A stretch of 64,000 nucleotides of DNA from Cognatundibacterium squillarum (GTDB taxonomy: Bacteria; Pseudomonadota; Gammaproteobacteria; Burkholderiales; Burkholderiaceae_D): positions 1-64,000 of the forward strand of contig NZ_BMYU01000003.1 of the NCBI RefSeq assembly GCF_014652435.1, read 5' to 3'. The notes under the pieces were generated by a model. It did not search any database and was not told the origin of the DNA. It saw nothing but the letters and a program-made list of their open reading frames with translations. Positions 1 through 64,000 of this stretch are shown here, in pieces. The translations under genes were made by a program, and so were the position numbers. The stretch's first letter is position 1. Every line of letters starts with the position of its first letter.

Positions 1-179
1 TGTGCGCGGCTGATGCGTTCAGTCACTTGCGCTGGTGTGTCAGCACGCAGGCTGGCCATGGTGCTGCCGGAAATCGGGGAAATGCTGTGGATGTCGTTAC
101 CGAGGAAGGAATTCAGGTCGGCGCCCATTTGCGCCAGCAGGCTGGCTGCCTGCGCTGTGGTGGCTGAAAAAGTCGTCAT
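1..179 (-). CDS. Aldehyde dehydrogenase, N-terminal part (cut by window edge)
   Basis: Only the first 59 codons are present, read leftwards from an ATG at 179-177. The visible stretch ends with SPISGSTMASLRADTPAQV, the pattern of a first beta strand seen at the start of NAD-dependent aldehyde dehydrogenases (an SP-x-G-x-x-x-A element followed by an acidic residue and a helix). The closest remembered pattern is the ALDH7/AmaB group (aminoadipate-semialdehyde or piperidine-6-carboxylate dehydrogenases), but the catalytic cysteine and glutamate lie outside the window, so the substrate cannot be assigned. It runs in the same direction as the SPFH operon, but a terminator-like hairpin lies between them. 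Confidence 0.6.
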   Translation of the reverse strand, partial: MTTFSATTAQAASLLAQMGADLNSFLGNDIHSISPISGSTMASLRADTPAQVTERISRA

Positions 180-301
180 GTTTGCTGATACGGAAAAGTA
201 CCGGCAGTCAGATTGCCGGAATGAGGAAATCTGCCGATAGTAGGCAAGACGCGCCGGCGCAGATAGGCGCTAATTCCGAATGAATAGTGACGATTTCAGC
301 A

Positions 302-340
302 CAACAAAAAGCAATGCCGGAAGCTCAGGCATCTTCCGGC
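302..340 (-). terminator. Probable Rho-independent terminator of the SPFH operon
   Basis: GCCGGAAG at 316-323 pairs with CTTCCGGC at 333-340 (9-base loop). Read on the minus strand, a run of five T follows six bases after the stem. The stem contains the stop codon of the ribbon-helix-helix gene (325-327), so gene end and terminator overlap. Confidence 0.5.
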
Positions 341-534
341 TGTTCGGGTTCCTGCGGAGGTAAGGGCGTTTTTTTCGTTTCCGGCAAACGCCCGCGTTTT
401 GCCAGCGCTTCACGCAACAGATATTCAACCTGCGCATTCACACTGCGCAACTCCTGCGCTGCCAGTCTTTCGATTTCCTGCCACAACTGCGGATCGATCC
501 GCAGCGGGAAGGATTTTTTATTCGGACTAGCCAT
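325..534 (-). CDS. Ribbon-helix-helix (Arc-like) DNA-binding protein
   Basis: A 69-residue basic protein. The ATG at 534 was chosen over a longer upstream reading because AGGAAA lies just before it and the family begins this way. Residues 8-45 (FPLRIDPQLWQEIERLAAQ, then RSVNAQVEYLLREAL) have the beta-strand plus two-helix layout of Arc/MetJ-type repressors; the strand residues that would read DNA are F-P-L-R-I. The C-terminal third is a proline- and glutamate-rich tail. It is the last gene of a three-gene operon and overlaps the PH-like gene by 8 bases. By family it is probably a dimeric repressor; that it represses its own operon through the palindrome at 1994-2009 is inference. Confidence 0.75.
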   Translation of the reverse strand: MASPNKKSFPLRIDPQLWQEIERLAAQELRSVNAQVEYLLREALAKRGRLPETKKTPLPPQEPEQPEDA

Positions 535-1018
535 AACGGTTTCCTGAGATACGTGCATCCGGCCCGGTACGCCCTTCCAGCAGACCGCGCCACTGTGCAG
601 CCTGCTGCGTTCCGAGGCGAAGGCTGCTTGCATTTTTCAGATGCAGCCGGATGGCTTCTGTGCCAGTCACGTTATACAGCATCCCTGTGGTGGTATACCG
701 GATTCCCCAGCCCTCGTACCACGACGATTTTGTCGTTTCCACACTGCGGATATCTGATAAAGGAATCCGCCAGCCCGGAAACCGAATCCAGTTATAACGC
801 CAGCGGATTTCTTTTGCAGTCAGGGTAATCGTCAGCCTGCACATCGAAAAAAAGATCAGCGCCACAAAAATCGCAATACCGATAATCAGGCCTTGTTCAT
901 AGTTGTTTAAACGGTCTCCGCCTTGTTTAAGGAGCAGGAGTGCGCCGATACCGACGGCGGCAATGATACGAAAATACCATGCTGCCGTCTGATGTTCTTC
1001 ATAAATGATGTCATCCAT
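527..1018 (-). CDS. Small membrane protein with PH-like domain
   Basis: 163 residues from the ATG at 1018, which has AGGTG upstream and begins after the SPFH stop; a longer reading would overlap the SPFH gene. Two hydrophobic segments follow a short N-terminus (about residues 11-30 and 43-60), then a soluble domain with the feel of bacterial PH-like folds (TITLTAKEIRWRYNWIRFPGWRIPLSDIRSVE, shown in part), where the I-P-L-S-D-I motif is typical. No enzymatic motif is seen. Sandwiched between an SPFH protein and an RHH regulator, it is probably a membrane partner of the SPFH protein. The exact function is unknown. Confidence 0.65.
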   Translation of the reverse strand: MDDIIYEEHQTAAWYFRIIAAVGIGALLLLKQGGDRLNNYEQGLIIGIAIFVALIFFSMCRLTITLTAKEIRWRYNWIRFPGWRIPLSDIRSVETTKSSWYEGWGIRYTTTGMLYNVTGTEAIRLHLKNASSLRLGTQQAAQWRGLLEGRTGPDARISGNRYG

Positions 1019-1049
1019 GATTGCACCTGTTTTTTCACTCAGTCCGGCA

Positions 1050-1961
1050 TCAGTTATACAAAGTACCGGCATTCACCACGGGCTGCGTATCACGCTCACT
1101 GCACAACACCACCAGCAGATTGCTGACCATCGCTGCTTTGCGCTCATCATCCAGCTCCACAATCTGGCGCTCCGATAATCCCTGCAATGCGCCTTCCACC
1201 ATGCTGACCGCACCCTGCACAATTTTCTTACGGGCGCTGATGATGGCTTCGGCCTGCTGACGACGCAGCATCACCTGAGCGATTTCCGGTGCATAAGCCA
1301 GATGCGTCAATTTGGCATCTTCCACCTGAATACCGGCAGCAGAAAAACGGTCATGTAATTCCTGTTTCATCGCATTCACAACCACATCCATCCCGGCACG
1401 CAGTGTTACTTCGCCGTCCACCAGATCATCACCTTCGTCATAGGCATACTGCGTTGCCAGATGACGCAGCGCTGCTTCTGCCTGCACAGAGACAAAACGC
1501 TCGAAATCATCGACGTTATAAATCGCCAGTGCCGTATCGTTGACGCGCCAGACGATTGCAGCGCCGATCTCCACCGGATTGCCGCGCTTGTCATTCACTT
1601 TCAGCGGTGGTGTGTTCAGCGTGCGGGCGCGCAAACTGAGTTTGCGTTTGCTGAGGAAAGGATTCACCCAGCGCAAACCCTGGCTGCGATCCGTGCCTTT
1701 GTAATCACCGAACAGGCTCAGCAAAGCAGCTTCATTCGGCTGCAGCATATAGAAACCGCTGAACAGCAAGGAGCCAATCGCGATCAGTAACACTTTGATC
1801 AGAACACTGTAACCCGGCATCGCACCACCCCAGATCAGACTGGCAATACCGGACGCGATGAGCAGGAAAGCAATTGCCAGAATCAGATAACCACTGGCGG
1901 AAGAACGGGATACTTCTCTGATACCTGTACTGCGCATAGAAACTTCGTTTGACGTTGTCAT
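1050..1961 (-). CDS. SPFH/Band 7 (prohibitin-like) membrane protein
   Basis: 303 residues, ATG at 1961 with AGGGGC upstream. Two hydrophobic segments near the N-terminus (about 24-46 and 52-72) are followed by the SPFH signature: [17 protein letters not shown] near 74-90, NPF...K..LS.R.. near 100-110, then [11 protein letters not shown] and a long alpha-helical tail with [13 protein letters not shown]. Family members form oligomeric membrane scaffolds. It is the first gene of an operon with the PH-like and RHH proteins. The perfect palindrome lies 33 bases upstream of the start codon. Confidence 0.85.
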
Positions 1962-1993
1962 GTTTGCCCCTTATACGATCTCACGATGAAATC

Positions 1994-2009
1994 AAAGTGA
2001 TATCACTTT
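1994..2009. promoter_or_regulatory. Perfect 16-base palindrome, candidate operator
   Basis: AAAGTGATATCACTTT is identical to its reverse complement and lies between the divergent regions, 33 bases upstream of the SPFH start codon. Its length and position fit an operator for a dimeric or tetrameric ribbon-helix-helix repressor such as the one encoded at the end of this operon. No protein binding is shown by sequence alone. Confidence 0.6.
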
Positions 2010-2038
2010 AGGCGCTTCGTTCTGAAATTGCAAGACAT

Positions 2039-3412
2039 TTAGCTCAGGTTGCGTAAACCACGCACTGCATTACCAGCCAGCAGGCGAATTGCGTCGCTGT
2101 ACTCATGGGATTCCGGCGTGGCATGCTGATCACACGTGGCAGTCTGCACCGCACGGCGCTGCCGTAAAAACCAGCCCGTTGCATACAGCACAACCCCCAG
2201 CGCGCCTGCCAGTATCAGGCTTGCAAACATCGCATTGCTGCCGACGTGAGTCAGCAGATACGCACAGACCACGGCATTCAGCGCCGTTCCCAGACTGGCC
2301 AGCGTCTGCACGCCGTAGTAAGCGCCGCGCTGACTGGCCGGTGCGATCAGATCAATAAACAGGTACTCGCAGGGCACCACAATAATTTCACCGAGTGAAA
2401 ACACCACCGTTGCCAGTATCCAGCTGAGCTTGCTGTCAGACACGGCATAGCCGGTCAGACCGAGCAGATAAAATCCGACCCCGGCAGTGATCCATCGCAG
2501 CAAGTGCCGGTTTTGCATACGGCTGCCGACCAGATACTGCAGACACACCACCATCACGGCATTCGTCACCAGCACGGTTGTGATCGTACCGGCAGCCTGC
2601 TGCGCGCCGTAGACCGCAATCAGATACTGCGCCAGATAACCGGAAATAAAGCGTCCGAACACAAAAGAGGTCAGGATACTGGCCAGTGTAAATAACAACA
2701 GAATCCGGTCACTGCGCAAGGCCTGCAGGGTTTCACGCAGACTGGTCTTGGCAGCGGAGCTTTCTGCAAGCGGCAGACTGGCTGCCTGACTGCGCCGCAT
2801 CGCGCTGTCACGCACCATCCACCCGGCCGCCAGAATAAAGATTGCAGCGAGCCAGAATGGCGCAGCAATCCAGTAAGCAAATAAGCCTGCGCCAATCAGC
2901 GGACCTATCGTGAATCCCAGATTGATCATCAGGTAATTCATGGAAAATGCACGGGCGCGCAATTCGCCGGGCAGATAATCCGCCAGCAAAGCTTTCAGGC
3001 TGACGCTGCGCAGAACCAGTGCTGCCTCAATTGCCGCCAGCGCCAGCATCGCAAATCCGGCGTTCGGCGAGACGCTGAGCATCAGCACTGCCGCCGCCGC
3101 GATCATGCAGGCAATCGCCATTAATCGTGTCTTGGCGACACGGTCAGCCAGCATACCGGCCAGCGGGCCGGATAAAGTCGCCACCAGCGAAGCAAACGCC
3201 AGCATCCACCCGATGCGTGTCTGTGAAAGCTGCAGCGCCTGCGCCAGATATAACACCACCAGCGGCAGCGATACTGCACGCCCCATCACGAACACCAGCG
3301 AACTGCCCAGCAAGCGCGGTACCGGCGCCGGAAACACCGGTATCCATTGCATCAGTCGCGATTGCCGCCATGCCGGCGTTGCGACGGCGGGAACTTCTGA
3401 ACATCCACGCAT
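2039..3412 (-). CDS. MFS exporter, YdeE-like
   Basis: 457 residues. The ATG at 3412 is chosen because AGGAG sits 6 bases upstream; an in-frame ATG at 3451 has no ribosome site. About twelve hydrophobic segments are visible. The sequence follows E. coli YdeE (a DHA1-type exporter linked to dipeptide and amphipathic compound efflux) along much of its length: LLGSSLVFVMGRAVSLPLVV near the start, GMLADRVAKTR as the loop 2-3 motif A, then ARAFSMNYLMINLGFTIGPL and SLGEIIVVPCEYLFIDLIAP. It is transcribed divergently from an SgrR-type regulator, so it is likely the regulator's target. The exported compound is unknown. Confidence 0.8.
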   Translation of the reverse strand: MRGCSEVPAVATPAWRQSRLMQWIPVFPAPVPRLLGSSLVFVMGRAVSLPLVVLYLAQALQLSQTRIGWMLAFASLVATLSGPLAGMLADRVAKTRLMAIACMIAAAAVLMLSVSPNAGFAMLALAAIEAALVLRSVSLKALLADYLPGELRARAFSMNYLMINLGFTIGPLIGAGLFAYWIAAPFWLAAIFILAAGWMVRDSAMRRSQAASLPLAESSAAKTSLRETLQALRSDRILLLFTLASILTSFVFGRFISGYLAQYLIAVYGAQQAAGTITTVLVTNAVMVVCLQYLVGSRMQNRHLLRWITAGVGFYLLGLTGYAVSDSKLSWILATVVFSLGEIIVVPCEYLFIDLIAPASQRGAYYGVQTLASLGTALNAVVCAYLLTHVGSNAMFASLILAGALGVVLYATGWFLRQRRAVQTATCDQHATPESHEYSDAIRLLAGNAVRGLRNLS

Positions 3413-3577
3413 ATCACTCTCCTGTGTGCTGATGATGAACTGATGAATCATTGCTGATTTACAGTATCCTCATAAAAGCTGCACATAAAAACGGATAAGA
3501 AAGCCTGCATCATTTCCGCTTTTATTTTTTACGACGCACGGCATAATCAAACCATCCGATTCAATGAATGTCTGCCT

Positions 3578-5275
3578 ATGAAACTGCGCGACCAGTTCAA
3601 CCGTTTGTATCAGCTGATGCATGATCAGAAACAGCCCGGATTACCGGCGCTGGCCGATGCGATGCATTGCAGCGAACGCAATATGCGCCACTTGCTGAGT
3701 AAGATGCAGGAACAGGGCTGGCTGCGCTGGACACCGGCGCGCGGACGCGGACACCATTCCGAACTGGAATTCCGTGTCACGCCGGATGCACTGGCGCTGG
3801 ATCAGATTCAGGGCTTGCTGGCACAGGGTGAACTGGAACAGGCATTTGCCAGCCTCGGTCGCCAACAGAAAAAACAGCTGGCTGCGCGTCTGCCGGAATT
3901 TCTGGATTTGCGTGACGGAAACCGTGATGTCTTACGTTTGCCGATGTACCGGCAGGTTTCCACGCTCGACCCTATGCATGCTTACGGCCGGCTGGAAGCG
4001 CATCTGGTACGCCAGATTTTTTCAAGGCTGATGACCTTCGATCACCAGACCCGCAGCCTGCGTCCGGTGATTGCGCATCACTGGGAACACAATGCCGACG
4101 GCAGCGTCTGGCATTTCTGGCTCAGGCCGCGTCTGCACTTTCACGACGGTTCGGATCTCGGGCCGGAAGATGTGAAAGCCAGCTTTTTGCGCCTGCGCGA
4201 CCAGCCATCCATGAATCAGCGTCTGTACCGCCATTTGCTGCGCGTGGAAACCGGGCCCGACCGTCGTGTCAGTTTTTATCTGAAACACAGCGACTGGCTG
4301 TGGCCGCATTTGCTGGCAACCTCAATGAGTTCGGTTGTCCCGCGTCAACGTGCGCGCAACTTTGCACAGTTCCCGGTTGGCTCCGGTGCGTTTCAGGTGA
4401 TACGGAATAATCCGTATCAGCTGACCTTACGTGCGTTTGCTTCGTATTACCGTGAAGGTGCATTACTGGATGAAATCGATTTATGGGTGATACAACCCTG
4501 CGTCGCCGAACCCACGTTTGATATGCAGTACGGTTACACGCCACCCGGACAAGCGAATCAGCAACAGCAAAGAGTGGATGAAAGCGGCTGCACCTATCTG
4601 ATTATGAATCCGGACACCCCTTTACTGCGCCAGCAATCCGGACGCCAGCAGATCGCCGCCATCCTGCAACCGGAATCTTTGTTTCCCGAAAACAGCCCGG
4701 CACGCAAACCGGCATATGGCTTATTACCGGAATGGCAGCACCGCCCGCCGCTGCCACCGCCGCAACGCGTGGCGGCCGGCACCCGTCTGCGCCTGATCAG
4801 CGGGCAGACCAAAGAAATGCGTCAGCTGGCGGAACAGATCAAAGCCTTGCTGGAACAGGCCGGTTTTTCTGTGGAGTGGAAAACCATCACGCTGAAAGAA
4901 CAAATCGCGCGCGACTGGCTGCAGCAATGCGATCTGTATCTGGGCCGCGAAATGCTGCACGATGATAAAGACTTCGGTTGCTTTGAATGGTTTGGTAACG
5001 ACAGCCATTTCCGCCACTGGCTGCCGGACAGCATGAATCAGTGGCTGGATAAACAATTGTGCGACATTCAGTCCATGCCCGCAGCCAGCAACCGTATGCA
5101 GGCCTATGCCGGCATCGGACGCGAACTGGTACAAGGTCACTGGATCATGCCGGTATCGCATGAAAGCCATTTCGTCAGCGTCTCCCCGCATATCGCGGGA
5201 GTCCGCATGACACCGCTGGGCTTTGTCTCGTTTTGTGAATTGTGGGTAAAGAAAGAGCTCAGCAAAGCCTGCTGA
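3578..5275 (+). CDS. SgrR-family transcriptional regulator with solute-binding-like domain
   Basis: 565 residues, close to E. coli SgrR in length and layout. Residues 1-110 form the winged-helix SgrR N-domain (LADAMHCSERNMRHLLSKMQ followed by GWLRWTPARGRGHHSELEF). Residues about 130-480 resemble family 5 extracellular solute-binding proteins (STLDPMHAYGRLEAHLVRQI; WHFWLRPRLHFHDGSDLGPE), but without a signal peptide, so this domain acts as a cytoplasmic ligand sensor. In E. coli SgrR activates sgrS and acts beside the sugar exporter SetA; here the divergent partner is a YdeE-like MFS exporter. I see no SgrS-like small RNA in the 165-base intergenic region. The ligand is unknown. Confidence 0.82.
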   Translation: MKLRDQFNRLYQLMHDQKQPGLPALADAMHCSERNMRHLLSKMQEQGWLRWTPARGRGHHSELEFRVTPDALALDQIQGLLAQGELEQAFASLGRQQKKQLAARLPEFLDLRDGNRDVLRLPMYRQVSTLDPMHAYGRLEAHLVRQIFSRLMTFDHQTRSLRPVIAHHWEHNADGSVWHFWLRPRLHFHDGSDLGPEDVKASFLRLRDQPSMNQRLYRHLLRVETGPDRRVSFYLKHSDWLWPHLLATSMSSVVPRQRARNFAQFPVGSGAFQVIRNNPYQLTLRAFASYYREGALLDEIDLWVIQPCVAEPTFDMQYGYTPPGQANQQQQRVDESGCTYLIMNPDTPLLRQQSGRQQIAAILQPESLFPENSPARKPAYGLLPEWQHRPPLPPPQRVAAGTRLRLISGQTKEMRQLAEQIKALLEQAGFSVEWKTITLKEQIARDWLQQCDLYLGREMLHDDKDFGCFEWFGNDSHFRHWLPDSMNQWLDKQLCDIQSMPAASNRMQAYAGIGRELVQGHWIMPVSHESHFVSVSPHIAGVRMTPLGFVSFCELWVKKELSKAC

Positions 5276-5348
5276 TTCCTGCTCGTCCTGACCGGATTTC
5301 CGCATAATCCACTGCCGGAATCAGGTAACATGCCAGATTCGCCGTTCC

Positions 5349-5387
5349 GCATCAGCTAAGTTGCTGATGCTTTGTATTTTTTGAAAA
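5349..5387 (+). terminator. Rho-independent terminator after the SgrR-like gene
   Basis: GCATCAGC (5349-5356) pairs with GCTGATGC (5363-5370), followed by a T-rich tail (tttgtatttttt). It sits between the SgrR-type gene and the MATE gene, whose ATG is only about 10 bases further on, so the MATE gene is probably transcribed separately or by read-through. Confidence 0.55.
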
Positions 5388-5395
5388 GATTGCTT

Positions 5396-6769
5396 ATGAA
5401 ACACCAGATCCGTTCCGAATTTTCCGCTTTATGGCAACTGGCGTGGCCAGTGCTGATTGGCCAGATTGCGACCGTGGGTATGGGTGTGGCGGATGTGGCG
5501 ATGACCGGGCATCTGAATGCAGAAGAACTGGCGGCGGTATCGCTGGGAACGTCGGTCTGGACCATCGTGCTGGTGACGGTCATGGGTCTGATGATGGCGG
5601 TGAATACCGTGATTGCGCATGAAACCGGGGCCGGTCGCGAAGACCGGATTCCGCATCAGATGCGGCAGGCGATGTGGCTGGGGCTGGGTGGCGGTTTGCT
5701 GGCTTGTCTGCTGCTGAATGCATCAACGTTTGTCTTTGATTACTTATCACTGGATGCGCCGGTCGCGGCAAAAGCGAAGCAGTTTGTGCATCTGATCAGT
5801 ATCGGTATGCCCGCGTTTGCGATGTACCGTGCGCTGTACGGTTACACCACCAGTCTGAATCAGACCAAACCGGTGATGGTGATTGCGCTGCTGGGACTGG
5901 CGTATAACGTGCTGATTAACTGGCTGTTTATTTACGGGCATTTCGGTTTCCCTGCGCTGGGTGCCAGCGGTTGTGCGCTGGCGACCGGCAGCGGTTTATG
6001 GCTGATGCTGGGCGCGATGCTGTACTGGATACGCCGCTCGGAAGCTTATCAGCGCACCTATCCGTTTGCGCAGGCAGAAGCGCCGCACTGGCCGGAAATC
6101 CGTTCCATGCTGAAACTGGGTTTACCGATCAGCGTGACTTACTTTGCGGAAGTGTCTGCGTTTTGCGCGGTCGGTTTGCTGATTGCACGCTTCGGTGTGG
6201 TGGAAGTCGCTGCTAATCAGATCGCACTGAATTTTTCGTCGCTGGTGTTCATGGTGCCTCTGAGTATCGGGATCGCGCTGACCACCCGCGTCGGGCAGGC
6301 ACTGGGCGAAGGCGATGCCGATCGTGCGCGCTTCATTTCCTGGGTTGGCGTCGCCGCGGGGCTGGTGTTTGCGGTGTTTTCCGCGACGCTGATCACGCTG
6401 TTCCGACATGTGATCGCCGCTGCCTACACGTCTGACCCGGCGGTACAGCAACTGACGGCAACCTTGCTGTTGTTCGCCGCCGTGTTCCAGCTTTCCGATG
6501 CCGCGCAGGTCACCACTTCCTGCGCAGTACGCGGCTACAAAATCACCCGCACGCCGATGCTGATCCACCTGACGGCGTTTTACGGCATCGCGCTGCCGGT
6601 CGGCTGTCTGCTCGGTCTGGCACCGGACTGGATGCCGTGGCCGACATCGCCGATGGCATCGCAGGGATTCTGGGTCGGGCTGGTGTCCGGCCTGACTGTC
6701 GCCGGTGCGCTGCTGCTGCGCTTCCTGCACCGTGTCAGCCTGCGCGCGCTGACCAGGCCTGCGCACTGA
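5396..6769 (+). CDS. MATE family efflux transporter (NorM-like)
   Basis: 457 residues from the ATG at 5396; an in-frame TTG at 5372 lies inside the terminator tail and is unlikely. Twelve hydrophobic segments are visible. The N-terminal half has LAWPVLIGQIATVGMGVADVAM and the T-G-H motif; the second half starts with the matching repeat (MLKLGLPISVTYFAEV). These are hallmarks of MATE cation-coupled multidrug exporters of the inner membrane. Length is as usual for the family. The substrate cannot be told. It stands alone: upstream is the SgrR-type gene, downstream a repeat-bearing gap. Confidence 0.88.
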   Translation: MKHQIRSEFSALWQLAWPVLIGQIATVGMGVADVAMTGHLNAEELAAVSLGTSVWTIVLVTVMGLMMAVNTVIAHETGAGREDRIPHQMRQAMWLGLGGGLLACLLLNASTFVFDYLSLDAPVAAKAKQFVHLISIGMPAFAMYRALYGYTTSLNQTKPVMVIALLGLAYNVLINWLFIYGHFGFPALGASGCALATGSGLWLMLGAMLYWIRRSEAYQRTYPFAQAEAPHWPEIRSMLKLGLPISVTYFAEVSAFCAVGLLIARFGVVEVAANQIALNFSSLVFMVPLSIGIALTTRVGQALGEGDADRARFISWVGVAAGLVFAVFSATLITLFRHVIAAAYTSDPAVQQLTATLLLFAAVFQLSDAAQVTTSCAVRGYKITRTPMLIHLTAFYGIALPVGCLLGLAPDWMPWPTSPMASQGFWVGLVSGLTVAGALLLRFLHRVSLRALTRPAH

Positions 6770-6789
6770 ACTGGCGTGGCGATAACGAT

Positions 6790-6896
6790 CATTGTGCAGA
6801 AGTCCGCATGCATGTTTTTGCGAAGTCCGGACTTTCTGCCGACGACCGCCGGGGTGCTGTGCTGAACACCGCATTTCGCACCAAAACAGTGCAATT
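6790..6896 (+). repeat. Dispersed intergenic repeat, copy A
   Basis: One of four related sequences in this window. TGTGCA at 6793 and TGTGCT at 6858 start two half-repeats 65 bases apart, and the core between them reads ACTTTCTGCCGACGACCGCC. Copy B near 53.1 kb shares this core exactly and has the same spacing. The copy lies in the 322-base gap between the MATE gene and ychF. The rest of that gap (6897-7091) shows nothing beyond the presumed ychF promoter region. Confidence 0.75.
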
Positions 6897-7091
6897 TTTA
6901 ACCTTCTGAGCCTGCCTGAGACGCTGTCAGCCATCCCCGCCGGATACCGGTAATCACTCAGACAGCAGCCACCCCGCCCTGCCATTTACCCGCATTGCCG
7001 CCGCAAAGGCAGGCCGGTACAGGATTTTCCGGTTTGCACTGGCTTTTCCGGTAAAATAGCGGGTTAATTTCATCCTGAATACACAAACACC

Positions 7092-8183
7092 ATGAGTCTC
7101 AAATGCGGCATCGTCGGCTTGCCTAACGTCGGCAAATCCACTCTGTTCAATGCACTGACTAAAGCAGGCATTCCGGCAGAAAACTATCCTTTCTGTACTA
7201 TCGAACCGAACGTGGGCGTGGTGGAAGTGCCTGATCCGCGTCTGGGTCAGCTGGCTGGCATCATCAAACCGGAACGTATCGTGCCGGCCATCGTGGAATT
7301 CGTCGACATCGCCGGTCTGGTTGCCGGTGCATCCAAAGGTGAAGGTCTGGGTAACCAGTTCCTGTCGCACATCCGCGAAACCGATGCGATTGTGAACGTG
7401 GTGCGTTGCTTTGAAGATCCGAACGTGGTGCACGTTGCCGGTCGCGTTGATCCTATCGCCGACATCGAAGTCATCCAGACCGAACTGGCGCTGGCCGACC
7501 TCGGCACACTGGAAAAAGCGCTGCAGCGCGAAGGCAAAAAAGCCAAATCCGGTGACAAAGACGCCATCAAACTGGTCAGTCTGTACGAAAAAGTCCTGCC
7601 AACCCTGAACGATGCGAAACCGGTACGCGGCATGGGTCTGGATGCGGAAGAGCTGGCACTGCTGAAACCGCTGTGCCTGATCACTGCAAAACCGGCAATG
7701 TACGTTGCCAACGTGTCGGAAGACGGCTTCGAAAACAATCCGCTGCTGGATAAGCTGACCGAATACGCAAATGCGCAAAACGCTCCTATCGTTTCCATCT
7801 GCGCTTCCATCGAATCCGAAATCGCGGATCTGGAAGAGGAAGACAAAGCCGCTTTCCTGGCCGATCTGGGCATGAAAGAACCGGGTCTGGATCGTCTGAT
7901 CCGCGCCGGTTTCAAACTGCTGGGTCTGCAAACTTACTTCACCGCTGGTGTCAAAGAAGTACGCGCATGGACTATCCGTATCGGCGACACTGCACCACAG
8001 GCTGCAGGCGTGATCCACACCGACTTCGAACGCGGCTTCATCCGTGCACAAACCATCGCTTTCGACGATTTCATCCAGTACAAAGGTGAAACCGGCGCCA
8101 AAGAAGCAGGCAAAATGCGCGCTGAAGGTAAGGAATATGTGGTCAAAGACGGCGACGTACTGAACTTCCTGTTCAACGTCTGA
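7092..8183 (+). CDS. ychF: Ribosome-binding ATPase YchF
   Basis: 363 residues, the normal length of YchF/OLA1. The P-loop [14 protein letters not shown] (residues 8-21) and the switch region [17 protein letters not shown] are exactly those of this Obg-related family, which prefers ATP because the usual NKxD is replaced. The C-terminal TGS domain is seen in [21 protein letters not shown] through to the end ([14 protein letters not shown]). YchF associates with ribosomes and is linked to stress and translation. It is monocistronic here and is followed directly by a strong terminator. Confidence 0.97.
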
Positions 8184-8200
8184 TCATTTCCGTATCCGAC

Positions 8201-8231
8201 AAAAAACCGCGCCACGGCGCGGTTTTTTTAT
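8201..8231. terminator. Bidirectional Rho-independent terminator
   Basis: AAAAAACCGCGCC pairs with GGCGCGGTTTTTT around a one- to three-base loop. T runs are present on both strands, serving ychF on the plus strand and the convergent DUF3857 gene on the minus strand. Confidence 0.9.
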
Positions 8232-8291
8232 TGTCTGCAGAAAGCGTAAGTTCCGTACGGCACTTTCTGCAAACTGACTGCGTAACAGGTT

Positions 8292-11108
8292 TTACTTCAG
8301 TGCTTCAATCTGACGGTCAGAAAAATACAGTTCCGGCATTTCCATCTGCATACCGAACATCGCTTTCTGGAACCACGCTTTCGCCTGCGCCTTATTTCCC
8401 TTCTGCAATTCAAACTGCCCCAGTGCGTAACTGGCTTCCGTCACTTTTGTGTAGTCTGGTTTGCCACCGTTTTTCAGTTGCTCCTGCAATGCGGATTCAG
8501 ATAACTGACCATGCAAGACTTGCAGCACCGGATACGGCCATGCGGGCTGCGTGGATTGCGGCAAAAATTCGCTGGTTGCAGCAACCGGATCTTGTCCGGC
8601 AGCCTGTGCAGCAAGGAATAAACCAATCACCGCTGTACTTTTTTCCGCTTCGTTGCGATCTGCCAGCACCACACGCCATTGCGCTGCTGACGCCGCATAC
8701 TGCTTTTGCTGATACAGCGTGGATGCCAGTAAAGCTTGCGCAGAAACATCATTCGCCTGCAATTCCAGCATTTGTTTTGCAATGCGCGCCGCTTCCGGCA
8801 GGTTATTCTGCATTTGCGCAATTTGTCCCAGTTGCAGCAGCAGCGGCAATTCCTGCGGTTTGATCTGCAGTGCTTTCTCGATATCTGATTTTGCACCTTT
8901 CAGCCGGCCTATCTGTTGCAAGCGCTGTGCGCGTTCCAGATACGCATCAGCTTTTTGTTTTTCACTGAGGCGACCGGAATTCAGTTGCGCATCCAGCACC
9001 GGCAAGCGGTACACCGCTTCAACCTGCGCTTCCGAATACACACTGATTTTTTTCTCTTTAATGGCTTTTTCCAGATCTGCAATATCCAGCTTTGCCCTGA
9101 CCAGTTGCGGTGTACTGATCGCGTTAACCGTCAGGGTATTCAGCAAACCATTCCAGCCACGCTGAACTTTATCGCGATACGTCGTCCAGTCTGCCGGCTC
9201 AACACGGTCACGCATAAAGCGCAGATCCGACTGAATCTGTACATGATCCACCTCACCATTCGCGATACTGTGAATCTCAAAGTGCTTGTTGGCTTCATCA
9301 AAACGTTTATTAAATGTTTTAGAGAAAACAGGCTCAGAAAAACGGATATCGGTGACATGACGATACATACCGGTCGGGCTGATACGCATCGTTTCTGTGC
9401 GCGGCACCTGTGTTGGCATACGTAAGGTCTGCAGCAGGGACACCGGCGAAAATTCCGACTGCAATACCTGTTTTTCGTGATAACGCCAGAATTCCGGCAA
9501 TGAAAAACGCAAGGTCAGCGTTAATGCATTTTGTCCGTTTTCTTCGTTCACACCCAGACTACCATCCACCTGCGCAGCCGGATAAAAACGCAGATATTCC
9601 GCAATAATTTCTTTCTCAATATCCGACTTACGATTTGCCGCCAGACTGGCACGCAGGGATTCAGCACCATCACCGTAATAGGTCTGACGCACGTCCAGCA
9701 CAGCCGGTTTCCCCATAGACTGAATGGTGTACTGATCCCAGGTCACCGCCTGCAAATCTCTGGACGGATCTGGCATCGCCACCAGTTCGCGGGTATCGGC
9801 CTGCGCTGGTAAGCCGGTGCGCTGTGCCAGTGCCTGACGGGATTTCAGATCACCGGTCTGAAAGCTGCGCGTGCCATCCAGCCAGTAGGTTTTGCCATTC
9901 AGTTTAACGCGGGCAATCACATGATTAAACGCCAGCGGGCTTGGCAACAGCTGCGGCGTATCGTCGCGGAATGCGGTGGATACCAGTACCGGCTCCGCAT
10001 CAATTTTCTGCGCCTTCAGCAAAGCAATCAGCAAGCCGGTTTTATCTTTACAGTCACCAAAACGCTGACGCAATACGTCTGCCGGCGGATGCGGCAAATG
10101 CGAGTTCTCACCGATCTCTGTACCAAAGTAGCGTACTTCTTTCTGCACAAAATCCAGCGTTTTTAACAATGCCAGCTCGGGCGTATCCGCCAGCTTTGCC
10201 AGCCGCTCGGCTTCTTTTTCAATATCCGGTGCAGACTGGTAAGCCGACTGAAACAAACGCTTAGACCATTGCGCCACATCGTTCCAGTCACGGAATTCAC
10301 TGATTTGTATCTGATCTTTCAGATAGGTCGGCGCAATCCCGTAAGGATCGTTCTGAAACGCCGGTACAAAGCGACGGCGCAATACAGTTTCTTTCCAGCC
10401 GCCGCGGGTTTCCTGCTGCATTTCAAACAGCTTGCTGTCATATTTCCACTGCATCTGACGATTATCCGGATGCTGCAAACGATAATAGAACTGACTGACC
10501 GGGCCGTAATTGGAATACACCCATTCGATATCGACAAATCGTCCGTCGAAGACAGGATTTGCACCGGTCAGTGTGTACGCATATTCGATCTGATCTCCGG
10601 CGCGGGCATCATCCAGCGTAATGCTGGCAGTAATCTGACCATCCAGCATTTGCGCTTCCAGCCGGGACTCGCGCTGCAGATAGCGGATTTTTTTAGGATC
10701 AAATTTCTGTATCACTTTGCCGTTACGCACAATCTGTAACTGGTGAATACTGAGTTTCTGATAATTCGGATCAAAGATCATCAGAATCTGACTACCTGAT
10801 TCCAGCCCTGCGGTGTCGCGGATTTTGCGGATCACGTGGGAGTAACGGTAAGTCTGGCGCGCATCCACCCGCGTCTGCACATCCAGCAATGGCAGATATA
10901 CCGGCGCAGTGGCGTCGCGCGCATCCCATTCCGGCGCAACTTTGGTAACCCATGCCGGTGTCGCCTCCAGTTTCTGTGGCCGCGCAGACGCGGCCAGTGG
11001 TACGTGATCTGCCGCGAATACCGGCGCAGTCAAAGGCAATACGCTGCCACACATCAGAAAAGCTGCCAGCGCCAGCGGGCGCAGAGAAGTGGTTATACAG
11101 AGTCGCAT
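8292..11108 (-). CDS. Exported DUF3857 / transglutaminase-like / TPR protein
   Basis: About 938 residues from the ATG at 11108, chosen because the reading from there opens with a signal peptide (MRLCITT then a hydrophobic run ending APVFAADHV). A second ATG three codons upstream is equally possible. Domains in order: DUF3857 (about 70-270), transglutaminase-like (about 285-440) with the cysteine in RFGDCKDKTGLLIALL and the histidine and aspartate in FNHVIARV and YWLDGT, then a beta-rich region and a C-terminal helical repeat region (about 720-900) resembling TPRs (LPLLLQLGQIAQMQNNLPEA). The triad suggests peptidase or acyl-transfer activity in the periplasm. The substrate is unknown, and no operon partner is seen. 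Confidence 0.85.
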   Translation of the reverse strand: MRLCITTSLRPLALAAFLMCGSVLPLTAPVFAADHVPLAASARPQKLEATPAWVTKVAPEWDARDATAPVYLPLLDVQTRVDARQTYRYSHVIRKIRDTAGLESGSQILMIFDPNYQKLSIHQLQIVRNGKVIQKFDPKKIRYLQRESRLEAQMLDGQITASITLDDARAGDQIEYAYTLTGANPVFDGRFVDIEWVYSNYGPVSQFYYRLQHPDNRQMQWKYDSKLFEMQQETRGGWKETVLRRRFVPAFQNDPYGIAPTYLKDQIQISEFRDWNDVAQWSKRLFQSAYQSAPDIEKEAERLAKLADTPELALLKTLDFVQKEVRYFGTEIGENSHLPHPPADVLRQRFGDCKDKTGLLIALLKAQKIDAEPVLVSTAFRDDTPQLLPSPLAFNHVIARVKLNGKTYWLDGTRSFQTGDLKSRQALAQRTGLPAQADTRELVAMPDPSRDLQAVTWDQYTIQSMGKPAVLDVRQTYYGDGAESLRASLAANRKSDIEKEIIAEYLRFYPAAQVDGSLGVNEENGQNALTLTLRFSLPEFWRYHEKQVLQSEFSPVSLLQTLRMPTQVPRTETMRISPTGMYRHVTDIRFSEPVFSKTFNKRFDEANKHFEIHSIANGEVDHVQIQSDLRFMRDRVEPADWTTYRDKVQRGWNGLLNTLTVNAISTPQLVRAKLDIADLEKAIKEKKISVYSEAQVEAVYRLPVLDAQLNSGRLSEKQKADAYLERAQRLQQIGRLKGAKSDIEKALQIKPQELPLLLQLGQIAQMQNNLPEAARIAKQMLELQANDVSAQALLASTLYQQKQYAASAAQWRVVLADRNEAEKSTAVIGLFLAAQAAGQDPVAATSEFLPQSTQPAWPYPVLQVLHGQLSESALQEQLKNGGKPDYTKVTEASYALGQFELQKGNKAQAKAWFQKAMFGMQMEMPELYFSDRQIEALK

Positions 11109-11293
11109 AGCTTCCATCAGAAAAAAAACGGCAATCGGACTGTGCCGGAAACAAGAATTGCATTCCATTGTGAAGCAAATAACAAAAAAAGAATACTTTT
11201 CATAGCCGGTTCTGCTGCGCTGTATCAGTCTGCGCAGCATGAGCGAGGCAAAGCGTTTTACAATATGGTTTTATTGATGCAATCGGAACCGCC

Positions 11294-12142
11294 ATGCCTG
11301 TTATTACTGAACTGTTTCTGTACCCGGTCAAATCCTGCGCCGGCATCTCCCTGACTGAAGCGGAGTTCGGTGAAAACGGTCTGAGCGTACATGGCATCAG
11401 CGACCGCAGCTGGATGATCGTGACGCCGGAGGGCATGTTCATGACACAGCGCGAATTGCCGCAAATGGCAACGATACGCCCTGCGGTTTCTGAACAGGGA
11501 CTGGTATTACAGCATGACGATATGCCGGATTTTTATCTGCCACCGGCGCTGAATGATGAACACGCGCAGCGCGAAGTCACGGTCTGGGACTTCACCGGTA
11601 CGGCGCGTGACGCCGGTGATGAAGCAGCAGCATGGTGTACACAGGTTCTTGGTCAGCCCTGCCGACTGGTGCAGGTCACACCGGCAACCGGTCGCACGAC
11701 CAGCGGCACCTGGACTGACGGCGTTCCCCATCCGGTACAGTTTCAGGACGGCTACCCGTTTCTGCTGACCTCTGTCAGCTCACTGGCAGAACTGAACCGC
11801 CATGCGCAACAGGCTGGCTGGACAGATTTTCCGGCTAACCGCTTTCGCCCGAATATTGTCATCGATGATCAGATGGCGTTTGAAGAAGACCACGTCACGC
11901 ACTATCGCTTCGAAAACGGACTCAGTCTGCACGCAGTAAAACCCTGCACACGTTGCCCGATTCCTGCAGTGGATCAGGACACCGGCATCAGCGGCAACAA
12001 TCCGGTCGATCTGCTACAGCAATTCCACTGCGACGCCCGCGTTGAAGATCAGCCGGTGTTCGGCATGAATTGCGTACTGCAGAGTGGCAAGGGCCTGACC
12101 TTGCGGGTCGGTGATACTTGTCAGGCTGAACTCAGCTTCTGA
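11294..12142 (+). CDS. MOSC domain protein
   Basis: 282 residues. The N-terminal MOSC_N beta-barrel starts with ITELFLYPVKSCAGISLTEAE, and the C-terminal MOSC domain holds RFRPNIVIDD, then the conserved cysteine in KPCTRCPIPAVDQDTG. MOSC domains handle sulfur or molybdenum cofactors; YcbX of E. coli, the nearest well-studied type, reduces N-hydroxylated compounds with a [2Fe-2S] domain, but that ferredoxin domain is absent here. The gene is followed after 13 bases by a diguanylate cyclase on the same strand, probably co-transcribed. Confidence 0.85.
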   Translation: MPVITELFLYPVKSCAGISLTEAEFGENGLSVHGISDRSWMIVTPEGMFMTQRELPQMATIRPAVSEQGLVLQHDDMPDFYLPPALNDEHAQREVTVWDFTGTARDAGDEAAAWCTQVLGQPCRLVQVTPATGRTTSGTWTDGVPHPVQFQDGYPFLLTSVSSLAELNRHAQQAGWTDFPANRFRPNIVIDDQMAFEEDHVTHYRFENGLSLHAVKPCTRCPIPAVDQDTGISGNNPVDLLQQFHCDARVEDQPVFGMNCVLQSGKGLTLRVGDTCQAELSF

Positions 12143-12155
12143 TGGCGAACTCCCG

Positions 12156-13280
12156 ATGAAATCTGTGCCATCTCCGTATCCTGAATTTGAAATCGCCGAG
12201 TTACAGCGCGAAAATCAAACCCTGCGCCAGCAACTGCAACAGATTCTGGAACAGGCGCACCGCAACCAGAATATTATGGAGCGCCATCAGCGCTTCGAGC
12301 TGGATGCGATTGCCTGCACCAAATTCGAGGAATTGATCGCGCATATCTTCAGTGCGCTGGCACAGACTTCAGAACTGGAAATGGTAACGCTGATGCTGCT
12401 GGATCCGCGTCAGGAACTGGCAGCCATGCTGGCAGATCAGCGTGTGGAATTACAAGCCTATCCGCATCTGAAACTGATCGCGAATCAGCGCGAACTCGCC
12501 AGCAGCGACTTATCTGCACACAAACCGGTGCTGGGCCCATACATGAGTACGCGGCATGATCATTTGTTCCGCAGCTGGACTGTCAGGCCACGCAGTGTGG
12601 CAGTGATTCCCTTACGTCGTCAGCAAAAGCTGATCGGTTTTCTGAATCTCGGCAGTCAGCATGCTGAGCGCTTTCAGCGCTCAATGGCAACGGATTTCAT
12701 TGAGCGTCTGGGCTCAGTAATTGCCATCGCACTGGAAAATGTGCTGAACAATGAAAAACTGGTGTACATCGGCCTGACTGATCCGCTGACCAAAATCAGC
12801 AACCGGCGCTACGTTGAGCAAAGAATGCTGGAAGAAATTAACCGCGCGCGGCGACAGCAGTACAGTATTGCCTGCATGTTTCTGGACATCGATTTCTTCA
12901 AACGGATCAATGACCAGTTCGGGCATCAGGGCGGTGATGATGTGCTGTGCGAAGTGGCAGCGCGCATTAAGGCAGAGTTGCGCCTCAGCGATACCCTGGG
13001 ACGTTTCGGCGGCGAAGAATTTGTTGCGCTGCTGATTAACACCCGGCTGGAAGATGCGTTACAGGTAGCGGAACGCATACGCCGCAGCATTGCCGGTGCA
13101 GCCTGCAGACTCTCAGACGGATCACGCTGTCAGACCAGCATTTCTATTGGTCTGACAATTATGGATCCTTTATTGCATCGCGGCGAAGTGGGTACCGTGG
13201 CACGTGAAATGTTATCCCGTGCCGATCAGGCCTTATACGGCGCAAAACACCACGGCCGGAATCAGGTCTGTTATCAGTAA
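12156..13280 (+). CDS. Diguanylate cyclase with N-terminal DUF484/GAF-like sensor
   Basis: 374 residues from the ATG at 12156, which lies just after the MOSC stop; a longer reading would overlap that gene by 32 bases. A coiled coil (about 10-50) leads to a GAF/DUF484-like domain (about 50-200) and a GGDEF domain (about 215-370). The active site is intact, GGEEF at 285-289, and the inhibitory I-site RLSD lies at 276-279, five residues before it. It should therefore make cyclic di-GMP and be feedback-inhibited. No membrane segment is seen, so it is cytoplasmic. The sensed signal is unknown. Confidence 0.92.
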   Translation: MKSVPSPYPEFEIAELQRENQTLRQQLQQILEQAHRNQNIMERHQRFELDAIACTKFEELIAHIFSALAQTSELEMVTLMLLDPRQELAAMLADQRVELQAYPHLKLIANQRELASSDLSAHKPVLGPYMSTRHDHLFRSWTVRPRSVAVIPLRRQQKLIGFLNLGSQHAERFQRSMATDFIERLGSVIAIALENVLNNEKLVYIGLTDPLTKISNRRYVEQRMLEEINRARRQQYSIACMFLDIDFFKRINDQFGHQGGDDVLCEVAARIKAELRLSDTLGRFGGEEFVALLINTRLEDALQVAERIRRSIAGAACRLSDGSRCQTSISIGLTIMDPLLHRGEVGTVAREMLSRADQALYGAKHHGRNQVCYQ

Positions 13281-13580
<300 letters not shown>

Positions 13581-13587
13581 TCAATCG

Positions 13588-13626
13588 TTCAATAAAACAA
13601 TCCGGCTCTCACAGGAGAGCCGGATT
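13588..13626 (-). terminator. Probable terminator after coaD
   Basis: AATCCGGCTCTC (13599-13610) and GAGAGCCGGATT (13615-13626) form a perfect 12-base stem with a 4-base loop. On the minus strand the tail reads GTTTTATTG. It lies between coaD and the ferredoxin gene, so the latter may depend on read-through or its own promoter. Confidence 0.6.
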
Positions 13627-13675
13627 CAGGATATACCAAAATGCAGATTTTACTGTGCAGTGCACAGAAGCTGCA

Positions 13676-14185
<510 letters not shown>

Positions 14186-14237
14186 CTAAGTTGGCGGTTT
14201 GCACTAAAAATGTGTGGCAATGCACTGAATTCCGGCA

Positions 14238-14882
14238 TTATGCCTGATTTTCGCTCATTGCTGCAGCCGTTGTGTTGCGTTGCAATATATGAAAAAACAC
14301 ACTTCCTGCTTTATCAGCACGTATCACTTCCCAGCCGTCCAGCCAGGCAAATGCTCCGGTTTCCAGCGGCGTTTCGGCTTCCGCGTAGACCAGCCCTGAC
14401 GGCGTCAGCAGACTGGCGCAGACCGGTAATACTTTTTCCAGCCATCCGTGATGAAACGGCGGGTCCAGAAAAATCAGGTCAAATCGCTCACCACGGCTGA
14501 CCGCCTGATTCAGGAATGCCATGGCATCAGCGCGCAGAATCCGGCATTGCTGCGCCCCCAGTTTTTCCTGCACCTGTTGCAACTGACGAACAGCAGCAGG
14601 GTTCGTTTCTGTCATTGTCACCTGTGCCACTCCGCGACTGGCTGCTTCCCAGCCCAGTGCACCACTACCTGCAAACAGGTCAAGGCACCGGCGGTGTTCC
14701 CAGTCACGGTCAAACAAATGACCCAGCCAGTTAAACACCGTTTCACGCACCCGGTCAGGCGTAGGCCGCAAGCCGTCGGCATCCACGACGCTGATCAGGC
14801 TGCGCTTCCACTGGCCGCCGATGATGCGAATCTGGTGCGATGTCCGTTTCGGCGCAGATGTCGTCTGACGTTGATTTTTCAT
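14238..14882 (-). CDS. rsmD: 16S rRNA (guanine(966)-N(2))-methyltransferase RsmD
   Basis: 214 residues. IRIIGGQWKRSLISV near 19-33 and GLRPTPDRVRETVFNWL near 37-53 are the family opening; the SAM site is CLDLFAGSGALGWEAASRG and the catalytic motif DPPF. It methylates G966 of 16S rRNA in the assembled 30S particle. It is divergent from ftsY, the usual arrangement in proteobacteria, with a 111-base shared promoter region. Confidence 0.95.
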   Translation of the reverse strand: MKNQRQTTSAPKRTSHQIRIIGGQWKRSLISVVDADGLRPTPDRVRETVFNWLGHLFDRDWEHRRCLDLFAGSGALGWEAASRGVAQVTMTETNPAAVRQLQQVQEKLGAQQCRILRADAMAFLNQAVSRGERFDLIFLDPPFHHGWLEKVLPVCASLLTPSGLVYAEAETPLETGAFAWLDGWEVIRADKAGSVFFHILQRNTTAAAMSENQA

Positions 14883-14993
14883 TGCTTATATGACAGGCGC
14901 CAAGCGGTAATCCTGCCTCAGTCTGTTAGAATGGCAGCATTCTAATCCAGTGCAGGCGACTATGCCTGCCAGCACTCTGCAAAATCATCCCCC

Positions 14994-16124
14994 ATGTTTA
15001 GTTTTTTCCGAAGAAAGCCTAAAGAAGAAGCGCCTGTTGTGGCTGCGCCCGAAGTCGCGCCTGCACCGGCCAGTTCCGTTCCGCCAGCGCCGTCAGCGCC
15101 AGTATCCGTACCTTCCGTTCCTGCAAACACTGCGCCGTCAGCACCGGTGGCCGTTACTGCTCCTTCTGCTCCGGCTGTCGCAGAAGAAACAGAAATCACG
15201 CCTGCGCCGGCACCGGCTCCTGAGCAAAAGAAATCATGGCTCAGCCGCCTGAAAGCAGGTCTGGCAAAAACTTCGTCCAGCCTGACAACACTGTTCGTCG
15301 GCGCACGGATTGATGATGATCTGTATGATGAACTGGAGGCAGCATTACTGACTGCCGATGCCGGCGTGGAAGCGACGCTGTTCTTGCTGGATGCGCTGAA
15401 AAAGAAAGTCAAAGAAGAAAAACTGACAGAGGCTGAACAAGTTAAAGCCGCACTGAAAACTTTGCTGACTGATTTACTGACTCCGCTGCAAAAACCACTG
15501 GTTCTTGGTAAGCATCAGCCTATGGTGATGATGATTGCCGGCGTGAATGGCGCTGGCAAAACCACTACCATTGGCAAACTCGCTAAACATATGCAGATGC
15601 ATAACCAGTCTGTCGTGCTGGCTGCCGGCGATACCTTCCGTGCTGCTGCGCGCGAACAACTGGCAATCTGGGGTGAGCGCAACGGTGTAACCGTGATTGC
15701 GCAGGAATCCGGCGATCCCGCTGCCGTTGCATTTGATGCGGTTGCCTCTGCAAAAGCGCGGCAGACCAACGTCGTGATGATTGATACCGCAGGTCGTCTT
15801 CCAACTCAGCTGCACCTGATGGAAGAACTGAAAAAAATCCGTCGGGTACTTGGTAAAGCTATGGATACGGCACCACATGAAGTGCTGCTGGTAATTGATG
15901 GCAATACTGGTCAGAATGCACTGGCGCAGGTCAAGGCATTTGACGACGCGCTGCAACTGACCGGCCTTGTCATCACCAAACTGGACGGTACTGCCAAAGG
16001 CGGCGTCCTGGCTGCGATTGCAAAAACCCGTCCGGTTCCGGTGTACTTTATCGGGGTCGGTGAGCAGATTGAAGATTTGCAACCATTCAATGCGCAGGAA
16101 TTCGTCGACGCGCTGCTCAACTAA
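14994..16124 (+). CDS. ftsY: Signal recognition particle receptor FtsY
   Basis: 376 residues. A proline- and alanine-rich acidic N-terminal linker (about 10-85) is followed by the N domain and the NG GTPase: GVNGAGKTTTIGKLAKHM (P-loop), DTFRAAAREQL, DTAGRL, and TKLDGTAKGG. FtsY docks SRP-ribosome complexes at the membrane for co-translational insertion. It is the first gene of the ftsY-ftsE-ftsX cluster; ftsE starts 13 bases after its stop. The linker is typical of betaproteobacteria and has no obvious membrane segment. Confidence 0.97.
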   Translation: MFSFFRRKPKEEAPVVAAPEVAPAPASSVPPAPSAPVSVPSVPANTAPSAPVAVTAPSAPAVAEETEITPAPAPAPEQKKSWLSRLKAGLAKTSSSLTTLFVGARIDDDLYDELEAALLTADAGVEATLFLLDALKKKVKEEKLTEAEQVKAALKTLLTDLLTPLQKPLVLGKHQPMVMMIAGVNGAGKTTTIGKLAKHMQMHNQSVVLAAGDTFRAAAREQLAIWGERNGVTVIAQESGDPAAVAFDAVASAKARQTNVVMIDTAGRLPTQLHLMEELKKIRRVLGKAMDTAPHEVLLVIDGNTGQNALAQVKAFDDALQLTGLVITKLDGTAKGGVLAAIAKTRPVPVYFIGVGEQIEDLQPFNAQEFVDALLN

Positions 16125-16136
16125 TCATCTTACGCC

Positions 16137-16805
16137 ATGATCGAGTTTGAAAACGTCAGTAAGCAATACAACCAGGGCGGCTATGCGTTGCAGGACATCA
16201 GTTTTTCGATTCCCGACGGGGAGCTGGTGTTTCTGGCCGGACCTTCCGGCGCTGGCAAATCGACATTGCTGAAAATGATTGCCGGCATCGAGAAGCCCAG
16301 TAGCGGACGTATCATTGTCAACGGTCAGGATATTACCCGCCTGCGTGCTGGCAGCATTCCCTACCTGCGCCGCAAACTCGGACTGATTTTGCAGGATCAG
16401 CATTTGCTGAATGACCGCAGCGTGCTGGCAAATGTGATGTTGCCGCTGATCGTGACGGGGGCCTCATCCGCTGAAGCTGATGGCCGCGCCCGTGCAGCAC
16501 TGGAAAAAGTAGGCCTGGCAGATAAAGCCAGTGCTTACCCACTGGAGCTGTCCGGCGGCGAACAGCAACGTATCGCAATTGCGCGGGCGATCGTGAATCG
16601 TCCGAAAATTATTCTCGCTGATGAACCGACGGCATTTCTGGATCGCGACAACGCGAATAAAGTTCTGAACGCGCTGAAAGCGTTCCGCAGCGCCGGCGTT
16701 ACCTGCCTGATTTCCAGTCATGATGAACAGTTTCTCGATCAGGCCAGCCGGGTTATATACCTGCAGCAGGGCCGCCTGACCGATAACTGGCATGATGCCG
16801 CCTGA
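16137..16805 (+). CDS. ftsE: Cell division ATP-binding protein FtsE
   Basis: 222 residues. Walker A is GPSGAGKST (residues 36-44), the signature LSGGEQQRIAIARAI, and Walker B IILADEPTAFLD. With FtsX it forms a divisome complex that controls septal peptidoglycan hydrolases through periplasmic partners. Note that the Walker B aspartate-glutamate pair is intact and the usual FtsE TGNLD is TAFLD here. It sits between ftsY and ftsX, as in most proteobacteria. Confidence 0.95.
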   Translation: MIEFENVSKQYNQGGYALQDISFSIPDGELVFLAGPSGAGKSTLLKMIAGIEKPSSGRIIVNGQDITRLRAGSIPYLRRKLGLILQDQHLLNDRSVLANVMLPLIVTGASSAEADGRARAALEKVGLADKASAYPLELSGGEQQRIAIARAIVNRPKIILADEPTAFLDRDNANKVLNALKAFRSAGVTCLISSHDEQFLDQASRVIYLQQGRLTDNWHDAA

Positions 16806-16831
16806 TTTTTTACTCAACAGGAATTATCCGC

Positions 16832-17746
16832 ATGACCATCTGGTTACGTGAACATCTTTTTGCAATTCGCAGCGCACTGACTCATCTGCGGGCTGCGCCG
16901 GGCAATTTTTTGTTTAATGTGCTGGTCGTCGCAGTCGCCCTGTCTCTGCCGATTGCAGGCCTGACCGTCGTCGAAAACGTGCGCCCGGTTTCGTCGCAGT
17001 TATCAATCGAACCGGAAATCAGTATTTTTCTCAGTCCGGATATGGCACGCAGCGATGCGACTGCATTATCCATCCCGATTAAAAAACTGCTGAAGGAACG
17101 GAATATAGAAGCGCAGCTGAGCTTCACACCGAAAGAAAAAGCGCTGGCTGCGATGAATGACGCATCCAGTCTGGCAGAAGTAATGAATACGCTTGGTGGC
17201 AACCCTCTGCCTGACGCATTTATTCTGACTTTGTCCAGCCGCTACGCAGCGCAGCTGGATAATCTTTCCGCACAGCTGCGCGAATTACCGGGTATTGATG
17301 TGGTACAGGTGGACTCTGCCTGGGTAAAACGTCTGGCAGCATTGCTGCAAATTGCAGAACTGGGCTTGTTGTTTCTGGCGATATCGCTCAGCGTCGTAGT
17401 CTTAGTGGTTGTGTTTAATGCCACACGTCTGCAAGTTGTATCTCATCAGGCTGAAATTGCTGTTGCACGCCTGATGGGTGCAACCAACAGCTTCATTCGC
17501 CGCCCGTATTATTACACCGCAGCACTGATGGGCCTGCTCGCAGGAGGACTTGCTCTTGGCTTGACTGCAGCCAGCCTGCAGCCACTGAATCAGGCGATCG
17601 CAGAATTTGCCCGTCTGTATGCATCAGAATTTCGTCTGGCACCGCTGGGCTGGCTGCAAAGTACCGCCCTGCTGTGCGTTTCTATGCTGCTTGGTTTGTT
17701 TGGCGCATTCTTATCCGTACGCCGCCAGATGGCGCGCATCCAGTAA
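16832..17746 (+). CDS. ftsX: Cell division protein FtsX
   Basis: 304 residues. A cytoplasmic N-terminus leads to one membrane segment (about 26-45), a periplasmic domain of about 120 residues, and three further segments near 175-200, 225-250 and 275-297. ARLMGATNSFIRRPYYYTAALMG is the conserved permease-like coupling region. It partners FtsE and relays ATP hydrolysis to amidase activators at the septum. SD AGGAATT precedes the ATG. Downstream, 17753-17778 can fold as an AT-rich hairpin without a T run, so termination there is uncertain. Confidence 0.94.
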   Translation: MTIWLREHLFAIRSALTHLRAAPGNFLFNVLVVAVALSLPIAGLTVVENVRPVSSQLSIEPEISIFLSPDMARSDATALSIPIKKLLKERNIEAQLSFTPKEKALAAMNDASSLAEVMNTLGGNPLPDAFILTLSSRYAAQLDNLSAQLRELPGIDVVQVDSAWVKRLAALLQIAELGLLFLAISLSVVVLVVVFNATRLQVVSHQAEIAVARLMGATNSFIRRPYYYTAALMGLLAGGLALGLTAASLQPLNQAIAEFARLYASEFRLAPLGWLQSTALLCVSMLLGLFGAFLSVRRQMARIQ

Positions 17747-17935
17747 CTCAAAAATAAGTTTCTACAAAGAAATTTATTTCCAAATAAACTGCAACTTCCC
17801 GCTCAATAGACAGTCAGAGTCAGGAGAAATCCCTGATTTCTGACGCTATGGAGTAAATGTCGGGCGTAAATATACAGTCCGAATCACGCTTCCTCCCTCA
17901 CAAAAGTAAGTATTCTGACCACTTTTTAACGGGGA

Positions 17936-17962
17936 TTAGCACTCATCTCAATAGAGTGCTAA
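17936..17962. promoter_or_regulatory. CIRCE element (HrcA operator) upstream of rpoH
   Basis: TTAGCACTC at 17936-17944, nine bases, then GAGTGCTAA at 17954-17962: a letter-perfect CIRCE inverted repeat. CIRCE is bound by the heat-shock repressor HrcA. It lies 69 bases upstream of the chosen rpoH start. Both arms overlap a plausible sigma70 promoter, with TTAGCA at 17936-17941 as -35 and TAATAT at 17960-17965 as -10, spaced 18 bases, so HrcA binding should block transcription. Confidence 0.93.
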
Positions 17963-18031
17963 TATAGGACTCATCAGTGAATGTCTGCTGACATTGTAAG
18001 CAGCAGACAGCAACGTGGAGGAATGAACCCA

Positions 18032-18922
18032 ATGACATCGACACAACTTATCCCGGCTTCTGACAGCACAGCGCTGACACTGGGTTTCAGTGGCTCGCTC
18101 GGTAATCTGGATGCATACATTTCTGCCGTGAACCGTCTGCCGATGCTGACGCAGGAAGAGGAAATTGATCTGGCAACCCGCCTGCGCGAACAGAATGATC
18201 TCGCGGCGGCACAACAACTGATTTTGTCTCACCTGCGGCTGGTTGTTTCGATTGCCCGCGGCTACCTCGGTTATGGCTTACCGCATGCTGACCTGATTCA
18301 GGAAGGCAATATCGGCCTGATGAAAGCCGTTAAACGCTTTGATCCGACTCAGGGTGTTCGTCTGGTATCGTATGCGATGCACTGGATTAAAGCCGAGATG
18401 CACGAATACATTCTGAAAAACTGGCGACTGGTCAAAGTAGCGACCACCAAAGCGCAACGCAAATTGTTCTTTAATCTGCGCAGCCACAAAGAAGGGCTGG
18501 AAGCGATGTCGCCTAAGCAGATTGATGCTCTGGCGAAGTCTCTGGACGTAAAGCGCGAAGAAGTTATTGAAATGGAAATGCGCTTATCTGGTCATGACAT
18601 CGCGCTGGATGCACCTTCTGATGATGAAGATGAGAAATTCGCACCGATTTCTTATCTGAAAACGGAATCTGAAGAACCGACGCGTGTTATCGAAACACGT
18701 CAGTTCGACCGTCTGCAAAGCGAAGGACTGGAATCCGCACTGTCAAAACTGGACCCGCGTTCACGTCACATTATCGAAGCGCGCTGGCTCAGTAATGATG
18801 ATGGTTCAGGCGCCACATTGCATGAACTGGCAGACGAATACGGTGTTTCAGCGGAACGCATTCGCCAGATCGAAAGTGCAGCACTAAAGAAAATGAAAGG
18901 TACACTCAGCCATTTTGCCTGA
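18032..18922 (+). CDS. rpoH: RNA polymerase heat-shock sigma factor RpoH (sigma32)
   Basis: 296 residues. The ATG at 18032 is preferred because the GGAGG at 18017-18021 is about ten bases upstream; an ATG at 18023 almost touches that site. Region 1.2 starts at LDAYISAVNRLPMLTQEEE, region 2 contains DLIQEGNIGLMKAVKRFDP and RLVSYAMHWIKAEMHEYIL, then the RpoH box (QRKLFFNLRS), and the region 4 helix-turn-helix is LHELADEYGVSAERIRQIE. It directs transcription of chaperone and protease genes. The CIRCE site upstream suggests HrcA also controls it. It is followed by a strong terminator. Confidence 0.97.
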   Translation: MTSTQLIPASDSTALTLGFSGSLGNLDAYISAVNRLPMLTQEEEIDLATRLREQNDLAAAQQLILSHLRLVVSIARGYLGYGLPHADLIQEGNIGLMKAVKRFDPTQGVRLVSYAMHWIKAEMHEYILKNWRLVKVATTKAQRKLFFNLRSHKEGLEAMSPKQIDALAKSLDVKREEVIEMEMRLSGHDIALDAPSDDEDEKFAPISYLKTESEEPTRVIETRQFDRLQSEGLESALSKLDPRSRHIIEARWLSNDDGSGATLHELADEYGVSAERIRQIESAALKKMKGTLSHFA

Positions 18923-18942
18923 GAGCCGGTCGCCGCAAAAAT

Positions 18943-18979
18943 AAAAAAACGCCACTGACAAAGTGGCGTTTTTTATTTT
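18943..18979. terminator. Bidirectional Rho-independent terminator between rpoH and SCO1
   Basis: ACGCCACT pairs with AGTGGCGT around GACAA. T-rich tails on both strands (ttttttatttt rightwards; ttttttta leftwards) fit termination of the convergent rpoH and SCO1 genes. Confidence 0.88.
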
Positions 18980-18998
18980 CATGCATTGCAGCAGCAGA

Positions 18999-19589
18999 TT
19001 ACTTCTGGCTCAGCAAAGTCTGTAAATCCTGCACGATCGGCTCCGGTCCCTGTGCATGACGCAGGAAGAGACGAATACGTCCTTGCTGATCAAAGACATA
19101 GCTGCCTGCTGTGTGATCCAGAGTGTAACTGTCAGGCGTTTTCCCCGGTACTTTCTGGTAGAAAACCTTCAACCCTTTAGCCAGCTTATCAATTTCGCCA
19201 GCATCGCCATACAAACCCAGAAAACGAGAATCAAACGCTGGCACATAGGCATTCAGCAGTGCCTGAGTATCCCGTTGCGGATCCAGTGTCACAAACAAAA
19301 CCTGTACCTGATCCGACTGCGCACCGAGCTTTTGCATCACCGCCGACATTTCGGCCATGGTGGTCGGGCAAACATCAGGGCATTGCGTGTATCCAAAAAA
19401 CATCACGACTAACTTACCCCGAAAATCAGCCAGTGTGCGGTCTTTCCCCTGATGATCTTTCAGCCTGAATTCTGCTGTGTAATCCAGTCCGGTCAAATCC
19501 GTATTATTGAATTTTGCAGTCGGTGGCGAACATGCGGCCAGCAGCAGCAAAGCCAGCCCGGAAATGACATTACGGAAAAAGGTTTTCAT
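18999..19589 (-). CDS. SCO1/SenC copper chaperone lipoprotein
   Basis: 196 residues. Starts with a lipoprotein signal (hydrophobic run ending LLLLAAC, lipid cysteine near 20). The thioredoxin-like fold holds the copper ligands: CPDVCP near 69-74 and the histidine in [15 protein letters not shown] proteins insert copper into the CuA site of oxidase subunit II (coxB at 26.7 kb) or reduce its cysteines. It overlaps the ctaB stop by four bases (ATGA), so it is translationally coupled as the last gene of the oxidase assembly run. Confidence 0.94.
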
Positions 19590-20467
19590 TTCAGATAATG
19601 ATCAATCAGCAAAGCCGCAAATAACAGCGACAAATAAATAATCGAATATGCAAATGTCTTACGCGCCAGCAAGTCACTGTAATCCGTGAACATTTTCCAT
19701 GCATACCAAAGGAAAATCAGTCCCAGAATAACTGCGGAAACCAGATAAAACATGCCACTCATTTTCACGGCAAACGGCAACAGACTGGTTGCAAACAAGG
19801 CGATCGTATACAGCAGAATATGGGTCAGCGTCACGCGCGGGCCATGCGTTACCGGCAACATCGGCAATCCTGATTTTGCGTAATCATCACGTCTGTACAT
19901 GGCGAGAGCCCAGAAATGCGGAGGCGTCCAGACGAAAATGATCAGAACCAGCAACCATGCTTCCATTGGTACTTCATTAGCCACCGCTGCCCAGCCAAGG
20001 GCGGGTGGCATTGCACCGGACAAACCGCCGATCACGATATTTTGCGGAGTGTTCGGTTTGAGCAGGATCGTATAAATAATTGCGTAACCGACGAAGGTGA
20101 CAAAGGTCAGCCACATCGTCAGCGGATTCACGAAATTGAAGAGAACCCACATTCCCATGCCACCGATGACACCGGAAAATACCAGAGTTTGTAGCGGGGT
20201 AATTTCTCCCTGTGCAGTGGCACGGCGCGCTGTACGCGCCATGCGGGCATCGATTTCACGTTCAATCAGGCAATTCACGGCAAATGCAGCACCCGCCAGC
20301 AGCCAGATACCAATGGTCGCAGCAATCAGTACACGCCAGTCCGGCAGGCCGGAGGTGGATAAAAACATGCCGATCACGGCACAAAATACCGCGAGCTGCG
20401 TGACACGCGGCTTTGTCAGCGACCAGTACTGGGCTATGCGGTTAGTGGGAAGAGTAAGGGTTGTCAT
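19586..20467 (-). CDS. ctaB: Protohaem IX farnesyltransferase (haem O synthase)
   Basis: 293 residues from the ATG at 20467; a TTG three codons upstream is possible but overlaps ctaA. A UbiA-family polytopic protein with about nine hydrophobic segments and the prenyl-diphosphate motifs [18 protein letters not shown] and [15 protein letters not shown]. It attaches a farnesyl group to haem B, giving haem O, the substrate of CtaA next door. It lies five bases after the ctaA stop and overlaps SCO1 by four bases. Confidence 0.97.
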
Positions 20468-20472
20468 GTTGC

Positions 20473-21552
20473 TCAATGTGCAGCGGCACGACTTGCATGC
20501 CAGATGCGATAGTTTACCATGCTAAGCAATATGACCAGCACCGCAGCCATACCATTATGTAAAACAGCCAGCAATAAAGGCCACGACAACAAGACGGTTG
20601 ATATTCCTATGGCAATTTGCAATATCACAGCGACAATTAAACCGGTCGCCAGCCGCTCAGCACCACTTATTCTGCGTAGTAGCAGCGCCGTGCCCAGCAG
20701 CACTGCCGCAGCGACCCAGGCAAAACTGCGGTGTGCCCAGTGTATCGCCACCAGTGCCTGAAACGTCAGATATTCACCATGCACTGTCTTACCCAGAGGC
20801 CGCCACAAACTGAAGCCATGCTGCCAGTCCATCGCCGGTATCAAGCTACCCTGACATGATGGAAAATCCGGACAAGCCAGTGCTGCGTAATTACTGCTGG
20901 TCCAGCCTCCCAGAGCAATCTGGCAAAATAAAATTATCATTGCCAAAGGTGCCAGCCATCTTAATCCTGAGACTGGCAACTGCCATGGACGCCAGTATTG
21001 CCTGCAGTCATACAACATCCACGAAATGGTTAGCCCGGCCAGCAGCAGCATACCTAATAACAAGTGCGTGGTGACAATGACAGGCTGCAGCCTGAGTGTC
21101 ACTGTCCAGGCGCCAAAGGCGCCCTGCACAAGGATCAGTGCCAGCATTGCCAGATTCCAAGCATACGACGTGCCGCGTCTTCTATATTCATTCCAGGCCA
21201 GCCATAGCTGTGCAATCACCAGAATACCAAGGCTGCCGGCAAGATAGCGGTGAATCATTTCTATCCAGGCTTTGCTGACGGTGACTGGTCCGTGCGGTGC
21301 AAGTGCCTCCGCATCCCGGATCTCTTCGTGCGCCATAAACGGGTTTGATTCTCCGTAGCAACCCGGCCAGTCCGGGCAACCGAGCCCGGAATCGGTCAGG
21401 CGCGTAAATGCACCGAACATAATCAGTTCAAACGTCAGTGCTACGGTGACCGTCAGCAATTTGCGTCTTCTGTCCGGTACCCGCGAGAAAAAAATCACTG
21501 CCAGGGGCAAACAGGCAACCGCCAGAAAAATCAGTCCCAGTTCTACAATCAT
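20473..21552 (-). CDS. ctaA: Haem A synthase (Cox15/CtaA)
   Basis: 359 residues, eight hydrophobic segments. Family landmarks are visible: [21 protein letters not shown] near the N-terminus, [12 protein letters not shown] with a haem-ligand histidine, TTHLLLGM, and in the second half [11 protein letters not shown] and [10 protein letters not shown], again with histidines. It oxidises haem O to haem A for the aa3 oxidase. It sits two bases after the upstream thioredoxin-like gene, in an operon with SURF1 and ctaB. Confidence 0.95.
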
Positions 21553-21554
21553 GC

Positions 21555-22193
21555 CTAACCTATACCAGAAGCTTTTAATAATTTACTCAAATCTTTTTTG
21601 ATCTTTACCGTATCAGCGCCCAGTGGATACCGCATCACCAGATTGCCAAGCGGATCCATCAGATACCAGTACATCACCGGCGTTTTTCCTGCCTCAACCG
21701 GCAACCACTGATGCAGCGGTGCTGCCTCCGCACGCAACACGTGCATACCTGCGACAGCCTGTAATTGCACAGCTGGTGGCTGATACTGGTCTGTAATCAG
21801 CCAGATACGCTCAATGCGGCTTTGTTCCTTACCCTGCATTAAGCGTAACTGCCTTATCTGATACAAGGTCTCTTCACACACGCGGGTACAGGGAGCATCC
21901 GTCACCATCAGCATGCGCCATTTACCCTGAGTATCCTGAATTTGTGCCGGCGCATTATTTTCCACACGGGACAGCATCATAGCAGGCACTGGAAAAAGGC
22001 GCGGATCAAGCAAAGTACCGTAATTCGTACGACCTTCGGGTTTGATCCAGTAATACGACAAATAAGAGAGAATCACCGGTGCTGCGCAGACTGCAATCAC
22101 CAGAAATAATGTCAGTCGGGAGCGGCCGGAAGCCGGTTTTATCGCACCTGCTTCATTCGCTGCCGGATTTCCTGTGCTGAATTGTGGAGTCAT
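21555..22193 (-). CDS. Membrane-anchored thioredoxin-like protein (oxidase assembly)
   Basis: 212 residues from the ATG at 22193, overlapping the SURF1 end by 41 bases; an in-frame TTG at 22217 is less likely. One membrane segment (about 30-50) is followed by a periplasmic thioredoxin-like domain with the SCO-like cysteine pair APCTRVCEETLYQIRQL. Unlike SCO1 the second half lacks the D-H-x-x-x copper histidine (GKTPVMYWYLMDPLGNLVMRY occupies that place). Context within SURF1-ctaA-ctaB says it serves oxidase assembly, perhaps as a thiol reductant for CuA; that role is inference. Confidence 0.7.
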   Translation of the reverse strand: MTPQFSTGNPAANEAGAIKPASGRSRLTLFLVIAVCAAPVILSYLSYYWIKPEGRTNYGTLLDPRLFPVPAMMLSRVENNAPAQIQDTQGKWRMLMVTDAPCTRVCEETLYQIRQLRLMQGKEQSRIERIWLITDQYQPPAVQLQAVAGMHVLRAEAAPLHQWLPVEAGKTPVMYWYLMDPLGNLVMRYPLGADTVKIKKDLSKLLKASGIG

Positions 22194-22893
22194 GAATTCG
22201 GATCGTAAAGATAGCAAAAAAAATCAAAGACAAGGCACTTAATGCCAGCCACTGCCATGCATAAGCACGGTTCCGCTCAGCACCATTCCCGACACTACTC
22301 CAGTGCAGCTGCAATCCCGCTGATGGTTCGCTGGTTTGCTGCAGTACCCATGGCAACACTGGCAGACCACTGGCTTGCCGGAATGTTGCGGTATCAAGAT
22401 TTTGTAAAAGAGCTCCTTGCGTAACCGCTGGTGCCTCCCCCAATTGCAGAACACGGTCTAACTGATGCCTGACAAAACCACTGACCCGGACAAGCCCTGC
22501 GGGAGCAGGCGGTATTGTCACGTGCAAACGATCCTTCGGATCACGCGCCTGCCATCCGCGCGCAATCAGCAAAACGTTACCGGATAGTTTCAAACGCATG
22601 GGCATCAGCACGATCCGGCCTGAAATCCCTGCCAGCGGACGATTATCCAGATATACCGTCCACTCCGGTAGCCATTCGCCCTCAGCAAATACCGGTGTGT
22701 AATCCTCTGGCATTGAAAGCCCGAAACTGACTGCATCTGTTGCTGTCTGAGCCTGACGCAGCTGTAACTGACGCGCCTGTTCTTCACGCATATTTGCTTT
22801 ACTCCATTGCCACCTTGCCAGTGAGAGGCCGAGCAACAACAGAGTGAGACAAATCAGTGCGGGAATGATTCGGAATCGGAAAGAGATACGCAT
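22153..22893 (-). CDS. SURF1 family cytochrome oxidase assembly protein
   Basis: 246 residues from the ATG at 22893. Membrane segments at both ends (about 8-26 and 215-235) flank a periplasmic domain containing LGLSLARWQWSKANMRE and VYLDNRPLAGISGRIVLMPM, then ILIARGWQ-type residues, all marks of SURF1. It helps haem A insertion into subunit I. It is the first gene of the leftward assembly run (SURF1, thioredoxin-like, ctaA, ctaB, SCO1), whose promoter should lie in the 50 bases before the divergent twin-membrane gene. Confidence 0.9.
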   Translation of the reverse strand: MRISFRFRIIPALICLTLLLLGLSLARWQWSKANMREEQARQLQLRQAQTATDAVSFGLSMPEDYTPVFAEGEWLPEWTVYLDNRPLAGISGRIVLMPMRLKLSGNVLLIARGWQARDPKDRLHVTIPPAPAGLVRVSGFVRHQLDRVLQLGEAPAVTQGALLQNLDTATFRQASGLPVLPWVLQQTSEPSAGLQLHWSSVGNGAERNRAYAWQWLALSALSLIFFAIFTIRIHDSTIQHRKSGSE

Positions 22894-22943
22894 TCGGAGA
22901 TACAATCGGTTTGCCTGTTCAATAACAGCTTACCGGAGTTTGG

Positions 22944-23144
22944 ATGAAAATTCTGATCGCGATTGCGTTTTTGTGCATTATCGGCAGTCTGGCCTCAGCG
23001 CTGATGTTTATGATGAAAGATAAAGGTCAGACGAACCGCACTGTCAGTGCGCTGGCATTGCGTGTCGGCTTCTCAATAATTTTATTTATCTGCATACTGA
23101 TTGCAGCGAAACTTGGCTGGATACAGCCTACAGGACTGCGCTGA
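22944..23144 (+). CDS. Twin transmembrane protein (DUF2909)
   Basis: 66 residues, two hydrophobic helices (about 3-24 and 39-59) joined by a short polar loop MKDKGQTNRT. This fits the small DUF2909/twin-transmembrane family that sits beside cytochrome oxidase assembly genes in betaproteobacteria. It is on the plus strand, opposite to the genes on both sides, with its stop 43 bases from the cox3 stop. A role in oxidase assembly is inferred from neighbourhood only. Confidence 0.8.
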   Translation: MKILIAIAFLCIIGSLASALMFMMKDKGQTNRTVSALALRVGFSIILFICILIAAKLGWIQPTGLR

Positions 23145-23145
23145 A

Positions 23146-23173
23146 TCAGGCACTGCGAACAGGCAGTGCCTGA
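23146..23173. terminator. Hairpin between convergent DUF2909 and cox3 genes
   Basis: TCAGGCACTGC (23146-23156) pairs with GCAGTGCCTGA (23163-23173). It has no T run on either side, so it is only a possible terminator or transcript-end stabiliser between two convergent stops. Confidence 0.4.
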
Positions 23174-23187
23174 ATTCTCTGTCTGAA

Positions 23188-24048
23188 TTACATCCAGTAA
23201 ACCACGATATACAAGCCCAGCCAGACCACATCGACAAAGTGCCAGTACCACGCAGCCCCCTCAAAAGCAAAATGCTGCTCAGGCGTGAAATGGCCTTTCA
23301 TTACGCGGAACCAGACGACACCCAGCATAATTGCACCAAGCGTCACATGAAATCCGTGGAATCCGGTCAGCATAAAGAATGTTGAGCCGTAAATACCCGA
23401 TGTCAGTTTCAGATTCAGCTCATGATATGCGTGAATGTATTCATAAGCCTGGAAACCGATAAATACTGCACCGAGTGCAATCGTCGCAAATAACCAGAAT
23501 GCTGTTTTTCCACGCTGACCGGCACGTAAAGCATGATGCGAAATCGTCAGCGTCACGCCGGAAGTCAGCAGTAAAGCGGTATTAATCGTGGGAATCGGGA
23601 AAGGCCCCATGGTGGTGAATGCATCCACAGTTCCTGCTGGCCCGGCATTGCCCCACTGCCCAGAAAAGTCCGGCCACAGTAACTTATGATCAATATCAGC
23701 AAGCCACGGCATACTGATACTGCGCGCATAAAACAATGCCCCGAAAAAAGCTGCGAAAAACATCACTTCAGAAAAAATAAACCAGCTCATGCTCCAGCGA
23801 TAAGACACATCAATACGTGCGCTGTACTTACCGGATTCAGATTCTGAAATCGCATCGCCAAACCAGTTATACATCACAATAACTGTCAGCATGACGCCCG
23901 CGATATTCACATAGCTGCCCCAGGAAACATGATTCACCCAGGCAGACGCACCTATCATCGTCAGCAATAAAGACAGCCCCGCCAGCACTGGCCATCGCGA
24001 TGGTCCGGGAACAAAGTAATAAGGGGCATTAGAACGTGAAGCACTCAT
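23188..24048 (-). CDS. ctaE: Cytochrome c oxidase subunit III
   Basis: 286 residues from the ATG at 24048 with AGGGAG upstream. Seven hydrophobic segments are visible. WFIFSEVMFFAAFFGALFYAR and FHGFHVTLGAIMLGVVW, then FEGAAWYWHFVDVVWLGLYIVVYW at the end are hallmark stretches of subunit III, with the conserved glutamates. It binds lipids that stabilise proton uptake in subunit I. It is the last gene of the leftward coxB-ctaD-cox11-DUF2970-cox3 run. Confidence 0.97.
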   Translation of the reverse strand: MSASRSNAPYYFVPGPSRWPVLAGLSLLLTMIGASAWVNHVSWGSYVNIAGVMLTVIVMYNWFGDAISESESGKYSARIDVSYRWSMSWFIFSEVMFFAAFFGALFYARSISMPWLADIDHKLLWPDFSGQWGNAGPAGTVDAFTTMGPFPIPTINTALLLTSGVTLTISHHALRAGQRGKTAFWLFATIALGAVFIGFQAYEYIHAYHELNLKLTSGIYGSTFFMLTGFHGFHVTLGAIMLGVVWFRVMKGHFTPEQHFAFEGAAWYWHFVDVVWLGLYIVVYWM

Positions 24049-24099
24049 GGTTAGTCTCCCTGATTGCACATCTTAAAATCGATTTTTTATGAACAGTTT

Positions 24100-24315
24100 T
24101 CATTTCTGTACAACTAAATGAACGATCCAGATCAGCGTCAGCACAAACACCGCCGCTGCGATCAGTCCTGCAAGAATGACATGCACCGGATTCAGTTTTG
24201 CTGCGTCCGATTCATAATCGCCCTTCTTACGAATTCCCAGGAATGACCATAAAACAGCCTTGATTGTGGTGCCAAACGAAAGCTTGCGCTGGCTGGCTGA
24301 CTTCAGGTCACTCAT
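24100..24315 (-). CDS. DUF2970 small membrane protein
   Basis: 71 residues. A cytoplasmic basic N-terminus with LWSFLGIRKKGDYESDAAKLNPVHVI (shown as seen, typical of DUF2970) is followed by one membrane helix (about 47-68). It overlaps the cox11 end by four bases (ATGA), so it is translated as part of the oxidase operon. Family members are regularly found here in betaproteobacteria. Their function is not established. Confidence 0.82.
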   Translation of the reverse strand: MSDLKSASQRKLSFGTTIKAVLWSFLGIRKKGDYESDAAKLNPVHVILAGLIAAAVFVLTLIWIVHLVVQK

Positions 24316-24896
24316 GATTTATCTGCTCCTGATGCCGCAGCCGTTTTTGTTTTTCCACCGATATCAAAAAATGTGTAAGACAGCGTAATCGTTTTCACAT
24401 CTTTCGGAATTGCCGGATCTATAAAAAACACGACCGGCATTTGCCTCGCTTCTTTTGGTCCCAGCGTTTGCTGCTGAAAACAAAAGCACTCCATTTTTTT
24501 AAAAAACTGACCTGCCTGCTGTGGTGCATAACTGGGAATCGCTTGAGCATCCATCTGATATGGCTGCTGATTGACTACTTCGTACACAATCTGGTGCATT
24601 TCACCCGGATGCACTTTCATGGACGATTGCACCGGACGAAAACGCCATGGTCCCTGCGTATTAGCATCAAACTCCACCAGAATTTCACGACTGCGGTCAA
24701 TCTGAGAGTTACTCAGTTCTTTCGCAGAAATATCTTTCGGTGTCAGCAGGTTAATACCGGTCACCTCACAAATTGCTCTATATACAGGCACCAGTGCATA
24801 GCCAAAACCAAACATCAGCACTGCGATGACGAGTAACTTCCCCATCATCGTCCGATTTAGTTTCTGTAATAAGGATTTGTCAGATGGATCAGACAT
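24312..24896 (-). CDS. ctaG: Cytochrome c oxidase assembly protein CtaG/Cox11
   Basis: 194 residues. One N-terminal membrane anchor (about 20-40) with a periplasmic beta-sandwich. The copper-binding motif CFCFQQQTL is present (residues near 137-145), as is YRAICEVTGINLLT near the membrane, the family's third cysteine. It delivers copper to CuB in subunit I. It starts six bases after the stop of the 35-residue small protein and overlaps DUF2970. Confidence 0.96.
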   Translation of the reverse strand: MSDPSDKSLLQKLNRTMMGKLLVIAVLMFGFGYALVPVYRAICEVTGINLLTPKDISAKELSNSQIDRSREILVEFDANTQGPWRFRPVQSSMKVHPGEMHQIVYEVVNQQPYQMDAQAIPSYAPQQAGQFFKKMECFCFQQQTLGPKEARQMPVVFFIDPAIPKDVKTITLSYTFFDIGGKTKTAAASGADKS

Positions 24897-24902
24897 ACGT
24901 AC

Positions 24903-25010
24903 TCAGCGCAAAAACTGCTTAATCACAACACCGGCAAAAAAAATCAGTACGAGCACTCCCAGCATCATCGCTGTACGCCGGTTCTTTTGCTGTAAATGTT
25001 TCGCGTCCAT
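24903..25010 (-). CDS. Cytochrome oxidase small assembly protein (35 residues)
   Basis: A 35-residue reading frame between ctaD and cox11. It begins MDAKHLQQKNRRTAMM, continues as one hydrophobic helix (LGVLVLIFFAGVVIKQFL) and ends with arginine. AGGAG stands eight bases before the ATG. It lies 45 bases after the ctaD stop and six before the cox11 start on the same strand. It matches the tiny cytochrome oxidase small assembly protein described by annotation families at this place in betaproteobacteria. Its action is inferred from location. Confidence 0.82.
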   Translation of the reverse strand: MDAKHLQQKNRRTAMMLGVLVLIFFAGVVIKQFLR

Positions 25011-25055
25011 CAGATACTCCTGCGAGAACCAGCCCCGACCGGGGCCGGACGTGGA

Positions 25056-26651
25056 TTAACGGAACTCAGGCGGCTCTTCAAACGTATGGAACGGTGCAGG
25101 GCTTGGTACCGTCCACTCCAGTCCCTCTGCGCCTTCCCATGGTTTGGCCGGTGCGGGCTTACCGCCACGAATTGCAGGGAATACCACGAACAAAAGGAAA
25201 TACACCTGCATGAGACCAAAGCCGAATGCACCGACCGTTGCGACCACATTCCAGTCAGTGAATTGCGCAGGATAATCAGCGTAACGGCGTGGCATACCTG
25301 CCAGCCCCAGAAAATGCATAGGGAAGAACGTGATATTGAACGTGATCAGCGAACCCCAGAAGTGCACTTTTCCGCGGAATTCGTTGTACATGAAACCTGT
25401 CCATTTCGGTCCCCAGTAATAGAAACCGGCAAACAGACTGAACAGTGATCCCGCCACCAGCACATAGTGGAAATGGGCGACGACGTAATACGTGTCCTGC
25501 AACTGAATATCAATCGGTGTTACCGCGAGAATCAGTCCGGTAAATCCGCCCATGGTGAACACGAAGATAAAACCGACAGCGAACAGCATCGGCGTTTCAA
25601 AGGTCATAGACCCTTTCCACATGGTGGCGACCCAGTTGAACACTTTGACGCCGGTCGGCACCGAGATCAGCATGGTGGCATACATGAAGAACAACTGTGC
25701 CGTCACCGGCATACCGGTTGTGAACATATGATGTGCCCAGACGATAAACGACAGAATCGCAATCGATGCTGTTGCATATACCATCGATGCATAGCCAAAC
25801 AATGGCTTACGGGCAAAGGCAGGCACAATCTGAGAGATAATGCCGAACGCAGGCAAAATCATAATATACACTTCAGGATGTCCGAAGAACCAGAAGATGT
25901 GCTGATACATCACCGGGTCGCCGCCACCTGCTGCATTAAAGAAAGAAGTACCGAAGTGACGGTCAGTCAGCGTCATCGTGATCGCACCAGCCAGTACCGG
26001 CATAACCGCGATCAGTAAGTACGCGGTGATCAGCCAGGTCCAGCAAAACATCGGCATTTTCATCAGTGTCATACCCGGAGCACGCATATTCAGAATGGTG
26101 GTGATGATATTAATCGACCCCATAATCGACGATGCACCCATGATGTGGACGGCAAAAATTGCCATATCCATCCCCGGCCCCATCTGTGTGGACAGTGGTG
26201 CGTACAGAGTCCAGCCGGCAGCAGTTGCACCACCCGGAACAAAGAAAGAAGACACCAGCAAAATGGCGGCAGGCGGCATCAGCCAGAATGAAAAGTTATT
26301 CATCCGCGCAAAAGCCATATCGGATGCACCTATCTGCAATGGAATCATCCAGTTTGCAAAGCCAACAAACGCAGGCATGATCGCGCCGAACACCATAATC
26401 AGTCCATGCATGGTGGTCAGCTGATTGAATAACTCCGGCTGCACGACCTGCAAACCGGGCTGAAACAATTCAGCGCGAATCAGCAGGGCCAGCACACCGC
26501 CGGACAGCAACATCGTGAATGAAAACCATAAATACAAAGAGCCAATGTCTTTATGGTTAGTGGCAAACAGCCAGCGACGCCAGCCGTGAGGATGATCGTG
26601 CGCGTGGTCATGCGCATGATCGTGGGAGTGCGGTACAGTCGTGGAACTCAT
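25056..26651 (-). CDS. ctaD: Cytochrome c oxidase subunit I (aa3 type)
   Basis: 531 residues, twelve membrane segments. The N-terminus has a histidine/aspartate-rich lead ([17 protein letters not shown]), unusual but harmless. Core landmarks: [16 protein letters not shown] (haem a ligand), [20 protein letters not shown] with the cross-linked CuB histidine and tyrosine, [10 protein letters not shown] (CuB histidines) and [15 protein letters not shown] (haem ligands). It holds haem a and the a3-CuB centre. GGAGAG precedes the ATG. It is the second gene after coxB, 23 bases downstream. Confidence 0.98.
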
Positions 26652-26674
26652 CGTGTCTCTCCGGCGAATCTGAA

Positions 26675-27847
26675 TTATTTACGTGCAGCCAGCACTTCGG
26701 CAGGCTGAACCAGATTTTCTGCAGCTTTGTTTGACCAGCTGTTGCGTGTATAGGTAATCACAGCTGCAATTTCTGTATCAGACAATGTCGACTTCCAGGC
26801 TGGCATCGCATTTTTACCATTCAGCAAAATACCGATCTGCGCTGCTTTAGGCCCCGTAACAACCGCAGAGCCTTCCAGTGCAGGGAACGCCCCCGGAATA
26901 CCTTTGCCGGTCGCCTGATGGCAGGCCACGCAGTTTGCGGCATACACTTTTTCACCACGCTGTTTCAACTCATCCAGTGTCCAGACTTTGGCCGGATCAT
27001 CCGCTTTCGCTGCCATTTCCTTTTTCTTAGTGGCGACCCAGTTCTTGTATTCCTCTTCAGTGACCACATTCACAACAATCGGCATGAATGCATGCTCTTT
27101 GCCGCACAATTCCACGCACTGGCCACGATAGACACCGGTCTTCTCTGCTTTAAACCATGTGTCACGTACATAACCGGGAATTGCATCCTGCTTTACGCCG
27201 AATGCCGGAATCGTCCATGAATGAATCACATCATTTGCAGTGGTGATCAGGCGTACTTTTTTATTGACTGGAACAACAACCGGGTTATCCACTTCCAGCA
27301 GATAATTATCAGTACGGGCTTCTGTAGGAAGAACGCCCGGGGCACCGATCTGGGTACGCGGCGTCGCCAGTGTGGACAGGAAAGAAATACCCTCGCCCTC
27401 ACCTTTCAGATAGTCATAACCCCACTTCCATTGCATCCCCGTTACCTTGATCGTCAGGTCGGGACTGGAAGTATCTTTCATCGCAACTACGGTTTTAGTG
27501 GCAGGCAGCGCCATCAGAATCACAATGATGAAAGGGACGACTGTCCAGGCAATTTCTACGCTGGTGGATTCGTGAAAAGTGGCCGCTTTATGCCCGACCG
27601 ATTTACGGTGAGCGATGATGGAATAGAACATGACACCGAAGACAATTACGAAAATTGTCAGGCAGATGCCAAGCATTAAGTTGTGCAAAGAGTAGATATC
27701 CTCTGCGATTTTTGTCACCGGCGCCTGCAGATTGAGCTGACGTATTGCAGGGCCGCCCTGACTGTCTCCGGTCGCCAAGGCAGGCAGACTGGTCGCAAGC
27801 ACAGCAGCGCCCAGCAAGAACGACTGACATCGTTTTGCACTGATCAT
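26675..27847 (-). CDS. coxB: Cytochrome c oxidase subunit II fused to cytochrome c
   Basis: 390 residues. A signal peptide ends at LPALATGD; two membrane segments follow (about 55-80 and 100-120). The cupredoxin domain carries the CuA ligands in [16 protein letters not shown] and [14 protein letters not shown]. The C-terminal third (about 285-380) is a class I cytochrome c with CVACHQATG and a distal methionine in NAMPAW, making this a caa3-like fused subunit II. It is the promoter-proximal gene of the oxidase operon. Confidence 0.96.
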
Positions 27848-28170
27848 GATTTCCCCAAAACCCTGTTTAGTTTTTTATGAAACGTTCACCAGAACGCGAA
27901 AAACCATGAATCCAAACTGCGTGCTGGCAACTTGAACAACGTCACCAGTATAGGAGGCAAATAAAATTCTGAGCAAGCAAAAACCTGCCTGTTTAACATT
28001 GCGCTGACGCAAATGTGACACTGATGCAGATCAGAAACAGGGAAATCTCAGGGATATGCTGCACTGCAATTCGCAGTGCAGCAGGCAATAGCAGAAAATA
28101 AAGAAGCGGATATTTTGCAGCGCATCATGCCTGTGGAAAAAATCCTCACGCAGACTCCCGAGAGACCGGA
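27848..28170. other. 323-base gap between coxB and bioC
   Basis: No gene is seen. On the minus strand a possible -10 TATACT lies at 27952-27947, which would give coxB a leader of about 100 bases; its -35 is poor. A perfect 9-base inverted repeat, CTGCACTGC (28059-28067) and GCAGTGCAG (28073-28081) with loop AATTC, sits downstream of bioC. It lacks a T run, so it may be a transcript-end hairpin or a binding site. Confidence 0.4.
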
Positions 28171-29085
28171 TCAGCGCGGCTTGCGGGGTAAGTCGAAACG
28201 AATGATGGCTTCACCGGCATCCGTTTTACTCGGCACCGGCTTGAATGCGTGGCCGTACACCACCTCAATTGTCAGATGCAAACGTCCGTCCGGTCGGCGC
28301 TGTTTTTCCAGTGCATCGAGTAAGCGCTGATAACGGACGCGACCGGTCAGTCCGCGTAAACGGTTGTCCAGCGGATTACCGCCGAGCGCACGCACGTCCT
28401 CCAGTAAAGCCTGCGGATGCTCATAGGTCAAGGTCAGTTTTTCCATATCCATGACCGGTGTGGAAAAACCGTTTTCGATCAGCATATCGCCAAAATCATG
28501 CATATCCACAAACTGCAGCGTGTGCGGAAACGGGTCGGCTTCCGCAAATGCAGCCCTGACTTCGGTCAGCGTATCGGGGCCAAAACAGGAAAACATTAAT
28601 AAGCCCTCAGTCCGCAACACACGACGCCATTCCGCGAACAGTGCATGCGGCTGCGGATGCCAGTGCAATGCCAGATTCGACCAGATCAGATCGACACTGC
28701 GGGCCGCCAGCGGTAAATTCGCAAAATCACCGCTGATCAGCGCCGGTGCTGGCTCTGGTCGCAATGCGGCCGGTGTCAGACGCGACAGAAAACGTCCCAG
28801 CACCTGACGTGCGCTGCCACGCGCCTGCTCCCCGGAACGCAGCATGGCCAGACTCGCATCCAGGCCGATGACCAGTGCATCAGGATAGCTGCGTTGCAGC
28901 TCAGGTAAATCTGCACCTGCGCCGCAGCCTGCATCCAGCACACAGGCCGGCTGAATTTTGACCAGCTCCAGTTTCTCACGCATACGGCCGGCTATTTCAC
29001 GGCGCAGAAAATCGGTACCGGCACTGCGTTGCGGATCAGAAAAAAGCCGGCGAACCTGTTGCAAATCAATCGGAGAACTCAACAT
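28171..29085 (-). CDS. bioC: Malonyl-[acyl-carrier protein] O-methyltransferase BioC
   Basis: 304 residues. The class I SAM motif is VLDAGCGAGADLPEL (residues near 49-63), followed by IGLDASLAML; later ALISGDFANLPLAARSVDLIWSNLALHW (given in pieces) and LRTEGLLMFSCFGPDTLTEVR are typical of BioC. The enzyme methylates the free carboxyl of malonyl-ACP to start pimelate formation for biotin. No other bio gene is in the window, a split seen in some betaproteobacteria. It is divergent from comF. Confidence 0.85.
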   Translation of the reverse strand: MLSSPIDLQQVRRLFSDPQRSAGTDFLRREIAGRMREKLELVKIQPACVLDAGCGAGADLPELQRSYPDALVIGLDASLAMLRSGEQARGSARQVLGRFLSRLTPAALRPEPAPALISGDFANLPLAARSVDLIWSNLALHWHPQPHALFAEWRRVLRTEGLLMFSCFGPDTLTEVRAAFAEADPFPHTLQFVDMHDFGDMLIENGFSTPVMDMEKLTLTYEHPQALLEDVRALGGNPLDNRLRGLTGRVRYQRLLDALEKQRRPDGRLHLTIEVVYGHAFKPVPSKTDAGEAIIRFDLPRKPR

Positions 29086-29201
29086 AACAAATCAATCATG
29101 AAAAAACTGCGCTAACCTCCCATGGATCAGCCAGATGGCGGGCAGTTTACACGCTGTCTGCCAAGCGTGCTGAACTTACCTTTACCCATTGCTGAGAAAA
29201 C

Positions 29202-30005
29202 ATGGCCGACTTGCTCCATCCGGCAACAACCGAACCGCACTCTCTGCGCTACCGCTTACTGCAGAGCGGACGCGCCCTGCTCTCCGGTATCAGACGGGAA
29301 CTGGCATTGCAGATACCGGGAGCCTGTCTGCTCTGTCAACAGGATAGTACGGGACTTGTATGTGACAAGTGCCGGGAAACGACGGTACTGCGCCGGGTGC
29401 AGCGCTGCCCGCGCTGTGCGGTTGCAATGTCTGCACCCGCTGCCGTCTGCGGACAATGTCTGCGGCATCCGCCGGCATTTGATCGGAGCTTTACCGGATT
29501 CTGTTACCGCGCGCCGGCCGATCAGTTAATCCTTGCGCTGAAATTCGGACACCGTACTGCACTCGCAGGCTGGCTGGGACAACAATTATTCGATGCAATA
29601 CCTGCGCACTACTGGCAGGATGACGCGCCGGACTGTCTGATTCCTGTCCCCTTAAGCAAACAACGATTGCAGCAACGCGGATTTAATCAGGCGCTGGAAA
29701 TTGCCAGACCGCTCAGTCGCCTGTCCGGCGTTGAACTATGGCCGGATGCCATACTGCGCTTACGTGATACCGCGCCACAAGCCAGTTTGCCGCTCAGAGA
29801 ACGGCGTCAGAATCTGCAACATGCATTCGGCTGGCGTGCGGAACAAGGCGTACTGCCTGCGGGCAGACATATTGCGCTGGTCGATGACGTTATGACTTCT
29901 GGCATGACTTTGCATGAAATCGCTACAATGCTGAAGTTAAACGGTGCAAGGCGCGTCAGTGTGTTGCTGGCAGCGCGCACACCGTCCCCCGGCGATGCGT
30001 TGTAA
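29202..30005 (+). CDS. ComF family phosphoribosyltransferase-like protein
   Basis: 267 residues. An N-terminal zinc-ribbon-like region has CLLC (near 43), CDKC, CPRC and CGQC pairs, then the ComF stretch LILALKFGHRT and the PRPP loop HIALVDDVMTSGMTLHEIA near 225-243. ComF proteins are linked to DNA uptake in naturally competent bacteria; the biochemical reaction is not known. It is directly followed by trmL, 35 bases away. It sits divergent to bioC, as in many proteobacteria. Confidence 0.9.
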   Translation: MADLLHPATTEPHSLRYRLLQSGRALLSGIRRELALQIPGACLLCQQDSTGLVCDKCRETTVLRRVQRCPRCAVAMSAPAAVCGQCLRHPPAFDRSFTGFCYRAPADQLILALKFGHRTALAGWLGQQLFDAIPAHYWQDDAPDCLIPVPLSKQRLQQRGFNQALEIARPLSRLSGVELWPDAILRLRDTAPQASLPLRERRQNLQHAFGWRAEQGVLPAGRHIALVDDVMTSGMTLHEIATMLKLNGARRVSVLLAARTPSPGDAL

Positions 30006-30040
30006 GCGGCGCTTCTGCCTGCAGAATCTGAAGGAGAATT

Positions 30041-30511
30041 ATGTTTCACGTCGTTCTGGTCGAACCGGAAATCCCGCCAAATACCGGCAACATCATCCGT
30101 TTGTGCGCGAATACCGGCGCGCAACTGCATCTGATTGAACCACTCGGTTTCCCGCTGGATGATGCCAAAATGCGACGGGCCGGTCTGGACTACCATGACT
30201 ATGCCACCATGAAAGTTCACAGTAACTGGCAGGCTTTTCTGGAAGCTGAAAAACCGGCTGCGGACCGTATGTTTGCAATGACGACGCACGGTTCATCGCC
30301 GTTTGCACAACAGGCATTTGCTGCGGGCGACTACTTTATTTTCGGTTCTGAAACCCGTGGACTGGCACCGGATCTGCGAAATTCTTTCCCTGAAAAACAA
30401 CGTATCCGTCTTCCTATGCGTGAAGGCAACCGCAGTCTGAATTTATCGAATACAGTCGCAGTAGTCGTGTACGAGGCATGGCGGCAACATGGTTACGCCG
30501 GTGGCGCCTGA
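30041..30511 (+). CDS. trmL: tRNA (cytidine(34)-2'-O)-methyltransferase TrmL
   Basis: 156 residues, a compact SPOUT-fold enzyme. [20 protein letters not shown] opens the family; [15 protein letters not shown] forms part of the knotted SAM site and [20 protein letters not shown] the closing motif. It methylates the wobble base of tRNA-Leu. AAGGAG is present six bases before the ATG. It lies between comF and a cyclic-di-GMP gene on the same strand. Confidence 0.95.
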
Positions 30512-30545
30512 CCTTATCCGTTAACAATTTGCGCGGAGTCTGCAT

Positions 30546-33260
30546 TTGAATATCAGTGGCGTCTGGATCTGGCATGCGGCACAACAGCAGTTCACGCTGT
30601 CGCCGGCTTGCGCACAGTGGCTGCAAATAGCGCCGGACCAGCCCTGCACGCCGGAACAATTGCAAGCCAGACTGGGAACTGAACTGGTTCGCCAGTGGAT
30701 GACACTGATCAGCCAGTCCGGTGCCGACGGGTTCGATACCACGCTGATACCGTCCGGCATTAGTTTACAGGGACAACTCCGTCTGATCGGAGGCTGCCTG
30801 CAGCACGGACAATTGTGCGGCAGTCTGGAATGGCTGGAAACGCCTACGGCTGAACGCTGCTTCTCCGACCATCTGCCACTGGGCATGATAGAACTGGACA
30901 GCCAGACCATTTATCACCTGAACCAGACACTGCGCGGCTGGCTGCAGTTACGTAATGTTCCACCCTTGCCGCAACGCTGGGAAGCGGTGTTTCCGCCAGC
31001 ACTGCTGCGCGAACTGGGGCCGCTGATGCAAGCGGTTGCTGCCGGTAGCCGTGAGCAAAGACTGACCTGGAAAGAGCGCACCCTGCAACTGGAAGCGGCA
31101 TCTGATCTGACCGCCGATGGACACAAACTGATGATCGTGCACGACATCAGCCGTTATCAGGCGGCAGTGCAAGCCATGCAGCACACCGAAGAACGCTGGC
31201 GGCGCGCGCTGGAAGTGTCCGGCGACGGTGTATGGGACTGGTATCCGCAAGCCGGTGTCGAATATTTATCAGACCGTCTGCTGGCAATTTACGGCTACGA
31301 CCGCGCAGATCTGGAGAGCGATCCGGAAGAACTGGACCGCCGCACCCATCCTGATGATCTGGCTGAAATGCGCGCAGCCCGCGAAGCCCATTTCTCCGGC
31401 CAGACGCCGATGTACATCAACGAACACCGGGTACAGAGTAAAGACGGCAGCTGGAAATGGGTGCTGACGCGCGGCATGGTGCTGGAGCGCGATGCGGAAG
31501 GCAAGCCATTGCGCGTGGTCGGTACGCATACCGATATTTCTGAACGCAAACGGTCCGAAGCTGCATTACGTGAAGGCGAAGAACGTTTGCGCATGGCTTT
31601 ATCTGCCACACATCAGGGAACGTATGATGTGGATCTGCGCTACGGCACAGCCGTGGTCAGCGCAGAATATGCGCGCATGCTGGGCTACGACCATGCGCAT
31701 TTCGTGGAAAACCGGGAAAACTGGATAGCACGTCTGCATCCGGGCGACTTCCGTAATTCCGAACGTGCATTCCGCCATTATGTGAGCGGCAAAGCCCCGG
31801 AATACCGCGCCGAATTCCGCCAGCGCCATGCAGAGGGGCACTGGGTCTGGATTTTATCCGTGGGCGCTGTGGTCGAATGGAACGCTGACGGTAATCCGCT
31901 GCGGATGCTGGGTACGGTCACTGACATCACCGAACGCAAACAGGCAGAAGCCCTGATCTGGCAGCAGGCGCATTTCGATACGCTGACGTCGCTGCCGAAC
32001 CGGCGCATGCTGTATGACCAGCTGGAAAAAATGCTGGTGCACCGTAAGCAGCGCCGCAACCGGTTTGCTGTGCTGTTCATTGATCTGGATTACTTCAAAG
32101 AAGTGAACGATACGCTCGGCCATGCTGCCGGTGACCGTTTGCTGCAGGAAGCCGCCGCTCGGCTGGCAGCCTGCGTCAGCCGCAAGGATATGGTGGCAAG
32201 GCTGGGCGGTGATGAATTCATGGTGATACTGCGCAGCCTGGCCGACCCGCAGCGTACCGAGCAGATTGCCGCTGCCATGATTACCAGCATCAGTGCACCA
32301 TTTCAGATCGGCGGTGAAACGATATTCTTATCTGCCAGTATCGGCATCACCCGCTTTCCGGAAGACGCACAAACCGTCAATGATCTGATCAAACAGGCAG
32401 ATCAGGCAATGTATGCGGCCAAAGCGGGCGGACGCAACCGTTACAGCTTTTACACACCGAGTCTGCAGACCGCTGCGCTGGCCCGCATGCGTCTGAGCAA
32501 TGATTTGCGCTACGCACTGCAGGAGCAGCAACTGCATGTGGTGTATCAGCCGATTGTGGCATTACAAACCGGCAAAGCCGTGAAGGCCGAAGCGCTGATA
32601 CGCTGGCAGCATCCGCAGAAAGGCTGGATCAGTCCGCTGGAATTTATTCCGCTGGCAGAAAGCAGCGGTCAGATTACCGCAATCGGTGATTTTGTATTCG
32701 ATCAGGCCTTGCATCAGGTTGCGCAATGGCGGCAATCGCTGGACCCGGAATTTCAGATCAGCATTAACCAGTCGCCGGTGGAATTTCAGTCAGATCCGGC
32801 CCGTTATCAGCGCTGGCTGGAAGCGATGGAAGCGCAGCAATTACCGGGACAGGCCATCACGATTGAAATCACCGAAGGTTTGCTGCTGGATGCCAGTGAA
32901 AAAGTAGTGCAGCGCTTGCTGGAGTTCAGCGCAGCCGGTGTGCAGGTGGCGATTGATGATTTCGGCACCGGCTATTCATCACTGTCTTATCTGAAGAAAT
33001 TCGATATTGATTTCCTCAAAATCGATCAGTCTTTCGTGCGCAATCTGCAACGCAATAACAGCGATCATGCGCTGTGTGAAGCGATTATTATGATGGCGCA
33101 CAAACTGGGCTTAAAAGTGATTGCAGAAGGTGTGGAAACCACAGCGCAGGCGGATTTACTGCGCGAAGCCGGTTGCGATTTTGCGCAGGGCTACCTGTAC
33201 GGCAAGCCCTCCGCAGCGGCAGATTTTCTCAGTCTGCCTTGCTGTGCATGCGCACCTTAG
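30546..33260 (+). CDS. PAS-GGDEF-EAL cyclic-di-GMP signalling protein
   Basis: 904 residues. The start is probably the TTG at 30546, since CGGAG lies nine bases upstream and no ATG follows for a long stretch. A poorly defined N-terminal region (1-200) leads to two PAS/PAC units (about 205-335 and 340-465, each ending in GT-x-TDI-x-ERK), GGDEF (motif GGDEF at 554-558) and EAL (motif at 682-684). All usual EAL residues seem present (NQSPVEF, EITEGLLL, DDFGTGYSSL, KIDQSFV, AEGVET). The I-site position reads SRKD rather than RxxD. It may therefore be a phosphodiesterase or bifunctional. No membrane helix is seen. Confidence 0.9.
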   Translation: MNISGVWIWHAAQQQFTLSPACAQWLQIAPDQPCTPEQLQARLGTELVRQWMTLISQSGADGFDTTLIPSGISLQGQLRLIGGCLQHGQLCGSLEWLETPTAERCFSDHLPLGMIELDSQTIYHLNQTLRGWLQLRNVPPLPQRWEAVFPPALLRELGPLMQAVAAGSREQRLTWKERTLQLEAASDLTADGHKLMIVHDISRYQAAVQAMQHTEERWRRALEVSGDGVWDWYPQAGVEYLSDRLLAIYGYDRADLESDPEELDRRTHPDDLAEMRAAREAHFSGQTPMYINEHRVQSKDGSWKWVLTRGMVLERDAEGKPLRVVGTHTDISERKRSEAALREGEERLRMALSATHQGTYDVDLRYGTAVVSAEYARMLGYDHAHFVENRENWIARLHPGDFRNSERAFRHYVSGKAPEYRAEFRQRHAEGHWVWILSVGAVVEWNADGNPLRMLGTVTDITERKQAEALIWQQAHFDTLTSLPNRRMLYDQLEKMLVHRKQRRNRFAVLFIDLDYFKEVNDTLGHAAGDRLLQEAAARLAACVSRKDMVARLGGDEFMVILRSLADPQRTEQIAAAMITSISAPFQIGGETIFLSASIGITRFPEDAQTVNDLIKQADQAMYAAKAGGRNRYSFYTPSLQTAALARMRLSNDLRYALQEQQLHVVYQPIVALQTGKAVKAEALIRWQHPQKGWISPLEFIPLAESSGQITAIGDFVFDQALHQVAQWRQSLDPEFQISINQSPVEFQSDPARYQRWLEAMEAQQLPGQAITIEITEGLLLDASEKVVQRLLEFSAAGVQVAIDDFGTGYSSLSYLKKFDIDFLKIDQSFVRNLQRNNSDHALCEAIIMMAHKLGLKVIAEGVETTAQADLLREAGCDFAQGYLYGKPSAAADFLSLPCCACAP

Positions 33261-33717
33261 CCAGAATGCGGGTGGTGGAACGGTCGTGTTCAAACGCGAT
33301 CGCGGCGACTTTTCCGCCGTAGGCCAGCACCGCCTGCCCTTCCGGAATTGCATCCATCTGATAATCGCCGCCCTTCACATACACATCCGGCTTTGCCTGC
33401 AGTACTGCTTCCAGCGCAGTATCTTCGTCAAACGGCACCACCAGACTGACCGATTCCAGCGCTGCCAGCACCGCTAAGCGGTCTTCGCAGGTGTTGACCG
33501 GCCGGTCATCGCCTTTGCCCAGACGACGCACCGATGCATCGGTATTCACCGCCACCACCAGCGACGCGCCCAGACGGCGCGCTTCATCCAGATAGGTGAC
33601 ATGGCCACGGTGCAGCAAATCAAACACACCATTGGTCATCACCACCGGACGCGGCAGCGCGGCAACACGTTCTGCCAGACTGGCGCGATCACTGATTTTT
33701 TGTTCAAAACTGGCCAT
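33229..33717 (-). CDS. rfaE2: D-glycero-beta-D-manno-heptose 1-phosphate adenylyltransferase
   Basis: 162 residues from the ATG at 33717; an upstream TTG is unlikely. VVMTNGVFDLLHRGHVTYLDEARRLG (in pieces) is the nucleotidyltransferase motif, and PDVYVKGGDYQMDAIPE is typical of this enzyme. It makes ADP-heptose, the donor for the lipopolysaccharide core. In many Gram-negatives it is fused to the kinase as HldE; here it is a separate protein, as usual in betaproteobacteria. Its end overlaps the end of the convergent PAS-GGDEF-EAL gene by 32 bases. Confidence 0.93.
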   Translation of the reverse strand: MASFEQKISDRASLAERVAALPRPVVMTNGVFDLLHRGHVTYLDEARRLGASLVVAVNTDASVRRLGKGDDRPVNTCEDRLAVLAALESVSLVVPFDEDTALEAVLQAKPDVYVKGGDYQMDAIPEGQAVLAYGGKVAAIAFEHDRSTTRILAKVRMHSKAD

Positions 33718-33839
33718 ACCGCCCTCATCCAATGCAGGTCAAAAGAGGCGCGTATTGTACACCCTGCCCTGTTACTGGCTGCTGCCGAAGGGCTGAGTGC
33801 AGCTGGCCGGGTGTTCACGCGCCGCGACAGGCCGGAAAT

Positions 33840-33962
33840 CTCCCAAAACTGCCTCAAATGCGGACTACGGCACAAAAAAAAACCTTTTTTACGGACGTCC
33901 GCATCAACACTGGCTCTCCGGCCTGCCTGTTTTTTGCCAAATGACGAATATTGCACAATGGA
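33840..33962 (-). repeat. Dispersed intergenic repeat, copy D (divergent centre)
   Basis: Read on the minus strand it begins CATTGTGCA and ends GTAGTCCGCATTTGAGGC, matching the ends of copies A-C. The centre is different: instead of the conserved core it holds an A/T run and a second CGGACGTCCG, and the half-repeats are 83 bases apart, not 65. It lies in the 375-base gap between rfaE2 and the VOC gene, where nothing else is apparent. Confidence 0.6.
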
Positions 33963-34092
33963 ATGTTCAGTGCAGCATGAAATTTCCTGTTCTTTGATGC
34001 CGTGCTGAGGCAGACTGCAGAACGTTCAGCTGATCTGCCGGACTGCAAAATCCTGCAGGCCAGCTCTTTTTCACCGGTTTAAGGAGACCGTC

Positions 34093-34497
34093 ATGCATCT
34101 GAATGCGTATCTGAGTTTTTCCGGCAATTGCGAAGCGGCATTCGCGTTTTATCTGAAGCACCTGGGTGGTGAAATCATGGAGCAGCACCGCTATGCGGGC
34201 TCGCCGATGGAAGCGCAGTGTCCGCCGGGCTGGGGCGACAAAATCATGCATATGCGCGCCCGTGTCGGCGACATGGTGCTGATGGGCTCAGATGCCGGTG
34301 GTGAATGTGCACCGGAAAAGCTGGCGGGTTTTTCGCTGAGTATCAATACTGGTGATCCGGCGGAAGCCGAACGCATTTTCGCGGCGATGTCCGAAAACGC
34401 CGTGATTGGTATGCCGCTGGCAGAAACTTTCTGGGCCAGACGCTTTGGCATGCTGACCGATCAGTTCGGCGTGCCGTGGATGGTGAACTGCGAATAA
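34093..34497 (+). CDS. VOC superfamily (PhnB/glyoxalase-like) protein
   Basis: 134 residues with the vicinal-oxygen-chelate layout: LNAYLSFSGNCEAAFAFYLK at the N-terminus, then the second half around AGFSLSINTGDPAEAERIF and ARRFGMLTDQFGVPWMVNC. It resembles PhnB-type proteins of unknown substrate. AAGGAG lies before the ATG. It is alone on the plus strand with the cysB terminator behind it. Confidence 0.82.
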   Translation: MHLNAYLSFSGNCEAAFAFYLKHLGGEIMEQHRYAGSPMEAQCPPGWGDKIMHMRARVGDMVLMGSDAGGECAPEKLAGFSLSINTGDPAEAERIFAAMSENAVIGMPLAETFWARRFGMLTDQFGVPWMVNCE

Positions 34498-34515
34498 AAA
34501 ATCCATAAGTATGAA

Positions 34516-34562
34516 TAAAAACGGTGCAGTACCGGGCAAAAAATCTCCCCGTACTGCACCGC
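34516..34562 (-). terminator. Rho-independent terminator of the sulfate operon
   Basis: CGGTGCAGTAC (34522-34532) and GTACTGCACCG (34551-34561) form a perfect 11-base stem. Read on the minus strand, five T follow at once. It closes the sbp-cysTWA-cysB transcript. Confidence 0.85.
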
Positions 34563-34585
34563 TAAGCGCCCCTAACAGAAGGGTT

Positions 34586-35524
34586 TTACTCGCTGTGTTC
34601 TTCCGGTGCCATGACCGCTTCACGGATTGCATCGACACTCAGGCTAGGCGCAAATGCACGGATGAAATCCAGAATGTAAGTACGCAGATAAGTGCCGCGC
34701 CGCACTGCCAGCCGCGTCACATTCGGCGTGAACAAATGCTTACCGTACAGCGTGCGCAAACCAAAGCTGCGACCGGATTCCGCTGCCATCGAAGCGATAA
34801 TACCAACGCCCAGACCCAGCGAAACATACTGCTGAATCACGTCCGAATCCATCGCAGTCAGTACGATATCCGGACGCAGACCGGCATGAGAAAACGCGGC
34901 ATCGATATGGCTACGACCGGTAAAACCCTGATCATAAGTAATCAGCGGATAGCGCGCCAGTTCTTCCAGTGTCAGCACATGCTGATTCAGCAGCGGATGA
35001 TCTTCCGGCACCACAATCATATGGTTCCATTCATAGCAGGCAAACGACACCAGATCTTTAAACTGCGATAAACCTTCGGTCGCGATACCGATGTCTGCCT
35101 TGCCCGACAACACCCATTCCGCAATATGTTCCGGCGAACTCTGCTGCAGGGCGATGCGCACATCCGGATAGCTGCCACGGAATTGCTGCACCACTTGCGG
35201 CAACACATAACGCGCCTGCGTATGGGTAGTGGCAATCGACAAAGTGCCGCGTGTCTGATCCGAGAATTCATCACCTGCGCGCTGCAGATTTTCTGCTTCC
35301 ACCAGCAAACGCTCGATAATCGGCAGGATGGATTTTCCGGGCTCAGTCAAACCGGTCAGACGCTTACCGTTGCGCTCAAAAATATCCACGCCAAGCTCCT
35401 CTTCAAGCTCACGAATCTGGCGGCTGACACCCGGTTGCGAAGTGAACAGCACATTCGCCACTTCGGTCAGATTAAAACCACGGCGCGAGGTTTCGCGCAC
35501 CGAGCGTAACTGTTGAAAATTCAT
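34586..35524 (-). CDS. cysB: CysB-type LysR regulator of sulfur assimilation
   Basis: 312 residues. The N-terminal winged helix MNFQQLRSVRETSRRGFNLT, then EVANVLFTSQPGVSRQIREL (recognition helix), is that of CysB/Cbl, and the effector domain has TTHTQARYVLPQVVQQF and EGLSQFKDLVS. CysB activates sulfate uptake and assimilation genes with N-acetylserine. It is encoded last in the operon it likely controls, 14 bases after cysA. Confidence 0.92.
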   Translation of the reverse strand: MNFQQLRSVRETSRRGFNLTEVANVLFTSQPGVSRQIRELEEELGVDIFERNGKRLTGLTEPGKSILPIIERLLVEAENLQRAGDEFSDQTRGTLSIATTHTQARYVLPQVVQQFRGSYPDVRIALQQSSPEHIAEWVLSGKADIGIATEGLSQFKDLVSFACYEWNHMIVVPEDHPLLNQHVLTLEELARYPLITYDQGFTGRSHIDAAFSHAGLRPDIVLTAMDSDVIQQYVSLGLGVGIIASMAAESGRSFGLRTLYGKHLFTPNVTRLAVRRGTYLRTYILDFIRAFAPSLSVDAIREAVMAPEEHSE

Positions 35525-35538
35525 AGGATGCTTCCCTT

Positions 35539-36609
35539 TCAGGCGGCCTGCTGATCGGCAAACACACGGTAGTGCTGCGGACGAACAATCAGGGTTTCTC
35601 CGGTTTTTAAATTCAGATGCTGCAAACGTTCGCTGCTGATGGTGGCTTCGATCAGCTGGTTGTTGTCATCTCTTTCCAGTTCCAGCTGTGCCAGCGGGCC
35701 GGTGCCGTGAATACGGCGCAACTGCACCAGCAAACCTTCTATGCCCGGTGAATAGCGTTCCACGCTCAGTTCATACGGACGCACATACGCCGTGCCGCTC
35801 GCATCGCGCAGATCACTGAATTCCGGTGCGGCAATACGCAAGCTCCCCAGATCGAGCTGACCTTCATGCAAGCGACCGGAAAAGCGGTTAATCTGACCGA
35901 GGAAGTTCAGCACAAATGGCGTTGCCGGTTGCTGATACACCTGCTGCGGCGTACCGGTCTGCTCCACTTTGCCGTGATTCATCAGCACCACACGGTCTGC
36001 CACTTCCAGCGCTTCTTCCTGATCATGCGTCACGAAAATACTGGTCACATGCAATTCATCATGCAGACGACGCAGCCAGCGGCGCAATTCTTTACGCACT
36101 TTCGCATCCAGCGCACCGAATGGTTCATCCAGCAGCAATACTTTTGGCTCCACTGCCAGCGCACGGGCTAAGGCAATACGCTGACGCTGACCACCGGACA
36201 ACTGCGGCGGATAGCGGTCTGCCAGCCAGTCCAGTTGCACCAGCTCCAGCAACTTCATCACGCGCGCGCGGATCTCGTTTTCAGAAGGGCGGCGTTTTTT
36301 ATCCATCACGCGCAGACCGAAAGCCACGTTTTCAAAAATCGTCATGTGCTTGAACAGCGCATAATGCTGGAACACAAAACCAACCTGACGTTCGCGCACA
36401 TGGCGGCCGGTCGCATCTTCACCGTGCATCAGCACTTGTCCTGCATCCGCGGTTTCCAGACCGGCGATGATACGCAGCAGCGTGGTTTTGCCGCAGCCCG
36501 ACGGGCCGAGCAAAGCAGTCAGTTCACCCTGAGCAAATTCCAGATCCACATTATGCAACGCAGTGAATCCGCCAAATCGTTTTTGCAATCCGCTTACAGC
36601 AATACTCAT
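35539..36609 (-). CDS. cysA: Sulfate/thiosulfate ABC transporter ATP-binding protein CysA
   Basis: 356 residues from the ATG at 36609, with GAGGAG upstream; the longer frame overlaps cysW. Walker [10 protein letters not shown] (near 36-44), signature [15 protein letters not shown], Walker [14 protein letters not shown]-loop THDQEEA. A C-terminal TOBE-like domain (about 240-350) follows. It powers the CysTW permease. Upstream gap to cysW is 10 bases. Confidence 0.96.
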
Positions 36610-36619
36610 TTTCTTCTCC

Positions 36620-37507
36620 TCAGGATGCACGGTGCGTATGCGCAGGGTGCTGGCTGCGCCAGTCGGCAATCGCTTTCAGCGCCAGCGTCAGCAAGGCCAG
36701 CAGAGTCAGCAGCGATGCAACAGCAAAGGCGGCAGCAAAGTTATATTCGTTGTACAAAATTTCCACTTGCAAGGGCATGGTATTGGTCTCACCGCGAATA
36801 TGACCCGATACCACCGATACCGCACCGAACTCGCCCATTGCCCGCGCATTGCTCAGAATCACGCCGTACAGCAAGCCCCATTTCACGTTCGGCAGCGTGA
36901 CGCGGAAGAAGGTTTGCCAGCCGGATGCGCCAAGCACCAGCGCTGCTTCCTCTTCCTCAGTACCCTGTGCCTGCATCAGCGGAATCAGTTCGCGTGCCAC
37001 AAACGGGAAAGTCACGAACAGTGTTGCCAGTACGATGCCCGGCACCGCAAACAGAATGCGGATATCGTGTTCACGCAACCACTCGCCAAACCAGCCCTGC
37101 GCACCGAACAGCAATACATAAATCAGACCGGAAATCACCGGCGATATCGAGAACGGCAAGTCGATCAGCGTCAGTAAAATGCTTTTGCCCCGGAACTGAA
37201 ATTTCGCAATCGCCCATGCTGCAGCCACACCGAACACCAGATTCAGCGGCACGGAAATCGCGGCGGCGATCAGCGTTAAGCGTATCGCCGACAAGGCATC
37301 CGGCTCCACCACGGATTCCAGATACACTTTCCAGCCCTTGGCCAGCGCTTCAGCAAACACGGCGGCCAGCGGAATAAATAAAAATAAAGTCAGAAATAAG
37401 GCTGCCACACTCAGCAATACAATCCGCACCCAGCGTGGTTCGGTTGTGGCAGCACTGCGCACCACCGTGACGGCCGGTGCAGCAGATAAAACAGCAGTCT
37501 GTGTCAT
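36620..37507 (-). CDS. cysW: Sulfate ABC transporter permease CysW
   Basis: 295 residues from the ATG at 37507 with GGAGGG upstream. Six hydrophobic segments. The cytoplasmic EAA loop reads [35 protein letters not shown]-like sequence near the end is a CysW mark. It forms the inner-membrane channel with CysT. It overlaps the cysT stop by four bases. Confidence 0.95.
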
Positions 37508-38364
37508 GCGAATTTCCCTCCGGTCTGACGACGGCGTGCCCATGCCTGCAGCAGATTAATCGTGAGTAACAATACAAAGGAAATACTCAGCATGACCACT
37601 GCAATCGCCGTTGCACCGGAATAATCGTACTGTTCCAGTTTCGTAATAATAAATAAGGGGGTGATTTCAGAAACCATGGGCATATTGCCCGCGATAAAAA
37701 TCACCGAACCGTACTCACCGGTGGCACGTGCAAACGCCATCGCAAAACCGGTCAGCCACGCTGGCAGTATGGTAGGGAAAATCACGCGTACAAAAGTTTG
37801 CCAGTGACTCGCGCCCAGACTCAGCGCCGCTTCTTCCAACTCTTTTTCTGTTTCTTCCAGTACCGGTTGTACGGTACGCACGACAAACGGTAAGCCGATG
37901 AAAGTCAGCGCAACCCAGACACCCAGCGGCGTAAACGCGACCTTGATACCCAGCAGCGTCAGCCACTGACCCAGCCAGCCTTGCGGCGCGTACAGTGTTG
38001 CCAGCGTGATGCCAGCCACTGCGGTTGGCAATGCGAATGGCAAATCCACCAGTGCGTCCAGCACACGCTTACCGGGAAACGGGTAACGCACCAGTACCCA
38101 GGCCACGATCAGCCCGAAAATACCGTTGGTCATCGCTGCCAGAAACGAAGCACCGAAGGTCAGGCGGTACGATGCCATGACCCGTTCAGATGTCACTGTC
38201 GCGACAAACTGATCCCAGCTGAGTCCCAGTGTTTTCAGAAACACGGCAGACAAAGGAATCAACACAATCAGACTCAGGTACACCAACGTAAATCCCAGTG
38301 ACAGGGACAATCCCGGTATCACCTGACGTCGTCGTGGTGCAGAAGAAAAAACAGAACTCAGCAT
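37504..38364 (-). CDS. cysT: Sulfate ABC transporter permease CysT (CysU)
   Basis: 286 residues with six hydrophobic segments. The EAA loop is [20 protein letters not shown] and the second half has [19 protein letters not shown], shared by sulfate permeases. It pairs with CysW to form the membrane channel. It follows sbp by 29 bases and overlaps cysW by four. Confidence 0.95.
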
Positions 38365-38393
38365 GGGAACCTCATCTCACACGGGCAGCAATA

Positions 38394-39398
38394 TCAACGC
38401 TGACCCGGCTGGTAAATCTGATCAAATAAACCGCCGTCCGCGAAATGGGTTTTCTGTGCATTGGACCAGCCGCCAAAGGTGTCGTCGACTGTGACCAGTT
38501 TCAGTTTAGGGAATTGTGCAGCGTATTTTTTAGCTGCTTTTTCTGTGCCCGGACGGTAGTAATGTTTCGCAATCAGATCCTGTGCTTCATCGGTGTACAG
38601 GAATTGCAGATAGGCTTGTGCTACCTTGCGGGTACCGCGTTTGTCAGCAACTTTATCGACCACGGCGACTGCAGGTTCTGCCAGAATACTGATGGACGGC
38701 ACCACGATATCGACTTTATCCGGCCCGAGTTCGCGGATCGCCAGCAAGGCTTCGTTTTCCCACGCCAGCAATACGTCACCGATACCGCGCTCTACAAAGG
38801 TGGTGGTGGCACCGCGTGCGCCGGAATCCAGCACCGGAACGTTACGGTATAAGCGGCTCAGGAAATCTTTTGCAGTCGCTGCATTGCCACCCGGCTGACG
38901 CAGCGCATAAGCATAGGCGGCCAGATGGTTCCAGCGCGCACCGCCGGAAGTTTTCGGGTTTGGCGTGATCACAGCCACACCCGGCTTGACCAGATCATTC
39001 CAGTCGCGGATTTGTTTAGGATTGCCTTTACGCACCAGAAACACAATGGTCGAGGTATAAGGCGATGCATTGTTTGCAAAGCGTTTTTGCCAGTCTTTTG
39101 CCAGCAAGCCGCGCTCTGCCAGTGCATCGGTGTCATAGGCCAGCGCCAGTGTCACCACGTCGGCATCCAGACCATCAATCACGGCACGCGCCTGTTTGCC
39201 GGAACCACCATGCGATTGTTTGATCGTGACGGTGTCACCGGTACTTGCCTGCCACTGGCGGGCGAAGGCTTTATTCACATCCTGATACAGCTCACGTGTT
39301 GGGTCATACGATACGTTCAGCAAACGCACTTCTGCAGCTTGTGCCGCTGTGCCGGAAATAGCCAGTAATGCCACTGCAATCCACTTATGTACAGACAT
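38394..39398 (-). CDS. sbp: Periplasmic sulfate-binding protein
   Basis: 334 residues. A signal peptide ends near [11 protein letters not shown]. The mature part opens [20 protein letters not shown], followed by [19 protein letters not shown] and [20 protein letters not shown], the sulfate-pocket stretches of Sbp/CysP. It delivers sulfate to CysTWA. It is the first gene of the operon, with a candidate LysR-type site 79 bases before its start. Confidence 0.96.
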
Positions 39399-39477
39399 GC
39401 TTTCCTCATTTGGTTATCGAATAATGAAGTAAGCATATCTGCGGTTTTTATACATTAAAACGAAGTATTTTTTTGTT

Positions 39478-39500
39478 CTATATTCAAAAAACGAATATAG
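39478..39500. promoter_or_regulatory. Inverted repeat with LysR-box shape upstream of sbp
   Basis: CTATATTC (39478-39485) and GAATATAG (39493-39500) flank seven bases. The inner ATTC-N7-GAAT has the T-N11-A form of LysR-family boxes, fitting binding by CysB encoded in this operon. It lies between the divergent sbp and glutathione peroxidase genes. Confidence 0.45.
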
Positions 39501-39531
39501 AGCGCAGTTATTCCGGTTTTTTGTCGATTTT

Positions 39532-39554
39532 CTTATTTGAAAAATAAGTTTTTT
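39532..39554 (+). other. AT-rich hairpin with T run upstream of the peroxidase gene
   Basis: CTTATTT and AAATAAG flank GAA and are followed by six T. It has the form of a weak terminator or attenuator about 110 bases before the glutathione peroxidase start. No leader peptide was recognised. Confidence 0.3.
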
Positions 39555-39665
39555 ATCGCCTTCAGCAAAAAAGTGTTTGCTCAGCTACACTGCGCAGCGG
39601 CGCTGACAGCAGGCAATTGCCGCACGCGGTCAGCATGACTGTGTATTCCGTTTTCTCCGGAGCGA

Positions 39666-40223
39666 ATGATGAAAAAATGGCTTTTGGCACTGGGTCTGAT
39701 GCAATTTCTGGCGGTACCGGCAATGGCGGAAGACGCCGCCTCCTGCCCTGCGGTTCTGAACCACAGTTTTAACCGTCTGCAGGACGATGTACCGCAAAAC
39801 CTTTGTCAGTACAAAGGAAAAGTAGCACTGGTCGTGAATACTGCCAGCTATTGCGGTTTCACCAAGCAGTATGAAGGTCTGGAAAAGCTGTACGCCCGTT
39901 TGCAGGATAAGGGTCTGGTGATTCTGGGTTTCCCGTCGAATGATTTCGGCAAACAGGAACCGGGCAACAGCAAGGAAATTGCTGATTTCTGTTTCAATAC
40001 TTACGGCGTGAAATTCCCGATGTTTGCCAAGTCCTCCGTCAGCGGCAAAGATATCAATCCGCTGTACGCCGAACTGGTCAAAGCCACCGGTACCACGCCG
40101 AAATGGAATTTCTACAAATATCTGATCGACCGTAACGGTAAAGTGCTGCATGCATATTCCAGCGTGACCACACCGGACGATAAAAAACTGGTCAGCGATA
40201 TTGAGAAAGCACTGGCGCAGTAA
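39666..40223 (+). CDS. Exported glutathione peroxidase family protein
   Basis: 185 residues. A signal peptide (MMKKWLLALGLMQFLAVPAMA) points to the periplasm. The peroxidatic cysteine is C63 in NTASYCGFTKQYEGL; the FPSNDFGKQEPG and KWNFYKYLIDRNG motifs complete the family pattern, with glutamine and tryptophan of the catalytic tetrad. It uses cysteine, not selenocysteine. Family members reduce hydroperoxides, often with thioredoxin. It is followed by a strong terminator. Confidence 0.92.
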   Translation: MMKKWLLALGLMQFLAVPAMAEDAASCPAVLNHSFNRLQDDVPQNLCQYKGKVALVVNTASYCGFTKQYEGLEKLYARLQDKGLVILGFPSNDFGKQEPGNSKEIADFCFNTYGVKFPMFAKSSVSGKDINPLYAELVKATGTTPKWNFYKYLIDRNGKVLHAYSSVTTPDDKKLVSDIEKALAQ

Positions 40224-40252
40224 TCAACGCGATTCCCGCTATCAAAGCAAAA

Positions 40253-40284
40253 GCCTGAAACCAGAACGGTTTCAGGCTTTTTTC
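40253..40284 (+). terminator. Rho-independent terminator after the peroxidase gene
   Basis: GCCTGAAACC (40253-40262) pairs with GGTTTCAGGC (40268-40277), followed by six T. Confidence 0.92.
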
Positions 40285-40309
40285 ATTTTCAGACTCAGTG
40301 CTGACTTGC

Positions 40310-40945
40310 TCAGCCTGCTGCAGAGACGGCCGAACGCGCCTGTTCCGACAAAAATCCACCCAGCGTTGCATGCACCATTGCAGCGACAATCTGCTCGTGG
40401 CTCATGCGTTTATCGCGCAACAGAAAATCCACAGTCGGATCGCAGGCGCGTGAATACAGGGTGTAGACCAGCACATCGTCCGGTACCAGCGGGGTCAGTG
40501 CGCCCTGTTCACGGGCTTTTGCCACCATCGCATGGAAACGCTTGTGCATTTTCAGGGCCAGCGTAATGTATTCCAGATTCAGCATCAGGCTGCGCTGCAG
40601 GGTCAGACTGGTCGATGGCAGATGCGGCACACCACCCTCCAGCCGCAATTTCAGCGACCAGGTCAGGATATGGCGGATCTTTTCGATTTCCGGCATCGTT
40701 TCCGGCAGCGTTTCCAGCTCTGCCATCGTCGCATTCAGCAAACGGATCAGCGCCGCAGCCGCCAGCTTGTCTTTGGAAGAGAAGTGCTTGTACAGACTTC
40801 CCTTCGCAATGCCGACCGCATCCGCCACATCATCCATGGTCATCAGGTCGTAACCTTTTTCTGACAAAAGACGGTTAACGGCATCGATGATCGCTTCTTC
40901 GCGCGCATCAAATTGTTGTTTTTTAAAGGGAATCCGTATCTTCAC
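40310..40945 (-). CDS. TetR family transcriptional regulator
   Basis: About 211 residues if it starts at the GTG at 40945, which has a GGAAA stretch upstream. A longer frame reaches an ATG at 41020, but this would place the inverted repeat at 40986-41001 inside the gene. The N-terminal helix-turn-helix is MTMDDVADAVGIAKGSLYKHF. The C-terminal ligand domain has no recognised type; an AcrR-like tail is possible. It is divergent from the lipid operon that starts at 41098, which it likely represses. Confidence 0.85.
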   Translation of the reverse strand: MKIRIPFKKQQFDAREEAIIDAVNRLLSEKGYDLMTMDDVADAVGIAKGSLYKHFSSKDKLAAAALIRLLNATMAELETLPETMPEIEKIRHILTWSLKLRLEGGVPHLPSTSLTLQRSLMLNLEYITLALKMHKRFHAMVAKAREQGALTPLVPDDVLVYTLYSRACDPTVDFLLRDKRMSHEQIVAAMVHATLGGFLSEQARSAVSAAG

Positions 40946-40985
40946 AATTTTTTCCAGCACAAATAAAAACTTTGTAGTATATTTT

Positions 40986-41001
40986 GTGACTGATGAGTCA
41001 C
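40986..41001. promoter_or_regulatory. Inverted repeat, candidate TetR operator
   Basis: GTGACT-GATG-AGTCAC: six-base arms around four bases. It lies in the promoter region shared by the TetR gene and the divergent lipid operon, 41 bases before the GTG start, a usual place for a TetR self-operator. Confidence 0.6.
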
Positions 41002-41097
41002 GTTTTGAATCAACAGTCATATTTTATCCCAGATCGCAGCTTTTTCCAGAAAAAGCTTGCGCCGTGATCTGAACACTGAACCCGACAGGAAAACGCC

Positions 41098-42390
41098 ATG
41101 AGAATCGCTGTAATCGGTTCCGGCATCGCCGGACTCTCCGCCGCCTACCAGCTGGCAAAAAGCAAACAGGATGTCTGCCTGTTTGAAGCCAATGACTATT
41201 TCGGCGGGCATACCCATACCGTCGATGTCGATGTTGACGGTCACCGCTTCGGCGTGGACACGGGTTTTCTGGTGTTCAATCACCATACCTACCCGAATCT
41301 GGTGCGCCTGTTTCAGGATTTGCAAATCGATACGGTGAATACCGACATGTCGTTTTCGGTCAGCATGCCCGGCCCGGATGGCAAGGCACTGGAATGGTCG
41401 GGCACCAGTCTGGATACCGTGTTTGCCCAGCGCAGCAATCTGCTGCGCCCAGGCTTCTGGCGCATGCTGCGCGACATTCTACGCTTCAACAAACAAACCA
41501 CCGATCTGGCAAAAAGTCAGAATCTGGACGACTGGCAAATGCCACTGGGACAATTTCTGGATCGCTTCAACTACAGCCATGAATTCCGTCAGTGGTATCT
41601 GCTGCCGATGGCAGCCTGTATCTGGTCTTGTCCGACAGAAACCATGATGGCATTTCCGGTCGCTTCGTTTGCCACCTTCTGCCATAACCACGGCCTGCTG
41701 CAAATCACAGATCGTCCGCAATGGCGCACGGTGCGCGGCGGTGCGCGTCAGTACGTAGAAAAAATCCTGCAGGCGATTCCGCAAACCTGTCTGAACACAC
41801 CGGTACGCGCAGTGCGTATCGGCGCGGGTGGCCTGCCGGAAGTGCAGACCGATGCCGGCAGTGAAGTGTTTGATCAGGTGGTATTTGCCTGCCACAGCGA
41901 CCAGACCCTGCGTTTGCTGGAAGGCGCCACTACCGAAGAATCCGCGATCCTGAGTGCCGTCCGCTACCAGCCGAATGTGGCGGTACTGCATACCGACGCT
42001 TCGGTACTGCCAGCGCGTCAGAAAGCCTGGTCTGCATGGAATTATCAGAGCGAAGGCGGCGCCGAACCGCGTGTCTGCGTGCATTATCTGCTGAACCAGC
42101 TGCAACCTTTACCGTGCAGCACGCCGGTGATCGTGACACTGAATCCGGTGTCTGAAATCGCCAAAGATAAAATCATCGCCAGCTACGACTACGCTCACCC
42201 TGTGTTTGATCAGGCAGCGGTAGCAGCACAGCAGCAACTGAACCGCATTCAGGGTCAGCGCCGCCTGTGGTTTGCCGGAGCATGGACTGGCTACGGCTTC
42301 CATGAAGACGGTCTGAAATCCGGCTTAAAAGTCGCACAGGGTATTTTGCAGCAAATGCTGGCAGAACAAAGCTGGGCGGACGCCGCATAA
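41098..42390 (+). CDS. NAD/FAD-binding amine-oxidase-like oxidoreductase
   Basis: 430 residues. The N-terminal dinucleotide fold is IAVIGSGIAGLSAAYQLAKS (residues 3-22), followed by FEANDYFGGHTHTVDVDVDG. The C-terminal FAD-closing part is RLWFAGAWTGYGFHEDGLKSG. This family is always next to DUF1365 and a Cfa-like methyltransferase, and is thought to alter membrane fatty acyl chains. The exact reaction is not established. It opens a seven-gene run with tight spacing (DUF1365 starts eight bases after). Confidence 0.87.
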   Translation: MRIAVIGSGIAGLSAAYQLAKSKQDVCLFEANDYFGGHTHTVDVDVDGHRFGVDTGFLVFNHHTYPNLVRLFQDLQIDTVNTDMSFSVSMPGPDGKALEWSGTSLDTVFAQRSNLLRPGFWRMLRDILRFNKQTTDLAKSQNLDDWQMPLGQFLDRFNYSHEFRQWYLLPMAACIWSCPTETMMAFPVASFATFCHNHGLLQITDRPQWRTVRGGARQYVEKILQAIPQTCLNTPVRAVRIGAGGLPEVQTDAGSEVFDQVVFACHSDQTLRLLEGATTEESAILSAVRYQPNVAVLHTDASVLPARQKAWSAWNYQSEGGAEPRVCVHYLLNQLQPLPCSTPVIVTLNPVSEIAKDKIIASYDYAHPVFDQAAVAAQQQLNRIQGQRRLWFAGAWTGYGFHEDGLKSGLKVAQGILQQMLAEQSWADAA

Positions 42391-42398
42391 GGATGATC

Positions 42399-43175
42399 AT
42401 GGAATCTGCGTTTCCTGTTCAGATTTGTACCGGTACCGTCATGCATAAGCGTTTGCGTCCGGCGGTGAATGCATTCCGTTACGGCGTGTTCTTTTTGCGT
42501 CTGCAACTCAGAGCACTGGAACAACAACCGCAAAGCCGTTTCCGCTGGTTTTCCGTGAACCGTTTTAATCTGCTGGCATTTCACATGAAAGACCATGCGG
42601 ACGGCAAAGGCCGCCTGAGTGCATGGGCCGATCAGATTCTGCATGCCAACGGCATTCACGATGCCGACGGTGAAATCACACTGCAATGCTTTCCGCGTGT
42701 GCTTGGCTATGTGTTTAATCCGGTCTCGTTCTGGTTTTGTCACCGTGCCGACGGTGCGCTGCGCGCCGTGATCTGCGAAGTGAATAACACCTTCGGCGAA
42801 AAACATATTTATCTGCTGGCAGGTGAGCAGCCGCTGGGCAATGGCGTGCAGTTACAGGCACGCAAAATTTTCCATGTCTCGCCGTTTTGCGAAACCACAG
42901 GCCAGTACCGTTTCCGCTTTATCCGCCGCGAACAGGATGCAAGGGTTGCAGCGCGGATTGAATACGATGATGTAGCCGGTCCGCTGATTACCACCAGCGT
43001 TTCCGGACAAGTACATGCGATGAGCGACCGCCGCATTCTGCAGGTTTTCGCGCGCTATCCGCTGATGACGCTGGCCGTAGTCTGGCGTATCCACTGGCAA
43101 GCTTTGCGTTTATGGATCAAGCGCGTTCCTTTCTTCACTAAACCCCTTCCGCCGTCTCAAGAGGTCAGCCGATGA
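42399..43175 (+). CDS. DUF1365 family protein
   Basis: 258 residues from the ATG at 42399, which has AAGG six bases upstream; the ATG at 42393 sits on that site. Family marks include CTGTVMHKRLRPAVNAFRYG, FNPVSFWFCHRADGALRAVI and EVNNTFGEKHIYLL. No biochemical role is established. It overlaps the following methyltransferase gene by four bases and belongs with the flavin oxidoreductase before it. Confidence 0.87.
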   Translation: MESAFPVQICTGTVMHKRLRPAVNAFRYGVFFLRLQLRALEQQPQSRFRWFSVNRFNLLAFHMKDHADGKGRLSAWADQILHANGIHDADGEITLQCFPRVLGYVFNPVSFWFCHRADGALRAVICEVNNTFGEKHIYLLAGEQPLGNGVQLQARKIFHVSPFCETTGQYRFRFIRREQDARVAARIEYDDVAGPLITTSVSGQVHAMSDRRILQVFARYPLMTLAVVWRIHWQALRLWIKRVPFFTKPLPPSQEVSR

Positions 43176-44416
43176 ACACTTTGTCACCAACGATGCCATC
43201 CAACGATGACAGCCTGTCCAGTCTCGATACCCGCGCCTTTCCGACCGGTGTTGCCACCGTTCTCAAGCATCTGGCGCGTTTGCGCGAAGGCTGTCTGACA
43301 CTGCATTTTCCCGATGGTCAGAGTGCCACATTCGGACAGCTGACAGAACAGGGCTTGCATGCCGTACTGCATTTGCGCGACTGGTCAGTAATCCGTTCCG
43401 TACTGCGCTCAGGCGATATCGGCTTTGCGGAAAGTTATATCGCCGGACACTGGCACAGCCCGAATCCGGTCAGCCTGCTGGAACTGGTAACGCGCAACCG
43501 CGAAGCACTGGAACAAGTAATTTACGGCAGCTGGTGGGGTAGTTTGCTGTATCGCATACGCCATCTGCTGAACCGCAATTCACGCAGCGGCAGCCGAAAA
43601 AATATCCATGCGCACTACGATATCGGCAATGCGTTTTACCGTTTGTGGCTGGATACATCAATGACGTATTCCAGTGCAATTTTTGATCCGGCTGCCGATG
43701 AAGATCTGACGACTGCACAGGACAGAAAATACCGCCGCATTCTGCAGGCACTGCAATTACCTGCAGATGCCAGCGTGCTGGAAATCGGTTGTGGCTGGGG
43801 CGGTTTTGCAGAACTGGCGGCGCGCGAAGCCGGCGCAAAAGTCACTGGCTTAACACTCTCGACAGAACAGCTCGCCTATGCGCGTAAGCGTCTGGCGCAG
43901 GCGGGTGTTGGTGAGCAGACCGATCTGCGTTTGCAGGATTACCGCGATACCGAAGGGGCTTACGATGGCATCGCGTCGATAGAAATGTTTGAAGCCGTTG
44001 GCGAAGAATACTGGCAGGACTATTTCGCCTGCCTGAAACGTAATCTGAAATCCGGCGCACGTGCCTGCATTCAAAGCATCGTGATTGATGAGCGTTTGTT
44101 TGAACGTTACCGCAGCGGCACTGATTTTATTCAGCAATACATTTTCCCCGGCGGCATGCTGCCATCCATCGAACGCTTCCATGCCATGGCAGAACAGCAC
44201 GGACTGGAAGTGTGCAACACCTTCAGCTTTGGTCAGGACTATGCAACCACCCTGCATTTGTGGCGTCAGCAATTCCTGCAGCAATTGCCGCAGGTACGTG
44301 CACAGGGCTTTGATGATGCGTTCATCCGCACCTGGGAATTTTATCTGGTGTACTGCGAAGCGGGCTTCCGTTCCGGCAACATCAGCGTTGCCCAGTTCAC
44401 CCTGAGAAAACCATGA
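43172..44416 (+). CDS. Cyclopropane-fatty-acyl-phospholipid synthase family methyltransferase
   Basis: 414 residues. The SAM motif is VLEIGCGWGGFAELAAREAG and later GLTLSTEQLAYARKRL; an N-terminal SCP2/CFA-type domain holds SVLRSGDIGFAESYIAGHW; NIHAHYDIGNAFYRLWLD and YIFPGGMLPS are further CFA landmarks. Classic members add a methylene bridge to unsaturated acyl chains of membrane phospholipids; homologues in clusters of this type may do related acyl methylations, as in furan fatty acid formation. The operon position favours a lipid role. Confidence 0.92.
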   Translation: MNTLSPTMPSNDDSLSSLDTRAFPTGVATVLKHLARLREGCLTLHFPDGQSATFGQLTEQGLHAVLHLRDWSVIRSVLRSGDIGFAESYIAGHWHSPNPVSLLELVTRNREALEQVIYGSWWGSLLYRIRHLLNRNSRSGSRKNIHAHYDIGNAFYRLWLDTSMTYSSAIFDPAADEDLTTAQDRKYRRILQALQLPADASVLEIGCGWGGFAELAAREAGAKVTGLTLSTEQLAYARKRLAQAGVGEQTDLRLQDYRDTEGAYDGIASIEMFEAVGEEYWQDYFACLKRNLKSGARACIQSIVIDERLFERYRSGTDFIQQYIFPGGMLPSIERFHAMAEQHGLEVCNTFSFGQDYATTLHLWRQQFLQQLPQVRAQGFDDAFIRTWEFYLVYCEAGFRSGNISVAQFTLRKP

Positions 44417-44964
44417 AACCCGCCCTGTTCTGCCAGTTTGCGATTGTTGCCTGTGTTGTACTGTCGCCGCTGCATGCCGCGCTGGCAGCGCAACCACCGG
44501 CACCGGCGGCAGTCACGACCGAATTGCGCCAGCCATTTTTACTCGGCCAGGGTACGCACCGCTGGTTTGGTTTAAAAATTTTTGATGCGACGCTGTGGAG
44601 CACCACACAGGAATGGCAGGGACTGACGCAGCGTTTCGCGCTGGAACTGCGCTATGCGCGGCATTTGTCCGGAAAAAAAATTGCCGAAGTCAGCATCGAA
44701 GAAATGCAGAAACTGGAAAAGCTGAAGCCGGAACAGCAGCAACGCTGGCTGCAGCAAATGCAGGCGATGTTTCCGGATGTTGAAGAAAACACCCGCCTTA
44801 CCGGTGTGCATTTACCGGGTGAAGGCGCACGTTTTTTTCTGAATGACCAGCCGCTCGGTGAAATCGGCGATCCGGAATTTGCGCGTCTGTTCTTTGGTAT
44901 CTGGCTGGATAGCCGCAGCTCTGTACCGGCACTGCGTGCGCAGCTGACCGGCAAACCACGCTGA
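44413..44964 (+). CDS. Exported chalcone-isomerase-like protein
   Basis: 183 residues with a signal peptide ending near ALAAQPPAP. The domain carries HRWFGLKIFDATLW and LRYARHLSGKKIAEVSIEEM, followed by FFLNDQPLGEIGDPEFARLFFGIWLD (seen in pieces), the usual pattern of bacterial chalcone-isomerase-like (PF16036 type) proteins. These bind fatty acids in plants; bacterial substrates are unknown. It overlaps the CFA gene by four bases. Confidence 0.8.
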   Translation: MKPALFCQFAIVACVVLSPLHAALAAQPPAPAAVTTELRQPFLLGQGTHRWFGLKIFDATLWSTTQEWQGLTQRFALELRYARHLSGKKIAEVSIEEMQKLEKLKPEQQQRWLQQMQAMFPDVEENTRLTGVHLPGEGARFFLNDQPLGEIGDPEFARLFFGIWLDSRSSVPALRAQLTGKPR

Positions 44965-44977
44965 TCAGGAGATCATG

Positions 44978-45544
44978 ATGTTTCGTACTTTCCCGCGTCT
45001 GCGCAGCATGGCTGTGCGCACTTTTACCGGCCTGCTGACCGCAGCCCTGCTCTCTTCCTGTGCGAGTACCATGGATATTTCCCGCTACAACAACGAACGC
45101 CCGGTATTACAGGTTGAAAACTATTTCAACGGCAAGCTGGATGCCTGGGGCATGTTTCAGGATCGCTCCGGCGATATCGTCAAACGCTTTACCGTAGAAA
45201 TGGATTGCCAGTGGAATGGCGATACCGGCACGCTGAATGAGTATTTCACGTACAGCGACGGCACGAAGCAAACCCGTATCTGGACGCTGAAAAAAACCGG
45301 CAATGGCAAACTGACCGGCATCGCTGCAGATGTGGTCGGCGAAGCACAGGGTGAAGTAGCCGGTAACACGCTGCATCTGCGCTATGTGCTGGCCTTGCCG
45401 GTGGATGGGCGCATCATTAATGTGAATATGGATGATGTGATGGTACTGATGGATCAGCAAGTGATGCTGAACCGTGCCGTGATGAGCAAGTTCGGCGTAC
45501 AGCTCGGCACCGTGACTTTATCGTTCCGCAAACGTCAGGGATAA
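44978..45544 (+). CDS. DUF3833 family lipoprotein
   Basis: 188 residues from the ATG at 44978, where AGGAG lies six bases upstream; an ATG at 44975 is too close. A lipoprotein signal ends LLSSCAS. The mature chain has LQVENYFNGKLDAWGMFQDR and NEYFTYSDGTKQTRIW, and is rich in beta strands. It regularly follows the FAD/DUF1365/CFA trio in proteobacteria. The function is not known. It is presumably at the periplasmic face. Confidence 0.85.
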   Translation: MFRTFPRLRSMAVRTFTGLLTAALLSSCASTMDISRYNNERPVLQVENYFNGKLDAWGMFQDRSGDIVKRFTVEMDCQWNGDTGTLNEYFTYSDGTKQTRIWTLKKTGNGKLTGIAADVVGEAQGEVAGNTLHLRYVLALPVDGRIINVNMDDVMVLMDQQVMLNRAVMSKFGVQLGTVTLSFRKRQG

Positions 45545-45547
45545 ATC

Positions 45548-46315
45548 ATGAACACCCCTGTGACTGACTGGCGCGGCAAACGTGTCTGGATCATCGGTGC
45601 CTCCAGCGGCATTGGCGCTGAAACCGCTAAACAACTGAGCGCACAAGGCGCGAAGCTGGCTTTATCCGCACGCCGTAAAACGCTGCTGGAGCAGGTAGCC
45701 GCCAGCTGCCATGATGCACTGGTACTGGAAGCAGACATCACCGACAACGCCACCCTGCAACAAGCGAATGCAGAATTGCTGGCGCAATGGGGCGGCTATG
45801 ATCTGGTGCTGATTGTGTCCGGCACGTACCACCCTATGCGCGCCGAAACCTTTGATCTGCGGGCAGCACAGCAAACCATTGATGTGAACCTGAAAGGCGT
45901 GTATCAGGTACTGGACAATGTGCTGCCAGTTTTTCTGAAACAGCAATCCGGCGGCATTGGTGTGGTGGGTTCGGTCGCAGGCTTATCCGGTTTGCCGGAT
46001 GCACTGGCTTACGGCCCGAGCAAAGCCGCGCTGATCAACCTGTGCGAATCTTTATATTTTGATTTACATGCAAAAGGCGTGGCGGTGTATATGATTAATC
46101 CCGGCTTTGTGGATACACCGATGACATCGGTGAATAAATTCACGATGCCAGCCTTAATGACACCGCCGCAAGCTGCCACCGCGCTGATTCGTGGCATCAT
46201 GAACGGTGAATTTCATATTCACTTTCCACGCCGCTTCACCAACTGGCTGCGCTTTGCGCGCCTGTTACCGTATCGCGGCTACTTTTATCTGATCCACAAA
46301 TTCACCGGACTATGA
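45548..46315 (+). CDS. Short-chain dehydrogenase/reductase
   Basis: 255 residues. The Rossmann glycine motif is IIGASSGIGAETAKQL; a catalytic serine-tyrosine-lysine set is in VGSVAGLSGLPDALAYGPSK (Tyr and Lys four apart). The C-terminal end is hydrophobic and may dock on the membrane. It probably reduces or oxidises a lipid carbonyl or hydroxyl group. It lies three bases after the DUF3833 gene and overlaps the next by four bases. Confidence 0.88.
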   Translation: MNTPVTDWRGKRVWIIGASSGIGAETAKQLSAQGAKLALSARRKTLLEQVAASCHDALVLEADITDNATLQQANAELLAQWGGYDLVLIVSGTYHPMRAETFDLRAAQQTIDVNLKGVYQVLDNVLPVFLKQQSGGIGVVGSVAGLSGLPDALAYGPSKAALINLCESLYFDLHAKGVAVYMINPGFVDTPMTSVNKFTMPALMTPPQAATALIRGIMNGEFHIHFPRRFTNWLRFARLLPYRGYFYLIHKFTGL

Positions 46316-46770
46316 ATAACAACGCGCACGCAACGGAACAAAGCTGTCAGCACAGTCTGCAACAGCTGGTGCTATTCTTTGAAACCATCAGCCCCAACAG
46401 CGTGCAGCGCATTCCCGACATTTACAGCGCCGACGCCTACTTCAAAGACCCGTTCAATGAAGTGCGCGGCGTGGAAGCGGTAAAAAAAATCTTTGTACAC
46501 ATGTTTGTGCAAGTCGAAGCGCCACGCTTTATCGTCACCAATACCGTACTGCAAGGCGATCAGGCCTTTCTGTGCTGGGAATTTATCTTCCGCTTCCGCC
46601 GCTTCAGCAACGAAGAACAATGCGTGCGCGGCGTCACGCATTTCCGTTTCGACAGCAACGGCAAAGTCAGCATGCACCGCGATTACTGGGACGCCGCTGA
46701 AGAACTCTACGAAAAACTCCCCGTCCTGCGCCACCTGATGCGCTGGCTACGCCGCACGGCGAATCAGTAA
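46312..46770 (+). CDS. NTF2-like (SnoaL-type) protein
   Basis: 152 residues. The cone-fold pattern is visible: PDIYSADAYFKDPFNEVRGVEAVKKIF (in pieces), then FLCWEFIFRFRR and VTHFRFDSNGKVSMHRDYWD. Such proteins bind or isomerise small hydrophobic molecules. It is the seventh and last gene of the lipid operon. No downstream terminator with a T run is found. Confidence 0.82.
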   Translation: MNNNAHATEQSCQHSLQQLVLFFETISPNSVQRIPDIYSADAYFKDPFNEVRGVEAVKKIFVHMFVQVEAPRFIVTNTVLQGDQAFLCWEFIFRFRRFSNEEQCVRGVTHFRFDSNGKVSMHRDYWDAAEELYEKLPVLRHLMRWLRRTANQ

Positions 46771-46853
46771 CGGCAACGTCCGGCGCTCTTCAGATATACT
46801 AATTTCTGGCGGATACAAATACGTGTCCGCAATACATACAATTAATTGAATCA

Positions 46854-47417
46854 ATGAAGCGAGCGAAAAACCTTACAGATCGCTCACTTGCATACGTTAA
46901 ATTAGACATGTCCCATAGACGCGTTTCACCTGAATTTTTCTCCGCTCTTCAGTGGTTTTCTTTGGCATTACCACTATCGATCTTTCTGGGAATTGCAGCG
47001 GCAATCGCGATATTTATGCACGGCAACGAGTCGTTATACACCTCACTCTTGCAGTCACTCTTCTTCATCGCCACCGGCGGCGGCATTGCTATGATGTATT
47101 TTGTCTGGTGGATGAGCATGACGTTCCGGGGAATCGTAGCCACCCCAAAGACGCCCTGGGAAATTTGCGTAATCGCTGACATCATCAAGATCAAGTCCAA
47201 ACGCTTCGAGGTGACGTTTCCAATTTCTCAGCCAAATGAGTACATTCACGTATGGGATGGCAATTTTGATCAGATTCAGGGTCTGGAAGACGAAGGGCTG
47301 CTGATTGACTTCGGCCACATCTTCCGAATCGTCGTACCCGGTTCCAGTATCAACTTCGAGGCCGCACTCGCACACATTGAAACCTTCCGGCCTGTCCGCA
47401 CAAAGATTGTTGATTAG
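46854..47417 (+). CDS. Hypothetical membrane protein
   Basis: 187 residues, or 169 if the ATG at 46908 is the start; neither has a good ribosome site. Two hydrophobic segments near residues 33-53 and 65-88 are followed by a soluble part (IIKIKSKRFEVTFPISQPNE and VVPGSSINFEAAL). The build resembles YcxB-like proteins, but I cannot assign it. Base use is more AT-rich than the neighbours, and it fits no operon, so it may be a recent arrival. Confidence 0.6.
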   Translation: MKRAKNLTDRSLAYVKLDMSHRRVSPEFFSALQWFSLALPLSIFLGIAAAIAIFMHGNESLYTSLLQSLFFIATGGGIAMMYFVWWMSMTFRGIVATPKTPWEICVIADIIKIKSKRFEVTFPISQPNEYIHVWDGNFDQIQGLEDEGLLIDFGHIFRIVVPGSSINFEAALAHIETFRPVRTKIVD

Positions 47418-47548
47418 ATACAGCGTAACGCCCTCACAACTCAACTGAGGCAGTTTGTGGCTTGCCGCAATTGCCATTTCACCAAATCTGCCTTTATGCT
47501 GTCCGCATGCGTCTGACGACAAGGCGCGGATCAACCAGGAGACAAGCA

Positions 47549-48829
47549 ATGGCAGTGAGTAACCGGCCGCTGAACCGGCAGGATTTCAAAACACTGGCGC
47601 TGGCCGCATTAGGCGGGGCGCTGGAATTTTACGATTTCATTATCTTTGTATTTTTCACCGTGGTCATCGGTGAACTGTTTTTTCCGCCGGACATGCCGGA
47701 CTGGTTAAAGCAGGTGCAAACCTTTGGCATTTTTGCGGCTGGTTATCTGGCGCGTCCGCTTGGCGGCATCATCATGGCGCACTTTGGTGATTTGCTCGGT
47801 CGCAAACGCATGTTCACGCTCAGCATTATTCTGATGGCGCTGCCGACGCTGGCGATGGGCTTGTTGCCGACCTACGCCACGCTGGGCATTGCTGCGCCGG
47901 TGGCCTTGCTGGCCTTGCGCATTTTGCAGGGCGCGGCAATTGGCGGCGAAGTGCCGGGTGCATGGGTATTTGTGTCGGAACACGTACCGGCGCAGCGTAC
48001 CGGCTTTGCCTGCGGTACCTTAACCTCCGGCCTGACTGCCGGCATTCTGCTCGGCTCGCTGATGGCAACGGCGATCAATACCAGCTTCAGCCCTGAAGAA
48101 ATCCGCGCGTGGGCGTGGCGGATTCCGTTTATTACCGGCGGTATTTTCGGTTTTGTGGCGATGTATCTGCGCCGCTGGCTGCATGAAACGCCGGTGTTTC
48201 AGGAAATGCAGGAACGCAAACATCTGGCGGCTGAACTGCCGCTGAAAAAAGTGCTGCGCGAACACAAGTCTGCCGTGCTGATGTCGATGGCGCTGACATG
48301 GTTGTTATCCGCCGCGATTGTGGTGGTGATTCTGATGACGCCTGCCTATCTGCAAAAGCAACTGGGACTGGCGGCGGCTGTCACGCTGAAAGCGAATTCG
48401 ATTGCGACGATTGCATTAACCATTGGTTGCATACTGGCAGGCCGCATTATCGACAGCCTCGGCGCAGGCTGGACCTTCATCGCGGGCAGCAGCCTGCTCG
48501 GTGGCGTGGTCTGGCACTTTTACAACGGCGTGCTGGCCGATCCTTCCACGCTGTATCTGAACTATGCGCTGGCTGGTCTGGCGGTCGGCATCGTCGGTGC
48601 TGTGCCGTATGTGATGGTGAATGCGTTTCCGGCCGTGGTGCGCTTCACCGGCCTGTCGTTCTCGTATAACGTGGCTTACGCGATCTTCGGCGGCCTGACG
48701 CCGCTGATGGTATCGCTGTGGCTGAAAACCGAACGCCTCGCCCCCGCCTACTACGTCTGCAGCCTCAGCGTCCTCGGCGTACTGATCGGCTTCACCCTGC
48801 TGTGGCAACAACGCCGCCAGTCCCGCTGA
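47549..48829 (+). CDS. MHS family MFS transporter
   Basis: 426 residues from the ATG at 47549, with AGGAG upstream. Twelve hydrophobic segments. GGALEFYDFIIFVFF opening, AGYLARPLGGIIMAHFGDLLGRKRMF and LRILQGAAIGGEVPGAWVF are the metabolite:proton symporter signature (ProP/ShiA-type). Its substrate is likely a small organic acid or betaine but cannot be told. It stands alone and is followed by repeat copy C and a terminator. Confidence 0.9.
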   Translation: MAVSNRPLNRQDFKTLALAALGGALEFYDFIIFVFFTVVIGELFFPPDMPDWLKQVQTFGIFAAGYLARPLGGIIMAHFGDLLGRKRMFTLSIILMALPTLAMGLLPTYATLGIAAPVALLALRILQGAAIGGEVPGAWVFVSEHVPAQRTGFACGTLTSGLTAGILLGSLMATAINTSFSPEEIRAWAWRIPFITGGIFGFVAMYLRRWLHETPVFQEMQERKHLAAELPLKKVLREHKSAVLMSMALTWLLSAAIVVVILMTPAYLQKQLGLAAAVTLKANSIATIALTIGCILAGRIIDSLGAGWTFIAGSSLLGGVVWHFYNGVLADPSTLYLNYALAGLAVGIVGAVPYVMVNAFPAVVRFTGLSFSYNVAYAIFGGLTPLMVSLWLKTERLAPAYYVCSLSVLGVLIGFTLLWQQRRQSR

Positions 48830-48954
48830 TATTTTCTGTGCCGGAACGCGAAGCTGTTTCGCGGTTCCGGTGATATCCTTCTCTCTGCATCTTCCCCCTG
48901 CTTCACAAGCCACCGGCCTGCGGGATGTCCATAGTTGCCTGAACCTGCCTGCAA

Positions 48955-49058
48955 GCCCCGAAAATGCCTCAAATGCGGACTACTGCACAGCAACCCGGCT
49001 GTCGTCGGCAGAAAGTCTGGGCCTCCGTGAAAGACGAATGATGATATTTGCACAGTAC
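48955..49058 (-). repeat. Dispersed intergenic repeat, copy C
   Basis: On the minus strand: TGTGCA from 49054, a conserved core GACTTTCTGCCGACGACAGC, and TGTGCAGTAGTCCGCATTTG from 48989, with the two half-repeats 65 bases apart as in copies A and B. It fills much of the 353-base gap between the MHS transporter and fadH; the remainder holds only the terminator at 49111-49156. Confidence 0.75.
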
Positions 49059-49110
49059 GAGCGCTGATCTTCCATGGGCAGACATTACCTGCAAGGAAGG
49101 TGAACGGAAA

Positions 49111-49156
49111 AACAAACGCCCCGGTATGCAATTGCACACCGGGGCGTTTTGTTTGT
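49111..49156. terminator. Bidirectional terminator between MHS transporter and fadH
   Basis: AACGCCCCGGT (49115-49125) pairs with ACCGGGGCGTT (49138-49148). Rightwards the tail is tttgtttg, leftwards TGTTTTTCC. Confidence 0.88.
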
Positions 49157-49182
49157 GAGCTTCAGTCCGTGCTTTGTTTCGC

Positions 49183-51222
<2,040 letters not shown>

Positions 51223-51250
51223 TCAGCGCAGCATAGCCAAAGCCCTTCAT

Positions 51251-51270
51251 ATATGCAACAAGTTGCATAT
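51251..51270. promoter_or_regulatory. Inverted repeat, candidate PadR operator
   Basis: ATATGCAAC-AA-GTTGCATAT: perfect nine-base arms with two bases between. The ATGCAA...TTGCAT core is the kind of site bound by PadR/AphA-type regulators. It lies between fadH and the divergent padR-type gene, 53 bases before the fadH start. Confidence 0.7.
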
Positions 51271-51324
51271 TAAATTGCCACAACGGGGGTAGTGCGGGTA
51301 TTCTAGAACCGCTTTCCGGTTTCG

Positions 51325-51870
51325 ATGAATGTTTCTATGTCCCTGCCCCACGCCCTGCTGACTTCCCTGCTTGAAAAGCCTTGCTCCGGCTATGAACTGG
51401 CGCGCCGTTTCGATAAATCGATCGGCTTTTTCTGGCATGCCACCCATCAGCAGATTTACCGCGAACTGGCAAAAATGGAAGAAGCCGGCTGGGTCAGCTC
51501 AGTGGAAGTGGAAGGTGGACGCGCCGGTAAAAAGGAATTTGCGGTGCTGGATGCCGGTCGTGCAGCCTTGCTGGCATGGCTGCACACACCAAGCGAACCC
51601 TTGCATCTGCGCGATGGCCTGATGGTGCGTCTGCGCGCCAGCGCCGTGACCGGTGAGGCTGGCATGCCGGAAGAATTGCAGCGCCGTCTGGCTTTGCATG
51701 AAGAACAGCTGGCGGTGTACCGCGCCATTGAGCAGCGCGATTTTCAGGGGACGCTGAGCAAGGAAGCGCGGCTGCAGTACCTGATTCTGAAAGCCGGAAT
51801 CGCTTACGAAGAAGGCCGCATCAGCTGGACCCGCGAAGCGATTGCCGAATTACAGTCTGCACAGGACTGA
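51325..51870 (+). CDS. PadR family transcriptional regulator
   Basis: 181 residues, or 177 from the ATG at 51337; neither has a clear ribosome site. N-terminal winged helix: LPHALLTSLLEKPCSGYELARRFDKSIGFFWHATHQQIYREL (read in pieces), with the PadR-typical W-H-A-T-H-Q-Q-I-Y-R recognition helix. The C-terminal dimer helices follow (VYRAIEQRDF; LILKAGIAYEEGRISW). It probably represses fadH and itself through the palindrome at 51251-51270. The effector is unknown, perhaps an acyl compound. Confidence 0.9.
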   Translation: MNVSMSLPHALLTSLLEKPCSGYELARRFDKSIGFFWHATHQQIYRELAKMEEAGWVSSVEVEGGRAGKKEFAVLDAGRAALLAWLHTPSEPLHLRDGLMVRLRASAVTGEAGMPEELQRRLALHEEQLAVYRAIEQRDFQGTLSKEARLQYLILKAGIAYEEGRISWTREAIAELQSAQD

Positions 51871-51911
51871 ACCCACGCTGCTGTATAGCCGCATTACCGC
51901 ATTTCATACCC

Positions 51912-51939
51912 CTGTTCCATAGAACATCTGTTCCATAGA
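51912..51939. repeat. Direct repeat with embedded inverted repeat upstream of lipoprotein gene
   Basis: CTGTTCCATAGA occurs at 51912-51923 and again at 51928-51939. The first copy with the four bases after it forms TGTTC-CATA-GAACA (51913-51926). It lies about 90 bases before the lipoprotein gene and may be a regulatory site. Confidence 0.4.
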
Positions 51940-52028
51940 GTCATTGTCACAAGACTCAGACAATCCACGCTATCAATTCAACTTACGGTATCGCTGAACG
52001 GCGATGCCTTTTCTGAAAAGGATCAGCG

Positions 52029-52973
52029 ATGAAAAAGACCTGGGTAATGCTGGCGATGACAGCAGCGGTACTGAGTGCCTGTGGCGGCGGTGGCAGCGAT
52101 TCCGGCAACAATAGCAGCAGTTCTTCGGGCAGTGGTTCCGGCAGTGGTTCCGGCTCAGGCAGCGGCACCGTCACGCTGACTGCCAGCATGCAGGAAGCCG
52201 TGAATGTGTTTGCAGAAAGCTGGATTGCCACGCAAGCACTGATGCACAGCCATTACTTTCCGTATCTGGCAGCCAATATGACAGGCAAAACCAGCATCAG
52301 TTTTCCGAACGGCGGCTCGGCAACTCAGGTCGCTGACACGCTGACCATGAATAAATTTGTCATGAATTTTCCGGCAGATAACAACTATTCCGGCGTTTTA
52401 CTGGTCACACCGAATGCCAGTGGCATCTACAGCGTCAGCGGAACCGGCATTTCGATCGTTGATAACAGCAATGGCAAACAGTCGATGAACAGCGTTGCGC
52501 TGCAGATGAGTGCCAGTGTCACTGCCATCGGCCAGGATACCGACAGCATCAAAATCAGCAATCTGAACGGCACGTATCCGCTGAGCAGCACCAACACTTA
52601 CATGATCAGCAATACCACTTCAGAAATGAAGAAAACCACGCTGAACAACAGCAATAATTTCAGCGGCAGTAATCTGAACCTGAGTTTTGCGTACACTTAC
52701 AAACGCAATACCGGCAATAACGTGACGGTCACCAGCACCGTGGAAAATCTGATGATTCCGGCGGACACCAGCTCCACCAAAGGCATTACTAACAATCCTA
52801 CCGGCGGCCAGTACAGCATTGCGCAAGGCGGCACCGGCAGTTGCGGCACGATCAGTGTCACCTTCCGCTCCGGTAATGCGATCAATCTGATTTGCCAGAA
52901 AACAGGCGAAACCCAGACTTTCAACTGGAACGACAGCACCATCACTGCGGCAAAAACCAAAGCCCTTCAGTAA
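52029..52973 (+). CDS. Putative lipoprotein with Ser/Gly-rich linker
   Basis: 314 residues. A lipoprotein signal ends VLSACGGGG, so it should be lipid-anchored. Next comes a low-complexity linker of serine and glycine (about 25-46), then a beta-rich domain abundant in threonine, serine and asparagine. Two cysteines late in the chain (GSCGTIS and LICQKTG) could form a disulfide. No family recognised. It is transcribed alone, with a terminator behind it. Confidence 0.75.
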   Translation: MKKTWVMLAMTAAVLSACGGGGSDSGNNSSSSSGSGSGSGSGSGSGTVTLTASMQEAVNVFAESWIATQALMHSHYFPYLAANMTGKTSISFPNGGSATQVADTLTMNKFVMNFPADNNYSGVLLVTPNASGIYSVSGTGISIVDNSNGKQSMNSVALQMSASVTAIGQDTDSIKISNLNGTYPLSSTNTYMISNTTSEMKKTTLNNSNNFSGSNLNLSFAYTYKRNTGNNVTVTSTVENLMIPADTSSTKGITNNPTGGQYSIAQGGTGSCGTISVTFRSGNAINLICQKTGETQTFNWNDSTITAAKTKALQ

Positions 52974-52994
52974 TCAGCTGTTCACGCACCGACT

Positions 52995-53022
52995 CAGCCC
53001 GCCCTGCGCGGGCTGTTTTTTT
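52995..53022 (+). terminator. Rho-independent terminator after the lipoprotein gene
   Basis: CAGCCCGC (52995-53002) pairs with GCGGGCTG (53008-53015), then seven T. Confidence 0.92.
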
Positions 53023-53047
53023 GTCTGTATCGTCTGAACACTGCGGT

Positions 53048-53150
53048 CATTGTGCAGACATCGTCATTTGTGATTTCCGGAGAGCCGGACTTTCTGCCGA
53101 CGACCGCCGGATTACTGTGCAGAAGTCCGAAAATCGGGCTAAAAACACTG
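53048..53150 (+). repeat. Dispersed intergenic repeat, copy B
   Basis: TGTGCA at 53051 and TGTGCA at 53116 begin the two half-repeats 65 bases apart. The core ACTTTCTGCCGACGACCGCC is identical to copy A. It follows the lipoprotein terminator and precedes the terminator hairpin of the convergent PhaM-like gene. Confidence 0.78.
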
Positions 53151-53173
53151 AAAACCGGTGCTGGCGACGGCCG

Positions 53174-53218
53174 GAAAAGCCGCACGCCGCATCCTCCGTC
53201 ACAGAAGATGCGGCGTGC
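53174..53218 (-). terminator. Probable terminator of the PhaM-like gene
   Basis: GCACGCCGCATC (53182-53193) and GATGCGGCGTGC (53207-53218) form a perfect 12-base stem. On the minus strand a short TTTT follows, so it is a moderate terminator. Confidence 0.6.
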
Positions 53219-53259
53219 ATGGCAGAACGATGCTGTCAGCCGTCAGCGAACGCTGAACT

Positions 53260-54162
53260 TCAGCCAGCTTTTTTCGCGCTGGTTTTGCGCTGCGGTTTTG
53301 CCGGTGCCGGAGCACGGCTGCTCGCCACGGCGGAACCGGCGCTGGCAGGTTTGCTGCGCGGCGTGCCGGTTTTTGTGGCTTTCACCGTTTTGGCTGCAGC
53401 AGGTTTGGCTGTGCTGCTGCGCGGTTTTTTGACGGTGGCAGTGCTGCCTGCAGCGGATTTGGCTGCTGCTTTTTTTGCAGCCGGTCTGGCCGGTTTTTTT
53501 GCAGGCGATTCCGGCGGCGTTTCGGCTGCCGCTTCTGCCGCCTGCGCTGCCGCGCTGGCTTTTTCCTGCGCCGTTACCTGACTGACCGCTTGCCGGAACT
53601 GATCCTGCAATAAATTCCACCATGCTGATGGCGAAGTGAATGCGGTCTTCGCGGCTGCCTGCGCGGCGCTTGCTTCTGCGTCGTCTGTTGCGCTGGCTTG
53701 CGGCGTCTCTGCGCTTTCCGGGGTAGACTCTGCAGTCGTTTTTGCTGCCGCTTCAGTAGTTGTCTGCGCAGTGTCAGGACTGTCCGTGCTGCTCTTTGCT
53801 TCTGCAGACTGTGGCATAGGCCAGCCACTGCGGCTGGCACTGGCGGCACTGGCAGCGGCTGCCGCAGCGCTTTCCTGCACATTCTGCGCCTGCTGCATAA
53901 AATTTTCTCGCAGCGATTGCAGCGCAGACAGCGTGGCACGCTGCACTTCCAGTGTTTGTATCGTGCCGCGTAACATACTCATGTTCACATTCAGCCAGGA
54001 TTCCACCGTTTTTAAATCCTGAATTTTCTGATCCAGCTCATCCAGCGACATCGGCGGCGTGACCATGCCGGGAACCTGCATACTGCCCCAGAGACGTTTG
54101 ACCCAGCCTAGCGGATCAGACATACCGGAAGCGCCATCGCTGCCGGAAAAAGGATGATTCAT
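53260..54162 (-). CDS. PhaM-like polyhydroxyalkanoate granule protein
   Basis: 300 residues from the ATG at 54162 with GGGAG upstream. The N-terminal domain SDPLGWVKRLWGSMQVPGMV followed by LDELDQKIQDLKTVESWLNVN and a coiled coil matches PhaM of Ralstonia, which activates PHA synthase PhaC1 and binds DNA. The middle is alanine-, serine- and glutamate-rich; the tail (about 215-300) is a histone-H1-like run rich in AKKP/PAKK units. PhaM links PHA granules to the nucleoid. No pha genes are near it. Confidence 0.85.
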   Translation of the reverse strand: MNHPFSGSDGASGMSDPLGWVKRLWGSMQVPGMVTPPMSLDELDQKIQDLKTVESWLNVNMSMLRGTIQTLEVQRATLSALQSLRENFMQQAQNVQESAAAAAASAASASRSGWPMPQSAEAKSSTDSPDTAQTTTEAAAKTTAESTPESAETPQASATDDAEASAAQAAAKTAFTSPSAWWNLLQDQFRQAVSQVTAQEKASAAAQAAEAAAETPPESPAKKPARPAAKKAAAKSAAGSTATVKKPRSSTAKPAAAKTVKATKTGTPRSKPASAGSAVASSRAPAPAKPQRKTSAKKAG

Positions 54163-54226
54163 CGTCAACTCCCGTGTGAACTGCCGTTGGTAGAATGTAT
54201 TTGGAAGGCATGCCAGGTATCGCGCG

Positions 54227-55555
54227 GTGCGACAGTCAGGACAGCATACGCTGTCTGTATCTTGCATCAGTGATACTAATGCGTCAATCAAGCGCATACG
54301 GCAAAGGCTGCGTTACACTTACGTGGTAAGCGTTTTGCGCAACACCGTGCGTCTGACACGCCCATCCTCGTGCTTTCTGACTGAACTGCAAACTCAGGTG
54401 AAACCAAATTCCGGCCCTTCTGTTATCCGGCAATTACTGCCTTATCTGACGCTGGCAGCAGTGCTGCACGGTGGCTTGCTGGCTGCGCTTAACGGCGAAT
54501 GGTTGTCGCAAGAACCCGATGCACCGGCGGCGCTGCAGATCAGTCTGACGGAGGCAGCACCCGCGCCCGTACCTGAAGTTGCGCAAGCGGCGACGCAGGC
54601 TGCAAAAAAATCCGGGCAGCCTGCGAAGTCAGCGGCGGCTGGCGGTTCACCACGCCGCGCTGCGATCCGCGCTCCGACGCAGCCCGTCATCGCCGATGCG
54701 GTGATTGCCGCAGAACCGGTTTTACCGCTGGCTGACAGCAGCCTGATCCCCGCGCTGTCTGCAGTTACTGCAACCACTGCCAGCACAGACGATGCTCACA
54801 AAATCAGCGCAGGGAATGGTAATGCTGCTGAAGCGCAGGGCGTCAGTGCTGCCGACGATGCGCCGCGCCTGAGTACAACACAGATCATCGCGCCGCCATC
54901 CGTGACGATGCAGATGCGTATCGTGCGCGAAACGCCGGGACAAAATCCCATGTACGGCGTCGGTGAAGTGCGCTGGCAGCATGACAGCCAGCATTACCGG
55001 CTGGAACTGAATGCCGGACTGGATTTGCTGCTGACTTCGGTCACGCTGTATCAGTCGGTCAGCGAAGGGCAAATTACTCAGGCTGCGCTGCAACCACGCA
55101 TCCTCAGCGAAAAACGGCGCGGCCGCAGTGAAACCGCGACGCATTTTGACCGTAGTGGCGCGACGGTGACCTTTTCGTCTTCGAATAAAACACTTGCACT
55201 GCATTCCGGCGCACAAGACCGCGCCAGCGTACTATTGCAACTGGCAGCGCTGGGCAAAGCTGATCCGGGCTGGTTTCAGGCGGGACGACGTTTCCGGATT
55301 CAGGTTGCGGAAGACCGCGATGCAATGGATTTTGTATTTGAAGTGGTGGAAGAAACCACGCTGAAAACCAGCGCAGGCACTTATCGCTGCTGGCATTTAC
55401 GCAGACCACCACTGGCGGGCAAATACAATTCTGCACTGGATATCTGGCTGGCACCGGATCTGCACTGGCTGCCGGTGCAGATCCGCAATACAGAAAGCCA
55501 TGGCGCAGTCACCACACAAACCCTGCGCAGTACGGAATGGAGTTCACCCTCATGA
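54227..55555 (+). CDS. DUF3108 protein with membrane anchor and Ala/Pro-rich linker
   Basis: Up to 442 residues; the start is uncertain. The first 60 residues look unlike a natural N-terminus, and a GTG at 54398 just before the membrane segment is a candidate. After the anchor (LLPYLTLAAVLHGGLLAALNGEWL) comes an Ala/Pro-rich linker (about 105-220), resembling the periplasmic span of TonB. The DUF3108 domain covers about 235-440 (YGVGEVRWQHDSQHYRLELNAGLDLLL; PDLHWLPVQIR). The next gene encodes the same domain and overlaps it, suggesting duplication. Function unknown; probably periplasmic. Confidence 0.75.
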   Translation: MRQSGQHTLSVSCISDTNASIKRIRQRLRYTYVVSVLRNTVRLTRPSSCFLTELQTQVKPNSGPSVIRQLLPYLTLAAVLHGGLLAALNGEWLSQEPDAPAALQISLTEAAPAPVPEVAQAATQAAKKSGQPAKSAAAGGSPRRAAIRAPTQPVIADAVIAAEPVLPLADSSLIPALSAVTATTASTDDAHKISAGNGNAAEAQGVSAADDAPRLSTTQIIAPPSVTMQMRIVRETPGQNPMYGVGEVRWQHDSQHYRLELNAGLDLLLTSVTLYQSVSEGQITQAALQPRILSEKRRGRSETATHFDRSGATVTFSSSNKTLALHSGAQDRASVLLQLAALGKADPGWFQAGRRFRIQVAEDRDAMDFVFEVVEETTLKTSAGTYRCWHLRRPPLAGKYNSALDIWLAPDLHWLPVQIRNTESHGAVTTQTLRSTEWSSPS

Positions 55556-56295
55556 AAAAAATATTGATACGCAGTTTGCTGAGCCTGATGCTGCTGGGCA
55601 GCGCTGCAGCACACGCCGCTGAAGCTGCCGCATTTTCGCTGGCACCGTCTGCAGAATTGCGTTACACGATTAAAGCCAAACAAAGCGGTATTCCGGTCAG
55701 TGGCAATGCCACCGTGCAATGGCAGGCGGACGATAAAAAATACAGCGTCCACAGCGAAACCCGCGCCATGCTGATCGGCAAAATTCTCGATACCGGCAGC
55801 CGTGGCAGCATTGACAGTTTCGGTCTGGCACCGGATCAGTTTAATGAAAAGCGTTTCAATAAACCGGAAACCATCACCACGTTTGACCGCGCTAAAAAGA
55901 CGCTTAAGTTTTCAGCATCCGAGCAAACCTATACGCTGAAAGGCGGCGAGCAGGATCGCAGCAGCGCGGTATGGCAAGTGATTGCGCTGATCCGCGCCAA
56001 TCCGGATAAAGCCGTCACCGGACAGGAATGGAAATTATTCGTGGCCGGACGCCGCGATGCCGATCCGTGGACTTTCCGTGTGGTCGGCAATGAAACCCTG
56101 CAAACGGCGATGGGCCCGCAAGCCTGCCTGCATTTAAGCAAAGCACCACCGGCAGATTCCAAAGACCAGCAACTGGATATCTGGCTGGCACCCGGTCTGG
56201 ACTGGTATCCGGTGCGTTTGCGCTTCAGCGATGCGGATGGTGACTTCGTTGATCAGACTTTGGAAAGCCTGAAAAAGACAGGCGTAGGTTCTTAA
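55552..56295 (+). CDS. Exported DUF3108 protein
   Basis: 247 residues from the ATG at 55552, which overlaps the previous stop (ATGA). A signal peptide ends AAAHAAEAAA. The DUF3108 domain fills the rest: LRYTIKAKQSGIPVSGNATVQWQ (read in pieces), then DKKYSVHSETRAMLIGKIL, DRAKKTLKFSASEQTYTLKG and DIWLAPGLDWYPVRLRFSD. It is similar in arrangement to the C-terminal half of the gene before, so the two are probably paralogues. No function is established. Confidence 0.85.
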   Translation: MKKILIRSLLSLMLLGSAAAHAAEAAAFSLAPSAELRYTIKAKQSGIPVSGNATVQWQADDKKYSVHSETRAMLIGKILDTGSRGSIDSFGLAPDQFNEKRFNKPETITTFDRAKKTLKFSASEQTYTLKGGEQDRSSAVWQVIALIRANPDKAVTGQEWKLFVAGRRDADPWTFRVVGNETLQTAMGPQACLHLSKAPPADSKDQQLDIWLAPGLDWYPVRLRFSDADGDFVDQTLESLKKTGVGS

Positions 56296-56354
56296 TTTTC
56301 GGGAAAGTTTTATAAAATTTCCGGAGCGCAATATCGTTCCGGACAGAAACAGGA

Positions 56355-56392
56355 CGGTTTCATTTCCACATGGAAATGAAACCGTTTTTTTT
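56355..56392 (+). terminator. Rho-independent terminator after the DUF3108 pair
   Basis: CGGTTTCATTTCCA (56355-56368) and TGGAAATGAAACCG (56371-56384) form a 14-base stem, then eight T. It separates the DUF3108 operon from the carrier-protein cluster. Confidence 0.93.
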
Positions 56393-56485
56393 CGCAGAAA
56401 GTTTGCATTTTTTCACGCTCACGTCAGACAGTTCGTCTATCCTATTGGGTTATTACGTTTAGTTACAATTTCCTGCCCACTGCGA

Positions 56486-56923
56486 ATGATGCCTACGCCA
56501 GCGCCATTTTCTGCATTCCGCATCCGTCAGCGCCGGCGCGTTGCCGCCCGCCCTTCGGTCTGCTGTGATCTGGCATTTATTCCGGCAGTCAGCGCTTCAC
56601 TGCAGCAATTCGGCGACCGCTATCTGCACAGAATTTTCACACCTGCAGAAATTCAGGACGCCCGTCCCGGCAGCAGCGGTTTTGCCGCCAGTCTGGCAGC
56701 GCGCTTTGCCGCGAAAGAAGCCTGCTTCAAATTACTGAATCCGGATGCTGACACCGCGTTACCGTGGAAACAGGTGGAAGTCGTGCGTCCGCGCGGTCGT
56801 GCGCCATTCATACGTCTGCATCAGGATTTACGTCACATTGCTGCAAGGCAAGGGATTTACTATATTACAGTCAGCCTCAGCCACGATCAGGATTACGCGA
56901 TTGCGGTTGCCAGCGCTGGCTGA
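56486..56923 (+). CDS. AcpS-type 4'-phosphopantetheinyl transferase
   Basis: 145 residues (or 144 from the second ATG). Holds the AcpS signature: a conserved aspartate in CCDLAFIP, FGDRYLHRIFTPAEIQDAR, and the metal/CoA motif SLAARFAAKEACFKLL near 70-84; the C-terminal SLSHDQDYAIAVA is typical. Such enzymes move phosphopantetheine from CoA to a serine on a carrier protein. It directly precedes a stand-alone carrier-protein gene, so it is probably dedicated to it rather than to fatty acid synthesis. Confidence 0.9.
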   Translation: MMPTPAPFSAFRIRQRRRVAARPSVCCDLAFIPAVSASLQQFGDRYLHRIFTPAEIQDARPGSSGFAASLAARFAAKEACFKLLNPDADTALPWKQVEVVRPRGRAPFIRLHQDLRHIAARQGIYYITVSLSHDQDYAIAVASAG

Positions 56924-56973
56924 CATTCTTAAAAAAACAGATAACAATCACTTTTCAAAAAAGGGGAATAACG

Positions 56974-57213
56974 ATGAGCAAAGATACTATCCGTCAGATT
57001 CTGAAAGACCACGGCAAATTCACCGTCGATGTCGCCACACTGTCTGATGACGCAGATTTGTACGAAGCCGGTATGACATCGCACGCCAGTGTGAATGTGA
57101 TGCTGGCACTGGAAGATGCATTTGATCTGGAATTTCCTGACCGCATGCTGAAACGCAGCGTGTTTGAAAGCATCAGCGCGATTAACGCAGCGATTGAAGA
57201 ACTGAAAGGCTGA
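56974..57213 (+). CDS. Free-standing acyl/aminoacyl carrier protein
   Basis: 79 residues from the ATG at 56974, with AAGGGG seven bases upstream; a longer frame has no ribosome site. It is a four-helix carrier protein. The phosphopantetheine serine is S36 in LYEAGMTSHASVNVM, where the usual D-S-L is T-S-H. The third helix reads ALEDAFDLEFPDRMLKRSVF. That pattern is the one seen in carrier proteins of amino acid:[carrier protein] ligases, not the fatty acid ACP. It lies between the PPTase and the acyl-CoA-dehydrogenase-like gene. Confidence 0.92.
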   Translation: MSKDTIRQILKDHGKFTVDVATLSDDADLYEAGMTSHASVNVMLALEDAFDLEFPDRMLKRSVFESISAINAAIEELKG

Positions 57214-57215
57214 TC

Positions 57216-58382
57216 ATGTGCACCGCCCTCACACTGACGGAACAGGTAAAGCAGATCGCGAATGATGTCGCGGCTGTGCATGCCGATGCAGTAGACCGCG
57301 AAGCACGTTTCCCGCACGAAGCCATCGCTGCGCTGAAACAGGCCGGACTGATGAGCGCCTACGTGCCGCAATCCCTCGGCGGTGCCGGCGTCAGCCTGCG
57401 CGAGCTGGTGGTGATGTGCGATACGCTGGCGCGTGCCTGCGCATCCACGGCCATGATTTTCGCGATGCACCAGATTCAGGTGATTACGATCGTCGATCAT
57501 GCACCGGATGATGCATGGTTCAGCCAGTATCTGCGCGATCTGGTGCAGCATCAGTATCTGATTGCATCGGTTACGTCGGAAGTGAATGTGGGCGGTGAAA
57601 TGCGCCGCAGTCAGTGTGCAGTGGAAAGCGATGGCCAGCGTTATCACGTGGTCAAAGATGCGACCACCATTTCTTACGGCGCGCAAGCCGATGATTTACT
57701 GCTGACCGCACGCCGCAATGCGGAGGCAGGCCCGAGCGATCAGGTACTGATTCTGTTGCGCAAAGGCGATTTCACGCTGGAACAAAAAGGTAACTGGGAC
57801 ACCATGGGCATGCGCGGCACCTGCAGCCCGCCGTTTCTGGTCACTGCCAGCGGCGATGCCGCGCAAATCATGAAAGTGCCGTTCGGCGATATGTCGGCAC
57901 GGACTGTCGTTCCGGTTTCGCATTTACTGTGGGGCGGTTGCTGGAGCGGTTGCGCATCGGCTGCAGTCAACAAAGCACGCGCTTTTGTGCGCAAACAGGC
58001 GCGCAGCAAACCGGGCACCGTACCGCCAACCGCGACCCGTCTGGCGGAACTGGTCAGCATGCTGCAGGGCTTGCGCAGCGCGGTGGAAGCCTGTCTGCAT
58101 GAATATGAAGTCTTGTCAGCCCGTGAAGATGCAGCGACCGGCCCGTTGTCGTCGATAGGCTACTCGGTGCGGATGAATAATCTGAAAATTGATGCGACTG
58201 AAGAATTACCGCGCATCGTGCAAAAAGCCCTGTCGATCTGCGGCATTGTGGCCTATAAAAACGGTACACCGTTCAGCATGAACCGCCATGTACGCGACAG
58301 TTTGTCCGCGATGCTGATGGTGGGCAATGACCGCATTCTGGCAACCAATGCCAATCTGCTGCTGGTACTCAAAGACGACTGA
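57216..58382 (+). CDS. Acyl-CoA-dehydrogenase-like flavoprotein acting with a carrier protein
   Basis: 388 residues, full-length ACAD fold: a helical N-domain (LKQAGLMSAYVPQSLGGAGV), middle beta domain (LIASVTSEVNVGG; NWDTMGMRGTCSPPFLV) and C-terminal helices. At the position of the usual catalytic glutamate (MCAD-type Y-E-G-T) it reads MVGND, with V369 eight residues after the conserved RD (R360-D361). So it is not an ordinary acyl-CoA dehydrogenase. Tightly linked (two bases) to the carrier protein, it probably oxidises an aminoacyl or acyl group held on it. Compare prolyl-carrier dehydrogenases in pyrrole synthesis. The substrate is unproven. Confidence 0.85.
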   Translation: MCTALTLTEQVKQIANDVAAVHADAVDREARFPHEAIAALKQAGLMSAYVPQSLGGAGVSLRELVVMCDTLARACASTAMIFAMHQIQVITIVDHAPDDAWFSQYLRDLVQHQYLIASVTSEVNVGGEMRRSQCAVESDGQRYHVVKDATTISYGAQADDLLLTARRNAEAGPSDQVLILLRKGDFTLEQKGNWDTMGMRGTCSPPFLVTASGDAAQIMKVPFGDMSARTVVPVSHLLWGGCWSGCASAAVNKARAFVRKQARSKPGTVPPTATRLAELVSMLQGLRSAVEACLHEYEVLSAREDAATGPLSSIGYSVRMNNLKIDATEELPRIVQKALSICGIVAYKNGTPFSMNRHVRDSLSAMLMVGNDRILATNANLLLVLKDD

Positions 58383-58397
58383 TAAGGAGAACAAACA

Positions 58398-59309
58398 ATG
58401 TCTGCTGATTTTACGCCTGAAGGCTTGCACGATGATCTGGTGGCTGCCGGCCACATTATTCCTGTCGGTGTACAGGGCATTTTCGGACGCGGTCCGGTGT
58501 TTGAACAAGTGCTGCGCCAGTTTGATGATTATGTATCGCGCGTCGCTGCGCCGGATCTGGCAACACGGATGTCGTTTCCGCCTTGCCTTGATCGCAAAGT
58601 GCTGGAACGCAGTGAATATCTGGATTCTTTCCCGCAACTGGCCGGTACGATTTTCAGCTTCACCGGCAATGATGCGCAACACAAAGAATTGTCTGAGAAT
58701 GTGCATGAAGGCCGTCCGTGGACCCATCTGCAAACCATGACAGCAGTTTGCCTCACACCGGCTGCCTGCTATCCGGTGTATCCGAGCTTTACCGGCACGC
58801 TGCCGGAAGGCGGCCGTCTGGTGGATATGCAGAACTGGGTATTCCGTCACGAGCCATCGCCGGAACCAACCCGTATGCAGTCTTTCCGCGTGCGTGAATT
58901 CGTGCGTGTCGGTACGCCGGATGTGGTGGTTGCATGGCGTGATCTGTGGCTGCAGCGCGGTCTGGAAATTCTGACTTCGCTCGGTCTGCCTGCGCGTGCC
59001 GAAGTCGCTTCCGATCCTTTCTTCGGTCGCGGTGGCCGTATGCTGGCAGCGAATCAGCGCGAACAGCAACTGAAGTTTGAAATTGTGGTGCCGGTGATCT
59101 GGCAGGAAAAACCGACCGCGGTGTGTTCCTTCAATTACCATCAGGATCACTTCGGTAAGCTGTTTGAAATTCAGAACCCGAACGGCGATACCGCACACAC
59201 GGCCTGCCTCGGCTTTGGTCTGGAACGTATCGTGATGGCACTGTTCCGCACCCACGGTATGCAACTGGCAGACTGGCCAGCCAGCGTCAGGGAGCAACTG
59301 GGCTTATGA
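58398..59309 (+). CDS. Amino acid:[carrier protein] ligase (SerRS-like)
   Basis: 303 residues. A reduced class II synthetase core without any tRNA-binding domain. Motif 2 is FRHEPSPEPTRMQSFRVREF (150-169) and motif 3 ACLGFGLERIVMALF (269-283). Likely zinc ligands, by pattern with the atypical SerRS family, are C124, E167 and C270. Characterised relatives in Bradyrhizobium and others adenylate glycine or alanine and transfer it to the phosphopantetheine of a small carrier protein rather than to tRNA. The carrier gene is two genes upstream. SD AAGGAG lies eight bases before the ATG. Confidence 0.9.
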   Translation: MSADFTPEGLHDDLVAAGHIIPVGVQGIFGRGPVFEQVLRQFDDYVSRVAAPDLATRMSFPPCLDRKVLERSEYLDSFPQLAGTIFSFTGNDAQHKELSENVHEGRPWTHLQTMTAVCLTPAACYPVYPSFTGTLPEGGRLVDMQNWVFRHEPSPEPTRMQSFRVREFVRVGTPDVVVAWRDLWLQRGLEILTSLGLPARAEVASDPFFGRGGRMLAANQREQQLKFEIVVPVIWQEKPTAVCSFNYHQDHFGKLFEIQNPNGDTAHTACLGFGLERIVMALFRTHGMQLADWPASVREQLGL

Positions 59310-60304
59310 GCGTCGCCGCCTTTCGTCCCGCACTGGAAAACGGCTATCAGGCGCATGCGCTGCATGCGCCCGACTGCGAATGGGCGGAAACCAATTGCTA
59401 TATTGATGTCTGGGTAGAGTTGCTGCACAGCCTCGGCCTGAATCCGCTGGCCTGTTTATCCATGGTGTTTGCCAATGATTTTGACGGCGATCAGTGGACG
59501 TTTTACAAGCCGCCACATGAAGATTTATTCACGCTGTACGGTATCGATGTACAGGAACTGAATGTCTGGCGCGGCTTGCTGCCGAATGCGCTGACGCAGC
59601 TGGAGCGCGGCCGTCTGGTGCTGACCGAAAGCGATGCGTTCTGGCTGCCGGATACAGCCGGTACTGATTACCGTACCAATCATGTGAAAACCACGATTGC
59701 GATTCAGGAAATCGACGTCGCAGCACAAAAGCTCGGTTACTTCCACAACAGCAGTTATCACGTGCTGCAGGGTGAAGATTTCGTGGAAACTTTCCGCGTC
59801 GGCAAACCGTATGATCCGGCTTTCATGCCGCTGTTTGCCGAATTTGTGCGCACCGACCGCAAACAGATTTTGCCGGAAACCGAACTGGCTTCGCGTGCGC
59901 TGACGCTGCTGCGCAAGCATGTGGCGCGTCGTCCTGAGCACAATCCGGTGCAGGCGTTTGCGCCGGTGTTTTTGCAGGAGGTGGATCGTTTAAAAAAGGA
60001 AGGCATGGGCGCTTATCATGCGTATGCGTTCGCCAATCTGCGCCAGCTCGGTGCCGGATTTTCGCTGGGTGGTGAAATGCTGCGCTGGCTGACAGCGCAG
60101 CAACAGGGCGATTTTTCTGAAGCTGCCGCAGCATTCGCTGCCATTTCCGCCACCACCAAAACCCTGCTGATGAAAACAGCGCGTGCCGTAATGAGTCCGC
60201 GTGTCGTCGATCTGGCTGGTCTGGTGGATGAACTGAGCACCCATTACAGCCACGGTATGACAGCGCTGGAAGCGGCGCTGAACGCCGCTAATGTGCAGAA
60301 ATAA
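59306..60304 (+). CDS. DUF1839 family protein
   Basis: 332 residues. Opens with ETNCYIDVWVELLHSLGLNPLA and SMVFANDFDGDQWTFYKPPHEDLFTLYGID (in pieces), then DTAGTDYRTNHVKTTIAI and KLGYFHNSSYHVLQGEDF, which are the DUF1839 hallmarks. A reactive cysteine at about 31 and a histidine near 147 stand in conserved stretches and could be catalytic; this is a guess. The family is found next to amino acid:[carrier protein] ligases. It overlaps that gene by four bases. A role in taking the aminoacyl group from the carrier is possible. Confidence 0.85.
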   Translation: MSVAAFRPALENGYQAHALHAPDCEWAETNCYIDVWVELLHSLGLNPLACLSMVFANDFDGDQWTFYKPPHEDLFTLYGIDVQELNVWRGLLPNALTQLERGRLVLTESDAFWLPDTAGTDYRTNHVKTTIAIQEIDVAAQKLGYFHNSSYHVLQGEDFVETFRVGKPYDPAFMPLFAEFVRTDRKQILPETELASRALTLLRKHVARRPEHNPVQAFAPVFLQEVDRLKKEGMGAYHAYAFANLRQLGAGFSLGGEMLRWLTAQQQGDFSEAAAAFAAISATTKTLLMKTARAVMSPRVVDLAGLVDELSTHYSHGMTALEAALNAANVQK

Positions 60305-60306
60305 TC

Positions 60307-62808
60307 ATGCAGGCTTTTCTCTCCCCCAGCGTTTCTGCCGTGGACAGCCAGTGGGCTATGCAGATCACCGCATCCGGGCAGTTTTCAGCCCCTTCCGCAC
60401 TGAACTGGCAGGCTGCACTGACTGCGCAGCCGCCCTGCACTGCCGCGTCGGTATACCGCGCTGCGAATCAGGCTTTACCGGAACCGCTGGATCAGCATGA
60501 TGTATGGTTTCAGACCACGCTGACGCTGCCGGAGGATCTGGCCTTTCTGCATTTTGATGGCCTGGCCGGACCGGCACAGATTTTCTGGAATGATGTGCAG
60601 ATCGGGCAATCTGAGAATATGTTCATGCGCTGCAGCCTGCCGGACAGCCTGTTCGGTGCACAACGCAGCGGTACGCTGACCCTGTATTTTCCGGCGCTGA
60701 ACACTGTGCTGGCGCAACGCCGTCCGCGTCCGCACTGGAAAACCCGTCTGGTCGAACAGCAGCAATTGCGCTGGCTGCGCACCAGTCTGCTCGGACGTAT
60801 GCCGGGCTGGTCACCGACCGGTGCACCCGTCGGGCCGTATCGTCCGGTCTGGTTTGAGCGACGTCAGACCTGGCGCATCAGCCAGCTCCGCTTGCAACCG
60901 GAACTGCATGGCCATGATGGCTATGTCCGCTTTCACGCCGATATTCAGCAAACGCACAAATTGAAACGCGCTTTACTGCACGTCGGCCCGCACAGCGCGG
61001 AACTCAGCATCCTGCCGCAGGATGCGCAGCGCAGCGAATTGCAGGGCGAATTATTTTTCCCCGAACCGCAGCGCTGGTGGCCGCATACGCACGGCACACC
61101 GCATCTGTACACCTGCCTGCTGGAACTGGAAGGCGAAGACCAGCATCTGATGCTGCCGCTCGGTGAAACCGGTTTCCGCAGCCTGCACGCGGATCAGCAG
61201 GATGGCGGCTACACCGTGTATGTGAACGATGTCGCAGTATTCTGCCGTGGTGCCTGCTGGACACCGGCGGACGTCACGCGCTTATACGCTGAACCGGCGT
61301 CGCTGCGCCAGCATCTGCAACTGGCACGTGATGCCGGTATGAATATGCTGCGTCTGCCGGGCACAATGCAGTTTGAGCAGGATGATTTTTATCAATTGTG
61401 TAATGAGATGGGCATCATGGTCTGGCAGGACATGATGTTCGCGAATATGGATTATCCGGTGGGCGATGCAGCGTTTGCAGATATGGTTGCGGCAGAGTCT
61501 GCCGCTTTCCTGCAACGCACCCAGTCTGCAGTCTGCCTTGCCATCATTTGCGGCAACAGCGAAGTCGAACAACAGGCAGCAATGCTTGGTCAGCCTGCAG
61601 AGAACTGGCGTAATCCTTTCTTCAGCGACACCTTACCGGCGCTGTGCAAACAATGGCGGCCGGATTTGCTGTATATCCCGTCCAGCCCCAGCGGCGGCGT
61701 GATGCCGTTTCAGGTGGATGCCGGTATTGCGCATTACTTCGGCGTTGGCGCTTATCTGCGCACGCCGGATGATGCACGTTTATCCGGTGTGCGTTTCACC
61801 TCGGAATGTCTGGGCTTTGCGAATATGCCGGAAGACAGTCTGCTCGACCGTATGCATGGCAACGGTGACAGCCCCGGCGCACACCCGTCATGGAAACAGG
61901 GTGTGCCGCGTGATCACGGCACTGGCTGGGATTTTGAAGATGTGCGCGATCATTATCTGACGCAAATGTATCAGACGGATGCAATGCGCCTGCGTTATGC
62001 CGACCGCGAACGCTATCTGGCGCTGACGCGCCGCGTAACCGGTCAGTTAATGGAACAAACCCTGCAAACCTGGCGGCGTTCCGGTTCTGCCTGCCACGGT
62101 GCATTAATCTGGTTCTGGAAAGATTTGCGCGAAGGTGCAGGCTGGGGCGTGGTGGATGCGCACGGACAAGCGAAAGCCGCTTACTACTATCTGAAGCGCA
62201 GCATGGCAGCCCAAACGGCTTTTCTGACCGATGAAGGTTTAAACGGTCTGGCCTGCCATGTCGTGAATGACAGTGCGCAGACCATGCGCGGCACGCTGAC
62301 ACTGCGTTTGCTGCGCTTACCTGCGACGACGACCGCTGAAGTCAGTCTGCCATTGGAACTGGCACCGCACAGTCAGTGGCAGCAGCGAGCCGATGCCTTG
62401 CTGCCTTACTTCATGGATACCGCGTATGCCTACCGCTTCGGGCCGGTCAGCCATCAGGTCGCCGCCGTACACTGGCAGGCTGAAGACGACGCGGCAGGCA
62501 GCATTGCAGGCTATGCATTTCCGGCTGGCCATGTGTTACCTGCCGAGTCGCAAGCCAGCGTAACACTGCAAGTTATTGATCAGACAGCACAGCAAGCGCA
62601 GATTCGTCTGTGCAGCGACCGCTTCCTGCAGGCGGTGCATCTGCAGGCAAACGGCGTGCAGTGCAGTGACAATTATTTCCATTTATATCCGGGCGTGCCG
62701 CATACGCTGCAGCTGTCCGGCGCTGCTGCCAACACCCGTTTGCAACTGAGTGCGCTGAATCTGAACGGCGTGCTGAAACTGGCCTTCCCTGCGGAGGCCG
62801 CAACGTGA
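60307..62808 (+). CDS. Glycoside hydrolase family 2 (beta-mannosidase-like) protein
   Basis: 833 residues. Jelly-roll and Ig-like domains lead to a TIM barrel with FCRGACWTPADV and ARDAGMNMLRLPGTMQFEQDDF. The likely acid/base is E419 in ICGNSEVEQQ, and the nucleophile E500 in FTSECLGFANMP, as in GH2 beta-mannosidases. There is no signal peptide, so it is cytoplasmic. It starts two bases after the DUF1839 stop, inside the carrier-protein operon. It may trim a glycosylated intermediate or product, or act on an imported sugar conjugate. Confidence 0.88.
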   Translation: MQAFLSPSVSAVDSQWAMQITASGQFSAPSALNWQAALTAQPPCTAASVYRAANQALPEPLDQHDVWFQTTLTLPEDLAFLHFDGLAGPAQIFWNDVQIGQSENMFMRCSLPDSLFGAQRSGTLTLYFPALNTVLAQRRPRPHWKTRLVEQQQLRWLRTSLLGRMPGWSPTGAPVGPYRPVWFERRQTWRISQLRLQPELHGHDGYVRFHADIQQTHKLKRALLHVGPHSAELSILPQDAQRSELQGELFFPEPQRWWPHTHGTPHLYTCLLELEGEDQHLMLPLGETGFRSLHADQQDGGYTVYVNDVAVFCRGACWTPADVTRLYAEPASLRQHLQLARDAGMNMLRLPGTMQFEQDDFYQLCNEMGIMVWQDMMFANMDYPVGDAAFADMVAAESAAFLQRTQSAVCLAIICGNSEVEQQAAMLGQPAENWRNPFFSDTLPALCKQWRPDLLYIPSSPSGGVMPFQVDAGIAHYFGVGAYLRTPDDARLSGVRFTSECLGFANMPEDSLLDRMHGNGDSPGAHPSWKQGVPRDHGTGWDFEDVRDHYLTQMYQTDAMRLRYADRERYLALTRRVTGQLMEQTLQTWRRSGSACHGALIWFWKDLREGAGWGVVDAHGQAKAAYYYLKRSMAAQTAFLTDEGLNGLACHVVNDSAQTMRGTLTLRLLRLPATTTAEVSLPLELAPHSQWQQRADALLPYFMDTAYAYRFGPVSHQVAAVHWQAEDDAAGSIAGYAFPAGHVLPAESQASVTLQVIDQTAQQAQIRLCSDRFLQAVHLQANGVQCSDNYFHLYPGVPHTLQLSGAAANTRLQLSALNLNGVLKLAFPAEAAT

Positions 62809-64000
62809 CCACCATGTTTCATCCTCCTGCTGCACAGGCTTTCTGGCTGGGCGACGCTGCCGCACCGATGCTCGCGCATTATCATCCGGCGCAACACAAC
62901 AGCAAACTCAGCCGCCGCTGCGGCGTGGTGCTGTGCGCACCGTTCGGCCATGAATACATGGTCAGTTATCTGTCACTGCGTATGCTGGCAGCACGCTTAT
63001 CAGCGGCCGGTTTTGATGTCCTGAGTTTTGATTACCAAAATACCGGTGATGCTGCCGACATCAGCAGCGCACAGATTGCGGCATGGCAGGACAATATCCG
63101 CACCGCCGCTGCGTGGCTGCGTGAACAGGCGCAGGTACAGCATTTGTGTCTGGCCGGTTTGCGCTTCGGCGCTTTGCTGGCAGCCAGTGTCAGTGCGGAT
63201 TGCCGCGCTGATGGCTTATTGCTGTGTGCACCGGTGATCAGTGGCCGTGCCTATGCGCGCGAATTGCAGGTGCTGCGCAATATGGGTTTGCCGGAAGAAG
63301 TACTGGCTACCATGTCGGCCGAAGAGCTGACCGGATATACCTTTCCGCAAGAAACCCGCAGCGCAATGGCCGCGCTGGATCTGAAAAAAATGGCGGTACC
63401 GGCGTGTCCGGTATTACTGCTGAGCCGCGATGATATTGAAGGTCAGGAAGCCGCACTGGCTGCGCAATGGCAGCAGCAACATGATGCAGTCAGCTTTTCT
63501 GCAGTGCCCGGCTATCAGGCCATGATGCAGGTGGACGCGCACAGCAGCGTGGTACCGCATGCGATGTGGCAGCATTGTACAGACTGGCTGAGCAGCCAGT
63601 TTCCGGAAATACATGCAGCGACGACAGCCCCGAAATTAACCGCATCTGCCAACGAAGCACAATGGCTGCAGAGCGCAATCGCTGTCCATGAACAGATCGT
63701 GCATTTCGACGGCATGGAAGGTGTGCTGAGTCTGCCGCAAGAACCGGATACACGCAAACCTGCAGTGATTCTGTGCAATATTGGTGCTAATCACCGTACC
63801 GGTAATCACCGTCTGTATGTGAAGCTGGCTCGCGCCCTGATACAGCAAGGCTTCACTGTGCTGCGCTTCGATAAATCCGGTATCGGTTACAGCCGCGCTA
63901 CCGCAGCGGGTAATCATAATGATGTGCATGCCGCTGATGGTGTTGCGGACATCCGTGCGGCGATGGATTTTCTGGAGCAGCAGGGTTATCAGGAATTTGT
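62805..64000 (+). CDS. Tandem alpha/beta hydrolase-like protein (cut by window edge)
   Basis: At least 398 residues, running off the end. The GTG at 62805 overlaps the previous stop and has GGAGG seven bases before; an ATG three codons later is less well placed. Two alpha/beta-hydrolase units: residues 1-265, then a second starting near 300 (AVILCNIGANHRTGNHRLYV; RFDKSGIGYSRA). In the first unit the nucleophile elbow reads GLRFG (118-122) instead of G-x-S-x-G, so R120 stands where serine should be. This resembles hydrolase-like proteins linked to exosortase-associated clusters. The second unit's active site is outside the window. Confidence 0.8.
   Translation, partial: MTTMFHPPAAQAFWLGDAAAPMLAHYHPAQHNSKLSRRCGVVLCAPFGHEYMVSYLSLRMLAARLSAAGFDVLSFDYQNTGDAADISSAQIAAWQDNIRTAAAWLREQAQVQHLCLAGLRFGALLAASVSADCRADGLLLCAPVISGRAYARELQVLRNMGLPEEVLATMSAEELTGYTFPQETRSAMAALDLKKMAVPACPVLLLSRDDIEGQEAALAAQWQQQHDAVSFSAVPGYQAMMQVDAHSSVVPHAMWQHCTDWLSSQFPEIHAATTAPKLTASANEAQWLQSAIAVHEQIVHFDGMEGVLSLPQEPDTRKPAVILCNIGANHRTGNHRLYVKLARALIQQGFTVLRFDKSGIGYSRATAAGNHNDVHAADGVADIRAAMDFLEQQGYQEF

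Follow-up and report, generated by a model that had tools for sequence, protein, structure and literature searches.

The analyzed window is a 64,000-nt stretch of the Cognatundibacterium squillarum contig NZ_BMYU01000003.1, at whose end ORF calls delineate seven genes lying in the same direction from 56486 to 64583 (Table 1). The seventh passes the window end by 583 bases and is completed by a stop at 64583 once the sequence is extended past 64 kb on the same contig, as the original prediction had proposed. From first to last, neighboring genes are separated by 50, 2 and 15 bases, then overlap by 4 bases, lie 2 bases apart and overlap by 4 bases again. The identities originally given to these consecutive genes were borne out by the ORF calls, Pfam and the NF005479/NF005480 models, and the “several” four-base overlaps came down to two. 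The carrier start was set by us at the ATG at 56974, which is preceded by a ribosome-binding-like stretch. Two upstream DUF3108 genes look like a separate unit, since the hairpin at 56354-56393, terminator-like in being followed by a run of T, probably ends that unit. A promoter scan returned 4 matches against a mean of 4.6 in shuffles, that is, no better than the shuffles.

Table 1. Features at the end of the window, with predicted roles and supporting evidence
Feature	Coordinates	Strand	Evidence
Terminator-like hairpin	56354..56393	+	14-pair stem + T run
AcpS-family phosphopantetheinyl transferase (PPTase), predicted carrier primer	56486..56923	+	PF01648 E 6.9e-15; D28, E78, K82 in 36/36 relatives
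Carrier protein, 79 aa	56974..57213	+	PF00550; NF005480; predicted phosphopantetheine serine S36 in GMTS
ACAD-fold flavoprotein, predicted oxidizer of carrier-bound aminoacyl	57216..58382	+	PF02771/PF00441
SerRS-like amino acid:[carrier protein] (aa:CP) ligase	58398..59309	+	NF005479; 4h2w/3mey matches
DUF1839, predicted carrier-protein-dependent amide synthase with Cys31 nucleophile	59306..60304	+	PF08893 E 3e-107; model
GH2 beta-mannosidase-like glycosidase	60307..62808	+	GH2 domains
Double alpha/beta hydrolase, hydr2_PEP-like half (Arg120) + hydr1_PEP-like half (Cys404)	62805..64000, on to 64583	+	Hydrolase_4

Genes at related loci were called with a simple ORF script. The per-residue counts given below omit fragments, namely 2 of 52 rows for the ACAD-fold flavoprotein, 2 of 56 for the ligase, 5 of 52 for DUF1839, 8 of 48 for the GH2 enzyme and 2 of 38 for the double hydrolase; with near-copies and some others omitted, the full-length sequence sets A1 and A2 took 43 of 47 and 40 of 50 sequences, respectively.

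The ligase scores 416 bits against NF005479 (curated cut-off 357) and the carrier 111 bits against NF005480 (curated cut-off 72); no Pfam family matched the ligase at E 0.001. The ligase aligns with the structures 4h2w and 3mey with E values of at most 2e-74, and residues C124, E167 and C270, which by this alignment we take to be the three zinc-ligand positions (Cys, Glu, Cys), are kept in 54/54 relatives. In this 303-aa protein, residues 118-301 correspond to residues 313-509 of a SerRS chain of 527 aa, and the N-terminal tRNA-binding domain is absent, on which sequence ground tRNA charging was set aside as its likely role. In the carrier, S36 is kept in 52/52 members and positions 47, 51, 53 and 56 are each acidic in no fewer than 51 of the 52. 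The predicted loading of an amino acid onto the carrier by the ligase is well supported, and the original placement of a SerRS-like aa:CP ligase beside a carrier and a PPTase stands.

Both the N- and C-terminal ACAD domains of the flavoprotein (PF02771 and PF00441) score above their gathering thresholds. The two positions that correspond to the catalytic-base Glu of MCAD and IVD were placed from alignments to ACADs other than IVD, using motifs that we assume to mark them. Neither holds a Glu in any of the 50 relatives: position 369 is V/I and position 235 is S/T/A in 50/50, and H236, W239 and W243 are likewise kept in all. Hence, the protein appears to be without both usual ACAD catalytic glutamates, and canonical dehydrogenation, as a version of the on-carrier oxidation in the original prediction, is not supported; we dropped it as first choice and retain it as an unlikely alternative for this one step, compatible with any of the wider readings discussed below. 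Under this alternative a true acyl dehydrogenase would yield an alpha,beta-unsaturated (e.g., dehydroalanyl) aminoacyl-carrier like the prolyl-carrier dehydrogenases, to whose model the flavoprotein bears a weak likeness (29.9 bits at E 2.4e-7, where the model's cut-off is 650), and both the ACAD domains and the best matches in a PDB profile search, which are named acyl-CoA dehydrogenases, speak for it. Against it, beyond the apparently missing glutamates, the substrate would lack a beta carbon if it were glycine, and the profile matches also include DnmZ, 3m9v and 4kcf, which we take to be amino-sugar N-oxygenases. An oxygenase-type attack at the nitrogen or alpha carbon is more likely than alpha,beta-dehydrogenation. 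A two-component oxygenase would need a flavin reductase, and none is encoded among the seven genes.

The original prediction gave no role to DUF1839, for which a structure model was obtained at a pLDDT of 93.3. With an E threshold of 1e-3, Foldseek recovered 17 PDB matches, every one of them to AziU2-U3, CtaG or CcbD (prob 1.00, TM 0.46-0.59 over 327-371 alignment columns, about the full length). The best of these are AziU2-U3 and CtaG, which act on non-sugar substrates and are not known to make sugar amides, so that the fold leaves the acceptor unfixed; to CcbD the identity is 12-13% at a TM of about 0.5. A sequence-only search of the PDB gave no relevant match up to E 5, and BtrH_N (PF14399) matched 2 of 43 DUF1839 members with a best E of 0.033, short of membership in that family. 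C31, the putative nucleophile, is present in 46/47 sequences, with one gap. T/S130 and H147, each kept in 47/47, would fit a swapped C(T/S)H triad, but H126 is kept in 47/47 as well; a catalytic Cys and a rearranged triad (Cys, Thr/Ser, His) had been proposed for DUF1839 from modeling (PMC10318531). According to PMC12945683, CcbD links a carrier-bound amino acid to an amino sugar by an amide bond, via a Cys thioester. The CcbD/LmbD proteins (PDB 7yn1, 7yn2, 9dkr, 9dks) share with the predicted DUF1839 reaction the carrier-bound amino acid, the Cys thioester and the sugar amine acceptor, and with its model the overall fold and a basic carrier site near the C terminus; they differ in the low identity, a Cys-His-Glu triad where a rearranged one is proposed for DUF1839, the means of loading (SerRS-like in our case) and gene context. 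On the strength of the model, DUF1839 is likely the last-step enzyme of the pathway.

The glycosidase has GH2 domains with both of what we presume to be its catalytic residues, E500 in 40/40 members and E419 in 37/40 (Asp in the others). Inspection by eye found no signal peptide, and the enzyme looks cytosolic. In the double hydrolase the elbow residues R120 and C404 are kept in 36/36 members, one of which (L034) is doubtfully aligned. The Arg elbow is also found in 14/14 hydr2_PEP proteins above cut-off and the Cys elbow in the neighboring hydrolase 1 homolog at all 14 loci. This rules out the view of the double hydrolase as a decayed, or in the original wording “defective”, enzyme. Rather, it has in common with the exosortase-A-associated hydrolases 2 and 1 (TIGR03101 and TIGR03100) an Arg/Cys elbow pair, defined here by observation. 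These two proteins are fused in 2/14 loci, as the two halves are in the window gene, and a carrier-protein gene lies 10 bases away in one of the two such loci examined more widely. The window protein differs from them in scoring below both curated cut-offs (128.6 vs 168.45 for TIGR03100 and 114.8 vs 202.75 for TIGR03101).

Linkage among relatives had been set beforehand as the refuting test for the cluster, and its outcome did not refute it. Where 7 kb or more flanks the ligase on each side (32 loci), the full set of seven genes is present at 20 loci and the GH2 gene at 29; across relatives the gene order is shuffled and the linkage kept. DUF1839 is found in 12/299 sampled Pseudomonadota genomes, all of them among the 21 with a ligase above cut-off, and in 0/278 of those without one (Fisher p 3e-16, uncorrected for kinship). 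In the phylum of the myxobacterium Pyxidicoccus it occurs in 7/146 genomes, the same seven with a ligase above cut-off, three of which had been reached via ligase loci. In each of these 19 genomes, 30 to 126 bases separate the ligase match from the DUF1839 match. Chance clustering is rejected on the kept linkage, the full loci and the Fisher test: the seven genes form a real cassette. Three loci (L034, L044 and L056) have the ligase and no DUF1839 in the DNA examined, from which their contigs extend further. Apart from the window, the sample gave 11 type I stretches, of which seven hold the double hydrolase and two the flippase fusion described below. One of the 19 genomes has an additional DUF1839 close to the end of a contig.

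A second, stripped cluster type, whose position in the tree is weakly supported (81/67), comprises the ligase, the flavoprotein and usually the carrier. It holds the Bradyrhizobium aa:CP ligase 1, Bll0957 (PDB 3mey), which resembles the window ligase in family, zinc-ligand positions and, per the accessible part of PMC10888616, an adjoining acyl-CoA dehydrogenase gene, bll0958. The cluster carrying its ortholog (L099, 714 bits) differs in having no DUF1839, GH2 or double hydrolase gene within about 20 kb. Hence, Bradyrhizobium, the comparison originally suggested, exemplifies another cluster type.

Several cassettes lie in a glycan context. In L092 and L093 the double hydrolase is fused behind a PF13440 flippase, and in L092 a GT4 gene sits beside the fusion. 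Genes for a flippase, initiating sugar transferases, an O-antigen ligase and a UDP-sugar dehydrogenase adjoin, or are at most two genes from, the cassettes of L032, L098/L035, L097 and L042. The presence of PF13440 as such is uninformative because it was matched in 49/49 genomes; both fusions stand out by their long reading frames. The majority of cassette-flanking genes are not glycan genes, and the Undibacterium gene that adjoins and is convergent to the double hydrolase, at 64531-65841 of the contig, showed no support for flippase identity. For the flank survey, 181 ORFs were picked and reduced to 155 by removing those above 700 aa and 11 near-copies; a further 25 (short, in a wrong frame inside the cassette, or from the Undibacterium locus L047) were dropped by eye, leaving 130 that were scanned, with 100 ORFs from 17 stretches as control. 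The best 25 of 137 families were seen for the flanks and the best 25 of 95 for the control. Some flanks are relatives, so that the matches from L019 and L025 are not independent.

This kind of neighborhood, together with a predicted amide on an amino sugar, is already described in a 2010 note added in proof in PMC2922099, and the cluster is not an unrecognized one. The published pathway has a ligase, a carrier, a redox enzyme, a conserved uncharacterized ORF (Atu2574) predicted as the amide ligase, a glycosidase and liposaccharide genes; from its position beside the ligase, Atu2574 would be a DUF1839 protein. In the accessible text of that note the pathway comes without the DUF1839 fold, the PPTase, the double hydrolase, catalytic-residue analysis or a split of cluster types. 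Relative to it, the new elements are the DUF1839 fold, the apparent lack of the ACAD glutamates, the Arg/Cys elbow pair, the flippase fusion and the two cluster types.

From the gene order, co-occurrence, families, conserved residues, predicted DUF1839 fold and the flippase fusion in two genomes we infer a carrier pathway, and with it the amino acid that is loaded, what its oxidation yields, the acceptor, the succession of steps, export, and what the GH2 enzyme and double hydrolase do. In our preferred reading, to which we give a probability of roughly 0.58, a small and probably oxidized amino acid is joined through an amide bond to an amino sugar in a glycan that is exported. Against this reading stand the remote match to CcbD with its differing triad, a fold that leaves the acceptor unfixed, the mostly non-glycan flanking genes, the three loci with no DUF1839 in the DNA examined, the double hydrolase and flippase fusion at only some loci, and the absence of a flavin reductase among the seven genes. 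The PPTase would prime the carrier; the ligase would activate a small amino acid, by analogy Gly or Ala, as its adenylate and load it on the carrier thiol; and the flavoprotein would oxidize the carrier-bound aminoacyl. Cys31 of DUF1839 would then take the acyl and pass it to a sugar amine, giving an amide in the manner of CcbD in the lincosamide pathway. Trimming or transglycosylation of the acceptor sugar may fall to the GH2 enzyme. The double hydrolase with its Arg/Cys pair may act on the acyl or carrier intermediate in proofreading or a second transfer, after which a flippase would export the glycan. The carrier loading and sugar link of the original interpretation survive; its omission of the likely last-step enzyme does not. 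A bolder version, which we hold only tentatively and on balance doubt, sees a widespread tailoring of Gram-negative surface glycans, in which a ligase derived from a tRNA synthetase would supply a dedicated carrier, an N-oxygenase-like ACAD would make an N-oxidized glycyl or alanyl group, DUF1839 would seal it onto a lipid-linked amino sugar for export by the flippase, the Arg/Cys pair would serve an analogous exosortase-A carrier branch, and the Bradyrhizobium enzyme would be a derived, stripped offshoot with another product.

The same chemistry of loading, oxidation and condensation could instead act on a free amino sugar to give a secreted, diffusible lincosamide-like metabolite. Of the fold relatives, CcbD is the one that acts on a sugar, and its acceptor is a free thiooctose (PMC12945683); moreover, no glycosyltransferase is found among the seven genes. 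We nevertheless consider this rather unlikely in view of the flippase fusion and polysaccharide gene neighbors in several lineages, and of a hydrolase pair common to exosortase-A-type families. That DUF1839 acylates an amine of a lipid, polyamine, peptide or protein, with the GH2 enzyme as an accessory, would accord with the non-sugar substrates of its best fold matches, CtaG and AziU2-U3; the presence of the GH2 gene in 29/32 loci with its catalytic Glu kept makes it improbable. CcbD too accepts other amines, according to the available text of PMC12945683.

The first proposal for aa:CP ligases was the supply of an amino acid for a nonribosomal peptide or siderophore whose synthesis is encoded at another place in the genome, and their chemical resemblance to adenylation domains, noted in PMC9437257, agrees with it. 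For this cassette we regard it as very improbable: no NRPS domain is among the best 25 of 137 flank families, the cassette has its own candidate transferase, and PMC2922099, in its available part, argues against it.

On the preferred reading of an amide-bonded amino sugar in an exported glycan, the cassette gives a testable predicted role to the aa:CP ligase family, and the transferase fold, the likely acceptor class and the two cluster types narrow the assays to a few. If true, lincosamide-style carrier-to-sugar amide chemistry would also be a form of glycan tailoring in Undibacterium, myxobacteria and other Proteobacteria, and there would be a first handle on DUF1839 and the exosortase-A-associated hydrolase pair. 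Near the C terminus of DUF1839, positions 285, 293 and 299 are basic (K/R) in 47/47 members, and these residues and the acidic ones of the carrier parallel the CcbD-carrier contacts described in PMC12945683.

The original prediction described seven consecutive genes, for a PPTase, a carrier protein, an ACAD-fold flavoprotein, a SerRS-like amino acid:carrier protein ligase, a DUF1839 protein, a GH2 enzyme and a double hydrolase, and all were found as described on the plus strand of the 455,598-base contig that opens with the 64-kb window. From gene 1 to gene 7 the spacing is 50, 2, 15, -4, 2 and -4 bases, and the double-hydrolase gene extends past the window to 64583. A ligase scan of the genome collection yielded 55 loci, or 56 with that of the window, many on short contigs; the carrier, ACAD and DUF1839 genes each occur in 52, GH2 in 48, the double hydrolase in 38 and the PPTase in 36. 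Among the 32 loci having at least 7 kb on either side of the ligase, these numbers are 32 (carrier), 31 (ACAD), 30 (DUF1839), 29 (GH2), 28 (double hydrolase) and 23 (PPTase), with all seven genes present in 20, and the linkage is kept in relatives. The operon is real and conserved. Its gene order is shuffled in many loci: the PPTase-carrier pair follows DUF1839 in L024, L036 and L041, and the cassette is split into divergent halves in L043, L046, L049, L050, L052 and L054. Shuffled order with kept linkage is as expected from functional coupling, not mere block inheritance. Evidence to the contrary is that DUF1839 was not found in the DNA available for loci L034, L044 and L056, nor GH2 or the double hydrolase in L042. 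In four Undibacterium loci (L011, L013, L015 and L016), which form one clade in the ligase tree, the cassette has no recognisable PPTase gene beside the carrier.

The nearest named relatives of the ligase are from Undibacterium species (85-88% identical). Because the ligase and DUF1839 are rare both in the family of the window (3 and 2 of 145 sampled genomes, respectively) and in its genus (both in 2 of the 7 listed genomes, counting that of the window), the cassette counts as an accessory trait of patchy occurrence. Of 299 Pseudomonadota genomes, 37 match the ligase model, 21 of them over the cut-off, and all 12 genomes with DUF1839 fall among these 21 (Fisher p = 3e-16, with genomes treated without correction for kinship). 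A second sample, of 146 genomes from the phylum of a Pyxidicoccus, has ligase matches in 12, 7 over the cut-off, with DUF1839 in the same 7; it is not blind, since 3 of the 7 had been reached via ligase loci. The two matches of a pair are separated by 30 to 126 bases, and genome G255 carries an additional DUF1839 at the end of a contig.

An ACAD gene adjoins the ligase gene in all 21 over-cut-off Pseudomonadota genomes, which divide into two types. In type I (12/21), DUF1839 and GH2 lie with the carrier, ACAD and ligase genes, and the double hydrolase was found in 7 of the 11 clusters other than that of the window (14-20 kb inspected). Type II (9/21) has ACAD-ligase, with a divergent carrier gene in 7 of 9; inspection of 15-20 kb in these nine clusters revealed neither DUF1839 nor GH2 nor the double hydrolase. 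L161, from the window's own family, is a tenth such cluster (type II comprising L099-L104, L126-L128 and L161). In the ligase tree, all nine type II sequences group as a single clade (support 100/100) on a long branch; the point where this clade attaches among type I has weak support (81/67). Because the L099 ligase matches the solved Bradyrhizobium enzyme Bll0957 at 714 bits, this characterised enzyme is assigned by sequence to type II, whereas the window operon is of type I. For L161 and L104, the gene that follows encodes an O-acetylhomoserine sulfhydrylase-like or Cys/Met PLP enzyme; L103 has MetA and an aminotransferase close by; these neighbours hint at a different, perhaps sulfur-linked, type II product. 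Sixteen further genomes have a sub-cut-off ligase match only. Nine such homologues, from three families (L083-L091), lie in reading frames of 402-477 aa, with no ACAD gene seen beside them in the ~3.9 kb inspected for each; they appear to be a third kind of SerRS-like protein.

The cluster and the general hypothesis are already in print as a prediction (PMC2922099, 2010), and PMC9437257 (2022) calls the role of the amino acid:carrier protein ligase unknown. In the accessible parts of later literature, with most subscription journals outside the search, we recognised no product or assay of the pathway; the same search found no literature on DUF1839 besides PMC10318531. New here are the modelled fold match of DUF1839, the Arg/Cys hydrolase pair as read from sequence with its flippase fusion, a flavoprotein that appears to lack the catalytic bases usual for its superfamily, and the two-type split with Bll0957 outside the type of the window operon.

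An AlphaFold2 model of DUF1839, built from 43 sequences, has a mean pLDDT of 93.3 and a pTM of 0.91. Its 17 Foldseek matches in the PDB at E 1e-3 or better are all to the AziU2-U3 complex, CtaG or CcbD (327-371 alignment columns, 12-17% identity, TM 0.46-0.59). CtaG acts in closthioamide synthesis and AziU2-U3 in azinomycin synthesis. CcbD, according to PMC12945683, accepts carrier-bound proline on its catalytic Cys and passes it to the amine of a thiooctose. A 2023 survey (PMC10318531) placed DUF1839 among papain-like proteins, gave it a swapped C(T/S)H triad and speculated on a role in cell-wall glycans; the words CcbD, LmbD, CtaG and AziU are absent from its main text. Of 47 sequences compared here, 46 have C31 (the other has a gap), and T/S at 130, H126 and H147 are present in 47/47 each.

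The flavoprotein belongs to the ACAD superfamily, and its top PDB profile hits carry the name acyl-CoA dehydrogenase. By alignment of 50 relatives, the MCAD-like catalytic-base position holds V/I and the IVD-like one S/T/A in all 50, the positions being assigned from sequence alignment and MCAD/IVD motifs. H236, W239, W243, M368, N371 and R373 are likewise invariant (50/50), and are also present in nine type II enzymes. The PDB matches further include the amino-sugar N-oxygenases DnmZ, 3m9v and 4kcf. Because of the apparently missing bases and these N-oxygenase matches, an oxygenase or oxidase step is tentatively favoured; such a step was proposed for this kind of pathway in PMC2922099.

The N- and C-terminal halves of the double hydrolase resemble exosortase-A-associated hydrolases 2 and 1, respectively, both below cut-off. 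At the expected nucleophile position the N-terminal half has Arg (36/36) and the C-terminal half Cys (36/36, L034 being doubtfully aligned). Hydrolase 2 has the same Arg in all 14 loci over its cut-off; each of these small loci also holds a hydrolase 1 homologue bearing the same Cys, and in 2 of the 14 the two share one reading frame. Two such loci were viewed more widely, and as the pair adjoins a carrier-protein gene in one (L164), exosortase polysaccharide loci may share carrier-protein chemistry. In L092 and L093, from two genomes of one genus, a polysaccharide flippase is fused N-terminally to the double hydrolase; in three further genomes of their family the hydrolase is unfused in two and was not found in one. 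GH2 is nearest to beta-mannosidases, with E500 in 40/40 and E419 in 37/40.

Coordinates of features flanking the operon and of related hydrolase loci
Feature	Coordinates	Strand	Remark
Two adjacent DUF3108 genes	window 54227-56295		directly upstream of operon
Hairpin and T run	window 56354-56393		between DUF3108 pair and seven-gene operon
Convergent gene	contig 64531-65841 = L005:2532-3842	minus	overlaps 3' end of double hydrolase
Hydrolase 1/2 pair over exosortase-A cut-offs	L164:9080-11073		10 bases from carrier-protein gene
Flippase-Arg/Cys double hydrolase fusion	L092:13373-16699; L093:1957-5268		single frame, ~1100 aa

A Pfam scan compared 130 flank ORFs with 100 control ORFs from the genomes of the same loci. 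Among the matches listed, the commonest flank family is Acyl_transf_3 (5), followed, at 3 each, by GH44, polysaccharide flippases, several overlapping glycosyltransferase models, GNAT, short-chain dehydrogenases and alpha/beta hydrolases, with Bac_transf and WecG at 2 each; as some flanks come from relatives, these counts are not independent. No glycan family was matched by at least two control ORFs among the matches listed (25 of 95 families, so that single matches may be hidden). In L098 and L035 the carrier gene adjoins one for an initiating sugar transferase, and in L097 an O-antigen ligase gene lies two genes away from the carrier. L042 has a UDP-sugar dehydrogenase near the cassette, L096 a sugar-transfer ATP-grasp and L092 a GT4, and in L032 the second gene past the double hydrolase encodes a flippase. 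Most flank genes are unrelated to glycans. These glycan-type neighbours favour a glycan as the probable target of the pathway.

For the convergent gene, no Pfam match reached a useful E-value, and the fused flippase showed no detectable similarity to it. Of 12 Undibacterium-type loci, 10 keep this gene beside the double hydrolase, the contigs of the remaining two being short. The DUF3108 pair, parted from the operon by the terminator-like hairpin, has relatives in 6 loci, all Undibacterium-type.
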